DNA of 62,345 nucleotides, taken from contig JAFWLB010000002.1 of the NCBI GenBank assembly GCA_017514025.1, positions 1 to 62,345 on the forward strand, written 5' to 3'. The position numbers were made by a program, and so were the translations under genes. The stretch is from Candidatus Saccharimonadota bacterium. GTDB taxonomy: Bacteria; Patescibacteriota; Saccharimonadia; Saccharimonadales; Saccharimonadaceae. This document shows, piece after piece, positions 1 through 62,345 of the stretch (its first letter is position 1; the number at the start of each line of letters is the position of its first letter). The notes beneath the pieces are model-generated. The model saw nothing but the letters and a program-made list of their open reading frames with translations. It did no database searches and was not told the origin of the DNA.

Positions 1-28
1 CATCCTGAGCCAGGATCAAACTCTCCAT
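1..28 (-). rRNA. rrs: 16S ribosomal RNA, 5' end only
   Basis: The minus strand reads AGAGTTTGATCCTGGCTCAG, the universal 16S 5' sequence, and then leaves the window at position 1. Only the first bases of the gene are present. It is transcribed leftwards from the promoter at 121-149. Confidence 0.95.
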
Positions 29-59
29 TAAAGTATACTGACGATGATTATTGCACAAC

Positions 60-149
60 TAAATTGTTAAACTATTTCTAAGACTACTAAAATAAACTCT
101 CGCAGCTTTAGACTGAAACCATTTTATCAAAAGCTGCGGGAGTTGTCAA
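60..149 (-). promoter_or_regulatory. rRNA operon promoter, leader and boxA-like site
   Basis: On the minus strand a consensus promoter reads TTGACA (144-149), a 17-nt spacer and TAAAAT (121-126), which places the transcript start near 114 and gives a leader of about 85 nt. The leader holds GTTTAACAA (about 60-70), which resembles the boxA antitermination core TTTAACAA. The promoter lies inside the last codons of the upstream gene (stop at 108-110). It also lies inside an inverted repeat (130-144 against 95-109, 14 of 15 pairs) that is followed by a T-rich run, so it could end the upstream transcript. Confidence 0.8.
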
Positions 150-1199
150 TATTTTTTTACGATTTTTGGTGGATTTTTTAGGATTGGGACGGAAAAACCA
201 GACGAGGATGGTTGGTCCGATGATAAAGATTGCGCCGAGCCACCACGGAAACTCGAATGAGCCGGTTTTGTCCATGGTTGCTTCCCCGGTGTTGGGTGTA
301 GCTACGGGGTTAGCCGAGACATCGGTACTGACAGCGGTCGGGATGGCATTATTGTTGTTTCCTGCTACGGTGGCACTTTCGTTTTCGATGTTGCTGGTCT
401 CAGAAGCGGGGTTTGGATCTGTGTTTGCACTGTCCGTAGTCACCAATGTCCTGTTTTCTGGCCAAAATGGCAGATAGACGTGATAGTTGTCTTCAGTATA
501 CATAAGCCGGCACTCCATGCCCGGTTGGTAATTGGCGGAATTTATACAGTCATCGTAATGCATCCAACCTAGGCTAGAAGACGATTCGCTAGCACCAAAA
601 AGCATGATTAAGCCCCTGTCGTTGAGTTCCAGATGAGCGTCAGGGACGAAAATTTCCACTTCGGTCTCTACCGGGAACCAGTTGGCGCCATTTAACGCAG
701 TGGTGGCTTTGTAGATTTCATGCATGCCGGCTAAATGGACGTCATTTTGCATGTGAGTAATAGCCTTATTGTCTCGATCTGTAAAGTCAGAGTCTAGCCA
801 AACGGCGTAGGCTTCCGTAAGAGGACTATGTCGCTCTATCCCTTCCATTTCCATGGCCATGTTGTCTATGTCACGATAATAGAGGCGGAACGTGTTTTCG
901 GCGGGGTTGATGGCCGACAGAGAGAGCGATGACATCGAAAAGGCGTGGAGCGCGTTGTATTTGGGGTCGCTCTCGGCTCGCTCGTAATCCAAATTGCGAC
1001 GACAATCTGAGTCATTGCCGCAGATATTGTCTTTTTCTGCCTGGAACTGATGAAAAAGCTCATTCATTTCATCAATAGACCAGGCCTGCCGACCGGTGTC
1101 CGTGGTGGTCATTGCAGAAGCTGGCAAACTTTGGTAAATGCTAACTCCCGTGATGGCGACAGCTAGGGTTGGTATTAGTAAAGGTAACCTTTTACCCAT
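108..1199 (-). CDS. secreted or membrane-anchored surface protein, unknown function
   Basis: This 363-residue protein has a short basic N-terminus and a hydrophobic segment at about residues 5-30, which reads as a signal peptide or anchor. A large polar domain with several cysteines (about 60-235) follows, then a Ser/Thr/Asn/Pro-rich low-complexity stalk (about 255-310). A PNTGE motif, a transmembrane helix (about 318-338) and a basic Pro/Lys/Asn tail come last. The architecture resembles a cell-wall stalk protein, but the sorting motif is not canonical and lies some 15 residues before the helix. I do not recognise the globular domain. The start is supported by AAAGGAG just upstream. The 3' end overlaps the rRNA promoter. 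Confidence 0.75.
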   Translation of the reverse strand: MGKRLPLLIPTLAVAITGVSIYQSLPASAMTTTDTGRQAWSIDEMNELFHQFQAEKDNICGNDSDCRRNLDYERAESDPKYNALHAFSMSSLSLSAINPAENTFRLYYRDIDNMAMEMEGIERHSPLTEAYAVWLDSDFTDRDNKAITHMQNDVHLAGMHEIYKATTALNGANWFPVETEVEIFVPDAHLELNDRGLIMLFGASESSSSLGWMHYDDCINSANYQPGMECRLMYTEDNYHVYLPFWPENRTLVTTDSANTDPNPASETSNIENESATVAGNNNNAIPTAVSTDVSANPVATPNTGEATMDKTGSFEFPWWLGAIFIIGPTILVWFFRPNPKKSTKNRKKILTTPAAFDKMVSV

Positions 1200-1231
1200 G
1201 ATACTCCTTTCAAAATTTTGATCATTGCTGG

Positions 1232-1261
1232 AGTATAGGCACGAAGTTAATAAAAATGCAA
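1232..1261 (-). promoter_or_regulatory. promoter of the surface-protein gene at 108-1199
   Basis: The minus strand reads TTGCAT (1256-1261), 18 nt, TATACT (1232-1237), followed by AAAGGAGTATC before the ATG at 1199. The site lies in the gap downstream of gyrA. Confidence 0.65.
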
Positions 1262-1321
1262 CCCTAAGATTACGAAAAAGTTAGCTTGAGTGTTTTCGCC
1301 TCTGTAAAAATTCGGATCCGG

Positions 1322-3799
1322 TTATGCTTTTTCGGGCTCTTCTTCTGGCAAAACGATGCCGATAGACGCCACAGTATCGCCATCGCTCATCTTCATGATG
1401 CGGACGCCTTGAGTGGCACGGCCTAATGTAGGAATTTCTTTCACGGCGACGCGGATAGCCTGACCCTTAGTGGACATCATGATGACTTCCTTGGCCTTAG
1501 GATCTAGAGTGTGAACTGCCACAATGGGGCCGGTTTTGGCGGTAACGGCAGCAACTTTAATACCTACACCACCACGTTTATGCGGTGGGAAGTTGGAAAC
1601 TAAGGTAGCCTTGCCGTAACCATTGGCCGAGACGGCGATGAGCTTTTGGTCTGGGTCGGTGATGACGTCCATGCCGACGACTTCATCTTTAGGACGAAGA
1701 CGCATGCCGCGGACACCCATAGCGGCGCGACCCATCACGCGAACTTCTTTTTCGTTGAAGCGAGTGGCCTGACCAGCAGAGGTGCTAATGACGATGTCGT
1801 TTTCACCGGTGGTTTCTTTGACCCATCTGAGCTCATCGCCTTCGGCTAATTTAATAGCGATAAGGCCATTGCTGCGGACATTGAAGAAGTCCTTGATGGC
1901 GGACTTTTTGATAGTCCCCTTCTTGGTAGCCATGAAGAGGTAGCCATTGGCACCAGCGTCGCCTTGTTTGATGATGGCGGTAATTCTCTCTTCGGGGTGC
2001 ATATTGAGCATGTTGACGGCAGCGGTACCCTTAGCGGCTAGAGAGGCCTGAGGAACTTCGTAGGCCTTCATGCGGAATAATCTACCCTGATTGGTGAAGA
2101 AGAGGAGGAAGTCGTGGGAATTGGCAGTGAGAATCTGGGCGATGACGTCTTCTTCCTTGGTGGTCATACCACGTTTGCCTTTGCCACCTCGGTTTTGCTT
2201 GCGGAAATCGGTCTGCGGAACGCGTTTCATATAATTTTCAGAAGTAAGTAAAATGACACTCTCCTCTTCGGGGATAAGTTCTTCTTCGGAGAACTTGCCG
2301 ACTTCGTGATTGATGATTTTGGAGCGGCGCTCGTCACCGTATTTGGCCTTCAGGGCAATCAATTCTTCTTTGATAACACGGAGAATTTCGTTTTCATCGG
2401 CGAGAATGGCTTCGAGTTTTTTGATCAGTTCATGTAGTTGCTTTAGCTCGTCTTCAATCTTGCTGCGTTCTAGACCCTGGAGACGGCGGAGTTGCATTTG
2501 CAAAATAGCGTTAGCTTGAATTTCGGAGAGGCCGAATTTAGACATAAGCTGTTTGTCGGCATCGTCGTAAGAGGCGCGGATGACTTTGATTACCTCGTCG
2601 ATGTTATCTAGGGCGATTTTTAACCCTTCGAGAATGTGAGCACGTTCTTTGGCTTTCTTCAGGTCATACTCTGTACGGCGACGCACGACTTTTTGGCGAT
2701 GTTTGATAAACTCACTGAGAATCTCTTTGAGACCGAGGATGCGTGGCTGGACGCCGTCGATCAGGGCCAGCATATTATAGTGGAAGGAAGTCTGGAGACC
2801 AGTCATTTTATAGAGCTGGTTGAGGATCTTCTTGGGGAAAGCGTCTTTCTTTAATTCTACGACAATGCGAATCTTGCCCCGAGCAGATTCGTCACGGGCA
2901 TCAGCGATATGGTCTAGTTTTTTGGCGAGGACAAGGTCACGGACTTTTTCGATAAAGCCCTCTTTGCTCATACCGTAAGGGACTTCAGTGATGACAATGT
3001 TAAAACGGCCCTTAGCGCGCTCTTCGATACTAGTAACTGCGCGAATGACGACAGATCCTTTCCCTGTCGCATAGGCCTGCCTCATAGGAGCGCCGCCGTA
3101 AACTTCGGCACCGGTTGGGAAATCTGGGCCTTTGACGTGTTTCATGAGTTCGTCTAAGGTGATGTCGGGGTTGTCAATCTGGGCCACGGTGGCGTCGACT
3201 AATTCCCCAAGGTTGTGTGGGGGGATGTTGGTGGCCATACCGACAGCGATACCCATCTGACCGTTTAAGAGGATATTGGGGAGAGCGGCAGGCAGAACTA
3301 CCGGCTCTTGCTCGGTGCCGTCGAAATTATCACGAAAATCTACGGTATCTTTTTCGATGTCAGTGAGAAGCTCGGCGCCGACCTTGTCCATTCTGGCCTC
3401 GGTATAGCGGTAGGCAGCTGGCTCATCACCATCCATGGAACCGAAGTTACCTTGCCCCTCAATAAGGGTATAGCGCATCTTCCAAGGCTGAGCCAGATTG
3501 ACCATAGCCATGTAGATAGAGGAGTCGCCGTGTGGGTGGTATTTGCCCATGACGTCACCGACGATACGAGCGGACTTGACAGTGGCATGAGGAGCCTTCC
3601 AACCGTTTTTGTTCATGGTATAGAGAATCCGCCGGTTTACGGGCTTGAGGCCGTCACGGACATCAGGGAGGGCGCGGTCAACGATGACGGACATGGAATA
3701 ACGGAGGAAGTAGTCTTCCATGGTGCTCTCGACGCCACGGCGCTCGACACCTTCGGGAATGATTTCGTTATTTTCTGGTTTTTTGTTGTCTTCTTCCAT
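1322..3799 (-). CDS. gyrA: DNA gyrase subunit A
   Basis: Subunit A of the type IIA topoisomerase that introduces negative supercoils with GyrB. The 825 residues cover the winged-helix/tower breakage-reunion domain and the beta-pinwheel C-terminal domain. The active-site tyrosine sits in [10 protein letters not shown] (about residue 130). The long coiled coil lies around 360-480 and a GyrA-box-like [10 protein letters not shown] motif near 540. In the quinolone region the motif is [10 protein letters not shown], so the position equivalent to E. coli Asp87 is Met while Ser83 is kept. The gene lies 9 nt downstream of gyrB with AAGGAG before its ATG, so the two are co-transcribed. Confidence 0.97.
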
Positions 3800-3808
3800 A
3801 GTTTCTCC

Positions 3809-5794
3809 TTAAAAGTCTAGATCGTCTAAGTTTACGGATGCGGCGCCGGCCTGGATGAAGTTTTTACGGAGGTCGACCTGGTCTCCCATTAACTTCGTGA
3901 ACACAGCGTCAGCCTTTTCGGCATCATCGATATGAACTTGAACCAGGATGCGGTTCTCGGGGTCCATGGTGGTTTCCCAGAGTTGCTTGGCATCCATTTC
4001 ACCGAGACCCTTGAAACGCTGCTGAGCGGTGTAGCCAGCCTGTTTAAACCTCTCTTGGTTTTCGTCAACCTTGGTGCCGTTTTTGCGCTTTTCTTCGATT
4101 TTCTCTGTTAGTTTGTTCTCGAGAGCGACTTCGTCATAGAGGTAGTCAATTTTGCGGGTATTGCCAGTACCTTTGATTAAACCAAACAGAGGTGGCTTAG
4201 CCAAATAAACGTGACCTTCCTCGATGACTTGAGGCATATAGCGGAAGAAGAAAGTCATGAGCAAGGTAGCGATGTGAAGACCGTCGACATCGGCATCAGT
4301 CATGAAGATGATTTTATCGTATCGAAGGCCATCGATATTGAACTGATCGCCAATACCAACACCAAGACCCTTGATTAGAGAAACAAGCTCTTGATTGGCG
4401 AGCATTTTATCTAGTCTAGCTCTCTCGGTGTTGAGAACCTTACCACGAAGGGGGAGAATGGCCTGAATTTGAGGATTGCGGCCTTCTTTGGCGGAACCGG
4501 CGGCAGAGTTACCCTCGACGATGAAGAGCTCACAATCTTCCCTGTTACGACTGGAGCAGTCGGCGAGTTTGGACGGGAGATTGAGGCCTTCGAAAGCGCC
4601 TTTTCTGATAACGTTATCTCTGGCGGCACGGGCGGCCTTGCGAGCGCGGGCGGCTAGAGTGGCTTTGTTAATAATTTTCTTAGCGATGGCGGGATTTTCT
4701 TCGAGGTAATAACCGAAGTATTCGGTCATGACTTTGTCGACGATGCCGCGAACTTCAGGGTTGCCAAGTTTGTTTTTGGTCTGGCCTTCGAATTGAGGAT
4801 TGGGGAGTTTGACCAGAATTACGGCAGTGAGACCCTCTTTGATGTCGTCACCAGTGAGATTGTCATCTTTTTCTTTGAGAAGGCTGTTGCGGCGAGCGTA
4901 ATCATTGACTGTGCGGGTGAGGCCGGTTCTAAACCCGACTACATGCATACCGCCATCAGGGGTGAGAACGTTGTTGGCGAAAGGCTTCATGGTTTCAGCG
5001 TAGGAATCATTATACTGGAGAGCAATTTCTACCCCAGTGTCACCGACTTGGCGGTCTACGTAGAAAATATCTTCAGAGATAAGCTCTTTGCCGTTGTTGA
5101 GGCGTTTGACGTAGCTCTTGATACCGCCTTCGAAGTAGAAGGATTCGTGAGCGCCGGTACGTTCATCGGTGACGGTAATTAAAATCCCTTTAGTGAGGTA
5201 GGCTTGATGGCGGGCGTAATTAGAAACCCAATTGTAGTCAAAAGTGGTGGTTTCCTTGAAAATCTCGGGGTCAGGGTAAAAAGTGATAGAGGTGCCTGAG
5301 GTACGAGGGCTACCCTTGGTGACCTGGAGTTCCATGGTGGGTTTGCCGACATCGAACTCGATGTGGTGAGTCTTATTATCTCTGTAAACTTCGGCAATCA
5401 TGTGGGTCGAGAGAGCGTTGACGACACTGGACCCCACCCCATGTAAACCAGAGGAGACTTTGTAGCCGCCGTCGCCGAATTTACCACCAGCGTGGAGGAC
5501 GGTAAGCACTGTCTCAAGAGTGGATTTTTTGGTTTTAGGGTGAATATCGACAGGGATGCCCCGACCATTATCATCAATACGGATGCCGCCATCTTTTAGG
5601 ATGGTGATATCTACTCTGTTGGCATAACCGGCGATGGCTTCGTCGATAGAGTTGTCGGCAATCTCTTTGATTAGATGGTGCAAGCCATCATAACCAGTAG
5701 AACCAATATACATTCCGGGGCGCAGACGAACGGGCTCTAACCCTTCGAGCACGCGAATTTCGGATGAATCATATTCTTCAGCTTTTCCAGCCAT
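3809..5794 (-). CDS. gyrB: DNA gyrase subunit B
   Basis: The ATPase subunit of gyrase, 661 residues. The GHKL ATP-binding domain begins with VLEGLEPVRLRPGMYIGST, with ADNSIDEA and DNGRGIP binding motifs. The transducer follows, then the TOPRIM domain with EGNSAAGSAKEGR and DADVDG metal-binding residues, and a C-terminal GyrA-contact tail. It lacks the large insertion of proteobacterial GyrB, as is usual outside that group. It is the first gene of a gyrB-gyrA operon with a near-consensus promoter just upstream. Confidence 0.97.
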   Translation of the reverse strand: MAGKAEEYDSSEIRVLEGLEPVRLRPGMYIGSTGYDGLHHLIKEIADNSIDEAIAGYANRVDITILKDGGIRIDDNGRGIPVDIHPKTKKSTLETVLTVLHAGGKFGDGGYKVSSGLHGVGSSVVNALSTHMIAEVYRDNKTHHIEFDVGKPTMELQVTKGSPRTSGTSITFYPDPEIFKETTTFDYNWVSNYARHQAYLTKGILITVTDERTGAHESFYFEGGIKSYVKRLNNGKELISEDIFYVDRQVGDTGVEIALQYNDSYAETMKPFANNVLTPDGGMHVVGFRTGLTRTVNDYARRNSLLKEKDDNLTGDDIKEGLTAVILVKLPNPQFEGQTKNKLGNPEVRGIVDKVMTEYFGYYLEENPAIAKKIINKATLAARARKAARAARDNVIRKGAFEGLNLPSKLADCSSRNREDCELFIVEGNSAAGSAKEGRNPQIQAILPLRGKVLNTERARLDKMLANQELVSLIKGLGVGIGDQFNIDGLRYDKIIFMTDADVDGLHIATLLMTFFFRYMPQVIEEGHVYLAKPPLFGLIKGTGNTRKIDYLYDEVALENKLTEKIEEKRKNGTKVDENQERFKQAGYTAQQRFKGLGEMDAKQLWETTMDPENRILVQVHIDDAEKADAVFTKLMGDQVDLRKNFIQAGAASVNLDDLDF

Positions 5795-5825
5795 TTTTTA
5801 CCTCATCTTTATAATACACCGTTCT

Positions 5826-5854
5826 ATTATATACCCTACAAGGCAAAATTTCAA
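5826..5854 (-). promoter_or_regulatory. gyrBA promoter
   Basis: The minus strand reads TTGAAA (5849-5854), 17 nt, TATAAT (5826-5831). The leader of about 25 nt contains GATGAGGTAAAAA before the gyrB start. The -35 box abuts the 3' end of the upstream ATPase gene at 5859. Confidence 0.75.
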
Positions 5855-5858
5855 GGTT

Positions 5859-8414
5859 TTAGGCGGTTTTATTTAGCCAACCGTCCAGGAAGCCGGCTTC
5901 GGATTTTGCGGGCGTTTCTGAGGCTTCTGGAGGCGTCTCTGGAGGTTTTACTGGGGTAGCGTCTTTTTTGGCTTTTTCGGCGGTAGACCAACGATCATTG
6001 ATTTCCTTCTCTACTTCTGAGCGAGTTTTGGCGTATTTAGTAGCAGAGTAAACTTTGAGATTTTTCATGAGCTCTTCGTTTGGCTCTCCCATAGGAGCGG
6101 GTAATTTCATGGTGAAAGGAGTGGAAGGCATGTCAAACATCATAACCTTGGCAACGGCGGAGAAATTAGGAGTTTTGGTGAGATCTTCAGCGGTAAAGGT
6201 GGGAGTGAAAGCTTTGGCCATAAGGTCAGCATCCGTCACGCCTACTCGGCCACAGATGATGGTACCGACGTTGCCAAGGAGGGCTTCGCGGATTTTATCG
6301 GTAAGTTGGGTCATGAACTGGTTGGCAACAATCAGATTAAGGCGATATTTGCGAGCCTCAGAGAGAATAGATTCAAAACTGTCAGTGGCGAAGTTCTGGA
6401 ACTCGTCCACATAGAGACAGAAATCTTGACGTTGGTCTTCTGGGATATCTTGCCTCGACATGGCGGCTTGTTGGAATTTCATGACGAAAATCATCCCGAG
6501 GAGATTGGAGTTGATATCACCGAGGCGACCTTTAGAGAGATTAACTAGGAAGATCTTTTTGTTGTCCATGATTTCACGAATATTGAAGCCGGATTTGACT
6601 TGACCAAGAGTATTTCGCATGATGGTATTGGCGAGAAAAGGACCCCATTTGCTAGAGAACCAGGTGATGACTTCCCCGGCATCGCTGGATTTTTGGGAAG
6701 CAGGAAATTCTTTGGTCCAGTAGTCGTAGACAGCTTTATCGGTGACGTATTTGAGTTTGGATTTGACGAATTCGGGGTCGGTAAAACACTGAGGGATATC
6801 AATAAAAGTGGCGCCGGCGGGGTCAGACATGAGGAGGAGAGCGGCGTTTCTAAACATGTGTTGGCCACGGGGGCCGAAGTAACCTTGATTATTGGGGTCG
6901 AACAGAGATTGAAGCATGCTGATACCCTCCTGAACGATGAAATCTTTCTGATCCTCGGTAGTATACTCGAACATGTTCATACCAACTGGATGCTCAATGT
7001 CAGCAGGGTCAAAATAGATGACGTCGTCGATGCGTTCTTCGGGGACACGCTTTAATAGTGCCTCTACGGCGTCACCGTGAGGATCGATAAAGGCAAAGCC
7101 GCGTCCGTCACACATGTCTTGAAAAGCGATGTTCTCGAGAAAGACAGATTTACCCATACCAGTTTGACCGATGACGTACATGTGGCGGCGACGGTTTTTA
7201 TCGTCGAGATAGATAGCTTTTTTGGTACCCCTGAATTCGTTGGTGCCGAGGAATACCCCTTCGGTGGTTAATCTGGCTGGGCCGTCAACTTGTTTGGTGA
7301 GTTGACGCTCAACAGAGGAATTAGGGATGGCATTCTGCTCTGGCAAATGAAAAATACTGGCAAGTTCGACGCTGTTTAAGATGCTAGAACGGGCGCGGAG
7401 TGGGAAAAATCGGAAGGCATAGTCGATAGAGAGTTTTTTGGGGTCACGCATAGTGTTGATTTTGAAGCCGTTGAGCTCGGGGGAGTTAAATTGAGAAAAA
7501 GCACTAACGATGCCACCCATGATTGCCTCTGAGCGAGGCTGATTGGATGAGCTGGCTATTACTCTGATCAGGGTCTCGAAGGCTGGGTAGCGCATTTTAC
7601 CTGCGATAGCAGAGATTTCATCCTGTTTAATATTAGTAAGTACAGTTTCTTCGGTTTTTTTATGTTCCCCAGGCACTTCCCAGGGGGCCTTGAGGATGTC
7701 CATAGCGATGTCGCCAATACCAGCACCGACGGTTTTGGTTTTCTTCCCTTTTTGGATATTTTCAATATATTCTTTGCCATGACTAGTCCAATTTTTGTGT
7801 GCAGGGCGGAACAAAATTTGAACAGCAGCGCCTTCGTCTTGCTTAACGTTTGAGAGGGCGTTTAGGATGGCCATTTGAGCATCACGCTTGGTATCTTCAT
7901 AGGTAGCGATGGGTAAATAGAATTCTTTGTTTAAGGTAAGTTCGGCCCCGGCAACAGCGTTGATGCCGCCCCCACCCCTGAAGATGTTTTCTTCACGCTT
8001 TTCCTCTAGGCGAGCGCTAGGATATGCAGATTGGATGGCCTGTTTGACCGTTTCTGAAAGTTCGGCCGGGACGATGGCATAGTATTTGGTAAAGCCGTCT
8101 TTAGCAATGATCTCCAGAGAAAAATGAGGTTGGCCGTAAATTTTAGCCTTGGTGCCTTTGGCTGCAACTGACGAAAGGATGGAATACATTACCTGGGCTT
8201 TGGAGACGGCTTCGGTGGCAACATCACGCTCATCACGACTACCGCCCTCAATATCGTCAGTGGTGGGTGGCAAATGGATCAAGAGAGGGCGCATTTTGAG
8301 GCCACGCTCGTATTTTTTAGCTTTGCGAAGTTTAGAGATATGAGTGCCAAAAACGATGGCGACCAAAAGAATGGCGGCGATAACCATGATAAGAATGACC
8401 ACCCAAGTTTCCAT
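5859..8414 (-). CDS. membrane-anchored type IV secretion / conjugation ATPase (VirD4/TraG/VirB4-like)
   Basis: An 851-residue P-loop ATPase. Residues about 5-25 form a transmembrane helix and are followed by a basic segment. A poorly conserved domain (about 40-400) precedes the motor domain. Walker A is GQTGMGKS (about 418), an FIDPHGDA motif follows, and Walker B is LYVDEFQNF (about 665) with a sensor-like VANQF. This is the pattern of coupling proteins and DUF87/HerA-type ATPases that power DNA or protein export. The C-terminus is Pro/Glu/Lys-rich. It shares a start/stop overlap with the 150-residue gene upstream. A role in DNA uptake, conjugation or pilus-type secretion is possible and the sequence does not decide. 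Confidence 0.8.
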   Translation of the reverse strand: METWVVILIMVIAAILLVAIVFGTHISKLRKAKKYERGLKMRPLLIHLPPTTDDIEGGSRDERDVATEAVSKAQVMYSILSSVAAKGTKAKIYGQPHFSLEIIAKDGFTKYYAIVPAELSETVKQAIQSAYPSARLEEKREENIFRGGGGINAVAGAELTLNKEFYLPIATYEDTKRDAQMAILNALSNVKQDEGAAVQILFRPAHKNWTSHGKEYIENIQKGKKTKTVGAGIGDIAMDILKAPWEVPGEHKKTEETVLTNIKQDEISAIAGKMRYPAFETLIRVIASSSNQPRSEAIMGGIVSAFSQFNSPELNGFKINTMRDPKKLSIDYAFRFFPLRARSSILNSVELASIFHLPEQNAIPNSSVERQLTKQVDGPARLTTEGVFLGTNEFRGTKKAIYLDDKNRRRHMYVIGQTGMGKSVFLENIAFQDMCDGRGFAFIDPHGDAVEALLKRVPEERIDDVIYFDPADIEHPVGMNMFEYTTEDQKDFIVQEGISMLQSLFDPNNQGYFGPRGQHMFRNAALLLMSDPAGATFIDIPQCFTDPEFVKSKLKYVTDKAVYDYWTKEFPASQKSSDAGEVITWFSSKWGPFLANTIMRNTLGQVKSGFNIREIMDNKKIFLVNLSKGRLGDINSNLLGMIFVMKFQQAAMSRQDIPEDQRQDFCLYVDEFQNFATDSFESILSEARKYRLNLIVANQFMTQLTDKIREALLGNVGTIICGRVGVTDADLMAKAFTPTFTAEDLTKTPNFSAVAKVMMFDMPSTPFTMKLPAPMGEPNEELMKNLKVYSATKYAKTRSEVEKEINDRWSTAEKAKKDATPVKPPETPPEASETPAKSEAGFLDGWLNKTA

Positions 8415-8866
8415 TAGACAGATTCCCCCGCTGGTACAGAGCTGGCGCGAATTTCTTCGTAGACGGTAGCAATATCGCCGGTTTGGGCTAATTCGCTGTT
8501 AATGCTGGTTTCGGCGATTTTGGCATCGTGATAGGTAAACTTTTCGGAACTTTGGGCTTTTTTGACAAGGAGGGCAATGGGACTGTCCATAGATAACTCA
8601 GCGGCGTCTGGTGATGTCTGCGCTTGGGGCAAGGCGGGTTCTTGCGGGTAAGAAGGGGGCATTAGAGGGGGAGCTTGCTCGGTATTGGGGAGATTTTTGA
8701 CTTCTGGGGGGGTGGTGTCGATGGCGCCGGGAATATTAGGGGTATTGGGAGAAGAAATGATTTTATTCCCGAGAGCGCGAGCATCACGTTCTGGGCTATA
8801 ATCCCACTCGTCAGTATCTAAATTATACTGATCGAGATCAAATTTTTGCTCTTTCCCATAATCCAT
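8414..8866 (-). CDS. hypothetical soluble protein, partner of the secretion ATPase
   Basis: A 150-residue acidic, Pro-rich protein with no signal peptide and no membrane helix. The middle (about 45-85) is a disordered Pro/Ala/Thr stretch and the C-terminal 55 residues are predicted helical. I do not recognise a family. Its stop overlaps the ATPase start, so the two are translationally coupled. A TAAAAT box ends exactly 6 nt before the ATG with no Shine-Dalgarno, which suggests a leaderless mRNA. Confidence 0.65.
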   Translation of the reverse strand: MDYGKEQKFDLDQYNLDTDEWDYSPERDARALGNKIISSPNTPNIPGAIDTTPPEVKNLPNTEQAPPLMPPSYPQEPALPQAQTSPDAAELSMDSPIALLVKKAQSSEKFTYHDAKIAETSINSELAQTGDIATVYEEIRASSVPAGESV

Positions 8867-8885
8867 ATGCTTATTTTATCATATT

Positions 8886-9239
8886 TTAGATTCTTTTGTA
8901 GACTAAAAATTCTGCTAGAGCCAGAAAAACGATGATTAGGCTGATGGTCCAGAGGTTGATAGCGCCAAAAGAGCGGGCCATCAAAAGCATAATGGGTCCG
9001 AAGGCAAGAACGGCGGAATAGAGATAATCTTTGTTCTTGAGATTTTCTTGCTTAAAAGCGATGCGTTTGAAGGCTTGAAGGAGAAGGGTGACGGCGCCGA
9101 AAAAGACGATGTATAATGTTGTAAAAAATAATAAAACCCCGAGCGGACCAATTTCCGTCGGAGAAGTGATGTTAAGCATGAGAATTAAAGCTGCGAGTCC
9201 TACGATGCTTACGATATAGATAATGCGGTTATGCTTCAT
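8886..9239 (-). CDS. small polytopic membrane protein, unknown
   Basis: A 117-residue protein with four hydrophobic segments (about 7-24, 30-52, 70-88 and 92-110) joined by short basic loops. It is an integral membrane protein of no family I recognise. TATAAT ends 6 nt before the ATG (TATAAT-AAGGTT-ATG) and no ribosome-binding site is present, so a leaderless transcript is likely. It lies upstream of the ATPase pair and may be transcribed with them. Confidence 0.65.
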   Translation of the reverse strand: MKHNRIIYIVSIVGLAALILMLNITSPTEIGPLGVLLFFTTLYIVFFGAVTLLLQAFKRIAFKQENLKNKDYLYSAVLAFGPIMLLMARSFGAINLWTISLIIVFLALAEFLVYKRI

Positions 9240-9259
9240 AACCTTATTATATCATTATC

Positions 9260-9700
9260 ATGTCTGGTGTCTACCCCCAAGGCTATTTTTGCCCCCTTCT
9301 TTTCTAGGGAGAGAGCGGGGGGCTATCCGGTGCTAAAATCTTTACTATTGACCAGAGCCCTGATCCGCTTTCCCTTTTGACCGCTTCACTAATTAGTGAA
9401 GCATCGTCCTTGTTGGCTTTTTTCTTTCATTCTGGTTTATGGATTTCTAAGGTGCTAATGAAAGATTTGCTAACGCGCTCAACGCTTAAAAGTCGGAGAA
9501 TTACCTTTTAGCGGAGCTCTAGGTAATTCCTAGGTGTAATTTATGGCTAGAAATTACCTTTTCGCCCGCTAAATCTACGGTAGGTAGCTGGTTCTTGTCC
9601 TTCTTCGATTCATTTGGTTCCTTTTGTTTTTTTTAGTTTTTATTTTAGTCATCCCGACTGTTTTCATGTTAGCATACTTTTTGAAAAAAAGCAATAGCTT
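9260..9700 (-). ncRNA. candidate structured leader / attenuator RNA
   Basis: No large gene lies here. On the minus strand a promoter TTGCTT-17 nt-TAACAT (about 9664-9693) precedes a 12-codon reading frame (9575-9613). Two copies of AAAAGGTAATT follow (9552-9562 and 9499-9509) with one complementary AATTACCT between them (9521-9528), so two hairpins are possible and they exclude each other. TTAGCGG/CCGCTAA would extend the first hairpin. Further downstream are TCTTTCATT/AATGAAAGA, a perfect 20-nt palindrome (GCTTCACTAATTAGTGAAGC, about 9385-9404) and a GCCCCC/GGGGGC stem near 9290-9330. This is the layout of a transcription or translation attenuator. The target would be the membrane protein/ATPase genes at 5859-9239. 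I infer the function from structure only. Confidence 0.45.
9575..9613 (-). CDS. possible 12-residue leader peptide
   Basis: The minus strand has AAGGAACCAA followed by an ATG opening the frame MNRRRTRTSYLP and then TAG. The frame could also start at 9667 and give 30 residues (18 more, Lys-rich). The peptide has four arginines with R-x-R spacing and is followed at once by the first arm of the switchable hairpin set. That position fits a stalling leader peptide, as in erm-type or amino-acid attenuators. The evidence is positional only. Confidence 0.35.
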   Translation of the reverse strand: MNRRRTRTSYLP

Positions 9701-9763
9701 TATTCAATTTCTGCGTTGTGTTTTTTACAACGTTTAGCCTATTTGTTCCCTGTTGTAAGCTAA

Positions 9764-9795
9764 CAAAAAAAACGTTGTTATTTTTACAACGTTTT
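9764..9795 (-). terminator. Rho-independent terminator of tmRNA
   Basis: The minus strand reads AAACGTTGT, a 7-nt loop, ACAACGTTT and then a run of T (stem arms 9786-9794 and 9770-9778). It begins a few nt beyond the tmRNA 3' end. A second AACGTTGT/ACAACG hairpin near 9714-9735 resembles a copy. Confidence 0.8.
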
Positions 9796-9801
9796 ACGGT
9801 C

Positions 9802-10159
9802 TGGTGGAGCTGCCGGATACTGCCTCCGGGTCCGAAACATCACTGGGCTATGATTCTACGTGCGTAGTTTTCTGTTTTGACTTAGCAAATTTTGGCAGCT
9901 GCAGAAAACGAAACTACCAAACGCGCAGGCTGGATTTTCGTGCCGCTGATCGCCGGCTCAGCGGCCTTAGTTTCGTGTTATGATAATCTACGCCCTACGG
10001 AACCTCAAACGTAGACCAGCCTATAAAATTTAATTAGGCATAGGCCGGCATGTATGCAACATGCGCGACTTTCGTGTTTTTAGCACTTATTCAATACTTA
10101 CGGTATTTAATCGACACGCCTCACAGCTGTTAATATTCCGTCTAAGCTTTGTCAGCCCC
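9802..10159 (-). ncRNA. ssrA: transfer-messenger RNA (tmRNA)
   Basis: The 358-nt RNA begins GGGGCTGACAAAGC and ends with an acceptor strand CAGCTCC plus encoded ACCA, which pairs with the 5' GGGGCTG. AAAGTC precedes the likely resume codon, as AUAGUC does in E. coli. Reading GCG CAT GTT GCA TAC ATG CCG GCC TAT GCC TAA gives the tag AHVAYMPAYA. The stop lies in a CCTAT/ATAGG helix, as helix 5 does in other tmRNAs. TTTCGGAC before the T-arm also matches the family. The T-arm is odd: the stem CCGGA/TCCGG is intact, but the loop is GGCAGTA instead of TTCRANY. It rescues stalled ribosomes with SmpB, whose gene is not in this window. Confidence 0.92.
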
Positions 10160-10200
10160 AACTGATATTGATTTTAACATACTTTTGTTTATCTGGCAAT

Positions 10201-10344
10201 AGAAGAAGACCGGTAACTGCGAGGAAAACCGGTCTTCATGTAGAGTGTGGAGTTATTTTGGCTAAATTTTTATTTTTGGCTTTTTGAATAATTTTTTTAT
10301 TCAAAAGCTACCTCTATTATAGCGCCCAAAAACGGTTATGTCAA
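10201..10344 (-). ncRNA. candidate small RNA or long tmRNA 5' leader with consensus promoter
   Basis: The minus strand has a perfect promoter TTGACA (10339-10344), 17 nt, TATAAT (10316-10321). A transcript from about 10309 would begin with a hairpin (GCTTTTGAATAA/TTATTCAAAAAGC), pass an A-rich linker and reach a strong GAAGACCGGT/ACCGGTCTTC hairpin (arms 10227-10236 and 10204-10213) with a weak T/C tail. The tmRNA begins 40 nt further on, behind its own possible TTGCCA...TTAAAAT promoter. So this is either a separate RNA of about 105 nt or the tmRNA precursor leader. I see no coding capacity. Confidence 0.5.
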
Positions 10345-10476
10345 CACTTTTTTGAACAATTTTTTGTACTTTTTTGGTGAGTTTTCCACAAGCATTTTAA
10401 TCGCACTTTTGACGAGTTTGGGGCCAAATGGGGGTGGGGGGTTGAAAATACTAATGGGGTGTGATAGACAGGAGGC

Positions 10477-11985
10477 ATGACTAGTAAAATACATTCTGTA
10501 GTGCCCTACGGCTTTGAAGGGAAGCTGGTGGAAGTCGAGGGCGATATGAATAGGGGGCTACCAGCTTTCAATATTGTGGGCATGGCCAATAAAACTATCA
10601 ACGAGGCGCGGGAGCGAGTGAGGAGTGCTGTGGTAAATTCTGGCTTCTCTTTCCCTGACAAAAAGGTGACAATAAATTTAGCGCCGGCAGAGCTGCCAAA
10701 AGATGGAGCGTATCTGGATCTGCCGATTGCATTATCTGTATTGGTGCTGTCGGGACAATTGCTTCTAAGCAATGTCAGAAATAAGGTGTTCGTGGGGGAG
10801 GTCTCCCTAACTGGGGAGGTCAAGCCAGTCAGGGCGATTATCAATATAGTGGAAACGGCGAAGAAAAGTGGCTACAAGGAGATTTACGTACCAGTAGGAA
10901 ATTTGCAGCAAGCGAAACTGATAGACGGGGTTGCTATATACGGAGTAGCGACATTGCAAGAGTTATTTTTGGCATTAAAAGGCCAAGTTACACTGCCAGA
11001 CGCATGTGGAGTAGTAAAAGACTCTAAAAACGCTAGAAACGGCGTCTCTGGGCCTATTTTAGATCATGTACGAGGGCAAAATCTAGCCAAACGGGCTATG
11101 GTGATAGCGATTGCGGGTCATCATAACATTCTGATTTCGGGCCCACCGGGGGCAGGTAAGACACTGCTGGCGAGGGCGGCGGCAAATTTGTTGCCAGAAT
11201 TGACGCCGGATGAGATGATCGACATCACAAAAATTCATTCAATTGCCGGGATATCAACTGGAGAGATTGTGCTTGAGCGACCATTTAGGAGACCGCATCA
11301 CACGGCGTCAGCACCATCGATTATAGGGGGTGCAGCTGGTCTGGGAGAAATCTCGCTGGCGCATAAGGGAGTGCTGTTTTTAGATGAAATACCAGAGTTT
11401 CCCCGCTCCGTGCTAGAGGCCTTGCGGCAGCCTCTGGAGGATAGAGAAATTACGATTTCAAGAGCAAATAGAAAATCTAGATATCCGGCAGATTTTATGC
11501 TGATAGCGACAATGAATCCGTGCCCCTGTGGATACTTGGGCGATCCGACGCACGAGTGCAAGTGCACAGAGGCGCAAATCCAAAATTATCAAAAAAAGCT
11601 ATCTGGGCCGCTGTTTGACCGAATTGATATGAATGTGACAGTTGAAAAGGTGGAAAATGCGGATCTACGCAAAGATTTGCCAGAAGGTAATAGCGAACAC
11701 ATTGTTGTAAAAAATAATATAACAGAGGCTATTGAACGACAAAAGACTCGTTATGGTCGGGATGGAGTGTACAATAGTTCCCTATCGTCGTTTGAAGTTT
11801 CCAGACTGCTCAAAATGGATGCAGCGGCAGAAAAAATGCTGGCTGGGGCCTCGGGAAGATTGAATTTGTCGGCGCGATCGTATTTTAAAACAATAAAAGT
11901 GGCCCAAACGATTGCCGATTTGGCGGGATCGGATTTGATAAAACCAGAGCACTTAGCGGAAGCTTTATCTTTTCGGAAAAGATAA
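10477..11985 (+). CDS. comM: ComM/YifB-type AAA+ helicase (Mg-chelatase-like)
   Basis: A 502-residue protein of the ComM family, a hexameric branch-migration helicase that extends D-loops when incoming single-stranded DNA recombines during natural transformation. The N-terminal Lon-protease-like fold (about 1-170: VEGDMNRGLPAFNIVGMANKTI, NLAPAELPKDGAYLDLPIAL) precedes the AAA+ domain. Walker A is SGPPGAGKT (about 222), Walker B is GVLFLDEIPEF, and sensor motif is ATMNPCPCGYLGD with zinc-type cysteines. GGAGG lies 5 nt before the ATG. A ComEC homologue in the same window supports competence for DNA uptake. Confidence 0.93.
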   Translation: MTSKIHSVVPYGFEGKLVEVEGDMNRGLPAFNIVGMANKTINEARERVRSAVVNSGFSFPDKKVTINLAPAELPKDGAYLDLPIALSVLVLSGQLLLSNVRNKVFVGEVSLTGEVKPVRAIINIVETAKKSGYKEIYVPVGNLQQAKLIDGVAIYGVATLQELFLALKGQVTLPDACGVVKDSKNARNGVSGPILDHVRGQNLAKRAMVIAIAGHHNILISGPPGAGKTLLARAAANLLPELTPDEMIDITKIHSIAGISTGEIVLERPFRRPHHTASAPSIIGGAAGLGEISLAHKGVLFLDEIPEFPRSVLEALRQPLEDREITISRANRKSRYPADFMLIATMNPCPCGYLGDPTHECKCTEAQIQNYQKKLSGPLFDRIDMNVTVEKVENADLRKDLPEGNSEHIVVKNNITEAIERQKTRYGRDGVYNSSLSSFEVSRLLKMDAAAEKMLAGASGRLNLSARSYFKTIKVAQTIADLAGSDLIKPEHLAEALSFRKR

Positions 11986-12000
11986 ATTCCTCTTGTTTTT

Positions 12001-12060
12001 TTGGGGGAGATTTGGTATAATTGGTAACAGGTTAATTCAAGAGAAGAAAGGACTATCATA
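12001..12060 (+). promoter_or_regulatory. infC operon promoter and non-AUG start region
   Basis: TATAAT (12016-12021) sits 17 nt after a T-rich TTGTTT. The leader carries AAAGGA (12047-12052) directly before ATC (12055) and ATA (12058), the only plausible starts for a full-length IF3. Confidence 0.65.
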
Positions 12061-12576
12061 AAAAAGAAATCACGGACTAGGCTGAACGAAGAGATTCGTT
12101 ACCCAGAGGTCCGGGTAATTGGTTCTAGTGGCGAGCAGCTAGGTATAATGTCTAGTCGCGAAGCACAACTTCTTGCGAAGGAACAGGGAGTAGATTTGGT
12201 GGAGATTGCCGCCAACGCTAATCCGCCGGTCGTGAAGGTCATTGATTGGGGCAAATATCAGTACCAAAAGATGAAGGAAGAGGCCAAAAATCGCAAAAAG
12301 GCTCGAGAAAAGCAGTCTGAGCTGAAGCAGATGAAGATTGGTTTAAAAATTTCCGAAAACGACCTTAACATCAAAGTCCGCAAGATGCGAGGATTCCTCG
12401 ATGACGGTGACAGGGTGAAGATTATGATTATCTTCCGGGGGCGCGAAATGGCGCATAAAGAGATTGGAAACGAACTCTTAAATAAAGTTATTTCCCTCCT
12501 CGGTGAGGACGCCGTGATGGAAGGAAAACCGAATATGAGCGGACGTAACTTGTCAGTACAGGTACGAAAAAAGTAA
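12058..12576 (+). CDS. infC: translation initiation factor IF-3 (rare ATA or ATC start)
   Basis: IF3 binds the 30S subunit, prevents premature 50S joining and proofreads the start codon. From ATA at 12058 the protein has 172 residues. The N-domain runs TRLNEEIRYPEVRVIG...GEQLGIMS and GVDLVEIAANANPPV. A Lys-rich linker follows, and the C-domain carries FRGREMAHKEIG. The first ATG (12148) would delete about 30 conserved N-domain residues, so the true start must be upstream. The only start-like codons after the Shine-Dalgarno are ATC 12055 and ATA 12058. Non-AUG starts (AUU in E. coli) let IF3 repress its own translation, and the same loop is likely here. It heads the operon infC-rpmI-rplT-rpmB. 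Confidence 0.93.
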   Translation: MKKKSRTRLNEEIRYPEVRVIGSSGEQLGIMSSREAQLLAKEQGVDLVEIAANANPPVVKVIDWGKYQYQKMKEEAKNRKKAREKQSELKQMKIGLKISENDLNIKVRKMRGFLDDGDRVKIMIIFRGREMAHKEIGNELLNKVISLLGEDAVMEGKPNMSGRNLSVQVRKK

Positions 12577-12640
12577 TTTCCTACTTTCTTAGGCCAGCTG
12601 ATTGTACTTTTAATAATAATTTTAATGAAAGGAAATATTT

Positions 12641-12835
12641 ATGCCGAAATTGAAGACGCATAAAGGGACCGCTAAGCGGATCAAAGTGACCGGTTCAGGC
12701 AAATTGGTGCGAGAGCGGGCCTACGGGAATCATATTCTCGCCAAAAAATCTAAAGCCAGAAAACGCAATATCAAGACTGCTGCGGGGGTGGATGGCAAAA
12801 TTAAGAAAAACATTAAGCGGGCTTTAGGAGTTTAG
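12641..12835 (+). CDS. rpmI: 50S ribosomal protein L35
   Basis: 64 residues, highly basic, with the family signature [21 protein letters not shown] at the N-terminus and the [13 protein letters not shown] segment. It is a late-assembly protein of the 50S subunit. AAAGGAA precedes the ATG. It lies between infC and rplT in the conserved order, one base from the rplT start. Confidence 0.97.
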
Positions 12836-12836
12836 T

Positions 12837-13184
12837 ATGAGAGTAAAAAGAGGTGTCGCGGCGCACGCGAAACACAAGAAGATGTTAAATAAAACTAAGG
12901 GGATGCAGCACTACCGCCGCCGCAGTTATCGCTTGGGTAAACAAGGGGTGATTAAAGCGCTATCCTATAGCTACCGCGATCGTCGGAATCGCAAACGTGA
13001 TTTGAGAGCGCTTTGGATTACACGAATCAATAATGCTTCTAGGGAATTAGGGATTTCTTATTCGCAGTTGATCGCTGGGATGAAAGCCAAAAACATCAAT
13101 TTGGATCGTAAAATGTTAGCAGATCTCGCGGTGAACAATCCTGAAGCTTTCAAGAAAATTGTTAACACGGTGAAGGAGAAATAA
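12837..13184 (+). CDS. rplT: 50S ribosomal protein L20
   Basis: 115 residues. The basic N-terminal helix (MRVKRGVAAHAKHKKMLN, YRRRSYRLGKQGVIKALSYSYRDRRNRKRDLRALWITRIN) and the C-terminal globular part are both intact. L20 nucleates early 50S assembly and in many bacteria represses this operon by binding its leader. I see no clear L20-binding mimic here. The rpmI stop and this start overlap closely (TAGTATG). Confidence 0.97.
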   Translation: MRVKRGVAAHAKHKKMLNKTKGMQHYRRRSYRLGKQGVIKALSYSYRDRRNRKRDLRALWITRINNASRELGISYSQLIAGMKAKNINLDRKMLADLAVNNPEAFKKIVNTVKEK

Positions 13185-13185
13185 G

Positions 13186-13413
13186 ATGGCGATTTGTGAA
13201 ATTACTGGCAAAGGCAAGATGTATGGCCATAATGTTTCGTTTTCTCAGCGCAAAACGCGAAAGGTGTTTAAGCCGAACGTGTCAAAGCGGACTTTGATTA
13301 TTAACGGACAGAAGGTGAAGTGTAATATTTCGACTTCAGCACTGCGCACTTTAAAGAAGAAAGGACTGGTTGAAAGCCCAAGAGAAGTGGCTGCAAAGAA
13401 GGCTAAGAAATAG
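13186..13413 (+). CDS. rpmB: 50S ribosomal protein L28
   Basis: 75 residues beginning MAICEITGKGKMYGHNVSFS, the L28 fold with CxxTGK and the TRKVFKPNV core. It usually sits alone or beside rpmG, and here it is the last gene of the infC operon (TAAGATG junction with rplT). It is followed by a strong bidirectional terminator. Confidence 0.93.
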   Translation: MAICEITGKGKMYGHNVSFSQRKTRKVFKPNVSKRTLIINGQKVKCNISTSALRTLKKKGLVESPREVAAKKAKK

Positions 13414-13427
13414 TTTTGAAACGCCAA

Positions 13428-13461
13428 CCAAAAAGCCGCCCTTTAGGGGGCGGCTTTTTGA
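13428..13461. terminator. bidirectional terminator between rpmB and rnpB
   Basis: AAAAAGCCGCCC, a short loop, GGGCGGCTTTTT. The stem has flanking A and T runs, so it can end both the rightward infC operon and the leftward RNase P RNA. Confidence 0.9.
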
Positions 13462-13466
13462 TAAAA

Positions 13467-13800
13467 GAGCCTTCATTAAGCCGGGTTCTGTAATCTCAAA
13501 AGAGATTGACGACCATCTATCTTGGCGTTACATTGCTATAACGCTCTAGCGGTAAACGTGCATCCTCGAGCTAAGGTGACCTAGCACTCCTTGCAACAGG
13601 TAGGGTTTGCCCCCGCACTGTATCGCTACCGTGCGCTGTGAGCTCTTACCTCACTCTTTTCACCCTTACTCTCGGCAAACCGAGGGCGGTATTGTCTCTG
13701 TGGTACTTTCCCTATCCTTACGGACGGTCGCTGTTAGCGACTACCATGCTCTATGTTGCCCGGACTTTCCTCTTATATAAAGCGGTCGTCTTTCAGGCTC
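13467..13800 (-). ncRNA. rnpB: RNase P RNA (class A-like)
   Basis: 334 nt. The 5' GAGCCT and 3' AGGCTC close helix P1. Conserved blocks are present in order: GAAAGTCCGGGC, AGGGTGAAA, GGTAAGAGCTCAC, GCAAACCCTACC, AGATAGATGGTCGTC and ACAGAACCCGGCTTA. It is the catalytic RNA that matures tRNA 5' ends. Its promoter lies in the last codons of the Nudix-RNase H gene: TGTCGA complement (13830-13835), 17 nt, TATAAT (13807-13812), 6 nt before the RNA 5' end. Confidence 0.95.
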
Positions 13801-13806
13801 AAGGTG

Positions 13807-13835
13807 ATTATATCATTTTTCGAGTATTTTGTCGA
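13807..13835 (-). promoter_or_regulatory. rnpB promoter inside upstream coding sequence
   Basis: The minus strand reads TCGACA, 17 nt, TATAAT. The -35 and spacer are codons of the upstream gene's last residues, and the -10 begins right after its TGA stop. The start point is predicted at the P1 helix. Confidence 0.75.
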
Positions 13836-14658
13836 TAGCGGCGTTGGCTTCGCCGTCGGCAATTATGTTTTTGCTGCGGGGAACGTGAGTGAATGAGACT
13901 GCCTCAAATTGGTCGAGCTTGTTTTGGATATCCCGATAAATCGGGAAAACGTCTTGATTTTTGACGGCGAAAACGCCGTTTAACTGATTGACTACCATGA
14001 GGCTGTCAGAGATGAAATGGGCAGTTTTGTACCCCAACTCGAGGGCGCGCTCGATACCTTTGCGCATAGCAAGATATTCAGCAAGACGAGAGGTGGCAAA
14101 GCCGATAAATTCCCCGCCCCGTTCGATAACGTGGTTATTGTCATAAATACAGTAGCCAATGCCAGAAGGACCGGGATTGCCCCTGGAGGCGCCGTCGACG
14201 TTGATCGTGACGCCATTGGCAGCGCTACGGGCAGAAATGCGGCCCGGAGCGACTTTGCCCTCTTCGATTTCGAGTACAGACATACTGGCTTCGTTTAGAT
14301 GAATGTTTTTAGTGGCGAGATCTTTGACAAATTTGTAGGTGGTATAGCGATAACGTGGAGTAGGCTTAATCTCACCACTAATGCCAAGTTCGTATACGAT
14401 ATAGAGGTTGCTGAGCTGGCTGGAGCCTTCGGGGGCGAGGAAGGTGATGACGTCTTTGAGCTTGAGAGAGTTGGCGACGAGGCCGGTGTATTCGGCGAGC
14501 GAACGAGTCATAGCTTCTTCAGGCTGTTCGCCGAATTTGATTTTGCCGGTGGGAAGCTCCCAAAAAACCGGGGCCTCAGAGCGACCTCGGCTGCGTTTCA
14601 AAACTAGCACCCCATTTTCGTTTTTGATGATACCAACTACGCGAATTCTTTGTTTCAT
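13813..14658 (-). CDS. Nudix-like domain fused to RNase HI
   Basis: 281 residues from the ATG at 14658, which is preceded by AAGGTGGGC. An upstream ATG at 14742 adds 28 residues unlike a Nudix start. Residues about 1-135 are a Nudix fold (VVGIIKNENGVLVLKRSRG). The Nudix box GKIKFGEQPEEAMTRSLAEY lacks two of three metal-binding glutamates, so hydrolase activity is doubtful. Residues about 150-281 are an RNase HI domain with the carboxylates in NVDGASRGNPGP, LAEYLAM, SDSLMVV and IADGEAN all kept. It should cut RNA in RNA-DNA hybrids. The degenerate Nudix part may bind nucleotides or RNA. The 3' end overlaps the rnpB promoter. Confidence 0.82.
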   Translation of the reverse strand: MKQRIRVVGIIKNENGVLVLKRSRGRSEAPVFWELPTGKIKFGEQPEEAMTRSLAEYTGLVANSLKLKDVITFLAPEGSSQLSNLYIVYELGISGEIKPTPRYRYTTYKFVKDLATKNIHLNEASMSVLEIEEGKVAPGRISARSAANGVTINVDGASRGNPGPSGIGYCIYDNNHVIERGGEFIGFATSRLAEYLAMRKGIERALELGYKTAHFISDSLMVVNQLNGVFAVKNQDVFPIYRDIQNKLDQFEAVSFTHVPRSKNIIADGEANAAIDKILEK

Positions 14659-14821
14659 GCCCACCTTTTTGTTTATTGTGGGCCCCGTTGGCCTGTTTTC
14701 CCCGTAATATATACAAGGTGGGTAAAATCTTATGCGATACACCCACGGGTGTAAGCCACGAAATCCCTATAACATGATTATTCAGGAAAATCATGCTGCC
14801 AATGGGGCTAATTTGATTATA

Positions 14822-14910
14822 CCTTATGGGGCTTTCTTTGTAAAGAAAGCCCCAACGAAAGAAACTCAGCAATAAAATTGAGATGGAAGTGAATCCCATC
14901 TCAATTTTTG
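14822..14910 (+). repeat. two-hairpin element, copy A
   Basis: Hairpin 1 is a perfect 12-bp stem GGGGCTTTCTTT/AAAGAAAGCCCC (14828-14853). The linker has AAAGAAACTCAG. Hairpin 2 is a 13-bp stem (14874-14886 with 14896-14908) closing the 9-nt loop AAGTGAATC. Copy B at 40291-40374 has the same architecture with different stem sequences. It lies between the M50 protease 3' end and the Nudix-RNase H start, and hairpin 2 can also act as a terminator on the minus strand. Confidence 0.7.
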
Positions 14911-14919
14911 ATTATTATT

Positions 14920-15588
14920 TTATTGACCGACAATCCAATAGAAAAACTGGATAATTCCATTCATACCATTGATCATTAAGTGGGAGAAGACTTCGCCGAA
15001 GAGAAGGATGAGGGCGTAAACGATGATAATGCCGTAACGTTCGAGAGTGTTTAAAATGTTGCGGAAAAAGTCGGGAGAGATAGCGTATAATATACGGGAG
15101 CCGTCTAGGGGTGGAATAGGTATAAGGTTGAAAATCATAAAACCAAGATTGATCATAACGATCTCGGCAAAAATAAAGGCGGGCACGGAATTGGCGGCAT
15201 AATAAAAGCCGTTGGCGGATTCGAAACCGATGAGGCCGATAGCGTGACCAATTAAAAAGGCGATGAGGGCAATGAGAAAGTTGGTAAAGGGGCCAGCAAA
15301 GGCAACTAGAGCCATTCCCCATTCCTTGCCTTTAAGCTTATAGTAGTTGACTGGAACGGGTTTGGCGCCACCAAAAACTGGGGCGTGCAGTAAATATAAA
15401 ATTACTGGTACTAAAATGGACATGTAGGGATCGATGTGTTTGATGGGGTTTAGGGTGAGACGACCGGCGTCTTTAGCGGTACGATCGCCGAGCCAGTAAG
15501 CAACTACTCCGTGAGCGAGCTCATGCAAAATAACTGACCCAACAACGATGACAAGAATAATAATGACGCTGAGAAAACTAATGTTCAT
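14920..15588 (-). CDS. M50-family membrane metalloprotease (site-2 protease-like)
   Basis: 222 residues with about five membrane helices. The zinc motif HELAH is in the first helix, and the third ligand motif PPLDGSRIL is near residue 160, as in compact M50B proteases that cut substrates within the membrane. No PDZ domain is present. The gene starts 1 nt after the MBL-like gene, so it is the distal member of a tight thrS-miaA-regulator-MBL-M50 operon. Its substrate is unknown, and a role in surface-protein or stress signalling is only a guess. Confidence 0.85.
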   Translation of the reverse strand: MNISFLSVIIILVIVVGSVILHELAHGVVAYWLGDRTAKDAGRLTLNPIKHIDPYMSILVPVILYLLHAPVFGGAKPVPVNYYKLKGKEWGMALVAFAGPFTNFLIALIAFLIGHAIGLIGFESANGFYYAANSVPAFIFAEIVMINLGFMIFNLIPIPPLDGSRILYAISPDFFRNILNTLERYGIIIVYALILLFGEVFSHLMINGMNGIIQFFYWIVGQ

Positions 15589-15589
15589 C

Positions 15590-16036
15590 TTAGGTTAAAA
15601 CCACTACTTCTTTAGTGACAGGAAGGCTATCGAGGTTCTTAATCTTGAGTTTTTTCTCGGTGCGAGCGGTGAGTTTGAGGTCGGCAACCATGCCATCAAC
15701 ATTGCCCATAGCAATGATAAGTTTGGGCTCGATTTCGCGGATGGCGCGGACAGAAGAGGTACAGAGAATATCGGCGACAAGATCATCGAGATTTTCTTCG
15801 ATGCTGCCGATGATACCGGTATGAACGCCACCAACTTCGACGTCATAAATGGTTTTGCCGCTTTCGGTGGCAATGCCACGGACGCTAACGTCGCCAATTT
15901 CAAATTCGCCAGGACCAGTAATCTTGCCAACGGCAAGACCGGCATCGATGGAGGCCTCGGCAATGTTGAATTTGATAGTGGTTTTTTTGGTGATAATAGT
16001 AATTTCGTCTTGATCTTTGCTTTCGATTTCGAACAT
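15590..16036 (-). CDS. degenerate metallo-beta-lactamase-like protein
   Basis: 148 residues, mostly beta strands. The stretch PGEFEIGDVSVRGIA...TIYDVEVGGVHTGIIG and the pattern EPKLIIAMGN resemble the C-terminal half of UlaG-type (COG2220) MBL proteins. No HxHxDH motif is visible, so it is unlikely to be a metal hydrolase. It could be a binding or structural relic. It is tightly packed between two operon neighbours (1 nt and 7 nt gaps). The fold call is moderate. Confidence 0.55.
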   Translation of the reverse strand: MFEIESKDQDEITIITKKTTIKFNIAEASIDAGLAVGKITGPGEFEIGDVSVRGIATESGKTIYDVEVGGVHTGIIGSIEENLDDLVADILCTSSVRAIREIEPKLIIAMGNVDGMVADLKLTARTEKKLKIKNLDSLPVTKEVVVLT

Positions 16037-16043
16037 AGTCCTC

Positions 16044-16649
16044 CTAACCTTTGATTAATTTTTCGGGGTCGATAATTTCAGTAATCTCCATTTCCATAAC
16101 CTCAATTATAAAACGGTCTTTGACGTTTTTGCGGTAAGTGAAGTCGTCCACAGACATGATGGCATAATTGATGGGCTTGCCGAGTTTTTTCTCGACTACT
16201 TCGGCCCAACGGGTGAGTTTTTTGGTGCGGTCATTGCCGATGATGAGCAAATCAATGCCTTCTTGGCCAGGCAGACGATTGGTAACGATAAGTCCTTTTA
16301 AATAATTTTTAACCGGGCGAGTGTAGTCGTCCCATGTGCTAGCTTTGACGTCCGGAGTACGAGCTGAGCTAACTTTTTTGGAAAATATCTCGGTGAGTGG
16401 GCGAGAAAATGGATGTTTGTTGTTGGCTGAATAATAAATTTTGTTGTCGAAGGTTTCGCTTTTGATAACGCCGATACCTTCGAGATTATTTAATTCCCTG
16501 CGTACGGAGTTGATCTGTTCGTCGATAACTCTGGTCATTTCGCGAACGTAAAAAGATTTTTCCGGACTTTCAAAAAATAATTGTAACAGTTTAGCTCTGG
16601 TTTTGGAGCCAAATAATTTTTCGGTTGGAGTATTAGCAATTTTGCTCAT
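16044..16649 (-). CDS. winged-helix regulator with nucleotidyltransferase-like C-terminus
   Basis: 201 residues. The first 80 form a winged helix (TRAKLLQLFFESPEKSFYVREMTR, then INSVRRELNNLEGIGVIKSE). The second half (about 105-190) contains GIDLLIIGN and NYAIMSVDDF, which look like a MNT-type nucleotidyltransferase fold without clear catalytic aspartates. Such wHTH-NTase proteins occur as archaeal and CPR regulators. The 5' end overlaps miaA by 17 nt. Confidence 0.65.
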   Translation of the reverse strand: MSKIANTPTEKLFGSKTRAKLLQLFFESPEKSFYVREMTRVIDEQINSVRRELNNLEGIGVIKSETFDNKIYYSANNKHPFSRPLTEIFSKKVSSARTPDVKASTWDDYTRPVKNYLKGLIVTNRLPGQEGIDLLIIGNDRTKKLTRWAEVVEKKLGKPINYAIMSVDDFTYRKNVKDRFIIEVMEMEITEIIDPEKLIKG

Positions 16650-17391
16650 TATGTATATATTTTAACACGAATGGACAAACTTTGTCGAGTGGCAGCCAAA
16701 TTATGTTGTCGTTGCGTTTGAACCAAGTGATTTGACGTTTGGCGAGATGCCAATCCTCGTAGAAGCACTGCTGCCTAGCTGCTTCCAGGCTGAGCTCACC
16801 TTGCAAATATTGCCAGGCATATTCATAGATATTGCTTTTCATGGCACCGTTTTCCCAGCCATATTTCTGTACTAATTTTTTAGTTTCGGAGTATAGTTTG
16901 GGCGTAAACATTCGAACAATTCTTTTATTCAATCTGGCGCGAAGTTCAGGGGTAGACCATTTAATCCCTACCAACAGATAGTCGCCTTTAATACCTGTTC
17001 TGTCTGAACAAGTTTTTTGTTCAACATCACCAATTTTCTGGCCGGTGGGACCTTTGAACTGATAGTCATAAATGAGAGCGTCTATATAGAGACCGGTACC
17101 GCCGACTATAATCGGAACTTTGTTCCTGGCCTTGATATCCAGAATTTTTGCTTTGGCATAAGCTTTCCAGTCAGCAACAGTAAAGCGTTCGCCTGGCTCA
17201 ACTAGATCGAGCCCCCAGTGAGGGACGCCTTGCATTTCTTCCCTTGTAGGTTTGGCGGTGCCAATATCCATGCCTCTGTAGATAGCACGGGAATCGGCTG
17301 AAATAATTTCACCATCAATAGCCTTGGCGATTTCGATAGAAACGCCAGTTTTGCCCGACCCAGTGGGGCCTAAGATGATTATAGTTTGCAT
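16633..17391 (-). CDS. miaA: tRNA dimethylallyltransferase
   Basis: 252 residues, shorter than the usual 300 or so. It transfers dimethylallyl to A37 of tRNAs that read UNN codons. The P-loop GPTGSGKT is at residues 8-15, with DSRAIYRGMDIGTAKP, VGGTGLYIDAL, and a C-terminal ITWFKRND matching the usual tRNA-contact motif. The insertion domain is trimmed. It overlaps the thrS 3' end by 13 nt, so the two genes are translationally coupled. Confidence 0.92.
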   Translation of the reverse strand: MQTIIILGPTGSGKTGVSIEIAKAIDGEIISADSRAIYRGMDIGTAKPTREEMQGVPHWGLDLVEPGERFTVADWKAYAKAKILDIKARNKVPIIVGGTGLYIDALIYDYQFKGPTGQKIGDVEQKTCSDRTGIKGDYLLVGIKWSTPELRARLNKRIVRMFTPKLYSETKKLVQKYGWENGAMKSNIYEYAWQYLQGELSLEAARQQCFYEDWHLAKRQITWFKRNDNIIWLPLDKVCPFVLKYIHNEQNC

Positions 17392-19121
17392 AGGAATTTG
17401 GCTAGGCTAGTGAGTTTAACCTTCTCTTCTTTGTCGCGAAGGCGAACGGAGACTACGCCTTCTTCGGCGTCTTTTGGTCCTACAATTAGCACTGCCGGAA
17501 TTTTCATTTCGGTGGCCCGCTTAATCTTTTTCCCTAACGAATCGGCCGTCTCATCTACGGTATAACGTAACTCGTTGTATTTAAGCGGTTTATCTAGCAC
17601 AATTTTGTCTAGTATATCCGTGATCTTGGCTACATAGTCGGTCACCTGATTGTTTACTGTTAAGATGCGTACTTGTTCTGGGGCGCACCAAAATGGGAAC
17701 CAGCCGCCAGTGTGTTCGATAAAGACCGAGAGGAAGCGCTCAATGGAGCCCAAGGTGGCGTGATGAATCATGACCGGGCATTCTTTTTGGCCTTTCTCGT
17801 TGGTGAACTCAAGACCGAAGCGCTCTGGCATGACGAAATCTAGCTGGATAGTGGCAAGCTGATGCTCACGACCGATGGCGTCCTCGGCCATGAAATCAAT
17901 TTTAGGGCCATAGAAAGCCGCTTCGCCTTCTTGTTCGAAGTAGTCGAGATGATTATCGATGGCGGCTTGTTTGATTTGAGCTTGAGCCATGGCCCAAAGT
18001 TTTTTATCGCCTAAATATTTGTCTTCATCGGAGCGATAAGAGAGCCTGGCGCGGAGTTTTTGCATGCCGACGGTCTCATAAAGCTCCTTGACGATGCCAA
18101 CGAGGCGTTTAACTTCTTCTTTGATTTGGTCTTTGCGACAGAAGACGTGAGAATCGTCTTGAGTCAAAGCACGTACGCGAGAAAGGCCGCCAAGTTCGCC
18201 GGTTTTTTCGTCGCGATAATCGGTGGTAGCCTCCATATAGCGCACAGGCATTTCGCGATAAGTACGGGGACGGGAGGCGAAAATTTGAGTGTGATGAGGA
18301 CAGTTCATGGGTTTCATGGCAAAATCATCGCCGTTGACCTGAGAGTGGACCATGAACAGCTCGTCGCCGAATTTGGCATAATGGCCGGATGTTTTATAGA
18401 GGTCGGTTTTAGTGATGTGGGGAGTAAAGACCTTTTTGAAACCTTCGCGGCCACGGAGACTGAGAGAGTAATTAGCCATTAACTCACGTAGCTCAGTGCC
18501 ACGAGGGGTAAACATCGGTAAACCGACACCGACGAGATCGGAAAAACAGAAGAGATCTAGCTCTTTGCCGAGCTTGCGGTGATCTCGTTTTTTGGCTTCT
18601 TCCTGGCGCGTGAGATAAGCGTTTAGCTCATCTTCGGTGGCAAAGGCAACGCCGTAAATACGAGTGAGCATCGGGCGCTTTTCATCGCCGCGCCAATAAG
18701 CACCAGCAACACGAACTAGCTTGAACGGACCGACGTCTTTGGTATTTTTGACATGGGGACCTTTACAAAGATCGGTGAAGAGATCGCCCATATCGTAAAA
18801 AGTGATTTTGTCGCTTTCTGGAAGTTCTTCAATGAGTTCGATTTTGTAATCTTGACCGTGATCGCGTGCCCAATTGATAGCCTCAGATTTAGTGGCTTCG
18901 CGTTTAACCATGGGGAGCTTACGAGAGACGATGTTGCGCATTTTCTTTTCGATTTTAGGGAGGTCGGTGTCAGAAATTTTAGTTTTGCCAAAATCGATAT
19001 CGTAATAAAACCCCTCATCAATAGCTGGACCAATGCCAAATTTGGCCTCAGGGTATAGTTCTTGCACTGCAGCAGCCAACACATGACTCAAAGTGTGACG
19101 CATTTTTTCTAAATCGTTCAT
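17379..19121 (-). CDS. thrS: threonyl-tRNA synthetase, without TGS domain
   Basis: 580 residues against about 640 in E. coli: the N-terminal TGS domain is missing. The editing domain starts at once (MRHTLSHVLA with HxxxH, and DLCKGPHV carrying the editing cysteine). The class II core has motif 2 around EMPVRYMEATTDYRDE and NCPHH zinc ligands, followed by the anticodon-binding domain (VRILTVNNQ to the end). The ATG has GGGAG upstream, and the promoter TATAAT lies at about 19141, back to back with that of the gene at 19201. Confidence 0.95.
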   Translation of the reverse strand: MNDLEKMRHTLSHVLAAAVQELYPEAKFGIGPAIDEGFYYDIDFGKTKISDTDLPKIEKKMRNIVSRKLPMVKREATKSEAINWARDHGQDYKIELIEELPESDKITFYDMGDLFTDLCKGPHVKNTKDVGPFKLVRVAGAYWRGDEKRPMLTRIYGVAFATEDELNAYLTRQEEAKKRDHRKLGKELDLFCFSDLVGVGLPMFTPRGTELRELMANYSLSLRGREGFKKVFTPHITKTDLYKTSGHYAKFGDELFMVHSQVNGDDFAMKPMNCPHHTQIFASRPRTYREMPVRYMEATTDYRDEKTGELGGLSRVRALTQDDSHVFCRKDQIKEEVKRLVGIVKELYETVGMQKLRARLSYRSDEDKYLGDKKLWAMAQAQIKQAAIDNHLDYFEQEGEAAFYGPKIDFMAEDAIGREHQLATIQLDFVMPERFGLEFTNEKGQKECPVMIHHATLGSIERFLSVFIEHTGGWFPFWCAPEQVRILTVNNQVTDYVAKITDILDKIVLDKPLKYNELRYTVDETADSLGKKIKRATEMKIPAVLIVGPKDAEEGVVSVRLRDKEEKVKLTSLAKFLCKL

Positions 19122-19200
19122 TTTAACTCCCTTATTTTAGTATATTATAGCATAGGTTCGGAGTGCTGGGCATGGTATAATGAAGAAAAGGAGTTTTATT

Positions 19201-19896
19201 ATGGCGGAAAGCGAGAAAAAGACAACCAAAAAAGCGACACCAAAGGAAACGGAGCCGTCTAAGGATAATAAGGCCTCAACGCAATCAATTGTGATTGCGG
19301 TATTAGCAACGGTGCTAGTGTGCTTGGTGCTAGTATTTGGAGTATTGCTGGCAAGTGGGGTAATTAAATTTGGTAACAGCGGCGATACGCCCGGTAGCGG
19401 AACGGAACCGACAAAGGTTGATAATCTGAACGGCGGAAAGACGGGTGGGACCACAACTGGTAGTAAAATTATCAACAACCCTAATCAAAGAGTAACTGTA
19501 AAGGACAGCACTTTGGCAAGCGTAAAAGATTTGGAATTTTATTTACCAGATGATTTTAAAGCTGGCGACAAAAATAATGATGGAGCCTACACCTATAATT
19601 TGGTAGACGATGATGGTTGGGCGCAGGTATTGGTTTACGCTGAAAAGAGTAATCTGACGCCTGAAAAATATTTGATGAAAATTACCCCTTATTTGGATAT
19701 CACTGACACAAATTACGTGATGAATGGGACGCATTGGGTAGTGGGCGAGAATGCGAATGCTTTGGCCTATGCAACGGAGTTAGACGGGATGATTTACGCG
19801 GTATATTATAGCGTAAAGTTGGATTCTGACGACACTAGTGAGGCGATGCAGATGATCCCGAAAACTCTATATATGAAGAAAATTTATTCTGAATAA
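19201..19896 (+). CDS. membrane-anchored extracellular protein, unknown
   Basis: 231 residues from the ATG with AAGGAG upstream; an ATG at 19180 overlaps the -10 box. A Lys/Glu/Thr-rich cytoplasmic tail (about 1-27) is followed by one transmembrane helix (about 28-52), a Gly/Thr/Asn-rich linker and a globular outer domain with a PDDFKAG...GWAQVLVYAEK pattern. This N-in anchored layout recurs in Saccharibacteria surface proteins. I do not recognise the domain. It is convergent with the racemase-like gene, whose stop abuts it. Confidence 0.7.
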   Translation: MAESEKKTTKKATPKETEPSKDNKASTQSIVIAVLATVLVCLVLVFGVLLASGVIKFGNSGDTPGSGTEPTKVDNLNGGKTGGTTTGSKIINNPNQRVTVKDSTLASVKDLEFYLPDDFKAGDKNNDGAYTYNLVDDDGWAQVLVYAEKSNLTPEKYLMKITPYLDITDTNYVMNGTHWVVGENANALAYATELDGMIYAVYYSVKLDSDDTSEAMQMIPKTLYMKKIYSE

Positions 19897-20562
19897 TTAA
19901 TTGCTTTTCTTCCCTGTGCCGCCGCGAATATTTAGGATTTTGCAGGTATTCCGAATGGTATCGTTGAAGCTGTCGTGAATCTTGAGATTAGGGCCAAAGA
20001 TGTTTTTTAGTTCGACTTTGATGTCGTTAAACTGGGAACAAGCCAGGACGACTTCTTCGGGGTGGAAATGTTTCTTGAAGTGAGTTTTCTGAAAGACTTC
20101 CCTGATTCGACTTTCTGTGAGCTCGCCTTCGTCAATTTCGGCAGGCCAATTATCAAGAGCTAGAGTTTGAGATTTGCGGTGGATTTGAAAAAGAAAGTTG
20201 TGGTAATTGATGGTTCTGGCCACGGCTTTAGTGGTCAAAATGAGGACATCGCGTTTGATGAAGGTGTCGGGGTGTTTGAGGTTGAAGCCAATGAACTTTT
20301 GATTTTTATATTTACGACAAAAATATTTGAGGCTAGTCAAACTGAGGAGATGATTAGCGAAGATGATTAGATCAACTTTGCCGATATAGGGACGGAGAGC
20401 AGCTTTGGCAACTTTTCTGGCCTTTCGAGGGCTGGTAAGGAGTCCGTCGGCATTACGCCAGTCAATTACCCGAATCACTTCTAGAATTGGTAGCTCGGTT
20501 TCGAGCTGGTCAGCAAAGAACTCACCACCATAACCACCGTCAAACACCACAACTTTTAACAT
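19897..20562 (-). CDS. glutamate/aspartate racemase-like protein with a missing catalytic cysteine
   Basis: 221 residues. The start VVVFDGGYGGEFFA matches the MurI FDSGxGG motif and the later VVLACSQFNDI matches the second cysteine motif (GCTHYPL). The first catalytic motif, normally ACNTAS, reads FANHLLS, so the first cysteine is absent. Cofactor-independent racemases need both cysteines, so it is probably not a normal MurI. It could be a one-base epimerase, a lyase-like relative or a binding protein. A GGAGGAGAAAGG leader precedes the ATG. Confidence 0.6.
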   Translation of the reverse strand: MLKVVVFDGGYGGEFFADQLETELPILEVIRVIDWRNADGLLTSPRKARKVAKAALRPYIGKVDLIIFANHLLSLTSLKYFCRKYKNQKFIGFNLKHPDTFIKRDVLILTTKAVARTINYHNFLFQIHRKSQTLALDNWPAEIDEGELTESRIREVFQKTHFKKHFHPEEVVLACSQFNDIKVELKNIFGPNLKIHDSFNDTIRNTCKILNIRGGTGKKSN

Positions 20563-20721
20563 TTCACATCCTTTCTCCTCCGCTTGAGGATGATTTTAGC
20601 ATACTCTGAGGGGCTTAGATTCTCGTTTTTCTCTTAAATGTAACAAATGTTGCAAAACTTTATTTTTCGTCAAAAAATGGGTTCAGCACAAAAAATAGCC
20701 CTGGTAGGGTTGAGTTGTGGC

Positions 20722-20798
20722 TGGTGGGTGATGAGGGGCTTGAACCCCCGACCTTCTCGGTGTAAACGAGACGCTCTAGCCAACTGAGCTAATCACCC
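20722..20798 (-). tRNA. tRNA-Val (anticodon TAC)
   Basis: Acceptor GGGTGAT/ATCACCC, D-arm AGCTCAGTTGGCTAGAGC, anticodon loop TTTACAC within TCTCG/CGAGA, T-loop TTCAAGC, and an encoded CCA. A short CCCT/AGGG hairpin with a T run follows. Confidence 0.95.
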
Positions 20799-20822
20799 AC
20801 TCAGGCTATTATACCACAGATA

Positions 20823-21710
20823 TCAGACTTCGGCTAGCTCGTAGTCGCGAGAACCGAGGCCGAGTTTCTCGGCGTAGGGGAGGATTTCGCGTCCTAAGCG
20901 AGAGTCGATGCGCTCTTTGAGCTCGGCGGCGCCGGGATCGTCGGAGGCCCAAATCATGTCGATGAAAGCTTGGTCGTTGGCGACTGGGTCCAACGAGGCG
21001 ACAATACCAAGGTCTGACATGACTGGGTCGCCTTGATTTCTATCGCAATCGCAATCTAGTGAAAGGGCGTTCATTACCGTAATGTAAACAATGGGTTTGT
21101 CTTGTTCTTTGAGATAATCAGCTACGGCAGTGGCGGCTTCGGCCATGGATTCAATGAAATCAATTTGTTCGGGCAAATTATCCCAGAGGGTAATGGGGTC
21201 TTCGCTCTTCCCCGCTGAGTGGATGTAGGCTTTGCCGTTTCTGGAGGCAATACCGATAGATTGATTTTTAAGATTGGCACCAAAACCACCCATGGCGTGG
21301 CCTTTGCCATGGGCAAGGTTGACAATGCTGTCATAGTTTTTGAAGTGGTTTCCGACTAAATCGTATTTGAGGTGTTTGCCTCTTTCGAAAGGAATCTTAA
21401 ATTCACCGTTGGCGTCCATAATGTCAACATCGGCAAATTTGGTAAAGCCATGCTTTTCTGCTACTTTGATGTGATCCTCGGCAGTATTGCGGGCGCCAGG
21501 GTAAGCAGTATTGCACTCAATAATGGTGCCATTTAGAGACTTGACGAAAGGGCCGATGAGGTCAGCTTTAAGATAGCCTTTGGCGCCGGCTTCGCCGGTG
21601 GATACTTTGATGCCGACTCTGCCTGGCAATTTGACGCCGAGAGCGCCAAAGACTTTTTGTAGGCCCTCGGGGGTGATTGATTTAGTGAAATAAACTTTTG
21701 GCTTAGCCAT
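20823..21710 (-). CDS. DUF362 family protein
   Basis: 295 residues. It has the DUF362 pattern: GIKVSTGEAGAKGYLKADLI, IIECNTAYPGARNTAEDH, SIVNLAHGKGHAMGGFGANLKN, and a C-terminal PVMSDLGIVASLDPVANDQAF. The usual ferredoxin-type cysteine clusters are not present; the only Cys pair is CDCD at about 222. The family is linked to Fe-S or redox proteins, but the activity is unknown. It lies between tRNA-Val and the glycosyltransferase, in the same direction. Confidence 0.85.
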   Translation of the reverse strand: MAKPKVYFTKSITPEGLQKVFGALGVKLPGRVGIKVSTGEAGAKGYLKADLIGPFVKSLNGTIIECNTAYPGARNTAEDHIKVAEKHGFTKFADVDIMDANGEFKIPFERGKHLKYDLVGNHFKNYDSIVNLAHGKGHAMGGFGANLKNQSIGIASRNGKAYIHSAGKSEDPITLWDNLPEQIDFIESMAEAATAVADYLKEQDKPIVYITVMNALSLDCDCDRNQGDPVMSDLGIVASLDPVANDQAFIDMIWASDDPGAAELKERIDSRLGREILPYAEKLGLGSRDYELAEV

Positions 21711-21739
21711 ATTGTTCTCCTCTCTGTTTTATTATAACA

Positions 21740-23371
21740 CTAATTTTTGACGACTTTTTTGGTGACGTCAAATTTTTCCATGTATTTCCCTAGCATGAGG
21801 CGAGTCTGGGAGTAAAATGCAGCTAGCGACTGATAAAGGATCGAGGTGACCGGCATCAAAATCCACTGGATAACCATAAGAATGTTTTTGCCTTTACGGT
21901 ATTTAGCAGGGCGCTTAGGCAAGATTTTGAAAGATACCAAAATTGAAACGATGAGACCGATGGAGGCGAAAGTCTCGACTATGCCGACGATGCTGGGAAT
22001 ACTGTAGGCAACCATTTCATGTGAAGACAAGTTCATAATCATGGGCACCCAACCACCGAAGGCAACGATGGGAGCCAGGATGGCGAGAGTAATATGACCG
22101 TCTAGGAGACGCCAGAATTTAGGAAAAAGCTGCCAAAATGGCATGATACGATTCTCTTTCTTGGTGAACAGCCTAGTGCCAACATAGGCAACGTCGGAGG
22201 CGCCGTAATACCAGCGGCGGACTTGGACGAATTGAGCCTTGATGGTTTTCCAAAAAGTTTCGTCAATAACGGCATCCTGATAAATTGGAATGCGAATAGG
22301 TAGAACCGTGTAATCGCCTCGGAAAAAGAACAGACTACGCCAATATTGATGGCCGTCTTCGACGATGGTGCGTTTGCTCCAGAAATTCATGGCTTCGAGA
22401 GCCTGTAAGGGTTGAGAATGTGAAGCGAAGTTGCGTAGAGCGTGTGGACGCATGGTAGAAATGACGTTGAAGAAAGAGTTGGAGACGGCAATAACGCGCG
22501 ATGGAGCGGGGGCGTCCCAAATGTTGTTCATGAACAAGGATACTGGCTGATAACTGAGACGTTGACGATTGGGATGAACAATAAATTCATAGGCGACAGA
22601 GTCAAGGTATTTAGGAGCCATGCGGTTGTCGCTATCTAGAGAGGTGACAACAATGTTTTCGACGGGGAGTTTTTGCTGCTTAACATATTTTGCTACAGCT
22701 TGGCCAGCATAAGTAAGGTTTGGGCCCTTGCCAATAACCTCGTTCGGGAGATTGTCAGGATGCTGAACTAGCAAAAAATCCCTGAAAACGCCTTGATACT
22801 TGTTGACAAGTTTGAGGGCGGTTTTGGCCATTTCTTCCCCACCCCGAGCTTCGTAGGCGAGAGCAAAGATAATCCGTTCATTTGGAAAAGTAGTGTTTTT
22901 GACAGCCTCAATAGAGGGATCCAGTACTTCAAAACCTTCGTCGTAAGCAGTCATAATAACGACGTGGTAGATTTGTGAGGGCTTTGGATATTCATTTTCC
23001 ATGGCGGCAATCATCTTGAGATTTTCGATGTGGCGGTCAAAGTGATAGCTGGGATTGTCTTCGCCATGTAATCGCTCAAAAGAAGTATGCGGGGTTTCAA
23101 GGTCTTGGAGACGTTTAGCCCAATCGACGCGACCAGCACGCTTGATAACTTCGTAGCCCTGGATAGTGCGATAAGCTACGGCGACGGCCTTAACGAGGGT
23201 GCTAGCGATGAGAGTGAAGAGATAGATTGAGCCAATGACAGGGTCTAGCCAAGACAAAAGAAAAAGGAGGATGATGGCGCCATAAGAAATAGCTCCAGGG
23301 AGGATTTCAAAAAAACGATACAAGGGCTTGCGCTTGCCTTGGGGGATTTCGAGATCTTGGGAAGGACGCAT
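21740..23371 (-). CDS. membrane family-2 glycosyltransferase (cellulose-synthase-like)
   Basis: 543 residues. Two N-terminal helices (about 25-65) precede a GT-A domain with VVIMTAYDE, the metal motif DSDNR (about 248) and the acceptor/processive motifs VEDGHQYWR and QVRRWYYGA. At least three C-terminal helices follow. The layout matches processive or lipid-linked polysaccharide synthases. It forms a unit with the small membrane protein and DUF308 protein upstream (3-4 nt gaps), so the three may act together on a surface glycan. Confidence 0.82.
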   Translation of the reverse strand: MRPSQDLEIPQGKRKPLYRFFEILPGAISYGAIILLFLLSWLDPVIGSIYLFTLIASTLVKAVAVAYRTIQGYEVIKRAGRVDWAKRLQDLETPHTSFERLHGEDNPSYHFDRHIENLKMIAAMENEYPKPSQIYHVVIMTAYDEGFEVLDPSIEAVKNTTFPNERIIFALAYEARGGEEMAKTALKLVNKYQGVFRDFLLVQHPDNLPNEVIGKGPNLTYAGQAVAKYVKQQKLPVENIVVTSLDSDNRMAPKYLDSVAYEFIVHPNRQRLSYQPVSLFMNNIWDAPAPSRVIAVSNSFFNVISTMRPHALRNFASHSQPLQALEAMNFWSKRTIVEDGHQYWRSLFFFRGDYTVLPIRIPIYQDAVIDETFWKTIKAQFVQVRRWYYGASDVAYVGTRLFTKKENRIMPFWQLFPKFWRLLDGHITLAILAPIVAFGGWVPMIMNLSSHEMVAYSIPSIVGIVETFASIGLIVSILVSFKILPKRPAKYRKGKNILMVIQWILMPVTSILYQSLAAFYSQTRLMLGKYMEKFDVTKKVVKN

Positions 23372-23734
23372 TTATCTCTCCCCGAGAGTACGGACTAGGA
23401 CGAGAAAACTGCCTAGAATCAACATAGTGGTAGTAATAAGGAAAAATTTAGCCATACCACTACCTCGTTTTTGAAAAATCCGAATAGCTAAGAGACTGTG
23501 TAGGGTGCCAAATATGAGCGCGAGAAGCGGAAAGGCGAGCATATCTAGCCAAGTGCCATCACGATAGCCGCCAATATCACCGTAGCCAATTTTGACAACA
23601 GAAGCACTGGGATTAAGAGTAATAATGGAGAAGATAATCAAAGCAATGGATAATAGGAGGTTGAAAACCATTAACACGAAGATGCCACGTTCGGTTTGAA
23701 AAATCTTAAGAAAATCTTCTTTAAAAGTCTGCAT
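23372..23734 (-). CDS. small membrane protein, unknown
   Basis: 120 residues with three hydrophobic segments (about 18-40, 62-85 and 95-115). It follows the DUF308 gene after 3 nt and touches the glycosyltransferase start (stop/start directly adjoining). It is probably an accessory subunit of that enzyme. I do not recognise a family. Confidence 0.65.
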   Translation of the reverse strand: MQTFKEDFLKIFQTERGIFVLMVFNLLLSIALIIFSIITLNPSASVVKIGYGDIGGYRDGTWLDMLAFPLLALIFGTLHSLLAIRIFQKRGSGMAKFFLITTTMLILGSFLVLVRTLGER

Positions 23735-23737
23735 TGC

Positions 23738-24352
23738 TTATTTGGTTTTAGTTTTCTCCGCGATAACATCTGCGATGCTGTTGACATATTGAACGAATAG
23801 AATGTCGCCAACGATGCCAAAGATACCAGAGAGAATCATCATCCAGCCGATAAGTTGAATGACTGCGCCAGCGTTGAATGTGACAAAGATGCCGACTACA
23901 AGCATACAAATAGCAATAATCAAAACATAGCTCCAAGCTTTAATGCCAACAGCGTGCATTTTGATGGCTGTATTCATGCGAACGAGAGCCTCATAGACCA
24001 TCCAGATGCCGATGATGATGCGGAAGACCTGGGCGATGTTTTCGCCAATAAGGATAGCAGCAATACCGACAAGTAGTGAAATTACACCGATGAGGAGGCC
24101 GTTGTTAAAGAAATCTCTTTGCCCTTTAACCACGAAATAATTGATGATTTGATAAATACCGCTGACGATAAAGATGGCACCGAGGATATTAGCGATAACG
24201 ATAGTGGTGATGTCTGGCCAGGCAACCATGAGAATACCAAAAATCATAATCAACAGCGACTCAGCGGCAGCACCCCAGGCGCTCTTTTTGAGCTCGGTGT
24301 TGACTTTTTCGATTGGTTTTTTAATCATTTCGGCTTTAGATACGTTTGCCAT
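23738..24352 (-). CDS. DUF308 / HdeD-like membrane protein
   Basis: 204 residues with six helices arranged in repeated pairs. The patterns ILGAIFIVSGIYQIINYF and GWMMILSGIFGIVGDILF are typical of the HdeD family (acid-stress linked in E. coli, function otherwise unclear). AAGGAGAAAAC precedes the ATG, with TATAAT about 24 nt upstream. A longer protein with two similar repeats lies at 59312-60157. Confidence 0.8.
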   Translation of the reverse strand: MANVSKAEMIKKPIEKVNTELKKSAWGAAAESLLIMIFGILMVAWPDITTIVIANILGAIFIVSGIYQIINYFVVKGQRDFFNNGLLIGVISLLVGIAAILIGENIAQVFRIIIGIWMVYEALVRMNTAIKMHAVGIKAWSYVLIIAICMLVVGIFVTFNAGAVIQLIGWMMILSGIFGIVGDILFVQYVNSIADVIAEKTKTK

Positions 24353-24427
24353 AGTTTTCTCCTTGTTATTCCCATTATATCATATTTATGGTATAATGGA
24401 ATAGGTGTTAGTTTTCTGACACCGGGT

Positions 24428-24503
24428 GCCGATGTAGCTCAGTTGGTAGAGCAGCTCATTCGTAACGAGCAGGTCACAGGTTCGAACCCTGCCATCGGCT
24501 CCA
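24428..24503 (+). tRNA. tRNA-Thr (anticodon CGT)
   Basis: Acceptor GCCGATG/CATCGGC, D-arm AGCTCAGTTGGTAGAGC, anticodon loop TTCGTAA, T-arm ACAGG TTCGAAC CCTG and an encoded CCA. A small GAGC/GCTC hairpin plus six T (24508-24528) follows. Confidence 0.95.
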
Positions 24504-24507
24504 TATA

Positions 24508-24528
24508 GGAGCTCAATGGCTCTTTTTT
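24508..24528 (+). terminator. terminator after tRNA-Thr
   Basis: GAGC, a six-base loop, GCTC and TTTTTT directly after the tRNA 3' end. The stem is short. Confidence 0.5.
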
Positions 24529-24543
24529 AATTAAGAAGCTAAA

Positions 24544-26448
24544 ATGAGAAAAATTTGGGAGATTTTTAGGGAAGACTTAAGGAAGCTGTCAAAAAGCAAG
24601 ATGGCGATGTTGATTGTGCTGGGAATTATTTTGATACCAGGGATTTATGCTTGGTTGAATATTGATTCTAACTGGGGGCCTTATGACAATACTGGGAATA
24701 TCCCGATTGCAGTGGTGAACAAGGACACGGGGGCTGAGATTTTAGGGGAAACTGTGAATTTGGGGGGCGAAATTGAGGATTCTTTGAAAAAGAATGACGC
24801 GATGCGGTGGACTTTTACAGATGAGAGCGAGGCGGTAGCCAAGGTAGAATCTAGTGAATATTATGGAGCGATAATTATACCAGAGGATTTTAGTGAGCGC
24901 CTTACTTCCATACTCGAGAGTACGGAGATAAAAAAGCCGGCGTTTGATTTTTATGTGAATAACAAGAAAAATCCGATAGCGCCAATTATCGTGAATAAAG
25001 CAGTAGGGGCAGTGCAAGATAGTGTAAACCAGGCTTTTGTGAACACAGTGATCTTTAAGACGGTGGAAACGGTAAAGGATGCTGATGTTTTGGGGCAAGG
25101 GGCGGATATCGCGAGTGGTTTAGTAGCGAAATTGAACGAAGTAAAAGCAGAAATCGAGCAGCTGAAAGCCGTAATGACGACAACTGGAATGGCGACGAAA
25201 ACGACAAGTCAATCTCTAGTAGCGCTAAGGGGAGTGATGCCGGCGCTAGACAACATCACTAAGGCGACTGAACAAAGTGTAAATGAGACGAAAAATGCTA
25301 TTAACTCTTTAGGGGAGAAGTATAAGGTTATTGAAGGAGACGCAAGCGCTAAGATTGGTGAAGCCGAGACAAAGGTGGAAGGGGCTATCGAAGTAGTGGA
25401 TCAGTTAGACCCTAGCGGTACGGTGCCACAATTAGAAATTATTCGCGCTGACTTAGAACGAACGCTGACCGGGCTGGAACAGATAGATAGTTCACTTAAG
25501 ACGTTCGGTGAGAAGCTACAATTCCCTGCCGAAATCGAGGATGCTTCTCAAATAGTGGCGAGCCTAAGCGAGGCGATGCGGAGCGTGGATTTGTCACTAG
25601 TGTACATGATTAGCGCCCTAGATAACGGAGGATATCTGACAGAAGACGTAAATGCCCTGCTAAGTGATTTTCAATCTAGTTTAGACAAAGTTATAGCCTC
25701 GATTGAGGAAATAAAAAAGAACGATCTGTATAACGTAATCCTGAATTTGCTAAGCAACGAACCTGAGACGATTGCGGATTTTATATCTACACCGGTAGAA
25801 GCGCATGAAATTGAAGTGTATCCAGTTGCGTCCTACGGGTCAGAAATGGCGCCGTTTTATTCGATTTTGGCGTGTTGGGTAGGGTGTACGGTGTTATCGG
25901 CAATTGTCAAAGTAGATGTGAAGAGGACGAAAATCACGGCTAAAGCAAAGAATTATCAAGTATTTTTCGGAAGATTTATGTTGTTTGGAATCTTAGCGAT
26001 GCTGCAGGGGTTATTCATCGGGATAGGCGATTTGATTTTGCAGGTACAGACAGTAAATGTGCCTGCGTTTTTGGCAACTTTGATGTTTGCCAGCTTGGTG
26101 TTTGCGACGATAATTTACGCCCTGGTGGCGGTGTTTGGCAAAGTGGGGCAAGCTATTTCTATTGTGATTATGGTGTTACAGGTAGCGGGATCAGGCGGGA
26201 CTTTTCCTATTGAACTTTTGCCGAGAGCTTTTCAGGTGTTACAGCCTTTCATGCCTTTTTATCCGGCGATGAATGCGACTAGAGAGACGATCGGGGGATT
26301 TTATCAAAATGATTACATTGGATATATCTTAATGCTGGCGTGTCATGCGGTGCTAATGATGGCTATAGGTTTGGCGCTTAGCAAATACACCGCTAAGACG
26401 AAGGAGAAGTTGCAAAAAGAGTTACACAAGACGGGCGTGATCGGTTAG
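24544..26448 (+). CDS. YhgE/Pip-type ABC-2-like membrane protein
   Basis: 634 residues. An N-terminal helix (about 20-38: MLIVLGIILIPGIYAWLNI) is followed by NWGPYDNTGNIPIAVVNKDTGA, the YhgE/Pip signature. A long extracellular coiled-coil region (about 195-410) comes next, then five or six C-terminal helices (from about 440) of ABC-2 permease type. Relatives include the Lactococcus phage-infection protein Pip, the Bacillus YueB phage receptor and the EsaA component of type VII secretion. A role in export or as a phage receptor is possible. No clear Shine-Dalgarno precedes the ATG. Confidence 0.85.
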   Translation: MRKIWEIFREDLRKLSKSKMAMLIVLGIILIPGIYAWLNIDSNWGPYDNTGNIPIAVVNKDTGAEILGETVNLGGEIEDSLKKNDAMRWTFTDESEAVAKVESSEYYGAIIIPEDFSERLTSILESTEIKKPAFDFYVNNKKNPIAPIIVNKAVGAVQDSVNQAFVNTVIFKTVETVKDADVLGQGADIASGLVAKLNEVKAEIEQLKAVMTTTGMATKTTSQSLVALRGVMPALDNITKATEQSVNETKNAINSLGEKYKVIEGDASAKIGEAETKVEGAIEVVDQLDPSGTVPQLEIIRADLERTLTGLEQIDSSLKTFGEKLQFPAEIEDASQIVASLSEAMRSVDLSLVYMISALDNGGYLTEDVNALLSDFQSSLDKVIASIEEIKKNDLYNVILNLLSNEPETIADFISTPVEAHEIEVYPVASYGSEMAPFYSILACWVGCTVLSAIVKVDVKRTKITAKAKNYQVFFGRFMLFGILAMLQGLFIGIGDLILQVQTVNVPAFLATLMFASLVFATIIYALVAVFGKVGQAISIVIMVLQVAGSGGTFPIELLPRAFQVLQPFMPFYPAMNATRETIGGFYQNDYIGYILMLACHAVLMMAIGLALSKYTAKTKEKLQKELHKTGVIG

Positions 26449-26453
26449 GCTGA

Positions 26454-27929
26454 TCAGGTGCTTTTCTTGCGTTTTTTCTTGTGAATGGTTGGATCCGGTT
26501 CGTCAGAAAGCTTGAGGGCACGACGGAGCTTTTGCCGAGCATGCGGAGTAATAATTTTTTCGAGCCAAGACTGTTTGGGGGTCTGATTTTTGGAAGTTAG
26601 GATTTCGACTACGTCGCCGTGTTCTAATTTTTTGTTCAGGTTGGACATTTTACCGTTGATGAGGACGCCAACGACGTGGTCGCCGATTTCAGAGTGGAGG
26701 CGATAGGCAAAATCCAAAGGGAGGGCGCCGGTGGGGAGGTCGATAATGTCGCCTTTGGGAGTGTAGACAAAAATTTTATCCGCAAAGAGATTGAGTTTAA
26801 GTTTTTTGAGATCGACTTTCTTCCCTTCGCGAAGCTTGGCGGCAGTCATTTGAAGCTCAGTGATCCAAAGCAGGTTAGTGGGGAGATGCTCGATTTTGCC
26901 CTGTTTGTAGTTTTCGGTGAGTTTTTGTTCATTATAATAGAAGCTGGCAGCTAAACCGCGCTCAGCATATTCGTGCATTTCTTTGGTGCGAATCTGGAAT
27001 TCGACAATATGTTTGTCTTTGGTGATGACAGTAGTGTGGAGAGATTGATAGCCGTTTTGTTTGGGCATGGCGATATAATCTTTGATGCGACCGTTCATGG
27101 GGGTATAGAGAGAATGAATAATGCCGAGTGTAAGGTAACAAGTAGTGACGTCGTCGACAATGATACGAAGGGCAGTGAGGTCATAGATTTCACCCATGTT
27201 TTGATGATGTTTGGCAAGTTTCTTGTGGAGCGAATAAACTGATTTGACGCGACCGGAGATTTTGAATTTGATTTTTTCTTTTTTCAAGGCTCTGCTGACT
27301 TCATCTTCGGTGTTTTGAAGAGACTTTTCGGCAGATTTATTGTATTTTTTGATAAGTTTTTCGAGCTCGTCAAAACGTTTGGGGTTGACATATTTAAAGG
27401 CGAGATCGGCCATTTCCACTCTCAAGAGCCCCATATTGAGACGATCGGCAAGAGGAGCAAAAATTTCCAGAGTTTCTTTGGCGATTTTTTTCTGTTTGTC
27501 AGGAGGGAGAGCAGAAAGAGTGCGGAGATTGTGGAGGCGGTCGGCAAGTTTGATAATGAGGACACGAATGTCGTCGCCGAGAGCAATCATTAGCCTCAAG
27601 AAATTATCACGAGTGGCGGGAAGATAGGTGTCGATGTCGCGCATGCCATCACGAGCAGTAGAAAGTTTAGTGACGCCGTCTACAAGAAAAGCAACCGAGT
27701 CGCCAAATTCTTTTTTGATGTCGTCTAAAGTTAAGTCGGTATCTTCGATAGTGTCGTGAAGAATGCCGGCGATAATGGTGTCCTCGTCCATACCCCATTC
27801 CTCGAGAATCTTTTTGACGGCGAGAGGGTGTACGATGTAAGGTTCGCCAGTTTTACGAGTTTGACCTTCGTGGGCCTGTTTGGCAACCTCAACGGCGCGC
27901 TTGACGCGATCGGAATCCTTCCCTTTCAT
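26454..27929 (-). CDS. RelA/SpoT-type (p)ppGpp synthetase/hydrolase, short form
   Basis: 491 residues, against about 740 for full RelA/SpoT. The HD hydrolase domain (about 20-150) keeps HPLAV and ILHDTIEDT. The synthetase domain has YDLTALRIIV and GRIKDYIAMPKQNGYQSLHTTV. The TGS domain (about 390-450: DKIFVYTPKGDIIDLPTGA) follows. The helical, zinc-finger and ACT domains that sense the ribosome are missing. It should set ppGpp levels and be controlled differently from the classic enzyme. TATAAT lies 7 nt before the ATG, so the mRNA is probably leaderless. Confidence 0.92.
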   Translation of the reverse strand: MKGKDSDRVKRAVEVAKQAHEGQTRKTGEPYIVHPLAVKKILEEWGMDEDTIIAGILHDTIEDTDLTLDDIKKEFGDSVAFLVDGVTKLSTARDGMRDIDTYLPATRDNFLRLMIALGDDIRVLIIKLADRLHNLRTLSALPPDKQKKIAKETLEIFAPLADRLNMGLLRVEMADLAFKYVNPKRFDELEKLIKKYNKSAEKSLQNTEDEVSRALKKEKIKFKISGRVKSVYSLHKKLAKHHQNMGEIYDLTALRIIVDDVTTCYLTLGIIHSLYTPMNGRIKDYIAMPKQNGYQSLHTTVITKDKHIVEFQIRTKEMHEYAERGLAASFYYNEQKLTENYKQGKIEHLPTNLLWITELQMTAAKLREGKKVDLKKLKLNLFADKIFVYTPKGDIIDLPTGALPLDFAYRLHSEIGDHVVGVLINGKMSNLNKKLEHGDVVEILTSKNQTPKQSWLEKIITPHARQKLRRALKLSDEPDPTIHKKKRKKST

Positions 27930-27955
27930 ATATCATATTATAGCATAATTCCTAT

Positions 27956-28516
27956 TTACTCGATTGACAAGATTTTGCCGGTGCTAGGCTCGAGGTGAAG
28001 GAGGCGCTGGTTAGAAGAGCCGCGAAAGCGAAGGCTAAGGTCACGTTTATCTAACATGAAGGGGCCATCAATAAGAGCGTCTAGGGATTTTAAAAATTCC
28101 CAAGGTTCGCCACCATATTCTTTGATGATCTCATAAGTGAAACCGGAAAAACTCCAGACGTTCCAATTTAGCTCTTCACGACACCAATCGGCGATTTCCT
28201 TGCAAGCTTTTGCTTGGACAAAAGGCTCACCGCCACAGAAGGTAAGGCCGTCCTGGCCTTTGAAAGTTTTTAACTCCTTTTTGATGTCATCAATTTTAAC
28301 AAGCTGACCGGCGTCGTAATCCCAAGTTTCGGGATTTTGACAACCTTTGCAATGATTGGGGCAGCCCTGAGTCCAGAGAATGGCACGAAGACCATCACCG
28401 TTGACGATATTATCGTGCTCGAGAGGGCCGGAGAGGCGAATGTAGCCTTCTGGCGCTTCTAGCTGTTTGGGTAAATTGCCTAACAGATAATCATGTAAGT
28501 TAAATTTTTTATCCAT
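27956..28516 (-). CDS. nrdG: anaerobic ribonucleotide reductase activating protein (radical SAM)
   Basis: 186 residues. The radical-SAM cluster motif is CPNHCKGC (about 51-58), preceded by GLRAILWTQG, with FCGGEP as the SAM-binding GGE motif. NrdG normally generates the glycyl radical on NrdD. It starts immediately after the nrdD stop and is co-transcribed. The radical-bearing loop of its partner seems to be missing (see nrdD). Confidence 0.92.
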   Translation of the reverse strand: MDKKFNLHDYLLGNLPKQLEAPEGYIRLSGPLEHDNIVNGDGLRAILWTQGCPNHCKGCQNPETWDYDAGQLVKIDDIKKELKTFKGQDGLTFCGGEPFVQAKACKEIADWCREELNWNVWSFSGFTYEIIKEYGGEPWEFLKSLDALIDGPFMLDKRDLSLRFRGSSNQRLLHLEPSTGKILSIE

Positions 28517-30712
28517 CTATTTCCCTTTCGCATTAGAGGAAACCTTTTCGAATGGGAGATCACCTTCGAGACGGCCACAGTGCGGACAACGATCACCGGT
28601 GATAACGCCGGAAAAGCCGCAGACGGGGTCGCGGTCGACGGGGTGGTTGACCGAGCCGTAACCGATACCTTCATCATGCATTTTGCGAATGACAGATTCA
28701 AAAGCGGCAATATTTTGAGAAGGATCGCCGTCTAGTTCGATGTAGGTGATGTGGCCGGCATTGCAAAGATTGTGGTAAGGGCCTTCGATCTCGATTTTTT
28801 CGAAAGCAGAGATGGGGTAGTAGACTGGCACGTGGAAGGAGTTAGTGTAGAAATCACGATCGGTGACGCCTGGGATGACGCCATATTCTCGTTTGTCGAT
28901 TTTGGTAAAGCGGCCAGCGATGCCCTCAGCGGGAGTGGCGAGGAGAGAAAAGTTGAGTTTATATTTTTTGCTATATTCATCGCATTTTTCGCGCATGTGG
29001 GTGATGATGTCGAGACCTAGTTCCCTGGCGTCTTCGTCTTCGCCGTGGTGTTTGCCGACCATGGCGACCAAAGTTTCAGCGAGACCGATGAAGCCGATAG
29101 ATAAAGTGCCGTGTTTAATGACGTCTCTCAAAGTGTCGTTGGGGCCGAGTTTTTCGGAACCGAACCAGTTGCCCTGACCCATGAGGAACGGGAAGTTGCG
29201 GACGTGTTGGTTGGCCTGGAATTCAAAGCGTTCTAGGAGCTCGTCTTTTACGAGATCCATTTTTTCGTCTAATTCTTTGTAAAAACCGTTCCAGTCGGCT
29301 TCTTTTCTTTCGCCAAGGCAGATGCCATGGTGGATGCCGATGCGGACGAGGTTAACCGTGGTAAAGGAGCAGTTGCCGCGGCCGGTAACAATGCCGTCTG
29401 ATTCTGGGAAGATAGAAGCAAAAACGCGAGTGCGGCAGCCCATGGTGGCGATTTCGGTGCGATAGTCGCCTTTTCTGTAGTATTTGAGATTATACGGAGC
29501 ATCGATAAAGCAAAAATTTGGGAAGAGACGCTTGGCGGAGACTTGCATGGATTTTTTGAAGAGGTCGTAATTGGGATCTTCGGGATTGTAGTTGATACCT
29601 TCCTTAACCTTGAAAATACTAATCGGGAAAATCGGAGTCTCGCCTTTGCCGAGGCCATTTTCGGTGGCTTCGAGGAGGTATTTGGAAACGAGGCGGCCAG
29701 AAGGAGTAGTGTCGGTGCCGAAATTAATAGAGGTGAACGGAACCTGAGCACCGGCACGAGAGTGCATGGTGTTAAGATTGTGGACGAAACCTTCCATAGC
29801 TTGGAGAGTTTCACGTTCGACGTCTTCGTTTGAGGCCTTGATAACGCTTTCCGGCCATTTGGCTTTTTTCAGTTTATCGTCATCGCCAAACTGAATGTCA
29901 TCTTTGACTTTGAGGTCTAACTTTTTGCCGGTAAACTCATTGTATTTGGCGAGGTTTTTGGCTAAAGCTTTGCGGAAGGATTTGTCGACGCCAGGGGCCA
30001 AAGCATAGTCAAAATTCGGAATGGACTGGCCGCCGTGTTGTTCGTTTTGGTTAGCCTGAAGGAGGATGGCGGCAAGAGCTGCGTAAGAGCCGATGGACTT
30101 AGGAGTACGGAGATGTCCGTGACCAGTGTTAAAACCGCCGTTTTCGAAAAGCACGAAGGGGTCAGATTGGCAGCAAGTGAGAGTACCGGTGGCGTAGAAA
30201 TCGAGATCGTGGATATGGATGTCGCCATTGTCATGGGCGGCGGCGATGTCGGGACGGAGGAGGAGGGTTTTGGCGAAGACTTTGGAGCCTTCGGCGCCGA
30301 ATTGGAGCATTTTGCCCATAGCAGAATCGCCGTCGACGTTGGCGTTGGAGCGTTTGACGTCGGAATCTTCGGAGGCGTCAGCGTGGCTAATAGTGCGGTA
30401 AATCATCATGAGATCAGATTTGGCATCGCGGACACGAGAACGCTCTTGGCGGTAACGGATGTAAGCCCTGGCAGTACGTTTGAAACTGGACTCCATTAAG
30501 ACTTCTTCGACGATATCTTGAATCTGCTCGACGTTGGGGGTGCGGGCGGTGATTTTTTCATCGGCACGTTTTAAGACTTTTTCGGTGAGAGCTTTGGCGC
30601 GATCGGCCTTGAATTCCTCGGTGGCGAGACCAGCTTTAGTGATGGCCTCGGTGATTTTATCGGGGTTGAATTTGACGATCTTGCCGTCTCTCTTAACGAT
30701 ACGCTTGAACAT
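28517..30712 (-). CDS. nrdD: class III ribonucleotide reductase, glycyl-radical loop not found
   Basis: 731 residues. The N-terminal ATP-cone (about 1-90: KRIVKRDGKIVKFNPDKI) is the allosteric site. The catalytic barrel has TCCQSDPF and MGCRTRVF carrying the active-site cysteines. The C-terminal zinc region reads DPVCGFSG...CPHCGR, with Asp where the first cysteine is expected. Family members then continue with a FERIRRITGYLVG...NNAK tail. Here the protein ends LPFEKVSSNAKGK, so the RxTGYL glycyl-radical loop is absent although flanking residues are recognisable. Transcription is probably repressed by NrdR at two boxes upstream. AGAAGGAGG precedes the ATG. Confidence 0.9.
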   Translation of the reverse strand: MFKRIVKRDGKIVKFNPDKITEAITKAGLATEEFKADRAKALTEKVLKRADEKITARTPNVEQIQDIVEEVLMESSFKRTARAYIRYRQERSRVRDAKSDLMMIYRTISHADASEDSDVKRSNANVDGDSAMGKMLQFGAEGSKVFAKTLLLRPDIAAAHDNGDIHIHDLDFYATGTLTCCQSDPFVLFENGGFNTGHGHLRTPKSIGSYAALAAILLQANQNEQHGGQSIPNFDYALAPGVDKSFRKALAKNLAKYNEFTGKKLDLKVKDDIQFGDDDKLKKAKWPESVIKASNEDVERETLQAMEGFVHNLNTMHSRAGAQVPFTSINFGTDTTPSGRLVSKYLLEATENGLGKGETPIFPISIFKVKEGINYNPEDPNYDLFKKSMQVSAKRLFPNFCFIDAPYNLKYYRKGDYRTEIATMGCRTRVFASIFPESDGIVTGRGNCSFTTVNLVRIGIHHGICLGERKEADWNGFYKELDEKMDLVKDELLERFEFQANQHVRNFPFLMGQGNWFGSEKLGPNDTLRDVIKHGTLSIGFIGLAETLVAMVGKHHGEDEDARELGLDIITHMREKCDEYSKKYKLNFSLLATPAEGIAGRFTKIDKREYGVIPGVTDRDFYTNSFHVPVYYPISAFEKIEIEGPYHNLCNAGHITYIELDGDPSQNIAAFESVIRKMHDEGIGYGSVNHPVDRDPVCGFSGVITGDRCPHCGRLEGDLPFEKVSSNAKGK

Positions 30713-30760
30713 TTGTATTACCTCCTTCTGCTGTTCATTTTTTATGTATTTAGGTACCGA

Positions 30761-30814
30761 ACGCTATATTTGGTGTCTGATATCTAGTATACGACACTAT
30801 ATGTGGAATTGCAA
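30761..30814 (-). promoter_or_regulatory. nrdDG promoter with two NrdR boxes
   Basis: The minus strand reads TTGCAA (30809-30814), 17 nt, TATACT (30786-30791). Two sites resemble the NrdR consensus ACACWATATATWGTGT: ACGCTATATTTGGTGT (30761-30776) and ACACTATATGTGGAAT (30794-30809), with their CTATAT cores 33 bp apart (about three helical turns). One box overlaps the spacer and -35, the other covers the start region. NrdR is encoded at 55239-55694. Confidence 0.85.
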
Positions 30815-30831
30815 GAGTTTTTATGCTTATT

Positions 30832-31770
30832 TTATTTAAGAAAGCCGTTGATAATTTGGGATTCGGCTTGTTTACGGGTGAGACCGAGGGTCATAAGCTT
30901 GGCAAGTTGGTCGGAAGCAAGCTTGCCAATGGCGGCTTCGTGAATAAGTTCAGCGTCTTTGGTTTTGGCATCGAGAGCAGGCATGGCTAAAACTTTGGCG
31001 TGGTCCATAATGATGGCATCGCACTCGGAATGGCCGCGAGATTTTTGAGTGGCAGAGAGAATGGATTTGAAAGTTTGGGACGAATAATCCTGCGCGACAG
31101 AACGAGAAGCCAAATCGGCGGTGGAATTTCTTCCATTTAATGTAATGTCGTAGATGCTTTCGGCGGTTTGGCGACCGTGAGTCATGAGGCGTTCTTTGAC
31201 AATGAGTTTGGCATTTTGAGAGAGGTCGGCGACGGTGTTTCGGATGGTGGAATCTACACCCTTGATTTGTTCGAGTTCGAGATAGGCTTCTGAATTATCG
31301 GCTAGGTGAAGTTCGGTGGTAGGGTTGAGGATTTTACCGCCTCTTCCCTGGCCGAAGCCGTAGTGTTTTTCGATATATTTGATTTTAGCGTTTTTGGCGA
31401 CGTAAAAACGGTGGATGCCATCGTGGACGGAGTCAGCGCCGCCGCAGTTATAAATGCCGCAGCCAGCGATAATGGTAACTTTTGCGTTTTCGCCGATATG
31501 AAAATCGTTATAAACTGTTTCTTTGAGGCCGGTGGCGCTGATGGCTACGGGGATATGGACGGTTTCGTTTTTGGTATTTGGAGCGATAAAAATGTCCAAG
31601 CCTTGATTGTCTGGTTTGGGGACGATGTTGATATTTTTGGTGGAATGACGACCGATAGATTTGCCGTTAACACGGAAGTTGTAGGCGCCGGCGGGAGCTG
31701 TAAAATTATTGTCGGTAGGCGTATTGGCGACTGTGCAAAAAATATGTGATTCTTCAGGAGTGAGATTCAT
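30832..31770 (-). CDS. SufB/SufD-like Fe-S scaffold protein (minimal SUF/SMS type)
   Basis: 312 residues of SufB/SufD beta-helix core: NGKSIGRHSTKNINIVPKPDNQG, GCGIYNCGGADSVHDGIHRFYVAKNAKI, then a C-terminal HEAAIGKLASDQLAKLMTLGLTRKQAE helix pair that contacts SufC. It is shorter than SufB (about 480) and has no partner of its type next door, so it probably acts as a homodimer with SufC. This two-gene set resembles the SUF-like minimal system described for archaea and CPR bacteria. It shares a 4-nt overlap with sufC. Confidence 0.85.
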   Translation of the reverse strand: MNLTPEESHIFCTVANTPTDNNFTAPAGAYNFRVNGKSIGRHSTKNINIVPKPDNQGLDIFIAPNTKNETVHIPVAISATGLKETVYNDFHIGENAKVTIIAGCGIYNCGGADSVHDGIHRFYVAKNAKIKYIEKHYGFGQGRGGKILNPTTELHLADNSEAYLELEQIKGVDSTIRNTVADLSQNAKLIVKERLMTHGRQTAESIYDITLNGRNSTADLASRSVAQDYSSQTFKSILSATQKSRGHSECDAIIMDHAKVLAMPALDAKTKDAELIHEAAIGKLASDQLAKLMTLGLTRKQAESQIINGFLK

Positions 31771-32465
31771 TTGATTTCTCCTATTTTTGCTAAAATTTCA
31801 GCTGGAGTACCGTGAGATTTGATTTGGCCTTTTTCGAGAACGATGATTTCATCAGCAATTTTGAGAATTTTTTCTTGATGGGAGATAATAATGAGAGACT
31901 TGTCGGGATGCTGGCGATGGATTTTTTGGAAAAGTTTAGTGAGATCCTGGAAACTCCAGAGGTCAATACCGGCTTCGGGCTCGTCGAAAATAAGAAGTTT
32001 AGCGTCTTTGCGGGCGAGGACGGAGGCAATTTCGATGCGCTTTAGTTCCCCGCCGGAGAGCTTTTGGTTGATTTCACGACTTAAATATTCTGTTGGTTCG
32101 AGACCGACTTGCTTCAAAATGTTGCCGGCCTCTTCGGGTGAAAATAATTCGCCGTTGGCAATATTTAGGAGTTCATAGACGGTGAGACCCTTGAATTTGA
32201 CAGGCTGTTGAAAGGAAAAACTGATACCGGCTTTAGCGCGGGTGGTAATGTCATCTTTGGTGATGTCTTTGCCGTTTAAGAAAATCTGGCCCTTGGTGGG
32301 ATTTTTGATGCCCATGATGATCTGGGCGAGGGTGGATTTGCCGCTACCGTTGGGGCCGGTGACGACAGTAAGAGTGCCGGGTTGAAATGCGAAAGAAATT
32401 TGGTCTAGGATTTTTGTCCTAGACCCACCTTTTACCGTAAAACTGATGTTTTTTAATTCCAACAT
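31767..32465 (-). CDS. sufC: SufC-like ABC ATPase
   Basis: 232 residues. Walker A is GPNGSGKST (about 38-46), the Q-loop SFSFQQP, the signature LSGGELKR (about 133) and Walker B KLLIFDEPEAGIDL, with the H-loop SHQEKI. It drives Fe-S cluster assembly with the SufB-like protein whose start overlaps its stop (ATGA). No sufS or sufU lies nearby, so the sulfur source is not visible here. Confidence 0.93.
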   Translation of the reverse strand: MLELKNISFTVKGGSRTKILDQISFAFQPGTLTVVTGPNGSGKSTLAQIIMGIKNPTKGQIFLNGKDITKDDITTRAKAGISFSFQQPVKFKGLTVYELLNIANGELFSPEEAGNILKQVGLEPTEYLSREINQKLSGGELKRIEIASVLARKDAKLLIFDEPEAGIDLWSFQDLTKLFQKIHRQHPDKSLIIISHQEKILKIADEIIVLEKGQIKSHGTPAEILAKIGEIK

Positions 32466-32490
32466 GCTTCTAAGACAATTATACCACAGG

Positions 32491-33750
32491 TTAAGCTGCG
32501 GGATTGGGGCGACGGAACTGGGGGCCGATAAATTCGTTCAGTTTGGTAGAGGTGGCTTCGTCGTTGCGAGGCGGTTCTCCAGTTTCAAAATAGCGGAAAG
32601 CTATCTGGAATAGCCTGTCTTCAGATTCGACAATGTGTTGGTAATTATCGGTTTTGCGGGCTTCCACTTCGGCGGCGAGATTGGCATGGCGGATGTCTTT
32701 GCATAAATCTTGCTTAGTGGCGTCTCTTTTGGTTTGAGTAAATGCTTGTTCCCAGCCGTCTGGGTCGTTTAGTTCCCCGCGCCAGATTTTCATGGCGGCA
32801 GAAGATTGACTTTGATCGTTACAACATTCAGCAATCATGCAACGATGACCGTTATAGTTGAAAGCGATCACGGAGTAGGTATCGCTAGGCGGGAGGTCGG
32901 GGCGATTTGGTGCGGGAGGTTCGGGCTGGAAACTGCGGACGCCTTCTGTTAAGTTGGCATCTGGGATGTTTTCTTTGATAAAATCTCGCCATAATTTTAA
33001 GGCGTTGATGCGTTCAAAGGCGACGCGATTGGGAGATTTTTTAAGGAGGTCACGGACTTTGGCGACTGGCGTGTCGCTAGGTGCGTATTGAAGAAGTCGG
33101 AGTGCCTCTGCGCGATCATAATCCTCGCGTTCGCGTTCTTTTTGTTCTAGATATTCGTCCTCGGCGTGCTGGTAGACCGCTTGTTCACGCCGCTCGATGA
33201 GTTCTTCTCGGCGACGGTCGGCATCAATTAAACATTGATTGAGCATTTGGTCTTGCCTGGCTTCAGGGCTAAGCAAAGCGTAGATTTCGATCAGTTCGGA
33301 ATTGAGGCTAAAATTGCCGGCGAGAAGTTCTGGATCCAAATATTCATCTATGGCCGTTCGGGCAGCTTGTTGGATGGCGGGATTTTCATGATTTGCCGAG
33401 AGATTTTTGGCCTGAACAATGTGGGTTAAGCCGGAGGCAAAATCTTGGTGACGAACTCTAGAATAAAAAACGCGGCGATGAGTGTTTTGGAGGAAGGTTT
33501 GGGGCTTGAAAAAGTGCGGCTGGCCTTCCTCATCCGTGGCGACGGCGTGGCGCAAAGTGCGAGCAAAAGCTCGCCGGAAAGTGTCGTCCGGTAAATCTTC
33601 GGGGATGTCGGTCTCTGAGCCGGCTAAGATAATTTGGTCTGGGTCTAGAGGGTCTGGCTGGGGAGTTGATTTATCAAAAGCAGTGAGCCATTTACTGACT
33701 CTGGGGTCGTCTTGCCAATTGTTGGTGTTTAGTTCGTGATGATCGGGCAT
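32491..33750 (-). CDS. hypothetical protein, charged and helical
   Basis: 419 residues with no signal or membrane helix. It is rich in Asp, Arg, Glu and Gln, with a Glu/Arg-rich helical stretch (about 180-225) that may form a coiled coil and a Pro-rich linker (about 275-290). A globular C-terminal part contains SVIAFNYNGHRCMIAECC. I do not recognise it. CAGGAGGAAA precedes the ATG, and a TATAAT box lies inside the 3' end of ogt, which it overlaps by 22 nt. Confidence 0.65.
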   Translation of the reverse strand: MPDHHELNTNNWQDDPRVSKWLTAFDKSTPQPDPLDPDQIILAGSETDIPEDLPDDTFRRAFARTLRHAVATDEEGQPHFFKPQTFLQNTHRRVFYSRVRHQDFASGLTHIVQAKNLSANHENPAIQQAARTAIDEYLDPELLAGNFSLNSELIEIYALLSPEARQDQMLNQCLIDADRRREELIERREQAVYQHAEDEYLEQKEREREDYDRAEALRLLQYAPSDTPVAKVRDLLKKSPNRVAFERINALKLWRDFIKENIPDANLTEGVRSFQPEPPAPNRPDLPPSDTYSVIAFNYNGHRCMIAECCNDQSQSSAAMKIWRGELNDPDGWEQAFTQTKRDATKQDLCKDIRHANLAAEVEARKTDNYQHIVESEDRLFQIAFRYFETGEPPRNDEATSTKLNEFIGPQFRRPNPAA

Positions 33751-34274
33751 TTTCCTCCTGCTATAGTTTTATTATAGCATGCGCGCTCGTGATTGAGGAG
33801 AAAGGTCTTTTTATCTAACCCGCCGGCGTAACCGGTAAGAGAACCGTCTGAGCCGAGGACGCGATGGCAAGGAATGATAATGGAAATAGGATTATGTCCG
33901 ACGGCGCCACCGACGGCCTGGGCGGACATTTGTTTAGTTCCCCTTTGTTTAGCGATTTGCTCGGCGATCTGTTTATAGGTGGTAGTTTCGCCATAGGGGA
34001 TGGTTTTTAAAATTTGCCAGACTTGCTGGCGAAAATCGCTGCCAATGGGAGCAAGGGGGAGTTCTGCTGGTTCTGGTTTTTTGCCATTAAAATAACGATC
34101 TAGCCAATCTTTGGTTTGGATTAGGACTGGGGCGCTGTCATCTTCGGTGATTTCTTCTTTGAGATTTGCAAGGTAGTATTTTTGCCCTTCAATCCAAAGG
34201 CCGATTAGCTTATTATCTTTGGCGGCTAGTAGAATATCGCCGAGGGGCGAGGGGTAGTGGGTGGTGTAGATCAT
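33729..34274 (-). CDS. ogt: methylated-DNA--protein-cysteine methyltransferase
   Basis: 181 residues. The suicide repair enzyme transfers O6-alkyl groups from guanine to its own cysteine in the motif IPCHRVLGSDGSLTGYAGGL (about 145). The N-terminal ribonuclease-like domain and the QVWQILKTIPYGETTTYKQIA helix-turn-helix are intact. TATAAT ends 6 nt before the ATG, so it is a predicted leaderless mRNA. A second alkylation-repair gene, alkD, lies at 52813-53490. Confidence 0.93.
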   Translation of the reverse strand: MIYTTHYPSPLGDILLAAKDNKLIGLWIEGQKYYLANLKEEITEDDSAPVLIQTKDWLDRYFNGKKPEPAELPLAPIGSDFRQQVWQILKTIPYGETTTYKQIAEQIAKQRGTKQMSAQAVGGAVGHNPISIIIPCHRVLGSDGSLTGYAGGLDKKTFLLNHERACYNKTIAGGKCPIITN

Positions 34275-34339
34275 AAAAACATTATAGCACCCGAAATGAC
34301 CGGTTCTGTTCTTTTATTAGGATTTTGTCGTATCTGTTT

Positions 34340-34416
34340 TTATTGGGGTAAATATGATATAATACTTGTGCACGGGATGGCCGTGTTTTATTGCACCTTA
34401 CCAAAGGAGGAAGACG
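34340..34416 (+). promoter_or_regulatory. purM promoter and leader
   Basis: An extended TGATATAAT -10 (around 34357-34365) is followed by a leader with a CACGG/CCGTG hairpin and a T run, then AAAGGAGG 7 nt before the purM ATG. The strong Shine-Dalgarno is unlike most local genes. Confidence 0.55.
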
Positions 34417-35499
34417 ATGGAAGTTAAGCACGAGAATAGTTTTGCCGAGAATTACGCGGCAGCCGGAGTGGATATCACGGCCGGGTATGAAGCTGTTAGG
34501 TTGATGAAAGAGCATGTGGCAAGAACGAAGACCGCTGGAGCGATTGATGACATCGGTGGGTTCGGCGGGCTGTTTTTGCCCGACTTTGCTGGTATGAAGG
34601 AGCCAGTACTGGTATCTGGCACGGACGGTGTGGGCACGAAGTTGAAGCTTGCAATGCTGATGAATAAGCATGATACTATCGGCATCGACTGCGTGGCAAT
34701 GTGCGTGAACGACATCATCTGCTGTGGAGCGAAGCCGTTGTTTTTCCTGGATTATATCGCTTGCGGGAAAAATTATCCCGAAAAAATTGCGGCGATTGTC
34801 GAGGGAGTGGCCGAAGGCTGCGTACAGGCAGGTTGCGCATTGATAGGCGGCGAGACGGCAGAACACCCCGGCATGATGCCAGACGAGGAGTACGATGTGG
34901 CCGGGTTTGCAGTAGGCATCGTAGATCGAGGGGGCATTTTGCGCCCCGAAACTCAAAAGGTGGGCGACGCGTTGATTGCGTTGCCATCTAGCGGAGTTCA
35001 TTCGAACGGGTTTTCGTTGATCCGACGAGTATTTATGCTAGACGCAACGGATGAAGAGGCGGCGGAAAGGTTACAACGGCAATATAGCTGGCTCGATGGC
35101 GAAGCGATAGGAGATGTGCTCCTGACGCCCACTGTCATTTATGTCAAACCAATCCTTTCCCTGCTGAAGCATATACCGGTAAAGGCGGTTACGCATATTA
35201 CCGGTGGCGGGTTCTACGAAAACATACCGCGAAACCTACCATCCGGAGTTACTGCTCATATTAAACGCGAGGACGTGCAGGCACCGCCAATCTTTGATTT
35301 GATCGGCGGGACAGGAAGTATACCGGAACGCGAAATGTTCAACGTATTCAACATGGGCGTGGGAATGGTTGTGACCGTGGCGCCAGATTTTGTGGACGTA
35401 GCTGTTTCGCTACTGGAAAGTTCCGGCGTGGACGCCTACGTGCTGGGCGAGCTAGTCCGAGGAGATGAGGGCGTTATCATCGAAGGAGTTTCTAAATAA
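34417..35499 (+). CDS. purM: phosphoribosylformylglycinamidine cyclo-ligase (AIR synthetase)
   Basis: 360 residues from the ATG behind AAAGGAGG. PurM closes the imidazole ring of FGAM with ATP to make AIR, step five of purine synthesis. Motifs seen are LVSGTDGVGTKLKLA, MCVNDIICCGAKPLFFLDYIACG, GGETAEHPGMM, PSSGVHSNGFSL and THITGGGFYENIPR, so the protein looks complete. No other pur gene is in the window, and this group usually lacks purine synthesis. Its base composition is more GC-rich than its neighbours and it is closed by its own terminator. Both suggest acquisition by transfer. Confidence 0.93.
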   Translation: MEVKHENSFAENYAAAGVDITAGYEAVRLMKEHVARTKTAGAIDDIGGFGGLFLPDFAGMKEPVLVSGTDGVGTKLKLAMLMNKHDTIGIDCVAMCVNDIICCGAKPLFFLDYIACGKNYPEKIAAIVEGVAEGCVQAGCALIGGETAEHPGMMPDEEYDVAGFAVGIVDRGGILRPETQKVGDALIALPSSGVHSNGFSLIRRVFMLDATDEEAAERLQRQYSWLDGEAIGDVLLTPTVIYVKPILSLLKHIPVKAVTHITGGGFYENIPRNLPSGVTAHIKREDVQAPPIFDLIGGTGSIPEREMFNVFNMGVGMVVTVAPDFVDVAVSLLESSGVDAYVLGELVRGDEGVIIEGVSK

Positions 35500-35544
35500 C
35501 GCTGTGTTTGTCGTTTTTAGCTCGCCGTTTTTCTCCAATAAATT

Positions 35545-35573
35545 AAAGCCGGGCGTGTTTGGTCCGGCTTTTT
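35545..35573 (+). terminator. terminator after purM
   Basis: AAAGCCGG, a 10-nt loop, CCGGCTTTTT, 45 nt after the purM stop. Confidence 0.85.
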
Positions 35574-35621
35574 GACGTTAGTGTTGCAAGACCATGATGG
35601 CGAAGCCGTCGGTGAGGGGGG

Positions 35622-35882
35622 CTACTCTGGTTTTTGGAGGTCTTCCCTGCGCTGTTCGACGGCTTCTTCTGCTTTTTGTTTATCGAATTGGCCCGCCATC
35701 TTTTTCAGGGTGTCGAGTTTATTATCAGGGGAGGGCATGTTCTCACCAAGTTTTCTTTCTTCAACTATATCGCCCATCACTTGGTTGTAGAGATCGCTAT
35801 CTGGGTTATTCTTAAGATCCGATAGACTTAGATTGTCTCCGTTTTTAAGTAAATTTCTGGTTTTAGAACTTATATGTTTCAT
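35622..35882 (-). CDS. hypothetical small hydrophilic protein
   Basis: 86 residues, strongly charged (Lys, Asp, Glu, Gln), mostly helical, without signal or membrane segment. I do not recognise it. Support is a TATAAT exactly 6 nt before the ATG (TATAAT-TAGTCT-ATG), matching the local leaderless pattern. Confidence 0.55.
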   Translation of the reverse strand: MKHISSKTRNLLKNGDNLSLSDLKNNPDSDLYNQVMGDIVEERKLGENMPSPDNKLDTLKKMAGQFDKQKAEEAVEQRREDLQKPE

Positions 35883-35963
35883 AGACTAATTATAGCATGG
35901 TTTGCTTTTTGTAGATAAAAATGTTATAATTGGGGATACGTGCTTAGATGAGAGGGGGCAAAA

Positions 35964-36437
35964 TTGAGCAAGTTGTTTAGAATTTCTGGTTATTTTAAAC
36001 AGGATGAAAGCTGGGGCCAGACCGAACCGGCTTTTGTCGGTGAAATAGTAATGGGTGAGCTGCCGATCTTTTGGGGGTGCTGCAAAGAGCTTGGCGATGG
36101 AGACACCTTGAGAGCTGGCGCGACTAGCTGTCTGGTGGGTGGATTTTTAAAAAATCGTAGTGTAGAGTTTTATTTCTACAAAATGTATGATAACCCACCT
36201 CAAGATATGTTGCTGTGTATGATGTCGGACCTAGAGAACGGTCGTGGAGTTTGGGCGACGCGACCAGTAGGGGGCGGTGACTTTGTGGAGCGCAATTTGG
36301 CTCATTTAAAGGTGGAGGAATTGCCCTATTCTAGCGAATTGGAACGAGAGATGTATTCCGCCTTTAATAGTGGCTGCCCCGTGTTGGCTGGCTTCCGTGA
36401 AGACCTAGTAAAGGCAGCGAAAGCCCGTGGAAAGTGA
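35964..36437 (+). CDS. hypothetical protein, TTG start
   Basis: 157 residues. The frame opens with TTG behind GAGGGGGC, and no in-frame ATG gives a good start. A TATAAT lies about 35 nt upstream. It is a soluble protein with cysteines (FWGCCKE) and no recognised motif. It is followed by a strong terminator. It sits beside purM in a small island of unfamiliar genes and may have been transferred with it. Confidence 0.6.
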   Translation: MSKLFRISGYFKQDESWGQTEPAFVGEIVMGELPIFWGCCKELGDGDTLRAGATSCLVGGFLKNRSVEFYFYKMYDNPPQDMLLCMMSDLENGRGVWATRPVGGGDFVERNLAHLKVEELPYSSELEREMYSAFNSGCPVLAGFREDLVKAAKARGK

Positions 36438-36443
36438 CCAGAA

Positions 36444-36478
36444 AATGCCCCGGATGTTTAGTCCGGGGCATTATTTTT
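36444..36478 (+). terminator. terminator after the 157-residue gene
   Basis: AATGCCCCGGA, a 7-nt loop, TCCGGGGCATT and a T-rich tail. Confidence 0.85.
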
Positions 36479-36488
36479 CTCTTTTTCC

Positions 36489-36565
36489 TGGTGGATCTTA
36501 GAGGGCTCGAACCTCTGACCTCAGCAATGTGAATGCTGCGCTCTAGCCAACTGAGCTAAAGATCC
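36489..36565 (-). tRNA. tRNA-Val (anticodon CAC)
   Basis: Acceptor GGATCTT/AAGATCC with one weak pair, D-arm AGCTCAGTTGGCTAGAGC, anticodon stem CAGCA/TGCTG around loop TTCACAT, T-arm with TTCGAGC, and an encoded CCA. Confidence 0.93.
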
Positions 36566-36587
36566 ATGAGTGTGGTATAATTATATC

Positions 36588-37628
36588 ATGGACTTAGAGA
36601 AATTTAAAGAGGAACTTAAGACGATAGAGGAGTTTTTGGCGCGGCCGGATGCGTATGCTGACCCGGAATTTGCTGGTAAAAATAAGCGGGCGACGGTACT
36701 AAGGGAAATTTTGGAATTGAACAAAAAAATTACTCAATTTGAGGCGAATTTAACAGAGGCGGAAGAGCTCTTGAATGATCCAGAGCTGGGCGAAATGGCA
36801 AAAGAAGACTCAGAAAATTTAAAAAAAGAGATCAAACTAGCACGAGAAAAATTGGAAGAGTTGCTAATTCCGCGCGACCCGGCGGATGATAAACCAGCGA
36901 TTATGGAAATCCGGGCGGGAGCAGGCGGCGATGAAGCTTCCCTGTTTGCAGGAGAATTGTATCGGATGTATTTGAAATATGCCGAGGCGCATGGGCTAAA
37001 AGCGGAGTTGATCTCTGAGAATTTAAATGATACTGGTGGGACGAAGGAGGTGATTTTCAAGATTTCTGGTGATAACGCCTATGGACAGTTGAAATTTGAA
37101 GGGGGTGTGCACAGAGTGCAGCGGGTGCCGGTGACGGAATCACAGGGGCGAATTCATACTTCTACCGTGACAGTGGCGGTGTTGCCAGAGGCATCAGAAC
37201 AGGAGTTAGAAATAAAGCCAGAGGATTTGCGGATTGATATTTACCGTTCGGGCGGACACGGGGGGCAGGGGGTAAATACGACTGATTCGGCGGTGCGGAT
37301 TACGCATTTGCCGACGGGAATTGTGGTAGCGATGCAAGATGAACGCTCGCAACAGCAGAATCGGGTAAAGGCGATGAATATTTTAAGATCTAGATTGCTA
37401 GAAAAACAGCGCGAAGAAGAGATAAAAAACGCTTCAGAGGCGCGAAAGTCGCTGATCGGGACAGGAGACCGTTCGGAAAAAATTCGGACTTATAATTTCC
37501 CACAGGACAGGGTGACAGACCACCGGATTCATTATTCGCGGTCCAATATTCCAGCGGTAATGGATGGAGATATCGAAGATATTATAACGGAGCTGGTCAA
37601 ACATGAAAGAGGGCTCGCACAAGATTGA
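36588..37628 (+). CDS. prfA: peptide chain release factor 1
   Basis: 346 residues from the ATG at 36588. It reads UAA and UAG stops. The GGQ motif is in [18 protein letters not shown] (about 225), and the codon-recognition motif is PVT in [14 protein letters not shown], the RF1 type. The start is set by TATAAT-TATATC-ATG, a predicted leaderless transcript; an ATG at 36570 overlaps the -10 box. It is followed by prmC, which begins inside its last codons. Confidence 0.95.
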
Positions 37629-38256
37629 TTTTTATGGGCGTGACTTTATCGTCACGCCAGATGTGTTAATTCCCCGCCCGGAGACTGAGATGATGGTGGA
37701 TGCGGTACTGAATTTGTGCGGTAAAGCGTATTTGCCGGGAGTGAAGCCGAATGAACCACGATTACCACAGGATTGTGCGATTTTAGATGTAGGGACGGGG
37801 TCGGGATGCGTGGCGACGAGTTTGGCGTTGGAGCTGCCGGAGACTCATGTGATGGCGTGCGATATTTCGGAAAAAGCTTTAAAAGTCGCGCGGAAAAATG
37901 CCTTACAACTGGGGGCGGAAGTGAAGTTTGTAAAATCGGATTTGATGAACGGAATCAAGGGTGATTTTGATATCGTGGCAGCGAATTTGCCGTATGTAGA
38001 TAAGGATTGGGATTGGATTGATGAGGAAGCTCTGGCAAAAGAGCCCGCAATTGCTTTATACGCAGAAGATGGCGGTCTGGCGCTGATCAAAAAACTAATT
38101 GACCAGGCGTTTGAAAGGCTAATTCCCTATTTGATTTTGGAAGCCGACCCGTGCCAGCATGAACGAATTATTGATTATGCTAGCACGGGAGACTATTCCT
38201 TGCTAGAAATGCGTGGATTTGTTCTAGTGTTTAGTCGGGGTAACCTTCGAGGGTGA
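37603..38256 (+). CDS. prmC: release factor glutamine N5-methyltransferase, short form
   Basis: 217 residues. It methylates the GGQ glutamine of release factors. The helical N-terminal domain of HemK (about 80 residues) is missing and the protein begins near [20 protein letters not shown]. The SAM motif is [16 protein letters not shown], and the catalytic NPPY is NLPY. It overlaps prfA by 26 nt, so the methyltransferase and its substrate are translationally coupled. The 3' end overlaps convergent htrA by 26 nt. Confidence 0.9.
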
Positions 38257-39451
38257 CGTTGATAGCGGTTTCGTTGCCGTCGCGGATGACGGTGAGCTGG
38301 ATGGTGTCACCAGGTTTATACTCACCGACGAGATTAGCAAGGGAGCCAGAAGCGCCAACAGCTACGCCGTTGATTTTGGTAATGATATCTTTGTCTTTAA
38401 GACCGGCTTTGGCAGCGGGGCTACCGTTGATTATCGCGGAGTAGCTGGACGGACTATAGAGATAGACGCCTTCGTTGACCGGAAGATTGTAGGCTTTAGC
38501 TACTTCTGGGGTAATTTCAACGCTATAAACGCCGAGATAAGTGCGTTTAGCGGAGCCAGTTTCAATTAGCTGTTTTAGCATGCCTTTAGCGCTGGAAATA
38601 GGGATAGCAAAGCCCATATTTTCGGCGGAGGCGCTGACGGCAGTGTTGATGCCGATTACTTCCCCGGCAGCGTTGACCAAAGGCCCGCCGGAGTTACCGG
38701 AGTTGATGGCAGCGTCGGTCTGAATCATGTCAGATAGAGTTTCGGTATTGCCACCATTGCTATCAGAAGCGGTGACGGAGCGGCCGGTGCCAGAAATAAT
38801 GCCGGCGGTGACGGTGTTTTGATAAAGGCCGAGGGCGTTACCGATGGCGATGACTTGCTGGCCGACGCTAATGGTCTTGGAATCGCCCAAAGTGGCAGGA
38901 GTGAGGCCGGAGGCGTCTTTAATTTTGAGATAGGCAACATCGTTGAGCGGATCGGTAGCGACAACTTCGACGTTTTCGTAAGTGGTACCATCGTCTAGAA
39001 CCACGGTGGCCCTGGAAGCGCCATTTACGACGTGCTTGTTGGTGATGATGTAGCCATCTTCGGTAGCGATGATGCCAGTACCAGCGGCGCCGGAATTTTG
39101 ACCGAAAATATTGGTGGATTTGGTAGATGTGACGATAGAAACAACTGATTTCGAGACTTTTTCGGCAACCTCGGCGATGGAGCCTTCAACAAAATTGGCA
39201 GAATTACCGTCAGCACCGCTACCTAGAAAAGTAAGCGGGGTGGAAGATTTTTGATAGCTCATCCAACCAAGCGCTAGCCCGCCACAACCAAGCACGAGAG
39301 CGATAACCGACATAGTGATGGCGGCGACATTTTTGGTTTTGCAAGAACCTTCGCATTTGCAAGCTTTGGCGTCTTTGGGCTCGTCAGCGACTACCGTAAC
39401 TTGCTCCGTTGTTTCTACTTTTTCGTCAAAATCTTTACCCTTTTCTTCCAT
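38231..39451 (-). CDS. HtrA/DegP-like membrane-anchored serine protease
   Basis: 406 residues from the ATG at 39451, which has AAAGGAGG upstream. An acidic cytoplasmic tail with a Cys-rich CKCEGSCKTK stretch precedes a transmembrane helix (about 45-67). The trypsin-like domain has His in ITNKHVV, Asp in DPLNDVAYLKI and Ser in NSGNSGGPLV. One PDZ domain ends the protein. It should degrade or refold damaged proteins at the outer membrane face. It follows the polytopic membrane protein at 39462 after 10 nt. Confidence 0.92.
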   Translation of the reverse strand: MEEKGKDFDEKVETTEQVTVVADEPKDAKACKCEGSCKTKNVAAITMSVIALVLGCGGLALGWMSYQKSSTPLTFLGSGADGNSANFVEGSIAEVAEKVSKSVVSIVTSTKSTNIFGQNSGAAGTGIIATEDGYIITNKHVVNGASRATVVLDDGTTYENVEVVATDPLNDVAYLKIKDASGLTPATLGDSKTISVGQQVIAIGNALGLYQNTVTAGIISGTGRSVTASDSNGGNTETLSDMIQTDAAINSGNSGGPLVNAAGEVIGINTAVSASAENMGFAIPISSAKGMLKQLIETGSAKRTYLGVYSVEITPEVAKAYNLPVNEGVYLYSPSSYSAIINGSPAAKAGLKDKDIITKINGVAVGASGSLANLVGEYKPGDTIQLTVIRDGNETAINVTLEGYPD

Positions 39452-39461
39452 TTTACCTCCT

Positions 39462-40244
39462 TTAGATATTAAATATAGGGTTGCTAAAACATAATACGAT
39501 GATAGCGACGAGAACGACACCGAAGATGACGGGGCCGACGATATGCTTAAAACGGAAATCATCTTGGTATTTGATCATGGCTCCACGGGTATAATTGTAA
39601 ACAAAAGCGAAGATGGTGAGGATGATGGCGAGTTGGGGGATGCGGATGCCGGTGTCGCCAAAAGTGTAGATGATAGACCAAGAATAACAAAGCCAGGCAA
39701 TTTCGGCAAAGACAAGACCACAAACTAAGGTGGTGAGGGTAAAATCTTTGTCGTTGCTTTGAATTAAAATATGGCGGCTGGCGGCATAGCCAATGAGAAA
39801 GGCGAGAAAAACAAGAACTATGGGATCAAGATTGGCAGTCATGATGGTGGCGGCGGAAATGCCGAAGAAAACGGCAATTAGAGACTGGGCGAGAGTGGCG
39901 ACTTCGGACGAGAGTGGCTTAATCACGATAAGCCATAGGCAGTAGAAAGCCATGAGCAAAAAATCTACTGGCAAAAAGGCGGCGCCAGCATAGTAGGTCA
40001 AAAGAACGACGCTGATGCCGACGATGAGGTCAACGAGGTTGGCTTTGATGTTGGTCCAGAGATATCTGGCCCGAACGGCAAAAACACGCCATTTGGAGGC
40101 AATAACTAAAATGAGGCCGAGCAGAGGACTGCTGGAGAGGACGGTAATCAAGACCGAACCAATGCCGAGCAAGAGATTGAGAAATACGTGCACCATGGTG
40201 CTCATGATGTTGCGGGACTTTCTTGCTAATACATAGTCTGCCAT
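39462..40244 (-). CDS. polytopic membrane protein, unknown
   Basis: 260 residues with about eight hydrophobic segments and short loops. I do not recognise a family. TATAAT lies 9 nt before the ATG, so its leader is a few bases at most. It is probably co-transcribed with the HtrA-like protease downstream. Confidence 0.7.
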   Translation of the reverse strand: MADYVLARKSRNIMSTMVHVFLNLLLGIGSVLITVLSSSPLLGLILVIASKWRVFAVRARYLWTNIKANLVDLIVGISVVLLTYYAGAAFLPVDFLLMAFYCLWLIVIKPLSSEVATLAQSLIAVFFGISAATIMTANLDPIVLVFLAFLIGYAASRHILIQSNDKDFTLTTLVCGLVFAEIAWLCYSWSIIYTFGDTGIRIPQLAIILTIFAFVYNYTRGAMIKYQDDFRFKHIVGPVIFGVVLVAIIVLCFSNPIFNI

Positions 40245-40290
40245 ACTCTATATATTATATCAAAAAAATAAAATAAAGCTGAAAACCTAT

Positions 40291-40374
40291 TAAACTTTTC
40301 TTTGAGCAAAGAAAAGTTTAGCAAAAGAAACCTAGTTAGAAACCTGAAATGGAAGTGAATTCCATTTCAGGTTT
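40291..40374 (+). repeat. two-hairpin element, copy B
   Basis: Hairpin 1 is a 14-bp stem TAAACTTTTCTTTG/CAAAGAAAAGTTTA with a 2-nt loop (40291-40320). The linker has AAAGAAACCTAG. Hairpin 2 is a 13-bp stem AAACCTGAAATGG/CCATTTCAGGTTT (40340-40352 with 40362-40374) closing loop AAGTGAATT. Compared with copy A, the stems change on both sides while the loop and linker are kept. It lies in the divergent gap just before the lepB promoter. Confidence 0.7.
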
Positions 40375-40395
40375 TGTTTATGATATAATAGAGTA

Positions 40396-41073
40396 ATGGA
40401 TAGAATAGAACCGACGTTTTTTCAGAGGCACCCATTGCTGAAGGATTTGTTAAGCCTAGGTGGTTTTATTGTGCTAATAATACTGGGGACGTTGTTTTTG
40501 AACACGTATATTTATCGGTCTTACAACGTAGTGGGGGGGTCGATGGAAAATACCTTGCACGAAAATGATCGCGTGGTGGTAAATCGGGCGGCGGTATCTT
40601 GGTCTCACTTCACGGGGTCAGAATATGTGCCGGAGCGGGGGCAGATTATTGTGTTTTTGAATGAAGATGAGGAGAAGGTTGCGGAATATAAGGCTGCCGG
40701 GGTAGAGCACCCGATGACTTGTGACGTGCCGTCTAATGTGAGTGATCAATATATCATTAAACGCGTAATCGCTTTTCCGGGAGAACGGGTGACAGTGAAA
40801 GATAGCGTAATGACAATTTACAACGATGAGCATCCGGATGGGTTTGTTTATGACGCTGAGTGGCGAGTGAGCGAAACGGATGGACCAAAGGCGTATACTT
40901 CGGGCGAAGTAGATACAACGGTGCCGGAGGGCGAATTGTTTGTGTCGGGAGACAACCGAGAGGGGTCAAACTCTTGGGATTCTAGAAATGGCCTCGGGAC
41001 AATTCCTTATTGCCGAATTGTAGGGCCAGTGGTAATGAGGCTGTTCCCGCTGGATAAAATGAGAACTTTTTAA
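40396..41073 (+). CDS. lepB: signal peptidase I
   Basis: 225 residues. One N-terminal membrane helix (about 18-38) precedes the catalytic domain. The Ser nucleophile is in GGSMENTL, the Lys general base in IIKRVIAFPGE, and the GDNREGSNSWDSR box is intact. It removes signal peptides from exported proteins such as the surface proteins of this window. TATAAT-AGAGTA-ATG predicts a leaderless mRNA. Copy B of the two-hairpin element lies immediately upstream. Confidence 0.95.
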   Translation: MDRIEPTFFQRHPLLKDLLSLGGFIVLIILGTLFLNTYIYRSYNVVGGSMENTLHENDRVVVNRAAVSWSHFTGSEYVPERGQIIVFLNEDEEKVAEYKAAGVEHPMTCDVPSNVSDQYIIKRVIAFPGERVTVKDSVMTIYNDEHPDGFVYDAEWRVSETDGPKAYTSGEVDTTVPEGELFVSGDNREGSNSWDSRNGLGTIPYCRIVGPVVMRLFPLDKMRTF

Positions 41074-41079
41074 GATTAA

Positions 41080-41922
41080 TTAGCTAAGTTTTTTGATTAG
41101 TTCGTTTAGTTCAGCTTGGCTTTTGCATTTGAAGATGAGGGAGCGGCCGGCGATACGAGCAACGACGTCATATTTGGCGGTCAGAGCATCTTCTTGTTTG
41201 CGGTATTCGTTGCGTTTGATGGCGGCGGCGGAAGATTTTTTCTTGGTAGCGGCGAAATAGCGTTCGACTTGGCGGGCGGTCCAACCCTCTTTGACGATCT
41301 TGGGGAGGACTTTTTTGATGGTGGCTTCGTCACGAGAAACGAGCGGACGCATGACACCCTCAGTGAGTTTTTCTTTGGCCATAATTTGTTTGGCAAAATC
41401 TGGGAGGTTTAAGAGATGGACGTAGTTTTGGATGGTAGTCTCGCTCTTACCGACTTTGGCGGCGATATCTTCGGTACTGAGGTTGAACTGGCTAGCTAAT
41501 TTGGCATAGGCAGTGGCAAGCTCTAGGGGGCTTAAGTCTTCGCGCTGAGCGTTTTCGATGATGGAAAGCTCAAGACGGTTCTGAGAATCGAGAGTACGAA
41601 TAATAGCGGGAATTTTGTCTAGGCCGGCGATTTTAGCTGCACGCCAACGACGTTCACCGGCAACGATTTTATACTTCCCTTCTTCCCTGGTGACGACGAT
41701 AGGTTGCAAGACGCCATGTTCTTTGATAGAAACAGCGAGAGCGTCGAGGGCGGCGGGGTCAAACTCACGACGAGGCTGTTCTTCGTCGCGGACGATGTCA
41801 CTAAGTTTTAACTCCTTAAGTTGGCTTTCTTTCTTATCCTCAGCGGCAGTGGGGTCAAACTCATCATCTATGAGCTCCGTAGGAATTAAACTTTCAAAAC
41901 CTCTACCTAAACCTTTAACCAT
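41080..41922 (-). CDS. parB: chromosome partitioning protein ParB
   Basis: 280 residues. The N-terminal CTPase/clamp domain has LKLSDIVRDEEQPRREFD and VAGERRWRAAKIAGL. The central helix-turn-helix (about 140-165: EDIAAKVGKSETTIQNYVHLL) is followed by a short C-terminal dimer domain. It loads at parS sites and works with ParA. No site matching TGTTTCACGTGAAACA was seen in the window. It overlaps the parA stop by 8 nt. Confidence 0.95.
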   Translation of the reverse strand: MVKGLGRGFESLIPTELIDDEFDPTAAEDKKESQLKELKLSDIVRDEEQPRREFDPAALDALAVSIKEHGVLQPIVVTREEGKYKIVAGERRWRAAKIAGLDKIPAIIRTLDSQNRLELSIIENAQREDLSPLELATAYAKLASQFNLSTEDIAAKVGKSETTIQNYVHLLNLPDFAKQIMAKEKLTEGVMRPLVSRDEATIKKVLPKIVKEGWTARQVERYFAATKKKSSAAAIKRNEYRKQEDALTAKYDVVARIAGRSLIFKCKSQAELNELIKKLS

Positions 41923-42697
41923 TCTTAGTCCTTTCTTCTACTTCTTTGGTAAAATCTTTGTAGGCTTTGGCGCCTTTACTAAATTTATCATAAGCACCGA
42001 CGGGGACACCGTGACTGGGGGCTTCGGCAACACGAACATTACGAGGGATTTTGGTCTTGAAAGTGAGTTTTTTGAAGTATTTTTCAATTTCGGCGTAAAC
42101 TTGACCAGAAAGGCTGGTGCGCTTGTCATACATAGTAGCAAGGACGCCGAGAAGTTTGAGGTTGGGGTTGGCTTGTTTCATGACGAGCTTCATGGACTCA
42201 AGGAGCTGGGCGACACCTTCAAGAGCGTAAAATTCGGTCTGGACGGGCAATAACAAATAATTGCTAGCGATCATACCGTTGACGGTCAAGAGACTGAGCG
42301 ATGGAGGCGAATCAATGATGATATATTCGTAATTAACTTCAACACTACGAATGGCATCACGGAGACGAACGAATTTTCTCTGCATGTTGGCCATTTCGAC
42401 TTCGGCGTTGGCGAGCTCGGGCGTAGTAGGAGCAAGATCAAAATTTTTGTATTTAGTGGGGTGGATAGCTTGGCTAAGCTCAGCGGAGCCGAGAATAACG
42501 TTAGTCATGGTAAAACCTAAAGTTTGTGGATCGGTCTTATCGACGCCGAGACCGGAGGTGGCATTACCCTGGGGGTCAAAATCAATGAGTAAAGTCTTGT
42601 GTCTGTCTTTGGCGAGATAATAGCTAAGGTTGACAGCAGTGGTGGTTTTACCCACGCCGCCCTTTTGGTTCGTCACACAAATTACCTTCGCACTCAT
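41915..42697 (-). CDS. parA: chromosome partitioning ATPase ParA (Soj-like)
   Basis: 260 residues from the ATG at 42697. The deviant Walker A is KGGVGKTT (about 13-20), then DFDPQGNATSGLG and IIDSPPSLSLLTVNG. It has no N-terminal DNA-binding extension, so it is the chromosomal Soj type. A further upstream ATG at 42775 lies inside rplU and is unlikely. TATAAT is 10 nt upstream of the chosen start. It forms an operon with parB. Confidence 0.95.
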   Translation of the reverse strand: MSAKVICVTNQKGGVGKTTTAVNLSYYLAKDRHKTLLIDFDPQGNATSGLGVDKTDPQTLGFTMTNVILGSAELSQAIHPTKYKNFDLAPTTPELANAEVEMANMQRKFVRLRDAIRSVEVNYEYIIIDSPPSLSLLTVNGMIASNYLLLPVQTEFYALEGVAQLLESMKLVMKQANPNLKLLGVLATMYDKRTSLSGQVYAEIEKYFKKLTFKTKIPRNVRVAEAPSHGVPVGAYDKFSKGAKAYKDFTKEVEERTKNG

Positions 42698-42717
42698 ACT
42701 GCTTATTATTATACCAT

Positions 42718-42749
42718 AAAAAATAAGCTCTTTGTAGAGCTTATTTTTA
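42718..42749. terminator. bidirectional terminator between rplU and parA
   Basis: AAAAATAAGCTC, a 6-nt loop, GAGCTTATTTTT. The T run overlaps the rplU stop codon. Confidence 0.85.
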
Positions 42750-43055
42750 AGAAATCTTAGTGATTTCGATCTCACTGTACTTCTGGCGGTGGCCAGTTTC
42801 CTTGTGGACGCGCTTTTTGGCTTTGTAGCGAATAACGCGGATTTTGTCGCCTTTCACCTCGGGCGTTTTGACTTTAGCTAAAACTTTTACGCCCTTTACC
42901 GTAGGTGTGCCGACCTGCGTTTTGTCGCCGTCGATTACGAGTAAAGCGTCAAGTTCGAGCTCTTTAGTGCCTGTCGGGAGGAGGTCCACCCGCAGGGTCT
43001 CTTTTTCGGCGACGAGATATTGTTTCCCGCCGACGAGAATGACTGCTTTTTTCAT
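42747..43055 (-). CDS. rplU: 50S ribosomal protein L21
   Basis: 102 residues with the L21 pattern VGGKQYLVAEKETLRVDLLP and the C-terminal YKAKKRVHKETGHRQKYSEIEI. It usually precedes rpmA (L27), which is absent here. TGGTATAAT (extended -10) lies about 30 nt upstream, in the last codons of the surface-protein gene, with AAAGGAAT before the ATG. Confidence 0.95.
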   Translation of the reverse strand: MKKAVILVGGKQYLVAEKETLRVDLLPTGTKELELDALLVIDGDKTQVGTPTVKGVKVLAKVKTPEVKGDKIRVIRYKAKKRVHKETGHRQKYSEIEITKIS

Positions 43056-43082
43056 ATTATTCCTTTATTAGACTATGGTCTA

Positions 43083-44441
43083 TTATACCATATCACCGGG
43101 TTTTTGGGAAGAGGTGTCTTCAGGTGAAGTGGAGCCTGCTGCTTTTTCTTCCCCGGTTCGGTCTTTAGGCGAATTGTCTTCCATGGATGTTTGTTCGTGG
43201 GAGATATTGCCTTCAACAGTCTTCAAGGCTTTGCGGGTACGATAGAGGTAGTAACCGCCGCCGCCGATGCCGGCAATGATGATGGCCGCCATGACGATTT
43301 CGACTGGGCCGGTGTTGGGCAGCTCGCTAGGAGTGCCGGGCCCACAGTCACGGGTAACGGTGACTTTGACTTTGTCGTGGATAGTACCATTGGCGGTACT
43401 GGCACCAGCGAGGTTGTAAACGGTGGTGTCACCACAGGGGAATTTATCCATGTCGTCTTCTACTTTGACTTGATAAGTGGCAGTGGCTTCTTGGTCTGCT
43501 GCGTAATCGCCGATGTTTAAGCCATCTCCGAATAGAGCTTCTGAACTCTCAGCTCCTTCGGAAGTAGGAGTGGCGAGATGGGTAGTGCCCGGGACAGCGG
43601 AAAGGCCGTTGCCTAGCTTGTCATATAAGACTACACTATTTTGAATGGTAGTACCTGTGTTGTGATAGCGGATTTTGAAATCTAGAGTATCGCCTGGTTT
43701 TGCAGAAATGTATTGGTCGTAGTCGCTGTCGCTGCCGGTGACTTTGCCGGTTTTTTCCATGTAAAATCCGGGTTGGTCGGCTTTGATCTGGAAAGTAACG
43801 TAACCGGCATATTCGTTACAACCTGGAACTACACCCCAAGCGTTGTCATAATAGGCTAGGAACACTCCTTGGTCATCCCAGAGTGCGCTGTCGCTTAAAG
43901 TTTTGCCGTTGCTAGAGCCACCGTTGTGGATGACGGCTGAGCCATCGACATAGCGTAAGTAGACGATTTCGTCAGTATGAAGAAAAGCGGTATCCCAAAC
44001 TTCGGAAGGGTTGGAATTGGTGGAAGAGATGAACCCTTTGATGACAGCAGCCTCGCCCGCGTCGACAGCTTCTGGGGCTTCCATGCGCAAGCGGACATTG
44101 TTGGCTACACCGGAACCGTCAGCGTTGGTATCGGCACCAGCGTTATTATGATAGTAAACATAGACTTCGTAAGTTTTGCCGGCTTCGATATTAACGTTGT
44201 CGGAGTATGTGTTATTGGTGCCATACTCGCGGACGCGGACAAAGTTGCGTTCGTCACCGATGGTTGGGTTGTCCGTGATAGAGTTAAAGGTAGGCTCGTA
44301 GGCAGGGTTTTCCCAAGTGTATGTGGTACGATCTGGGCCCCATGTCCGATCCTCCGCATTGGCCTGGAAGACGGCAAAAGTTGATATCCCGGCTAGGCCG
44401 ATAATGGCGCTAGCAATTAGTTTGGTTTTAGTAAACTTCAT
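43083..44441 (-). CDS. LPNTG-anchored surface protein
   Basis: 452 residues. A signal peptide (about 1-29) precedes an extracellular region with beta-sandwich repeats of the DUF11 type (YQVKVEDDMD; LDFKIRYHNTGTTIQNSVVLYDKLG). An LPNTG motif (about 373) is followed by a membrane helix (IVMAAIIIAGIGGGGYYLY). An unusually long, acidic Ser/Glu/Pro tail of about 55 residues follows the helix; sortase substrates normally end within about ten residues. So the anchor may be the helix itself. Last gene of the 47372-43083 cluster. Confidence 0.82.
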   Translation of the reverse strand: MKFTKTKLIASAIIGLAGISTFAVFQANAEDRTWGPDRTTYTWENPAYEPTFNSITDNPTIGDERNFVRVREYGTNNTYSDNVNIEAGKTYEVYVYYHNNAGADTNADGSGVANNVRLRMEAPEAVDAGEAAVIKGFISSTNSNPSEVWDTAFLHTDEIVYLRYVDGSAVIHNGGSSNGKTLSDSALWDDQGVFLAYYDNAWGVVPGCNEYAGYVTFQIKADQPGFYMEKTGKVTGSDSDYDQYISAKPGDTLDFKIRYHNTGTTIQNSVVLYDKLGNGLSAVPGTTHLATPTSEGAESSEALFGDGLNIGDYAADQEATATYQVKVEDDMDKFPCGDTTVYNLAGASTANGTIHDKVKVTVTRDCGPGTPSELPNTGPVEIVMAAIIIAGIGGGGYYLYRTRKALKTVEGNISHEQTSMEDNSPKDRTGEEKAAGSTSPEDTSSQKPGDMV

Positions 44442-44452
44442 TTTGCTCCTTT

Positions 44453-47044
44453 CTATCGCCCACCGCCGTTTACTATGTTTGCTAAATCTTCTTGTGAACG
44501 TTCTACATTTTGACCGGCGCCTCTTTGGTCGCTGGTGTCAACTGTGTTTTGCTCAACCGTGTTGGCGTTATCTGCCACGACGGCATCAGGATGGTCAGCG
44601 TTGGTCTCTTCGGCGTCGAAAGTTGAAGCGACGCCTTCGGCAGCATCAGCGATTTCTTGATCTGTGGCTTCGCCTCCTTCCCCTTCGCGCACGACTTGCT
44701 CGCCTGAGGTTGGGTCGGTCAACGGCGCTCCATCGACGGTGACACCTTGGTTGTCGGCAATAGCTTCGCTACCTGGCGCGGCATCTGGGACGCCATGCTC
44801 TTGTTCTATGGTATCGTTCGTGACTTCACTGCCTGGGTCAGCGTTAGAGGCATTATTGTCATCAGTGGCTTCACGTTCTGGATCGCCTACAGTATTTTCG
44901 GTTGGGCCCATTGGCTGCTGATCTTCACCGGCGTGGGTATCATCGCCTTTGCCACGATCATCGTCCGGTGGGGTGGGTGGATCATCCGGAGGATTGTCCG
45001 GGGGCGTAGGTGGATCGTCCGGAGGGTTATCAGGGGGATTATCTGGTGGGGTGGGTGGATTGTCAGGAGTGCCTGGATTATCGGGAGTAGGTGTGATGGT
45101 AGGCATGCCGCCATAAAGATGGGTGTTGCTGCCGATTTGGTTGACGCCTTGTGTACATTGGACAGCGATGTTACCATCGGCGTCGTGCGAAATTTTGAAG
45201 ACTGCCGAACCGATCCTGTCGCTATTGCCGTTCTCGTCAATTGTCCAGAAGAAATTCGTCGCCTGAGTACCATTTTCATAAGTGGTACATTCGACCAGCT
45301 CAACATTATCGTGAGTAGCAGGCTGGCTAGGATCGATCAAGCGCATGTAGGCATTCTGATATTCACCATTTAACGTAACACTTTCGGTGAAAGCGGCGTC
45401 CCAAATTTGGTCAACTTGTTTGATTAATTTGTCGTAATCTTCGTCGCTGAGGCTTTGGAGTTTGGCTTCGGTGTCTAGGATGCTAAGCCCCATAAACTCT
45501 TGCGAAACACCATATTTGGCTTTGACGGCGTCTGGGATATTGGCAAGATGGTCGGCGAGACTTTCAACTTGATTGCGATCAACTTCTTTCATGACGTCAC
45601 ACTCATCTTGGCCGACTACGCTGGCAACTTCAGCAGCGTTAGCAAAATCATAAGGAGTGGCTTTGTTGGCAGACATAAATTCGCCGGTTTCGTAGTAGCC
45701 GTCTTTGATGCCATGGTGGGATTCTTGGTTTTCGCCACTTTGGTCTCCACTGGTGGCAGCGTGGTATTCATCGTAACTACCATATTCGCCTTCCTGTTCG
45801 ATGGGGGGATCTTGGGATTGGTCTGATTGGCTAGCTGCGACGAAATTGCCAATAACCCCGCCGGTGGCTAAAGCGGCGGCGAGAGCAAGCGAAACGGCGC
45901 CGGCAACAAATTTACGGAAGCCGGGTTTTTGTTTGGCTTTTTCAATGCGCTCTTTAATGCGTTCGATGCGAGATTTTTCAGCTTCGGCAGTGTTATCTTT
46001 AGCAGCGTTGATTTCGGCGGCTTTGGCGGCAGCTATCTCGGCTGCTTTGGCGGCTTCAACTTCGGCAGCCTTAGCGGCCTCGGTTTCGGCGGCCTTAGCG
46101 GCTTCAACTTCTTGTTTCTCTCGGTTGGCCATTTTTTGTTGAGCATAGGTTATGATTGCGGCGGCTTGCTCGAGAGCGGCGTATTCTTCGGCGGTGAAAA
46201 CTGGGTTTTCGCGGGCTTGGTCTTTTTGTTTCCATTCTTCAATTTCTTTGAGGCGGTCGCGGTATTGTTCGGCGATCTTGGCGTCGACGATGTCGAGAGT
46301 TTCGTTTTCTTGGGCAGATTTGGCTTCGGAGTTTTGAGCTGGTTCAGCTTCTTCGGTTGGTCGTGGCTCTTCTTTGACCGGTTCAGGCTGCTGGGCTGGT
46401 TGGGCCTCAGTCGTGGGCTGCGGTTCGGAGTTGATGATTTCTGGCTCAGTTACGGGGCCGGCCGTGGGGTTGACTTCGGCAGCATTCATGGTTTTTTCGC
46501 CGCGAGCCTTCATGACTTCTTCTCGGCTGAAAACCTCCGTACTGTCAACTAAATCGGCGTCATACATGGCTTTGCGGTCAGCGTAAGATTCACGAGCGGC
46601 ATCAATAGCGGCGACGGAACGATTGAGTTGTTGTTCTTTGAGGGCGGCTGCGTGCTCGGCGCTCATTCTGCCATCACGGACGGCTTGGTCTAATTTTTCG
46701 GTAAGGCGATCGAAATCGGCTTCGATGCCGAGCTCTTCTTGGCCGAGCTCGGATTCGCGATAAGCCTGTGCTTCTGCGGCGGCTTTGGCGGCAGCTTCTT
46801 CTTTGGCTTTTGCGGCGAGGTATTGTTTTTCTTGCTCACTGATATTTTTAAGGCGAGCGCCGTATTCTTCGTTGCTTTCGCCTTTTTCGCGAGGGTAAAG
46901 GTCCATGTTGGTGTAAGTGCGCTTTTTGCCGGTAGCGCGGTTGATGTCAGTCTGGCCGCGGAAGTGGTCATCGGCTAGGCTGTCCCATGGGTTATTGCCA
47001 TATCCGTTGGGGTTTTGGAGTTGCTCTGGATTATTGTTCGGCAT
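44453..47044 (-). CDS. large Ala/Glu coiled-coil, proline-rich membrane protein
   Basis: 863 residues. The N-terminal 370 are hydrophilic and probably cytoplasmic, with a Pro/Glu/Thr linker (about 190-245) and a run of AAKAAE-type repeats (about 315-345) predicted to be a coiled coil. A helix (about 378-402) spans the membrane. A globular domain (about 440-640) precedes a PPDNPP/PPTPP repeat tract (about 650-700) and an acidic Asp/Asn/Glu/Ala tail. I do not recognise a family. A stalked surface or attachment structure is plausible. Its start overlaps the 113-residue gene upstream. Confidence 0.75.
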   Translation of the reverse strand: MPNNNPEQLQNPNGYGNNPWDSLADDHFRGQTDINRATGKKRTYTNMDLYPREKGESNEEYGARLKNISEQEKQYLAAKAKEEAAAKAAAEAQAYRESELGQEELGIEADFDRLTEKLDQAVRDGRMSAEHAAALKEQQLNRSVAAIDAARESYADRKAMYDADLVDSTEVFSREEVMKARGEKTMNAAEVNPTAGPVTEPEIINSEPQPTTEAQPAQQPEPVKEEPRPTEEAEPAQNSEAKSAQENETLDIVDAKIAEQYRDRLKEIEEWKQKDQARENPVFTAEEYAALEQAAAIITYAQQKMANREKQEVEAAKAAETEAAKAAEVEAAKAAEIAAAKAAEINAAKDNTAEAEKSRIERIKERIEKAKQKPGFRKFVAGAVSLALAAALATGGVIGNFVAASQSDQSQDPPIEQEGEYGSYDEYHAATSGDQSGENQESHHGIKDGYYETGEFMSANKATPYDFANAAEVASVVGQDECDVMKEVDRNQVESLADHLANIPDAVKAKYGVSQEFMGLSILDTEAKLQSLSDEDYDKLIKQVDQIWDAAFTESVTLNGEYQNAYMRLIDPSQPATHDNVELVECTTYENGTQATNFFWTIDENGNSDRIGSAVFKISHDADGNIAVQCTQGVNQIGSNTHLYGGMPTITPTPDNPGTPDNPPTPPDNPPDNPPDDPPTPPDNPPDDPPTPPDDDRGKGDDTHAGEDQQPMGPTENTVGDPEREATDDNNASNADPGSEVTNDTIEQEHGVPDAAPGSEAIADNQGVTVDGAPLTDPTSGEQVVREGEGGEATDQEIADAAEGVASTFDAEETNADHPDAVVADNANTVEQNTVDTSDQRGAGQNVERSQEDLANIVNGGGR

Positions 47045-47372
47045 TTTGACCTCCTAAGAAATTTGCTGCATAAGTTTTCATGGTATCGGTGGTAATTTTC
47101 TCAATGTCGAGACCGATTTTGTTGAAAAATTCTTGATAAGGCTGTTCTGAGCCAGCATCGCTGTCGAGTAGTTGGTCGAGTTCGGCGCCTTGCTCGTCGG
47201 TGAGACTACCAAAAATCGCGGTGGCGATTTGGTCGTCGAGCTCGTGCATGCTCTTTTCTCTAAATGCGTTTAGCTCTTCAGCGCTATTGACTGAAAGAGG
47301 CTTGTTTTTGATGAGCTCATCGACGAAGCTGCCAAGAGTCTCTCGATCGATGAGATAATTTCCACTTTCCAT
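47031..47372 (-). CDS. small acidic helical protein, unknown
   Basis: 113 residues, acidic and helical, without signal peptide. It ends in an Asn/Gly-rich tail. It overlaps the 863-residue gene by 14 nt and heads the surface cluster, so it may be a chaperone or cytoplasmic partner. I do not recognise a family with confidence. Confidence 0.65.
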   Translation of the reverse strand: MESGNYLIDRETLGSFVDELIKNKPLSVNSAEELNAFREKSMHELDDQIATAIFGSLTDEQGAELDQLLDSDAGSEQPYQEFFNKIGLDIEKITTDTMKTYAANFLGGQNAEQ

Positions 47373-47412
47373 GGCAAAATATTTGTTTAATTATGTAGAC
47401 CTTTCTGTTCTA

Positions 47413-47441
47413 AGTTTAGCATAAGCTTTGAGGGGCGTCAA
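47413..47441 (-). promoter_or_regulatory. promoter of the surface-protein cluster
   Basis: The minus strand reads TTGACG (47436-47441), 17 nt, TAAACT (47413-47418), about 40 nt before the ATG at 47372. Confidence 0.7.
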
Positions 47442-47470
47442 CGTTTTTGCGAGCATATCTGACTAGCGTC

Positions 47471-47499
47471 AAAAAACCGAACACTATGTTCGGTTTTTT
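47471..47499 (-). terminator. terminator of the small-protein unit
   Basis: AAAAAACCGAAC, a 5-nt loop, GTTCGGTTTTTT. The A and T runs on both sides make it usable in both directions. Confidence 0.85.
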
Positions 47500-47552
47500 A
47501 TCCTCGCGGCGCTTTTGCAAGCTGGGGTGTCTTTGAATGGCATCGTAAGGGT

Positions 47553-47669
47553 TTAAGTGATAAGATCTACGAGGAAGATAGTCAATTCGTAGAACAATTG
47601 GAAATTCATGAGCTGGACTTGTTTTACATTGGCGGCTCCTTTGGTTAAAGTTGATATTAAGGTACTCAT
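47553..47669 (-). CDS. possible 38-residue small protein
   Basis: An ATG-to-TAA frame of 39 codons. The N-terminal half is polar (MSTLISTLTKGAANVKQVQ) and the C-terminal half hydrophobic (FQLFYELTIFLVDLIT), so it could be membrane-active. AAAGGAAT is about 14 nt upstream, longer than ideal. It shares a transcription unit with the 40-residue frame upstream. Too short to identify. Confidence 0.35.
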   Translation of the reverse strand: MSTLISTLTKGAANVKQVQLMNFQLFYELTIFLVDLIT

Positions 47670-47732
47670 CTTATGTTTATTATTCCTTTCTGAAAACTTT
47701 TTGTTTTTGTGGTTTTATTGCTGCGAATTATG

Positions 47733-47855
47733 TTATAATCCGAGGATTTTGGCGCCGATTTTACGGCTTTTGAGGCGAGCTATAGTTGTGGGGTCGATTT
47801 CTTCTGGCGATATATAAGTTCCTTCACCTTTGTAAAATTCGTAGTTTGTTTTCAT
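47733..47855 (-). CDS. possible 40-residue small protein
   Basis: An ATG-to-TAA frame of 41 codons beginning MKTNYEFYKGEGTYIS and ending KIGAKILGL, soluble and mildly basic. AAGGAAAAC precedes the ATG. A strong promoter lies at 47948-47976. I do not recognise it. Together with 47553-47669 it may be a two-peptide operon. Confidence 0.45.
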   Translation of the reverse strand: MKTNYEFYKGEGTYISPEEIDPTTIARLKSRKIGAKILGL

Positions 47856-47947
47856 TTTGGCTAGTTTTCCTTGTTTATTTTTGGTTTTTCTTGTTTATCT
47901 CCGATTCTCCTTGTTAGAATGTTTGTTTTGTTTTCTAACTTGCTTTC

Positions 47948-47976
47948 ATTGTAGCACACATGGGCGATTTTGTCAA
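47948..47976 (-). promoter_or_regulatory. strong promoter of the small-protein unit
   Basis: The minus strand reads TTGACA (47971-47976), 17 nt, TACAAT (47948-47953). The leader contains three AAACAAGRA-type repeats before the first small frame. No large gene lies downstream before the terminator at 47471-47499. Confidence 0.75.
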
Positions 47977-48037
47977 TAGTGATTATGCTAATTTTTATCA
48001 AAAAGTCAAGTATAACAGGGGTGATTTGGCTGTTTCT

Positions 48038-50920
48038 TTAGATTTTTTCGAGGGAGATTGTGATGTTGTCGCCGTTTATTTTGGCGATTTCGTCGTGGGC
48101 GTAGTTTTGATTTTTGACAAGTTCGGCAGTGTTAGTCTCAGATTTAATGAGGCCTAGATGTTCTTTGGGCGGGTCGATAGAGAGGGAGAGCTTGATCTGA
48201 TCATCCTGTTTGAGACCAGCGTGTTTACGGGCGGACTGGACGGCGCGGATGATTTCGCGAGCTTGTCCTTCCCTCTTTAATTCATCCGTAAGAGTTTTGT
48301 CCAAAGTGAGTTCTTTGGCATTTTTAACCTGTTTGACATTGACCTCCTCGGCGATGATTTGCTCGTAGAAATCGTCTAGCTTGTCGCCATCATAGGTGAG
48401 CTTGGATAGGGGTTGGCGGATTTTAATTTGGTCTTCAGTTTCGGACTTCTGCATACGGAGGGCGAGGGCGTCGGTGATGATTTGACGAGTTCTGGCCATG
48501 TTTTCGAGGACTTCGGTGTTGATTTCGCCGGATTCGGGCCAGTCTAAAAGATGAACTGATTTGTCTTTGCCGGTCATTTTTTGATAGAGTTCTTCGGAGA
48601 GGAAGGGGGCGAAAGGGGCGAGGATTTTACTGAGGTAGACTAGGACGTAGTGGAGGGTGGCAAAAGCTTGGAGCTTGTCCTCTTGGTCGTCGTTTTTGCT
48701 GAAGCGGCGACGAGAGCGACGGACATACCAGTTGGATAGATCTTCGATGAAGGGGATGATGCCGCTGAGAGCTTTAGGAAGATTGTATTCCTCCATGCCA
48801 GAGGTGATGTCGTTTCTGAGTTGATAGACGCGGGAGATGATCCAAGCGTCCAGAGGATTAGAATTTGAAGTATTTTCGAGCTCTTCGGAGTCTATATCTT
48901 CCACCTCGGCGTAAGTGGTGAAGAAATCGTAAACATTCCAGATCATGGCGAGTTTGCGGTGGACGTCGGAGACGTCTTTATCAAGCATGGTAAAATCTTC
49001 GCCGGACATGACGGGCGAGCTGAGGAGGAGGAGGCGGTAAGCGTCGGCGGAATATTGATCCATGAGGATGTTTGGGTCGGTAAAGTTGCCAAGTGACTTG
49101 GACATTTTGCGACCGTCGTTCCCCGCTAGAGTGCCGGTGGTGATGACGTTTTTGTAGGCATTTTTGTGGCCTTTTTTGGCTTTTTCTCCGAAAGCGCCGA
49201 TTTCGGCGAGAGCGACGTTGACGGCGTGGACGTAGTAGAACCAGGCGCGAACTTGACCAACGTATTCGACGATGAAGTCGGCGGGGTAATTGTTTTCAAA
49301 TTTTTGCTTGTTTTCGAAGGGGTAGTGGAGCTGGGCGAAGGGCATGGAGCCGGATTCGAACCAGCAGTCGAGGACTTTTTCGATACGAGTGAAATGTTCG
49401 CCATCAATGTCGAAAGTAATTTCGTCGACCCAAGGACGATGGTAGTCGTCTAATTCTACGCCCGAGAGGTCTTTTAGCTCTTCATAGCTGCCGACGACTT
49501 TGACAGTGCCTTTGTCGCCTTTCCAAACAGGCATGGCGGTGGCCCAGAAGCGGTCGCGGGAAAGGTTCCAGTCGGGGGCAACTTCGATGTTATTAGCAAA
49601 GCGGCCGTGCTTTAAGTAAGCTGGGAACCAGTTGATGTGCTCGTTTTGTTCGAGCATGAGGGGCTTTTGGCCCTGAATATCAAAGAACCAAGACGGGAAG
49701 GCGCGGTAGATGATGCGCTCTTTGGAGCGGGGGTTGAAGGGGTATTCGTGCTGAATATACTCGATCTTGTAGATAATTCCCTTGTCTTCGAGGACTTTGG
49801 CGATGATTTTGTTGGCAGCCCAAATCTGGATGCCGTGTTCGTCGGTGTCTCTAACGCCTAGTGCGTGGAGTTTCTCGGCGTATTCTGGGATATAGTAGCC
49901 GTTTTCATCCAGAGTGTCTACAAAATCAATTTCGTCTTCGTGCTGCCGGTAAAGTTCGTAGTCGTCTTCGCCGTAGGCGGGGGCGATGTGAACGATGCCG
50001 GTACCTTCTTCTTCCCCGACAAAATCGGCAGTGAAGACTTGGCACTCCGTACCATCTAGGCTTTCGTATTTCAAACCTTCTAGTTCTTTGCCTTTGAAAG
50101 TTTGTTCTGGTTTGATGTCTGGGAAAATTGCTTCAGCACGTTTGACGGCGAGGATGAATTTTTCGTCATCGATGTCATAAATACCGTATTCCATGTCCTT
50201 ACTGACGGCTAAGGCCCTGTTTGCCATTAGGGTCCAAGGAGTAGTAGTCCAGGCCAAGAAGTATTTGTCATCAGATTTAAATTTGACATAGGCGGATGGA
50301 TCGGTGACGGATTGGTAGGCGTCGTTATCCATGGTGACTTCGGCCTTGCTGACAGGGGTGGCAAACTTGGTGTCATACATCAAAACTTTGCGGCCTTCGT
50401 AGATTTTGCCGGCTTCGTAAAGTTGTTTGAAAGCCCACCAGACAGATTCCATAAAATCTTTGTTCATGGTGCGGTAGCAGTTGTCAAAATCTACCCAGCG
50501 ACCGACGCGATCAATAGTTCCCCGCCAGGCTTCAGAGTTGGCGACCATGGATTCGCGGGCTTTGATAATATAATCTTCGAGCGACCATTTGGTACCGATG
50601 TCGCGGCGGTCGGTGATGCCGAGTTGTTTTTCGACGTAGTTCTCCGCCGGGAGACCGTGGCAGTCCCAACCCCATTTGCGCTCTACGCGGTAGCCATTCA
50701 TGGTCCAAAATCTAGGCACGGCGTCTTTGACGACGGAGCTAAGGAGAGTGCCGTGGTGAGGGAGGCCGGTAATGAACGGGGGACCATCGTAAAAGACATA
50801 GGATTTGGCCTCTGGCCTCTGTTCTATGGACTGTTCAAAAATTTTGTTCTTTTTCCACCACTCAATAATGGCTTTTTCGTATTCGACGGCCCCCAGTCGT
50901 TCTCCCGCTCTATATTTCAT
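48038..50920 (-). CDS. ileS: isoleucyl-tRNA synthetase (eukaryote-like type)
   Basis: 960 residues. The class I HIGH motif is PHHGT in DGPPFITGLPHHGTLLSS, and KMSKS is intact (GRKMSKSLGN). The CP1 editing domain has WTTTPWTL. The pattern matches the type-2 (eukaryotic/archaeal-like) IleS, which is often insensitive to mupirocin. The zinc-binding C-terminus of E. coli IleS is absent. The mRNA is predicted leaderless: TATAAT lies 7 nt before the ATG. Confidence 0.95.
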   Translation of the reverse strand: MKYRAGERLGAVEYEKAIIEWWKKNKIFEQSIEQRPEAKSYVFYDGPPFITGLPHHGTLLSSVVKDAVPRFWTMNGYRVERKWGWDCHGLPAENYVEKQLGITDRRDIGTKWSLEDYIIKARESMVANSEAWRGTIDRVGRWVDFDNCYRTMNKDFMESVWWAFKQLYEAGKIYEGRKVLMYDTKFATPVSKAEVTMDNDAYQSVTDPSAYVKFKSDDKYFLAWTTTPWTLMANRALAVSKDMEYGIYDIDDEKFILAVKRAEAIFPDIKPEQTFKGKELEGLKYESLDGTECQVFTADFVGEEEGTGIVHIAPAYGEDDYELYRQHEDEIDFVDTLDENGYYIPEYAEKLHALGVRDTDEHGIQIWAANKIIAKVLEDKGIIYKIEYIQHEYPFNPRSKERIIYRAFPSWFFDIQGQKPLMLEQNEHINWFPAYLKHGRFANNIEVAPDWNLSRDRFWATAMPVWKGDKGTVKVVGSYEELKDLSGVELDDYHRPWVDEITFDIDGEHFTRIEKVLDCWFESGSMPFAQLHYPFENKQKFENNYPADFIVEYVGQVRAWFYYVHAVNVALAEIGAFGEKAKKGHKNAYKNVITTGTLAGNDGRKMSKSLGNFTDPNILMDQYSADAYRLLLLSSPVMSGEDFTMLDKDVSDVHRKLAMIWNVYDFFTTYAEVEDIDSEELENTSNSNPLDAWIISRVYQLRNDITSGMEEYNLPKALSGIIPFIEDLSNWYVRRSRRRFSKNDDQEDKLQAFATLHYVLVYLSKILAPFAPFLSEELYQKMTGKDKSVHLLDWPESGEINTEVLENMARTRQIITDALALRMQKSETEDQIKIRQPLSKLTYDGDKLDDFYEQIIAEEVNVKQVKNAKELTLDKTLTDELKREGQAREIIRAVQSARKHAGLKQDDQIKLSLSIDPPKEHLGLIKSETNTAELVKNQNYAHDEIAKINGDNITISLEKI

Positions 50921-50953
50921 AATTATTATTATATCATATCTGGGGAGTTTATG

Positions 50954-50988
50954 AAAAAGGCCGCGCTTTAGGTCTACGCGGCCTTTTT
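50954..50988 (-). terminator. terminator after the CHAP-like gene
   Basis: AAAAAGGCCGCG, an 11-nt loop, CGCGGCCTTTTT, usable in both directions. Confidence 0.85.
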
Positions 50989-51022
50989 CTACAGAAGTTT
51001 AATGGTTCTAGTCGATTTGGAT

Positions 51023-51625
51023 TCAGGTGTAATCGTCGGAGTTCGCATACCAAATTTGGTATTTTTTGTTAATATAAGACGAAACGAGAATGTTTGGTTT
51101 GAGGGTAAAGATATCATCACACTCAAACCACACCACGATCCCCCACTCGCCTTCGTCGGGGTTAATGCCGACATAGTGGTGGTTATTTGTGGGATGATTT
51201 ACGACTTTAGCATAGCCAGCTTCAGCGAGAAATTGTAGCCAGCGCTTAGCGTCAAGACGCTCGCTGCTGGTCTTCTGTGGCCAAGTGCCGGTGGCCTCAA
51301 AGATTTTCCAAGCGCAGTAGCTGGTGGCATACTTAATCACGCAGCCAGATTGGTCGGAAATTAAGTTGTAACCGTCGTCACTGCCGTCTTCTGCCCAATT
51401 GGCAAAATCGGGTTCACGATAAGGCCATGGGTAGGTATTAGTTCCTGTGCCAAGATAACCATCATATTTATAAAACTCTGTAATCCTTTGGCCTTCCGGA
51501 GATTCCCAATATTCCTTAGCGGCATTGCGGTATTTTGCACGATAGTGCCGTCGGCTGAGCTTGTTCTTGTTCCATTTGGGACAAGACAATCTCGCCCACT
51601 CGTTGACTTGCTCTATGGTAACCAT
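51023..51625 (-). CDS. CHAP-like protein, possibly inactive or cell-wall related
   Basis: 200 residues from the ATG at 51625 behind GAAGGGGGG; an ATG at 51664 adds 13 residues upstream of that site. The middle reads SGCVIKYATSYCAWKIFEATGTWP, resembling the N-terminal CHAP motif with its cysteine nucleophile. A later HHYVGI...GEWGIVVWFE resembles the GHVAxVE strand but has Ile where the histidine is usual. No signal peptide is visible. It could be a phage-type or intracellular wall hydrolase relative. The family call is tentative. Confidence 0.55.
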   Translation of the reverse strand: MVTIEQVNEWARLSCPKWNKNKLSRRHYRAKYRNAAKEYWESPEGQRITEFYKYDGYLGTGTNTYPWPYREPDFANWAEDGSDDGYNLISDQSGCVIKYATSYCAWKIFEATGTWPQKTSSERLDAKRWLQFLAEAGYAKVVNHPTNNHHYVGINPDEGEWGIVVWFECDDIFTLKPNILVSSYINKKYQIWYANSDDYT

Positions 51626-51672
51626 ATACCCCCCCTTCTCTGTAGAAGTTAAAATGCGACCCACTTATTTCT

Positions 51673-51701
51673 ATAATAGCATAAATAGTTTGATTTGTCA
51701 A
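51673..51701 (-). promoter_or_regulatory. promoter of the CHAP-like gene
   Basis: The minus strand reads TTGACA (51696-51701), 17 nt, TATTAT (51673-51678). The leader is about 45 nt long. Confidence 0.75.
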
Positions 51702-51711
51702 CTTTACAAGT

Positions 51712-52083
51712 TTATTTGACTTTGTTGAGGTAGCGTTCGATGTTTTTGATGTCTTTTTGGTCTTTGGGGCGGTTGGCTTTCTTTTTGAAGGCAAGAATAC
51801 TTTCTAGGGTTTCGCATTGGTAGCCGTCTATAATGTCAAACTCAAAGTTCTCAGCATCGTCCATCATTTGGCAGTTATCGAACGGCGTAAAAAATCCCTT
51901 TTCGTCCTTTGGCGCATTATAAAGATCAATTTGCTTAGCGAGCTTCTTTGAAGCAGAGAGGTCCAAATCGGCGCTGGTCTCGCGAAGCCCGCGCATAAGC
52001 AATGAGCCGCCAGAGAGAATAATAAACTCAGATTTTGGTAAATTAAGTTTTTCGAGCGCGGTGATGTATTCTTGCTTGTTCAT
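51712..52083 (-). CDS. nucleotidyltransferase-fold protein (AbiEii/MNT-like)
   Basis: 123 residues. LSGGSLLMRGLRETSADLDL matches the GGS...DxDL signature of the fold, and FDIIDGYQCETLESILAFKKKANRPKDQKDIKNIERYL matches the usual C-terminal helices. Such proteins act in toxin-antitoxin pairs or as tRNA/antibiotic-modifying enzymes. No clear partner gene adjoins it. TATAAT lies 6 nt before the ATG, predicting a leaderless mRNA. Confidence 0.75.
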   Translation of the reverse strand: MNKQEYITALEKLNLPKSEFIILSGGSLLMRGLRETSADLDLSASKKLAKQIDLYNAPKDEKGFFTPFDNCQMMDDAENFEFDIIDGYQCETLESILAFKKKANRPKDQKDIKNIERYLNKVK

Positions 52084-52107
52084 AGCTACATTATATCATC
52101 AATTTTG

Positions 52108-52701
52108 TTATTCCCTGATGGGGCTGAGACGTTGGCGCATGGTGGTGGTAAGGTAAATGATGTCTTTAAGAATATGGTCGATTTTATCTTCAGGGAAGTC
52201 TTTTTCGCTCCAATCTTCAATGACGCCAGCAACTTCTTTAGCGTAGATTTTGAACATCAGATCTGAGTTTTTGGGTAGGTGACAAGCCGAGGCGATCGGG
52301 GCCTTGACTTCTAAAACCATGTCTTCTACTACTCTGTCGTCGCCGTATTTGAATAAAATTTTGAACACTCGTTTGTGTTTTATGATAAAAATTAACATTT
52401 TGAAGTAGGTGTCTTTTGGTTCTACTTCGGTTTGTTTGAACATTTTCTTTGAGCTTTGTTTGAAAGCCGCTAAAATATCTCGCTCGTAATCTGGAATAAT
52501 GCCCGGCATGGCGCGGTGGTGGCGATATAAAGTAGGGCGCGAGATGTGCGCTCTTCTGGTTAGTTCGGTGGCGCTGGGCATTATCTTGGATTTCAGCAAC
52601 ACTTCCAAAATCGCTTCTTCGGTTTTGCGGTATCGTCTATTCTGCATGCCTCGGCAAGACGGGCGCCTCTTACGATGCGATTTGATTTTGGTTTTTGGCA
52701 T
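52108..52701 (-). CDS. TetR-like transcriptional regulator
   Basis: 197 residues. A very basic N-terminus (KIKSHRKRRPSCRGMQNRRYRK) is followed by a helix-turn-helix (ILEVLLKSKIMPSATELTRRAHISRPTLYRHH, about 30-62). An all-helical ligand domain with no obvious motif follows. It probably represses itself: a short inverted repeat lies in its promoter and a 26-bp palindrome lies upstream. The effector is unknown. Confidence 0.75.
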   Translation of the reverse strand: MPKTKIKSHRKRRPSCRGMQNRRYRKTEEAILEVLLKSKIMPSATELTRRAHISRPTLYRHHRAMPGIIPDYERDILAAFKQSSKKMFKQTEVEPKDTYFKMLIFIIKHKRVFKILFKYGDDRVVEDMVLEVKAPIASACHLPKNSDLMFKIYAKEVAGVIEDWSEKDFPEDKIDHILKDIIYLTTTMRQRLSPIRE

Positions 52702-52744
52702 GAGTTTGTTTTATATTTAAAGTTTGAAAACTATTATGCTTTTT

Positions 52745-52812
52745 ATTATACCCTAATTGTGGGTATTTGTCTACTTTCTCCCATTTTAATTCCGTGGAAT
52801 TCCACGGAATTA
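52745..52812 (-). promoter_or_regulatory. TetR-gene promoter with inverted repeats
   Basis: The minus strand reads TAGACA, 17 nt, TATAAT. The spacer contains an inverted repeat, ATACCC-7 nt-GGGTAT (52748-52766). A perfect 26-bp palindrome centred on GGAATTCC (52787-52812) lies about 20 bp upstream of the -35. Both are candidate operators. Confidence 0.55.
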
Positions 52813-53490
52813 TTATTTCCGGAGAGGGAGGAGGGCGGATTTGATTTCCTCGGGAACGCGGTAGCTGTCACGGATTTTGGAGATAGCCTTGTTCTGGGTC
52901 TATTTGGGAAGGAAGCCAGATTCTAAGATGCCCCAAGTTTCGTCTGGGAACTTGATAAAACATTCGGCGACGAGCCAAGCTATAGCCATTTTGACGTAGT
53001 ATTCTTCCCTGTTGGCGACGCGGGCGATACGGTCGTAAATGACGGCGAGATAATCTGGCACGACGTAGTGACTAAGCAAGCAAACAAGGGCGGTGCGGGT
53101 GGAAAATTCGGGGCCGGGGAGTAGCTCATCTATTTGGTCTAGAAAATCGGCGCGGTGTTTTTTAACAGATTTTAAGGAATTGCAGAAGATATCGCAGGTG
53201 CACCAGTTGTCTATTTTGGGGACAAAATCGGGGAGGTATGTTTTCATTTGTTCATAGGGGAGGCTGGCGATAACAATGCCTTGAGTGGTGACTTCTTCGA
53301 AGCTTTTGGGGTCGTGTTTTAGGAAATCTGTAGCCTCACCGGATTTGATGATTTCTTTGGCGAGTTTGCGGAGATGCGGGATGCGCACACCGAGGAGAGG
53401 GTAGTCAGTAATAATACCCTTTTTAACGAAATTGCGGAAATCGTCATCAACGAGAGCGGTAAGTCGAAGCTGAAAATCTGAATAGTTCAT
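52813..53490 (-). pseudogene. alkD: AlkD-like DNA alkylation repair protein, interrupted by in-frame TAG
   Basis: The HEAT-repeat DNA glycosylase AlkD removes 3- and 7-alkylpurines. The frame from 53490 encodes 196 residues (including IDNWCTCDIFCNSLKS, a family hallmark) up to TAG at 52900-52902. The same frame then continues TQNKAISKIRDSYRV and ends RK-TAA at 52813. That is the expected AlkD C-terminal helix. Read through, the protein would be 225 residues, a normal length. So this is a nonsense mutation, amber readthrough or sequencing error. A one-base change of TGG would give TAG. It starts 2 nt after the mscS stop. Confidence 0.85.
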
Positions 53491-53492
53491 GG

Positions 53493-54293
53493 TTATCTAT
53501 CGGTGTGGAGGTCGAGGTGGGGGTAGGGGATGGAAATCTTGTGTTTGGCGAGAACCGTGGCGATGGTTTCGAGAGAATCGCGGCGAATTTGAGGGCGGAG
53601 AGCGGGATCGCCAAAGACTTTGATGCGGTAATCCATGGAAGAGGCGGAGAAATTGCTAACTTTGCGGTATTCGGAATTGGTGACGTTGGCTTGCTTTTTG
53701 ATTTCGGCGGTGATTTCTTCCATAACCTTCCCTGCTTCGTCTAGACTAATTTCATAGGGGAGCGGGACGTCAATGTCGATCATGTCGGACATGACTTCAA
53801 CTTCGACAATGTTGCGGTTGGCAATGGATACCATGTTGTTTGTATTGATGTCTTGGATTTTGGTAGTTTTGAGGCCGACGGCAAGGACTTTGCCCTCAAC
53901 GGTGCCGATTTTGACAATGTCACCAACGTTGTAATAATTATCGGAGACGATGTCGAAGCCACGAATGATGTCTTGAAGAGCGTCTTTAATGGCGAAGGCA
54001 ATGATGATGCCGGCGACGCCAGCGGCGGCTAGCATAGAAGAAACATCTACGCCGAAAATCTGGAGAATGATGAGGGCGTCAAGAATGATTAAAACGTAGC
54101 GAACTATGCTTTTGATCATCCGATTCATGGTGCGACTCTTTTTGTTGGCGAGGAGTTTGGTTTTGCGTTTTTCGTGCTTGTCTAGAGTTTTGCTGATGAT
54201 GGCGTAGATAATTGTGCTAATAATAATGACTACGAGAGACCAAAAAACACGCTGAACCCAGATATTATTGACTATATCGTTGAAAAAATCCAT
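53493..54293 (-). CDS. MscS-family mechanosensitive channel
   Basis: 266 residues. Two or three helices (about 12-32 and 60-105) include the glycine/alanine-rich pore helix AAAGVAGIIIAFAIKDALQDIIRG. The beta domain starts YNVGDIVKIGTVEGKVLAVGLKTTKIQDI, and the C-terminal alpha/beta domain ends PHLDLHTDR. It opens under membrane tension to release solutes. TATAAT lies 6 nt before the ATG. It adjoins a paralogue. Confidence 0.92.
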   Translation of the reverse strand: MDFFNDIVNNIWVQRVFWSLVVIIISTIIYAIISKTLDKHEKRKTKLLANKKSRTMNRMIKSIVRYVLIILDALIILQIFGVDVSSMLAAAGVAGIIIAFAIKDALQDIIRGFDIVSDNYYNVGDIVKIGTVEGKVLAVGLKTTKIQDINTNNMVSIANRNIVEVEVMSDMIDIDVPLPYEISLDEAGKVMEEITAEIKKQANVTNSEYRKVSNFSASSMDYRIKVFGDPALRPQIRRDSLETIATVLAKHKISIPYPHLDLHTDR

Positions 54294-54305
54294 GCATTAA
54301 TTATA

Positions 54306-54980
54306 CTATTTTTTGGAGTGGATGTCGAGCTGGTCGTGGGGGATGCGGATTTTGCATTTTTCTAAGTTGGCGATGATGGTGTGCAAAACTTCGCGGTTGA
54401 CTTGGAGTTTGTTGGCTGGATCGCAAGTGATAACGAGCTGATAAGTGTAGGACGAATTGCCGATAGCGTTAACTCCTTGGTAATCCACAGTGAGGATGTC
54501 TTTGCGGCGGGCAAGTTGTTTAACGATACCGCGCATGAATATCTCGGCTTTGGCGAGCTTGATTTCATGGGGGAGTGGAACCGGAACGTAAAGATAACCT
54601 GGATCGACCTCAACTTTGTCGATATTACGGTTGGCAATGGAGACGATGTTCATGCTGTTGATGTCTTGGATTTTGGTAGTGAGCAGGCTGACGGAAGTGA
54701 CGGGACCGATATTGTCGCCAAATTTAATAACATCGCCGATTTCGTAATAATTACCGGATACAATGACAAAACCACGGATGATGTCTTTAAGGGAATCTTG
54801 CAAGGCAAAGCCGACCACGATACTGGCGATACCGACGCCGGCGAGCATGGAAGTGACGTTGACGCCGCAAAATTGGAGAACGATGAGAACGATGATGATC
54901 CCGATGAAGCCGATGGCGGCACTTTTTAGCATGCGAATAAGGGTTTTATTCTTTTTGCTGTTAAGAATTTTGTGAGCCAT
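54306..54980 (-). CDS. MscS-family mechanosensitive channel, shorter paralogue
   Basis: 224 residues, colinear with the neighbour at 53493 but without its first helix. The pore helix is AGVGIASIVVGFALQDSLKDIIRG, and the beta domain is YYEIGDVIKFGDNIGPVTSVSLLTTKIQDI. TATAAT lies 6 nt before its own ATG, so the two are separately promoted despite the 12-nt gap. The pair may form mixed or differently tuned channels. Confidence 0.9.
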   Translation of the reverse strand: MAHKILNSKKNKTLIRMLKSAAIGFIGIIIVLIVLQFCGVNVTSMLAGVGIASIVVGFALQDSLKDIIRGFVIVSGNYYEIGDVIKFGDNIGPVTSVSLLTTKIQDINSMNIVSIANRNIDKVEVDPGYLYVPVPLPHEIKLAKAEIFMRGIVKQLARRKDILTVDYQGVNAIGNSSYTYQLVITCDPANKLQVNREVLHTIIANLEKCKIRIPHDQLDIHSKK

Positions 54981-54987
54981 AAGCTTA

Positions 54988-55242
54988 TTATATCATATAA
55001 TACAAGACCTCGTTGATGAGGGGGAGGTCGCGGCCACGCCACATGGAGCGGACGTCACCCATTTCGCCAAGGGCCAAAATGGTGGGATATTCGACAATGT
55101 CGTAAGTTTCACAGAAGTTGGGGTTTTTGTCTGGATCCATGGTTTCTATTTCCCTGCCGGTTTGACGACGAAAGTCTTCGAGCCAATCGGTGACGGCGCG
55201 GGAATAATCTTGATTTTCTCGGAAGATACAAACTACTCTCAT
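54988..55242 (-). CDS. thioredoxin-fold protein without CxxC
   Basis: 84 residues. The start VVCIFRENQDYS stands where a redox CxxC motif would be, and the cis-proline loop is kept in YDIVEYPTILAL. A thioredoxin fold without dithiol chemistry is likely, or one using the cysteine at about residue 44. It overlaps the nrdR stop by 4 nt, so it is a member of the ftsZ-nrdR operon. Confidence 0.65.
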   Translation of the reverse strand: MRVVCIFRENQDYSRAVTDWLEDFRRQTGREIETMDPDKNPNFCETYDIVEYPTILALGEMGDVRSMWRGRDLPLINEVLYYMI

Positions 55243-55694
55243 TTTTTTTGCTTTTGTTCTTTTAGAATATTTTCGAAATCTTCTAGAGTTTTGAATTCGC
55301 GAAAAACGCTAGCAAAACGGACGTAGGCAACCTCATTTACCTCAGCGAGAACGTCAAGGACGGCTTCGCCAATTTGTTTAGAAGTGATTTGATCAGTGCC
55401 GTAGCTGTAGAGGATGTCGGAGGCTCTGCTGACGACTTCTTCGACTTCGAGCTCGGAATTGAAAAACTTACCGACGCTGGCCCTGACGGCATGCATGAGT
55501 TTGCCGCGATCGTAAATTTCTTTATTGCCGCTGCGTTTAATGACCGTGAGCGATGGCATTTCGATGCGCTCGTAAGTAGTGAAACGGTGGCCGTCGGGAG
55601 TCTCACGGCGACGGCGGATGGAGCGACCGTCGACGGTTTCGCGACTTTCTAGAACTTTGCTATCTCCTATTCTAAATTGTGGTTCCACCCGCAT
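55239..55694 (-). CDS. nrdR: NrdR-like repressor lacking zinc-ribbon cysteines
   Basis: 151 residues. The normal NrdR start (CPxC, then CxxC 20-25 residues later) is replaced by MRVEPQFRIG and ETPDGHRFTTYERIE, so all four zinc ligands are gone. SIRRRR, the DNA-contact motif, is kept. The ATP-cone (VIKRSGNKEIYDRGKLMHAV) that senses ATP/dATP is intact. It should repress nrdD-nrdG at the boxes at 30761-30809. It follows ftsZ after 9 nt with AGGAGG upstream. Confidence 0.9.
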   Translation of the reverse strand: MRVEPQFRIGDSKVLESRETVDGRSIRRRRETPDGHRFTTYERIEMPSLTVIKRSGNKEIYDRGKLMHAVRASVGKFFNSELEVEEVVSRASDILYSYGTDQITSKQIGEAVLDVLAEVNEVAYVRFASVFREFKTLEDFENILKEQKQKK

Positions 55695-55703
55695 ACCTCC
55701 TGA

Positions 55704-56864
55704 TTATTTTTTCTTTTTCTTGAGACGTTCACGAAGAGAAGGCGGAATATCCATCTCGTCATCATTATCGTGAGCTGGCTCCTCGGGGGCGGGCTCGTTT
55801 TTGATGGAATCCCACATGTTGGATTTGTTCTCTAAGGCGAAATCTTTGGGCTCGCTGGCGGGCTTTTCGTCTTCAAATTTGGGCTCTGGGACGGGTTGTT
55901 TATAATCATCATTGTAATAATCGGAGTCGAAACCGGTAGCCACAACGGTGACGACAATTTCGTCTTCGAGCTCGGGGCGGATGGAGGCGCCGAAGATAAT
56001 GTTAGCGTCCGGTGAAACGGCACCAGTGATAACTTCGGCGGCTTCTTGGACTTCGCTCATGGACATATCATAACCACCAGCTACGGAGAAGAGGACGCCA
56101 CGAGCGCCTTCGATTTTGACTTCGATAAGTGGCGATTCGACAGCTTGCTGGGCGGCGATAACGGCACGATTTTCGCCGGAAGCACGGCCAATGCCCATGA
56201 GGGCAGAGCCGGCGTTTTTCATGATGGATTTGACGTCGGCGAAATCGAGATTAATCAAAGAATGTTCGGTGATAAGTTCAGAAATGCCCTGGACGCCTTG
56301 ACGAAGGACGTCATCGGCGATTTTGAAGGTCTCAAGTAAAGGAGTCCGAGGATCGATAGTCTGAAGCAAACGATCATTCGGAATAGTAATGAGCGCGTCG
56401 ACTTGGCGAGCTAACTTGTCGATAGCGACGTCAGCGTTGGCACGACGACGAGCGCCTTCAAAAGTGAACGGTTTAGTAGCAACACCGACAGTCAAAATGT
56501 CTTTGCCGCGAGCTTCCTCGGCAACGATAGGCCCAGCACCGGAACCGGTACCGCCACCGGCACCAAGGGTGATAAAGACCATATCGGCGCCATCAAGGGC
56601 TTTGCCGATGGCTTCACGACCTTCTTCGGCGGCTTCACGACCTTTTTCGGGATTACCACCGGCGCCGAGACCTTTGCCGATGTGAACTTTAGTATCTGCT
56701 GGGGAGTGATGCAAAGCCTGAGCATCGGTGTTGATGGCTACAAATTCCACGCCAGAAAGACCCACTTCTTTCATACGCTCAACTGCAGAACCACCTGCGC
56801 CACCCACGCCCACGACCTTGATACTAGCTTTACTCTCCACCTCTGTTGGTTTTACCTCTGGCAT
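55704..56864 (-). CDS. ftsZ: cell division protein FtsZ
   Basis: 386 residues. The tubulin-like GTPase has VVGVGGAGGSAVERM, the GTP loop GGGTGSGAGPIVAEEARG, and the T7-loop NLDFADVKSIMKNAGSAL. A long disordered linker (about 318-375) precedes the C-terminal IPPSLRERLKKKKK, which resembles the FtsA/SepF-binding peptide. It forms the division ring. It heads an operon with nrdR. Confidence 0.97.
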   Translation of the reverse strand: MPEVKPTEVESKASIKVVGVGGAGGSAVERMKEVGLSGVEFVAINTDAQALHHSPADTKVHIGKGLGAGGNPEKGREAAEEGREAIGKALDGADMVFITLGAGGGTGSGAGPIVAEEARGKDILTVGVATKPFTFEGARRRANADVAIDKLARQVDALITIPNDRLLQTIDPRTPLLETFKIADDVLRQGVQGISELITEHSLINLDFADVKSIMKNAGSALMGIGRASGENRAVIAAQQAVESPLIEVKIEGARGVLFSVAGGYDMSMSEVQEAAEVITGAVSPDANIIFGASIRPELEDEIVVTVVATGFDSDYYNDDYKQPVPEPKFEDEKPASEPKDFALENKSNMWDSIKNEPAPEEPAHDNDDEMDIPPSLRERLKKKKK

Positions 56865-56895
56865 AATTTACCTCGCTTTAAATGTATTTAGTTTT

Positions 56896-56924
56896 AGTAT
56901 ATACCTATTCTTCCCTAAAATCAA
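56896..56924 (-). promoter_or_regulatory. ftsZ operon promoter
   Basis: The minus strand reads TTGATT (56919-56924), 17 nt, TATACT (56896-56901). The leader of about 25 nt contains GCGAGGTAAATT before the ATG. Confidence 0.75.
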
Positions 56925-56934
56925 GGGGGATTAT

Positions 56935-57636
56935 TTATTCGGCGTTGGTGTAGACATTAGTGACATCGTCTAGGTCGTCGATGGCTTCGAGGAGTTTGTT
57001 GAGCTTTTCTTCGGCATCACCTTCGACCGGGACGTAGCTAGATGGGACATATTGGAGTTCAGCAGAGGTGACAGTGAGACCGGCCTCTTTGAGGGCGTTA
57101 TTGACTTTCATCAGGTCTGAAGCGGCGGTGATGATTTCAATACCGTCGTCCTCTTCGGAGGCGTCTTCGGCACCAGCTTCGAGAGCGGCCATTAGAGCCT
57201 CTTCGCCTTTTTCGCTGATGACGATGACGCCTTTGCGTTCGAATTGGAACATGACGGAGCCAGGGTCAGCCATGCGGCCGCCGTTTTTGTCTAGAGTATG
57301 ACGAACTTCGGGCATGGTACGATTTTTGTTGTCGGTGGCTACTTCTATGACGATACCGACGCCGCCGGGGCCGTAAGCCTCATAAGTTTCTTCGATGAGA
57401 GCAGCGGCAGATTTGTCAGTAGCGCGAGCAATGGCGCGTTCGATGTTGGCTTTGGGCATGTTGGCATGGCGAGCTTTGTCTAAAACCATGGCTAGTGAAG
57501 GGTTCATGGTAGGATCAGTGCCGCTTCTGGCTGCGATGGCGATCTGATTGCCGATTTTAGTGAAAAGTGCGCCGCGTTTAGCATCGACAACGGCTTTTTG
57601 ACGTTTGGTAGTGGCCCATTTGCTGTGTCCTGACAT
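56935..57636 (-). CDS. yebC: YebC/PmpR-family protein, translated from an internal start
   Basis: 233 residues from an ATG behind CCGGGAGTATTT. It begins MSGHSKWATTKRQKAVVDAKRG, the family start, and carries GPGGVGIVIEVATDNKNRT and a PGSVMFQFERKG core. The family comprises DNA-binding regulators and proteins that help ribosomes translate difficult sequences. The frame is open upstream into comEC with no stop between, so the protein may be made separately, as a fusion, or both. Confidence 0.88.
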   Translation of the reverse strand: MSGHSKWATTKRQKAVVDAKRGALFTKIGNQIAIAARSGTDPTMNPSLAMVLDKARHANMPKANIERAIARATDKSAAALIEETYEAYGPGGVGIVIEVATDNKNRTMPEVRHTLDKNGGRMADPGSVMFQFERKGVIVISEKGEEALMAALEAGAEDASEEDDGIEIITAASDLMKVNNALKEAGLTVTSAELQYVPSSYVPVEGDAEEKLNKLLEAIDDLDDVTNVYTNAE

Positions 57637-59106
57637 AAATACTCCCGGTTTTATTTGATATTTAACTTGTTTTGATTTTAACATTTTTTGACGGATAAGT
57701 CCAACTATTAGAGGCGTAAAGATAAGTAGATAGATGAAGAAAACTTGGGGTTGGTAGGGGTCGATTTCGATGAGAAAGCTTTTGGCTTCGGCGAAAAAGT
57801 TGACGGTGCTGATGTGAAAATTGAGGAGTTTTTCGGTGAGAAAACTGACGGCAGTGTTGATTAGGGGGATATTCGCTAAAGCACCGGTGAAAAAGGTGAG
57901 GCCCATGGCTATTGGAAGGGTAGGAAGGATGAAGAGGTTAGCTATGACGGAGATGAGGGATACGGTGCCGAAATAATAAAGTATAATAGGGAGAGTCATG
58001 AGGGTGGCAGAAATGGTGGTGAGGATGACACTGGCGATGAATTTGGGCTGACGGTCGCCGTAAAAGAATTGGCTGAGCTTGGGTCCGAGAATCATGATGC
58101 CGGCAAAACTAGCGAAAGAGAGGAGCCAGCCGAGATTAATGATAAACATGGGGTCAATGAGAAGGGTTGCTGCGGCGACAAGGAGAATGATGCGCCAAGG
58201 AGCGAATTTGCGACCGACATACCAAGCTAGTATCGCTAGAATAGACATAATACCGGCGCGCATGATAGAGGGAGTAAAACCAACGAGCGCCATGAAGAAA
58301 AGGATGAAAATGACGGAGAGGAGGAGACCGGAAAATCTGGAGATTTTGCCGAAAATTCTCCTGGCGATTTCGACAAGAATGGAGAGGTGAGCGCCGGAGG
58401 CAACGACGATGTGGACAAGCCCGACGGTTCTGAGATTTTCGTTTAAGTCGTCCGGGAGGCCGGTTTTCATGCCGAGGAGGTAGGAGAGGCCGAGATTATT
58501 TTCTGGTTCGGGGAGCTGGCTAGTGATGCGGTCGGCGAACCAGTCGCGAGTGTTTAAAATTGGGTCGCCGGGGTCGGGGCGGGCGATTTTGGCGATAGTG
58601 GGTTTATAGAGATAGCCGGCGTAGGTGCCGAAGCCGTTTAGGAGCTTGCCTTCTAAGGTGACTATGTCGGAGCGATGGAGCTCCTCGTTTAAGGTAGTGG
58701 TGACGTAGAGGCTGCCGGCAGCCTCTCGTTCCCCGCTCTCGCCGAATCTCAGATTTTTGATTTTGAATTTGGTGTTGGCCTCGTCGTGGTTAGGATCACC
58801 GTCTATGGTGCCGGTGACGGTGATAGTTTGGTCGTAAAATTGGCGGATGTAATCTTCGCCCTGGAGTTCGTTAGTGGCGCGGAAAAAGCTTAAAATCATG
58901 CCGGCGATAACGGCGATAATGATGAGGGCCGTTCTGGGCCTTAAATAGGCAACGATGAGGGCTACGACTGCGGCTGCAAGCCAGAGAGGTGAAGCGAAAA
59001 AGTTGATACGAAAAACCAGAGCGAGAATTGTGCCAGCGATGATGCCGATGGCTAAGGCTACTACAAAATAAGATTGGTGGATGGTGCGGGTGAGAAATTT
59101 GAACAT
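56935..59106 (-). CDS. comEC: ComEC/Rec2-like DNA uptake channel in continuous frame with YebC
   Basis: The open frame has 723 codons. Residues 1-490 are ComEC: two N-terminal helices, an OB-type DUF4131 region (about 80-165), then the competence domain with GLSYLLGMKTGLPDDLNENLR, HIVVASGAHLSILVE and many membrane helices. The C-terminal metallo-beta-lactamase domain is missing. A basic linker (KMLKSKQVKYQIKPGVF) joins directly to full-length YebC. ComEC carries single-stranded DNA across the membrane during natural transformation. Promoter TTGAAA-17 nt-TAGATA ends 6 nt before the ATG. Confidence 0.85.
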   Translation of the reverse strand: MFKFLTRTIHQSYFVVALAIGIIAGTILALVFRINFFASPLWLAAAVVALIVAYLRPRTALIIIAVIAGMILSFFRATNELQGEDYIRQFYDQTITVTGTIDGDPNHDEANTKFKIKNLRFGESGEREAAGSLYVTTTLNEELHRSDIVTLEGKLLNGFGTYAGYLYKPTIAKIARPDPGDPILNTRDWFADRITSQLPEPENNLGLSYLLGMKTGLPDDLNENLRTVGLVHIVVASGAHLSILVEIARRIFGKISRFSGLLLSVIFILFFMALVGFTPSIMRAGIMSILAILAWYVGRKFAPWRIILLVAAATLLIDPMFIINLGWLLSFASFAGIMILGPKLSQFFYGDRQPKFIASVILTTISATLMTLPIILYYFGTVSLISVIANLFILPTLPIAMGLTFFTGALANIPLINTAVSFLTEKLLNFHISTVNFFAEAKSFLIEIDPYQPQVFFIYLLIFTPLIVGLIRQKMLKSKQVKYQIKPGVFMSGHSKWATTKRQKAVVDAKRGALFTKIGNQIAIAARSGTDPTMNPSLAMVLDKARHANMPKANIERAIARATDKSAAALIEETYEAYGPGGVGIVIEVATDNKNRTMPEVRHTLDKNGGRMADPGSVMFQFERKGVIVISEKGEEALMAALEAGAEDASEEDDGIEIITAASDLMKVNNALKEAGLTVTSAELQYVPSSYVPVEGDAEEKLNKLLEAIDDLDDVTNVYTNAE

Positions 59107-59185
59107 GGAGTGTATCTAGCACGTATCTGTTGATTTTTCAACCCCCTACCTGTTTTTATGGTATAATATATGGAGTGGTATTTGT

Positions 59186-59262
59186 GTGCCCGTAGCTCAG
59201 CTGGATAGAGCGTCAGTTTCCGGAACTGAAGGTCGTAGGTTCGAACCCTATCGGGCATACCA
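59186..59262 (+). tRNA. tRNA-Arg (anticodon CCG)
   Basis: Acceptor GTGCCCG/CGGGCAT, D-arm AGCTCAGCTGGATAGAGC, anticodon loop TTCCGGA between TCAGT/ACTGA, T-arm GTAGG TTCGAAC CCTAT and an encoded CCA. Confidence 0.95.
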
Positions 59263-59311
59263 TTTTTTGGATATTTCGCAAAAAATGTGATATGTGGTAA
59301 AGTAAATATAG

Positions 59312-60157
59312 ATGGAGCAGAAGAAAGCCAAAAAACTAGATTCTGATAAGATCATAAAGAAGATAGAAGATATCTCGAGTAAAGTTGATATCATTATGCG
59401 AAATGGGTTAATTATTGCTTTCTTTCTTATCGTAGACGGAATTACATTTATACTTAACCCGGATACCACTCTATCAGGAATGGCACAAAATATAATCTTG
59501 TTGATACTTTTTGCCGCTTTTTCGGTATTGATCACAAACCTTGCCGCTAAAACGAGGGACAAAAAGACAATTATTATATCGTTGACTATTGCAATACTGA
59601 GCATAGTTTTCTATATTTATCCGGATTTTATAGCTGCCTATATACAACTGCTGCTAGCGCTGTTTATCATATATAACGGGATAGTAAATATCGCGAATAT
59701 TTTAAATCTAAATGATAAACTGGCAAAATATACTACGGCCATTACGAAAAAATATAATAAAATTGCTAAACGCAAAGTAGAAAGTGAAGAAAAGAAAGCA
59801 CAAAGAGAAAAGTTTAAAGAGATCGACGATAATATCAATCAGGGGCTGGAGGAGCAGAAAAAGAAGCTGATAAACCCGCTGGTGAATATAGTAAATAAGT
59901 CTAGCAAATCTTCGGTTTTGTATATTATTGCAAATTCGGCGTCTATTATTCTCGGGATAATACTGCTGATATTCCCGGATGTTTCGATGATGATGTGGGG
60001 TATTATATTCCTGTACACGGGGCTACCTAATTTGTTTGCCGCCATAAAGACGATGGATTTGTTTAGAAAGATAAAAGAAAAGAAGTTTAAAGAAATATTA
60101 TTTGATGCCGAAAAGGGCGACGAGCCAAAACAAAACAAAAAGAACGCGTCAAAGTAA
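59312..60157 (+). CDS. membrane protein with two DUF308-like repeats
   Basis: 281 residues. Helices occur at about 30-50, 60-80, 85-105, 110-135, 200-225 and 228-250. A charged Lys/Glu coiled stretch (about 140-185) separates two membrane units. ILGIILLIFPDVSMMMWGIIFLYTGLPNLFAA matches the DUF308/HdeD repeat of the protein at 23738. Lys/Glu/Asn-rich ends are cytoplasmic. Function unknown. The base composition is more AT-rich than its neighbours. Confidence 0.7.
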   Translation: MEQKKAKKLDSDKIIKKIEDISSKVDIIMRNGLIIAFFLIVDGITFILNPDTTLSGMAQNIILLILFAAFSVLITNLAAKTRDKKTIIISLTIAILSIVFYIYPDFIAAYIQLLLALFIIYNGIVNIANILNLNDKLAKYTTAITKKYNKIAKRKVESEEKKAQREKFKEIDDNINQGLEEQKKKLINPLVNIVNKSSKSSVLYIIANSASIILGIILLIFPDVSMMMWGIIFLYTGLPNLFAAIKTMDLFRKIKEKKFKEILFDAEKGDEPKQNKKNASK

Positions 60158-60166
60158 TTTTAGATT

Positions 60167-62047
60167 TTATTGTTCAGTGTGGCGACAACCGCCGGCGAAG
60201 TTAGAACAGGAATAGTAGATTTTGCCGTCTTTGCGACGGCGTTCGATCATGATACCACGGTGACATTTGGGGCAAACTTTGACGCCGGCGCCTTTGAGGC
60301 GAGGGCTAATCTCGAAGACGAAAGGCGAAATGCGGCGAGGGTCGGAGACGATAAAAGTTCTTTGTTTGGCGCGGGTGATAGCGACATACCAAAGTCTTCT
60401 TTCCTCAGCGTGAGGGTAGGCGTCTAATTTAGTGAGTAAAACTTCGGTTACCGAATCGTTAGCTCTGGTAGCAGGGATACCGTGACTACCAGAGTTGGCG
60501 TTGATGATAATGATGATATCGCGAGTGATGCCTTTGGCTTTGTGCATACTGCAAAAAGGAACTGAGAGTTTTTTGGTGGCACCGTTGAGCTGCCATGTAA
60601 GTTCCATTTGCGACTCATTGAAGTTTTTAAGTTCGGCATGCCGATATTTCCCGGAAGTTTCGTCGACAAGGCGAAAAACATCACGGTTATACCGGGAAAT
60701 GATTTGGATTTTTTGGCGAAATAATTCTGGGCCGTGTTTTTGGTAGAGAGATTGGAGAATTTGATCGACAGCGACATAGTCTGGTGGGATGGTTTTGGGC
60801 TGGGTCGCTGGGTTTAATTTGATAATAATGGGAGTTTTGCGATCAACATGCGGGACGACTTTTTTGCGAGATTGGTGGGGATTTTTTTGAATAAATTTGT
60901 TGCTGATTTTGGCAGTGGGTTGGCCGAAACGATAAGTCAATTCGATGAGGCCGCGGTGGGTGGTGCGGCCGAAAATTTTTTCGAAATCGTCGAGGACGTG
61001 GAGGTTGCTGCCGGCAAAGCGATAGATGGATTGCCAATCGTCGCCAACGGCGAAGAGTTTGACTTTTTGGCATTTTTCTAAGATAGCTTTGAGGAGGAGA
61101 TATTTGCTAGTGGAGAGATCTTGGGCTTCGTCTACGAGAATGTATTGGTAAGAAAAGCTGTTTTTGGGCATGGCTTGAACAAAATCAGTGGCGAGGTTTA
61201 GCATATCAGCAAAATCGTAAAGGTGATTTTGCTGGAGATGTTTAGCGTAGGCCTCAGCGGCCGGAGCGTAGAGAGCGTAAAATTCCAAGGCATTTTGGCG
61301 AGAAGCTGGGTTTTTGATGGAATCGAGGCGGCGGTAATATTCGGCGAGGTCGATACGTTCATTTTTTTGCAAACTTAAAACGGAAACAAAGAGGGCTTCG
61401 GGCGATTCGGATGAATCGAGTGTTTTTGGCAATTTGGCGGTTAGTTGTTTTTTGATAATATATTGATGGAAAAATTGGCGGGTTTCGCAGTCGGCAATAA
61501 GCCGGTGGTTTTTTAGTTTTTGTTTGGCGATTTTGTTGCCGAGGGAGTGAAAAGTGCGGATTTCGACGTTAGTTTGTTTGACGCGATCTTTCAACTCGGC
61601 GACGACTTTGTTGGTGAAAGCGATAACGAGAATTTGGTCGGGTGGGATTTGGAGGTAATCAGTGAGATAGTTCAGCTTGGCGAGGAGGCTGGCGGTTTTG
61701 CCAGAGCCGGCAGGAGCGAGAATGAGTTCGGCGTCTTCTGTCGCGACTACGGCCGCGATTTGCTGAGAGTCTAAATCGTTGCCCTCGATTTGATATTTTT
61801 TGGCTTGTTCTCTTTTGATGAACTCTTGGTTAAGTTTATCGCGGTTTTCTAGTAGGTCGTAGAGTTTTTGAAATTTTTTAGCGGTTTTAAAATTGAGACT
61901 GAGGAAAGATTTTAGTTTTTGGCGTTTGAGGGTTTGGGGGTCAGGGAGAGATTTGGCGTATTTAGTTTTGAAATCGGCGAGATCAGAATGAGAGACATAT
62001 TGCTCTAAGTAGAGTTTTGCGAGTTCGTTTAAGGGGTCATTTTCCAT
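60167..62047 (-). CDS. UvrD/Rep-family helicase with C-terminal zinc finger
   Basis: 626 residues of superfamily 1 helicase. Walker A is APAGSGKT (about 112), with VIAFTNKVVAEL, RTFHSLG, Walker B VDEAQDLS, and motif IV-VI elements FAVGDDWQSIYRFAGS, LTYRFG, HKAKGI and LWYVAITRAK. The C-terminal KVCPKCHRGIMIERR...YYSCSNFAGGC is a topoisomerase-type zinc finger. The domain set resembles helicase IV, which acts in repair. TATAAT lies 9 nt before the ATG. An adjacent tRNA-Arg runs the other way. Confidence 0.9.
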   Translation of the reverse strand: MENDPLNELAKLYLEQYVSHSDLADFKTKYAKSLPDPQTLKRQKLKSFLSLNFKTAKKFQKLYDLLENRDKLNQEFIKREQAKKYQIEGNDLDSQQIAAVVATEDAELILAPAGSGKTASLLAKLNYLTDYLQIPPDQILVIAFTNKVVAELKDRVKQTNVEIRTFHSLGNKIAKQKLKNHRLIADCETRQFFHQYIIKKQLTAKLPKTLDSSESPEALFVSVLSLQKNERIDLAEYYRRLDSIKNPASRQNALEFYALYAPAAEAYAKHLQQNHLYDFADMLNLATDFVQAMPKNSFSYQYILVDEAQDLSTSKYLLLKAILEKCQKVKLFAVGDDWQSIYRFAGSNLHVLDDFEKIFGRTTHRGLIELTYRFGQPTAKISNKFIQKNPHQSRKKVVPHVDRKTPIIIKLNPATQPKTIPPDYVAVDQILQSLYQKHGPELFRQKIQIISRYNRDVFRLVDETSGKYRHAELKNFNESQMELTWQLNGATKKLSVPFCSMHKAKGITRDIIIIINANSGSHGIPATRANDSVTEVLLTKLDAYPHAEERRLWYVAITRAKQRTFIVSDPRRISPFVFEISPRLKGAGVKVCPKCHRGIMIERRRKDGKIYYSCSNFAGGCRHTEQ

Positions 62048-62101
62048 AGTGCGTGCATTATAACATAAAATATGATATAATTAAACCCAGTACTTCGATG
62101 T

Positions 62102-62178
62102 GCACCGGTAGCTCAGTGGATTAGAGCATCTGTCTTCGGAACAGAGGGTCGTAGGTTCGAATCCTATCCGGTGTACCA
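62102..62178 (+). tRNA. tRNA-Arg (anticodon TCG)
   Basis: Acceptor GCACCGG/CCGGTGT, D-arm AGCTCAGTGGATTAGAGC, anticodon loop CTTCGGA between TCTGT/ACAGA, T-arm GTAGG TTCGAAT CCTAT and an encoded CCA. Its promoter (TATAAT about 62070) overlaps that of the helicase on the other strand. Confidence 0.95.
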
Positions 62179-62222
62179 TTTTTTAGGATTGGCGTAAACG
62201 CGAAAGAAAAGGAGAAGGCGCC

Positions 62223-62345
62223 ATGCACATTTTAGGAAAAATCAGGGTAGATAGAACTGGAAGATTGACACTAACAAAGATTTTTAGAGAAATGCCAGAG
62301 GAGATAGTGCCGTCGTTTGACGCAAGGTCGAAAAAGTTGTTTTTT
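62223..62345 (+). CDS. N-terminal fragment of an unknown protein, cut by the window edge
   Basis: 41 codons are visible from an ATG behind AAAGGAGAAGG. They begin MHILGKIRVDRTGRLTLTK, a pattern a little like AbrB/MraZ swapped-hairpin strands (VDxxGRLTL), then RSKKLFF at the edge. The family cannot be decided. Confidence 0.5.
   Translation, partial: MHILGKIRVDRTGRLTLTKIFREMPEEIVPSFDARSKKLFF

Follow-up and report, generated by a model that had tools for sequence, protein, structure and literature searches.

Two copies of a two-hairpin element in the window

The window, meaning the whole stretch of 62,345 nucleotides analysed here (contig JAFWLB010000002.1 of a Candidatus Saccharimonadota bacterium), carries on its plus strand two copies of a short two-hairpin element (Table 1). 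Copy 1 is antisense to both of its neighbours, which are on the minus strand; it is flanked on one side by the 3' end of an M50 peptidase gene and on the other by the promoter of a conserved non-coding RNA. Copy 2 is found between divergent genes, just upstream of a signal peptidase I gene (PF10502) and its TATAAT box. At the site of copy 1, likewise placed copies were present in genomes G117, G120, and G072, with remnants or empty sites in others; copy 2 was missing from the corresponding intergene of close congeners, which presented empty sites.

The non-coding RNA candidate next to copy 1 is strongly conserved and is found at the equivalent position in most of the congeners read. Its promoter (TTTACA-17-TATAAT, 11/12) has the -35 box inside hairpin 1 of copy 1. 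It showed no Rfam match and, from its shape of a long hairpin, may be a 6S- or SRP-like RNA. An open reading frame on the same strand encodes a fusion of NUDIX and RNase H-like domains.

Table 1. Features of the two element copies and of the adjacent minus-strand region (CM, covariance model; Y-R-R, order pyrimidine arm, purine arm, purine third strand).
Feature	Position	Strand	Basis
Copy 1, whole element (head, tail, and terminal GATTATTAT)	14827..14918	+	CM match and right-end conservation
Copy 1 hairpin 1, 13 bp	14827..14854	+	Fold
Copy 1 pyrimidine arm CTTTCTTT	14832-14839	+	Hairpin 1
Copy 1 purine arm AAAGAAAG	14842-14849	+	Hairpin 1
Copy 1 putative third strand GAAAGAAA, mirrors the purine arm exactly	14857..14864	+	Unbiased Y-R-R mirror scan and co-variation
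Copy 1 hairpin 2, 13 bp, and T run (terminator-like tail)	14874..14909	+	Fold
Copy 1 hairpin 2 loop AAGTGAATC	14887-14895	+	
Copy 2, whole element	40291..40384	+	CM match
Copy 2 hairpin 1	40291..40320	+	Fold
Copy 2 pyrimidine arm TTTTCTTT	40296-40303	+	Hairpin 1
Copy 2 purine arm AAAGAAAA	40308-40315	+	Hairpin 1
Copy 2 putative third strand AAAAGAAA, mirrors the purine arm exactly	40323..40330	+	Y-R-R scan
Copy 2 hairpin 2 and T run, terminator-like, 16 bp in fold	40339..40375	+	
Non-coding RNA candidate	14683-14815	-	
ORF, NUDIX and RNase H-like domains	13813-14742	-	

Both copies show the layout described in the original prediction, including the linker AAAGAAAC(C/T)(C/T)AG, the hairpin 2 loop AAGTGAAT(C/T), and the stem changes TTGAG/CTCAA against CCTGA/TCAGG, and they align with almost no gaps. 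In copy 2, the loop of hairpin 2 is GTGAA within AAGTGAATT. The stability of the two-hairpin fold corresponded to z values of -6.3 (copy 1) and -6.8 (copy 2), and 0/200 dinucleotide shuffles were as stable. The element is about 92 nt long and includes the terminal G(A/T)TTATNAT, which belongs to it because it is conserved irrespective of the direction of the downstream gene, an argument that also led us to reject the right end as a promoter. True TATAAT boxes were a feature of downstream co-directional genes (19/45 vs 3/44).

A covarying repeat family in Saccharibacteria

A covariance model seeded by the two window copies and a third copy from a congener matched copy 1 (14827-14909) with an E-value of 9.6e-19 and copy 2 (40291-40375) with one of 7.3e-20. 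The search for further copies, proposed in the original prediction, identified four full copies in the organism's own genome, the other two at C5:88578-88661 and C6:822-902, and showed that 69 of the 147 genomes searched in the genus carry the family, in 1 to 23 copies each. Two further genera of the family also carry the element, one of them with 18 copies. For analysis of the stems, 100 copies were fetched with their flanks and aligned. Among 103 distinct copies, standard pairs occupied 97.4% of the cells, a value that fell to about 66% when the partner was slid by one column; the covariation score was 0.581, against 0.200 for shuffled alignments, and changes were two-sided at 26/26 pairs. 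These data confirm that the two-hairpin repeat is real and far above chance. They also go against the outcome by which the prediction could have failed (no further copies, or stem changes on one side only), and its claim that the compensatory changes in the paired stems reflect selection on a structure beyond the needs of a plain terminator was sustained. As it had stated too, the element corresponds to no named family: no Rfam family was matched at the gathering score, and the weak matches to IsrM, the Lig thermometer, and Yfr8 were far below it.

The loop of hairpin 2, proposed as invariant, is so in the window copies but not across the family, where AAGTGAATT was the commonest (62), followed by AAGTCAATT (9), AAATGAATT (7), and others. 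In L188, L241, L294, L384, and L385, the apex GGC(A/G)CATGTCC or a near variant replaces AAGTGAATT, and these alternative apices look as if the tails were exchangeable modules. In addition, a third hairpin of variable stem, its apex often TTCC-GTT-GGAA (11 exact), was present in the right flank of 26/102 copies (e.g., L110, L161, and L098), compared with 1/102 in the left-flank control.

The linker mirrors the purine arm of hairpin 1

The conserved linker AAAGAAAC is not a protein site separating the two hairpins: it varied across copies together with hairpin 1, always as the mirror image of its purine arm, which amounts to the parallel base-by-base complement of its pyrimidine arm. Thus, arm CTTTTCTTT is accompanied by linker AAAAGAAA, CTTTTCTCC by AAAAGAGG, CTTCTTTT by GAAGAAAA, and GCTTTCTTGAA by CGAAAGAACTT. 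The mean longest mirror match was 8.4 nt vs 6.74 +/- 0.09 for shuffled partners (95 distinct copies), and when each of the 31 stem classes was reduced to a single representative, the value was 8.42 for the own partner vs 6.58 +/- 0.17 for permuted ones (0/5000 permutations), statistics computed over copies that share descent, a kinship partly answered by the comparison of orthologous sites. In these pairs, the own partner outscored the swapped one 13 times, tied with it 15 times, and never did worse; as an example, the sites L125/L169 present CTTTTCTTT with AAAAGAAA and CTTCTTTT with GAAGAAAA, respectively.

An antiparallel strand-swap pairing between linker and hairpin 1 was rejected, as its signal was exactly null over the 31 stem classes (6.77 vs 6.77). 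A scan of the window for exact 8-nt Y-R-R mirrors recovered the two element copies and nothing more, with 0 motifs in shuffles and 0 for the direct-repeat control in the window. With the mirror signal present and the direct and strand-swap signals null, the third strand is a mirror of the purine arm and not a mere repeat.

A mirror repeat beside an inverted repeat on one strand makes a potential intrastrand triplex, in which hairpin 1 would be the duplex and the linker the third strand. Both window copies present the Y-R-R order on one strand with a perfect stem of at least 7-8 triads, and in both the second loop, counted from exact triads, is 7 nt, which lies inside the limits of Hoyne (0-10 nt) and just outside those of ITxF (1-6 nt), as given in PMC4666352. 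Judged from sequence, mirror co-variation of this kind is the signature of a class II (Y-R-R) intrastrand triplex, and by structural definition the head of the element is a class II potential intrastrand triplex.

Position relative to genes

The left neighbour of the element was co-directional in 73 cases and opposed in 20 (n = 93), and the right neighbour showed no preference (47/46). Stop codons clustered 3-7 nt before the element and tRNA 3' ends 5-7 nt before it, so that the arrangement of an intrinsic terminator, a hairpin and T run immediately following a gene of the same direction, was found at 73/93 left neighbours. This position, tied to the 3' end of the upstream gene, together with the lack of a conserved promoter of its own (the left flank being uninformative), speaks against the free-standing sRNA of the original prediction, whose other suggestions, a small mobile repeat or a 3' element, were upheld. 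The prediction was therefore right in recognizing a real structured element under selection, and it overlooked the triplex-type head and the terminator-like 3' placement. Both window copies are exceptions to this placement, as neither follows the end of a gene that runs in its direction. A simple terminator scan returned one terminator-like site for copy 2 (mean of shuffles, 0.1), and hairpin 2 of copy 1 fell below its cut-off.

In G072, one relative of which about 400 kb were read, 23 orthologous sites were located: five held the element, 10 another hairpin with a T run, and eight neither. The 10 were flagged by a simple script, and several are clear ordinary terminators, whereas a few are doubtful. 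Clear ordinary terminators directly after the gene were found at L142/L340, L161/L333, L113/L337, L148/L346, and L194/L345, which supports a terminator role for the tail; these ordinary terminators of the same species have no triplex-type head.

Altered copies were seen at two sites. In L337 (G072), opposite L130, a remnant has lost hairpin 1 and retains the purine linker and hairpin 2. In L124 (G023), two inverted copies follow directly 3' of the tmRNA gene, the second one with a decayed third strand.

Occurrence beyond Saccharibacteria and search for a mover

The core pattern of the head, ACTTTTCTTTn(1-7)AAAGAAAAGTn(2-6)CAAAAGAAAC, was scanned in 84,980 species genomes and was detected in at least 118 stretches, where chance alone, by simple arithmetic, would yield about 1e-5 with equal base frequencies and far fewer than one in A/T-rich DNA. 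Among the matches listed were Selenomonadaceae, Stenotrophomonas, Clostridia, Desulfobacterota, Mucilaginibacter, Falkowbacteria, and Saccharibacteria, and the head core was nearly identical in Selenomonas, Stenotrophomonas, Burkholderiaceae, Desulfobacterota, and others. Variants in the matched stretches that were not imposed by the pattern kept the mirror (TTTCTTTC..GAAAGAAAG..AAAGAAAG; TTTCTCTT..AAGAGAAAG-type). In Burkholderiaceae, at least 40 core copies were present on single chromid-like Paraburkholderia replicons, including NZ_CP012748.1, and a Pasteurella copy was located 5 nt past the dapF stop codon. The exact 24-base core was rare in the rest of the window's phylum (3/287 genomes). 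Outside Saccharibacteria, the orientation bias was weak (56 co-directional, 39 opposed) and the tail differs.

Several candidate movers and carriers were rejected. RAYT/Y1 transposases (PF01797) were found in just 5/147 genomes and not in the organism's own, and were discarded as the general mover; a MITE of a DDE transposon was discarded on the ends of the element (TGGAC... and ...G(A/T)TTATNAT), which are not inverted repeats. No transposase associated with the element was found, and no target-site duplication was seen at pairs of empty and filled sites. As for carriage, the core had no match in the phage collection, where copy 2 gave only short weak matches, a single match was found in viral contigs, and the plasmid matches corresponded to chromid-like replicons.

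Comparison with known systems

The closest likeness is to the PIT elements, also named BoxC or TM-ECO (Hoyne 2000, 2002; Holder 2015, PMC4666352), which share the class II order of pyrimidine arm, loop, purine arm, spacer, and purine third strand, and are likewise short, intergenic, and multicopy, with copy numbers that vary between close relatives, inverted pairs, and unstable sites. However, the element is not TM-ECO/BoxC proper, as the consensus CCCTCNCCCn3-6GGGNGAGGGn3GGGNGAGGG failed and the element reads CTTT(T)CTTT..AAAGAAA(A)G..AAAGAAAC. It is A/T-rich (CTTTTCTTT/AAAAGAAA, against CCCTCNCCC/GGGNGAGGG in the G/C-rich PIT/BoxC/TM-ECO), and its arms are not near-mirror-symmetric, unlike theirs, so that a mirror repeat is distinguishable from a direct one. 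In addition, it is fused to a terminator hairpin with a conserved loop, and it presents a strong sense bias and a fixed distance to the gene end; TM-ECO, by contrast, shows neither terminator activity nor a preferred strand or distance. What is new with respect to PIT is thus the base composition, the terminator fusion, the sense position, the near-identical cross-phylum core, and the evidence from third-strand co-variation. Triplex formation has been shown for the G/C-rich TM-ECO, and only there, in vitro by CD, NMR, and melting, and PIT elements block DNA polymerase in vitro (PMC4666352).

With intrinsic terminators, the element shares a tail, hairpin plus T run, that immediately follows genes and tRNAs, and it takes the place of ordinary terminators at orthologous sites; it differs in its long A/T-rich stem, its conserved apex AAGTGAATT, the obligate, potentially triplex-forming head, and the additional hairpin with a GTT loop after some copies. 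REP/BIME with RAYT and MITEs are similar as dispersed non-coding hairpin repeats with conserved loops and paired inverted copies, but most carriers of the element lack a Y1 transposase, and there is no GTAG foot or terminal inverted repeat. Finally, RNA triple helices (U.A-U, as in ENE/MALAT1 and the telomerase pseudoknot) also combine a hairpin with a tethered third strand, and the minus strand of the element could form a pyrimidine-motif version; however, the transcribed sense strand is of purine motif, and the gene order implies no transcription of the minus strand.

No paper was found in the literature for the exact cross-phylum core strings or for 'Saccharibacteria' with 'intrinsic terminator', and a search of freely accessible papers gave no description of the element, so an earlier report of an A/T-rich core, for example in Burkholderia, is possible.

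Proposed mechanism and alternatives

From the conserved structure, the mirror co-variation, the sense position, the replacement of terminators, and the presence or absence between related genomes, we consider it probable that the element is a dispersed 3'-end module of about 92 nt, made of an intrinsic terminator tail and a class II triplex head. The tail, with its A-rich/T-rich hairpin, conserved apex, and T run, would end the transcripts of the gene or tRNA located 3-7 nt upstream. In the head, the linker would fold back onto the hairpin 1 purine arm in antiparallel orientation, forming A.A-T and G.G-C triads, once the plus strand is exposed as single-stranded DNA, be it in a transcription bubble, on the lagging strand, or in an R-loop; alternatively, the complementary strand may adopt the corresponding pyrimidine-motif triplex. 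We infer that the triplex in cells would be one of DNA and not of RNA because the gene order implies that the transcribed plus strand is of purine motif, and such triplexes are reported not to form in RNA, unlike pyrimidine-motif ones, in the part of PMC4666352 that cites Semerad and Maher 1994. The head may then impede a polymerase or serve as a recognition structure, reinforcing the 3' boundary or helping the element to spread. The placement of both window copies, the weak orientation bias outside Saccharibacteria, and the weaker triplexes expected from A/T-rich than from G/C-rich purine motifs count against this module. Our confidence in the mechanism is restrained mainly because PIT/TM-ECO elements gave no terminator activity and no stable in vivo triplex by DMS footprinting (PMC4666352).

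A selfish hairpin repeat of the REP/MITE kind is a doubtful alternative, though the strongest of those considered. An enzyme that reads the folded single strand would move it, sites after stop codons would simply be those where insertion is tolerated, and termination would be a by-product. The patchy distribution, the empty sites, inverted pairs such as that of L124, the core nearly identical in unrelated phyla, and its multiplication on Paraburkholderia replicons all fit this explanation, whereas the scarcity of Y1 transposases, the lack of terminal inverted repeats, and the results from the phage and viral collections do not, and the 3-7 nt spacing and the sense bias are stronger than tolerance needs.

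We regard as unlikely an element acting at the RNA level, in which the transcript would fold hairpin 1 with the purine linker alongside, in an H-type-pseudoknot-like form with the loop pairing to post-linker bases, and would work as a 3' stabiliser or a protein-bound 3' UTR, the AAGTGAATT loop being the protein contact. The sense position 3' of genes and the conservation of the loop while the stem changes are in line with it. Outside Saccharibacteria, complementarity between loop and post-linker bases also exceeded that of shuffles (2.36 vs 1.85 +/- 0.10; e.g., GGCGGGC with CCCGCC), but a parallel, triplex-type extension scored equally there (2.34 vs 1.86), and the pseudoknot signal was not significant in Saccharibacteria (57/1000; 191/1000 with one per loop). 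Moreover, a base-for-base mirror is what a purine-motif triplex requires, the motif that the cited part of PMC4666352 reports not to form in RNA. As for plain intrinsic terminators that resemble each other through A/T-richness and descent, with a meaningless purine linker, they would explain the hairpin and T run at gene 3' ends but are very improbable given the mirror co-variation over 31 stem classes and at orthologous sites, the complete lack of Y-R-R motifs in shuffles, the recurrence of the core in different phyla, and the headless ordinary terminators of the same species.

Significance

Repeats of the intrastrand triplex type were recognized in E. coli in 2000, and to our knowledge they have no assigned function and no sign that cells make use of the triplex. 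Those repeats cannot separate a triplex from a simple repeat by comparison because their arms are near-mirror-symmetric, whereas the A/T-rich family can, as it offers numerous different stems, every one matched by a third strand that mirrors it, and some of these changes occur at orthologous sites. The co-variation of the third strand is thus evolutionary evidence for triple helices mattering in living bacteria, and the consistent place after genes, where relatives have terminators, leads to a concrete and testable function for a core that recurs across phyla. Tentatively, intrastrand DNA triplexes may be selected structures in bacteria, with a third strand that co-evolves with its hairpin at the same site and in unrelated phyla, and the triplex may be a working part of a widespread module for 3' ends (termination or a replication/transcription boundary) or for mobility.
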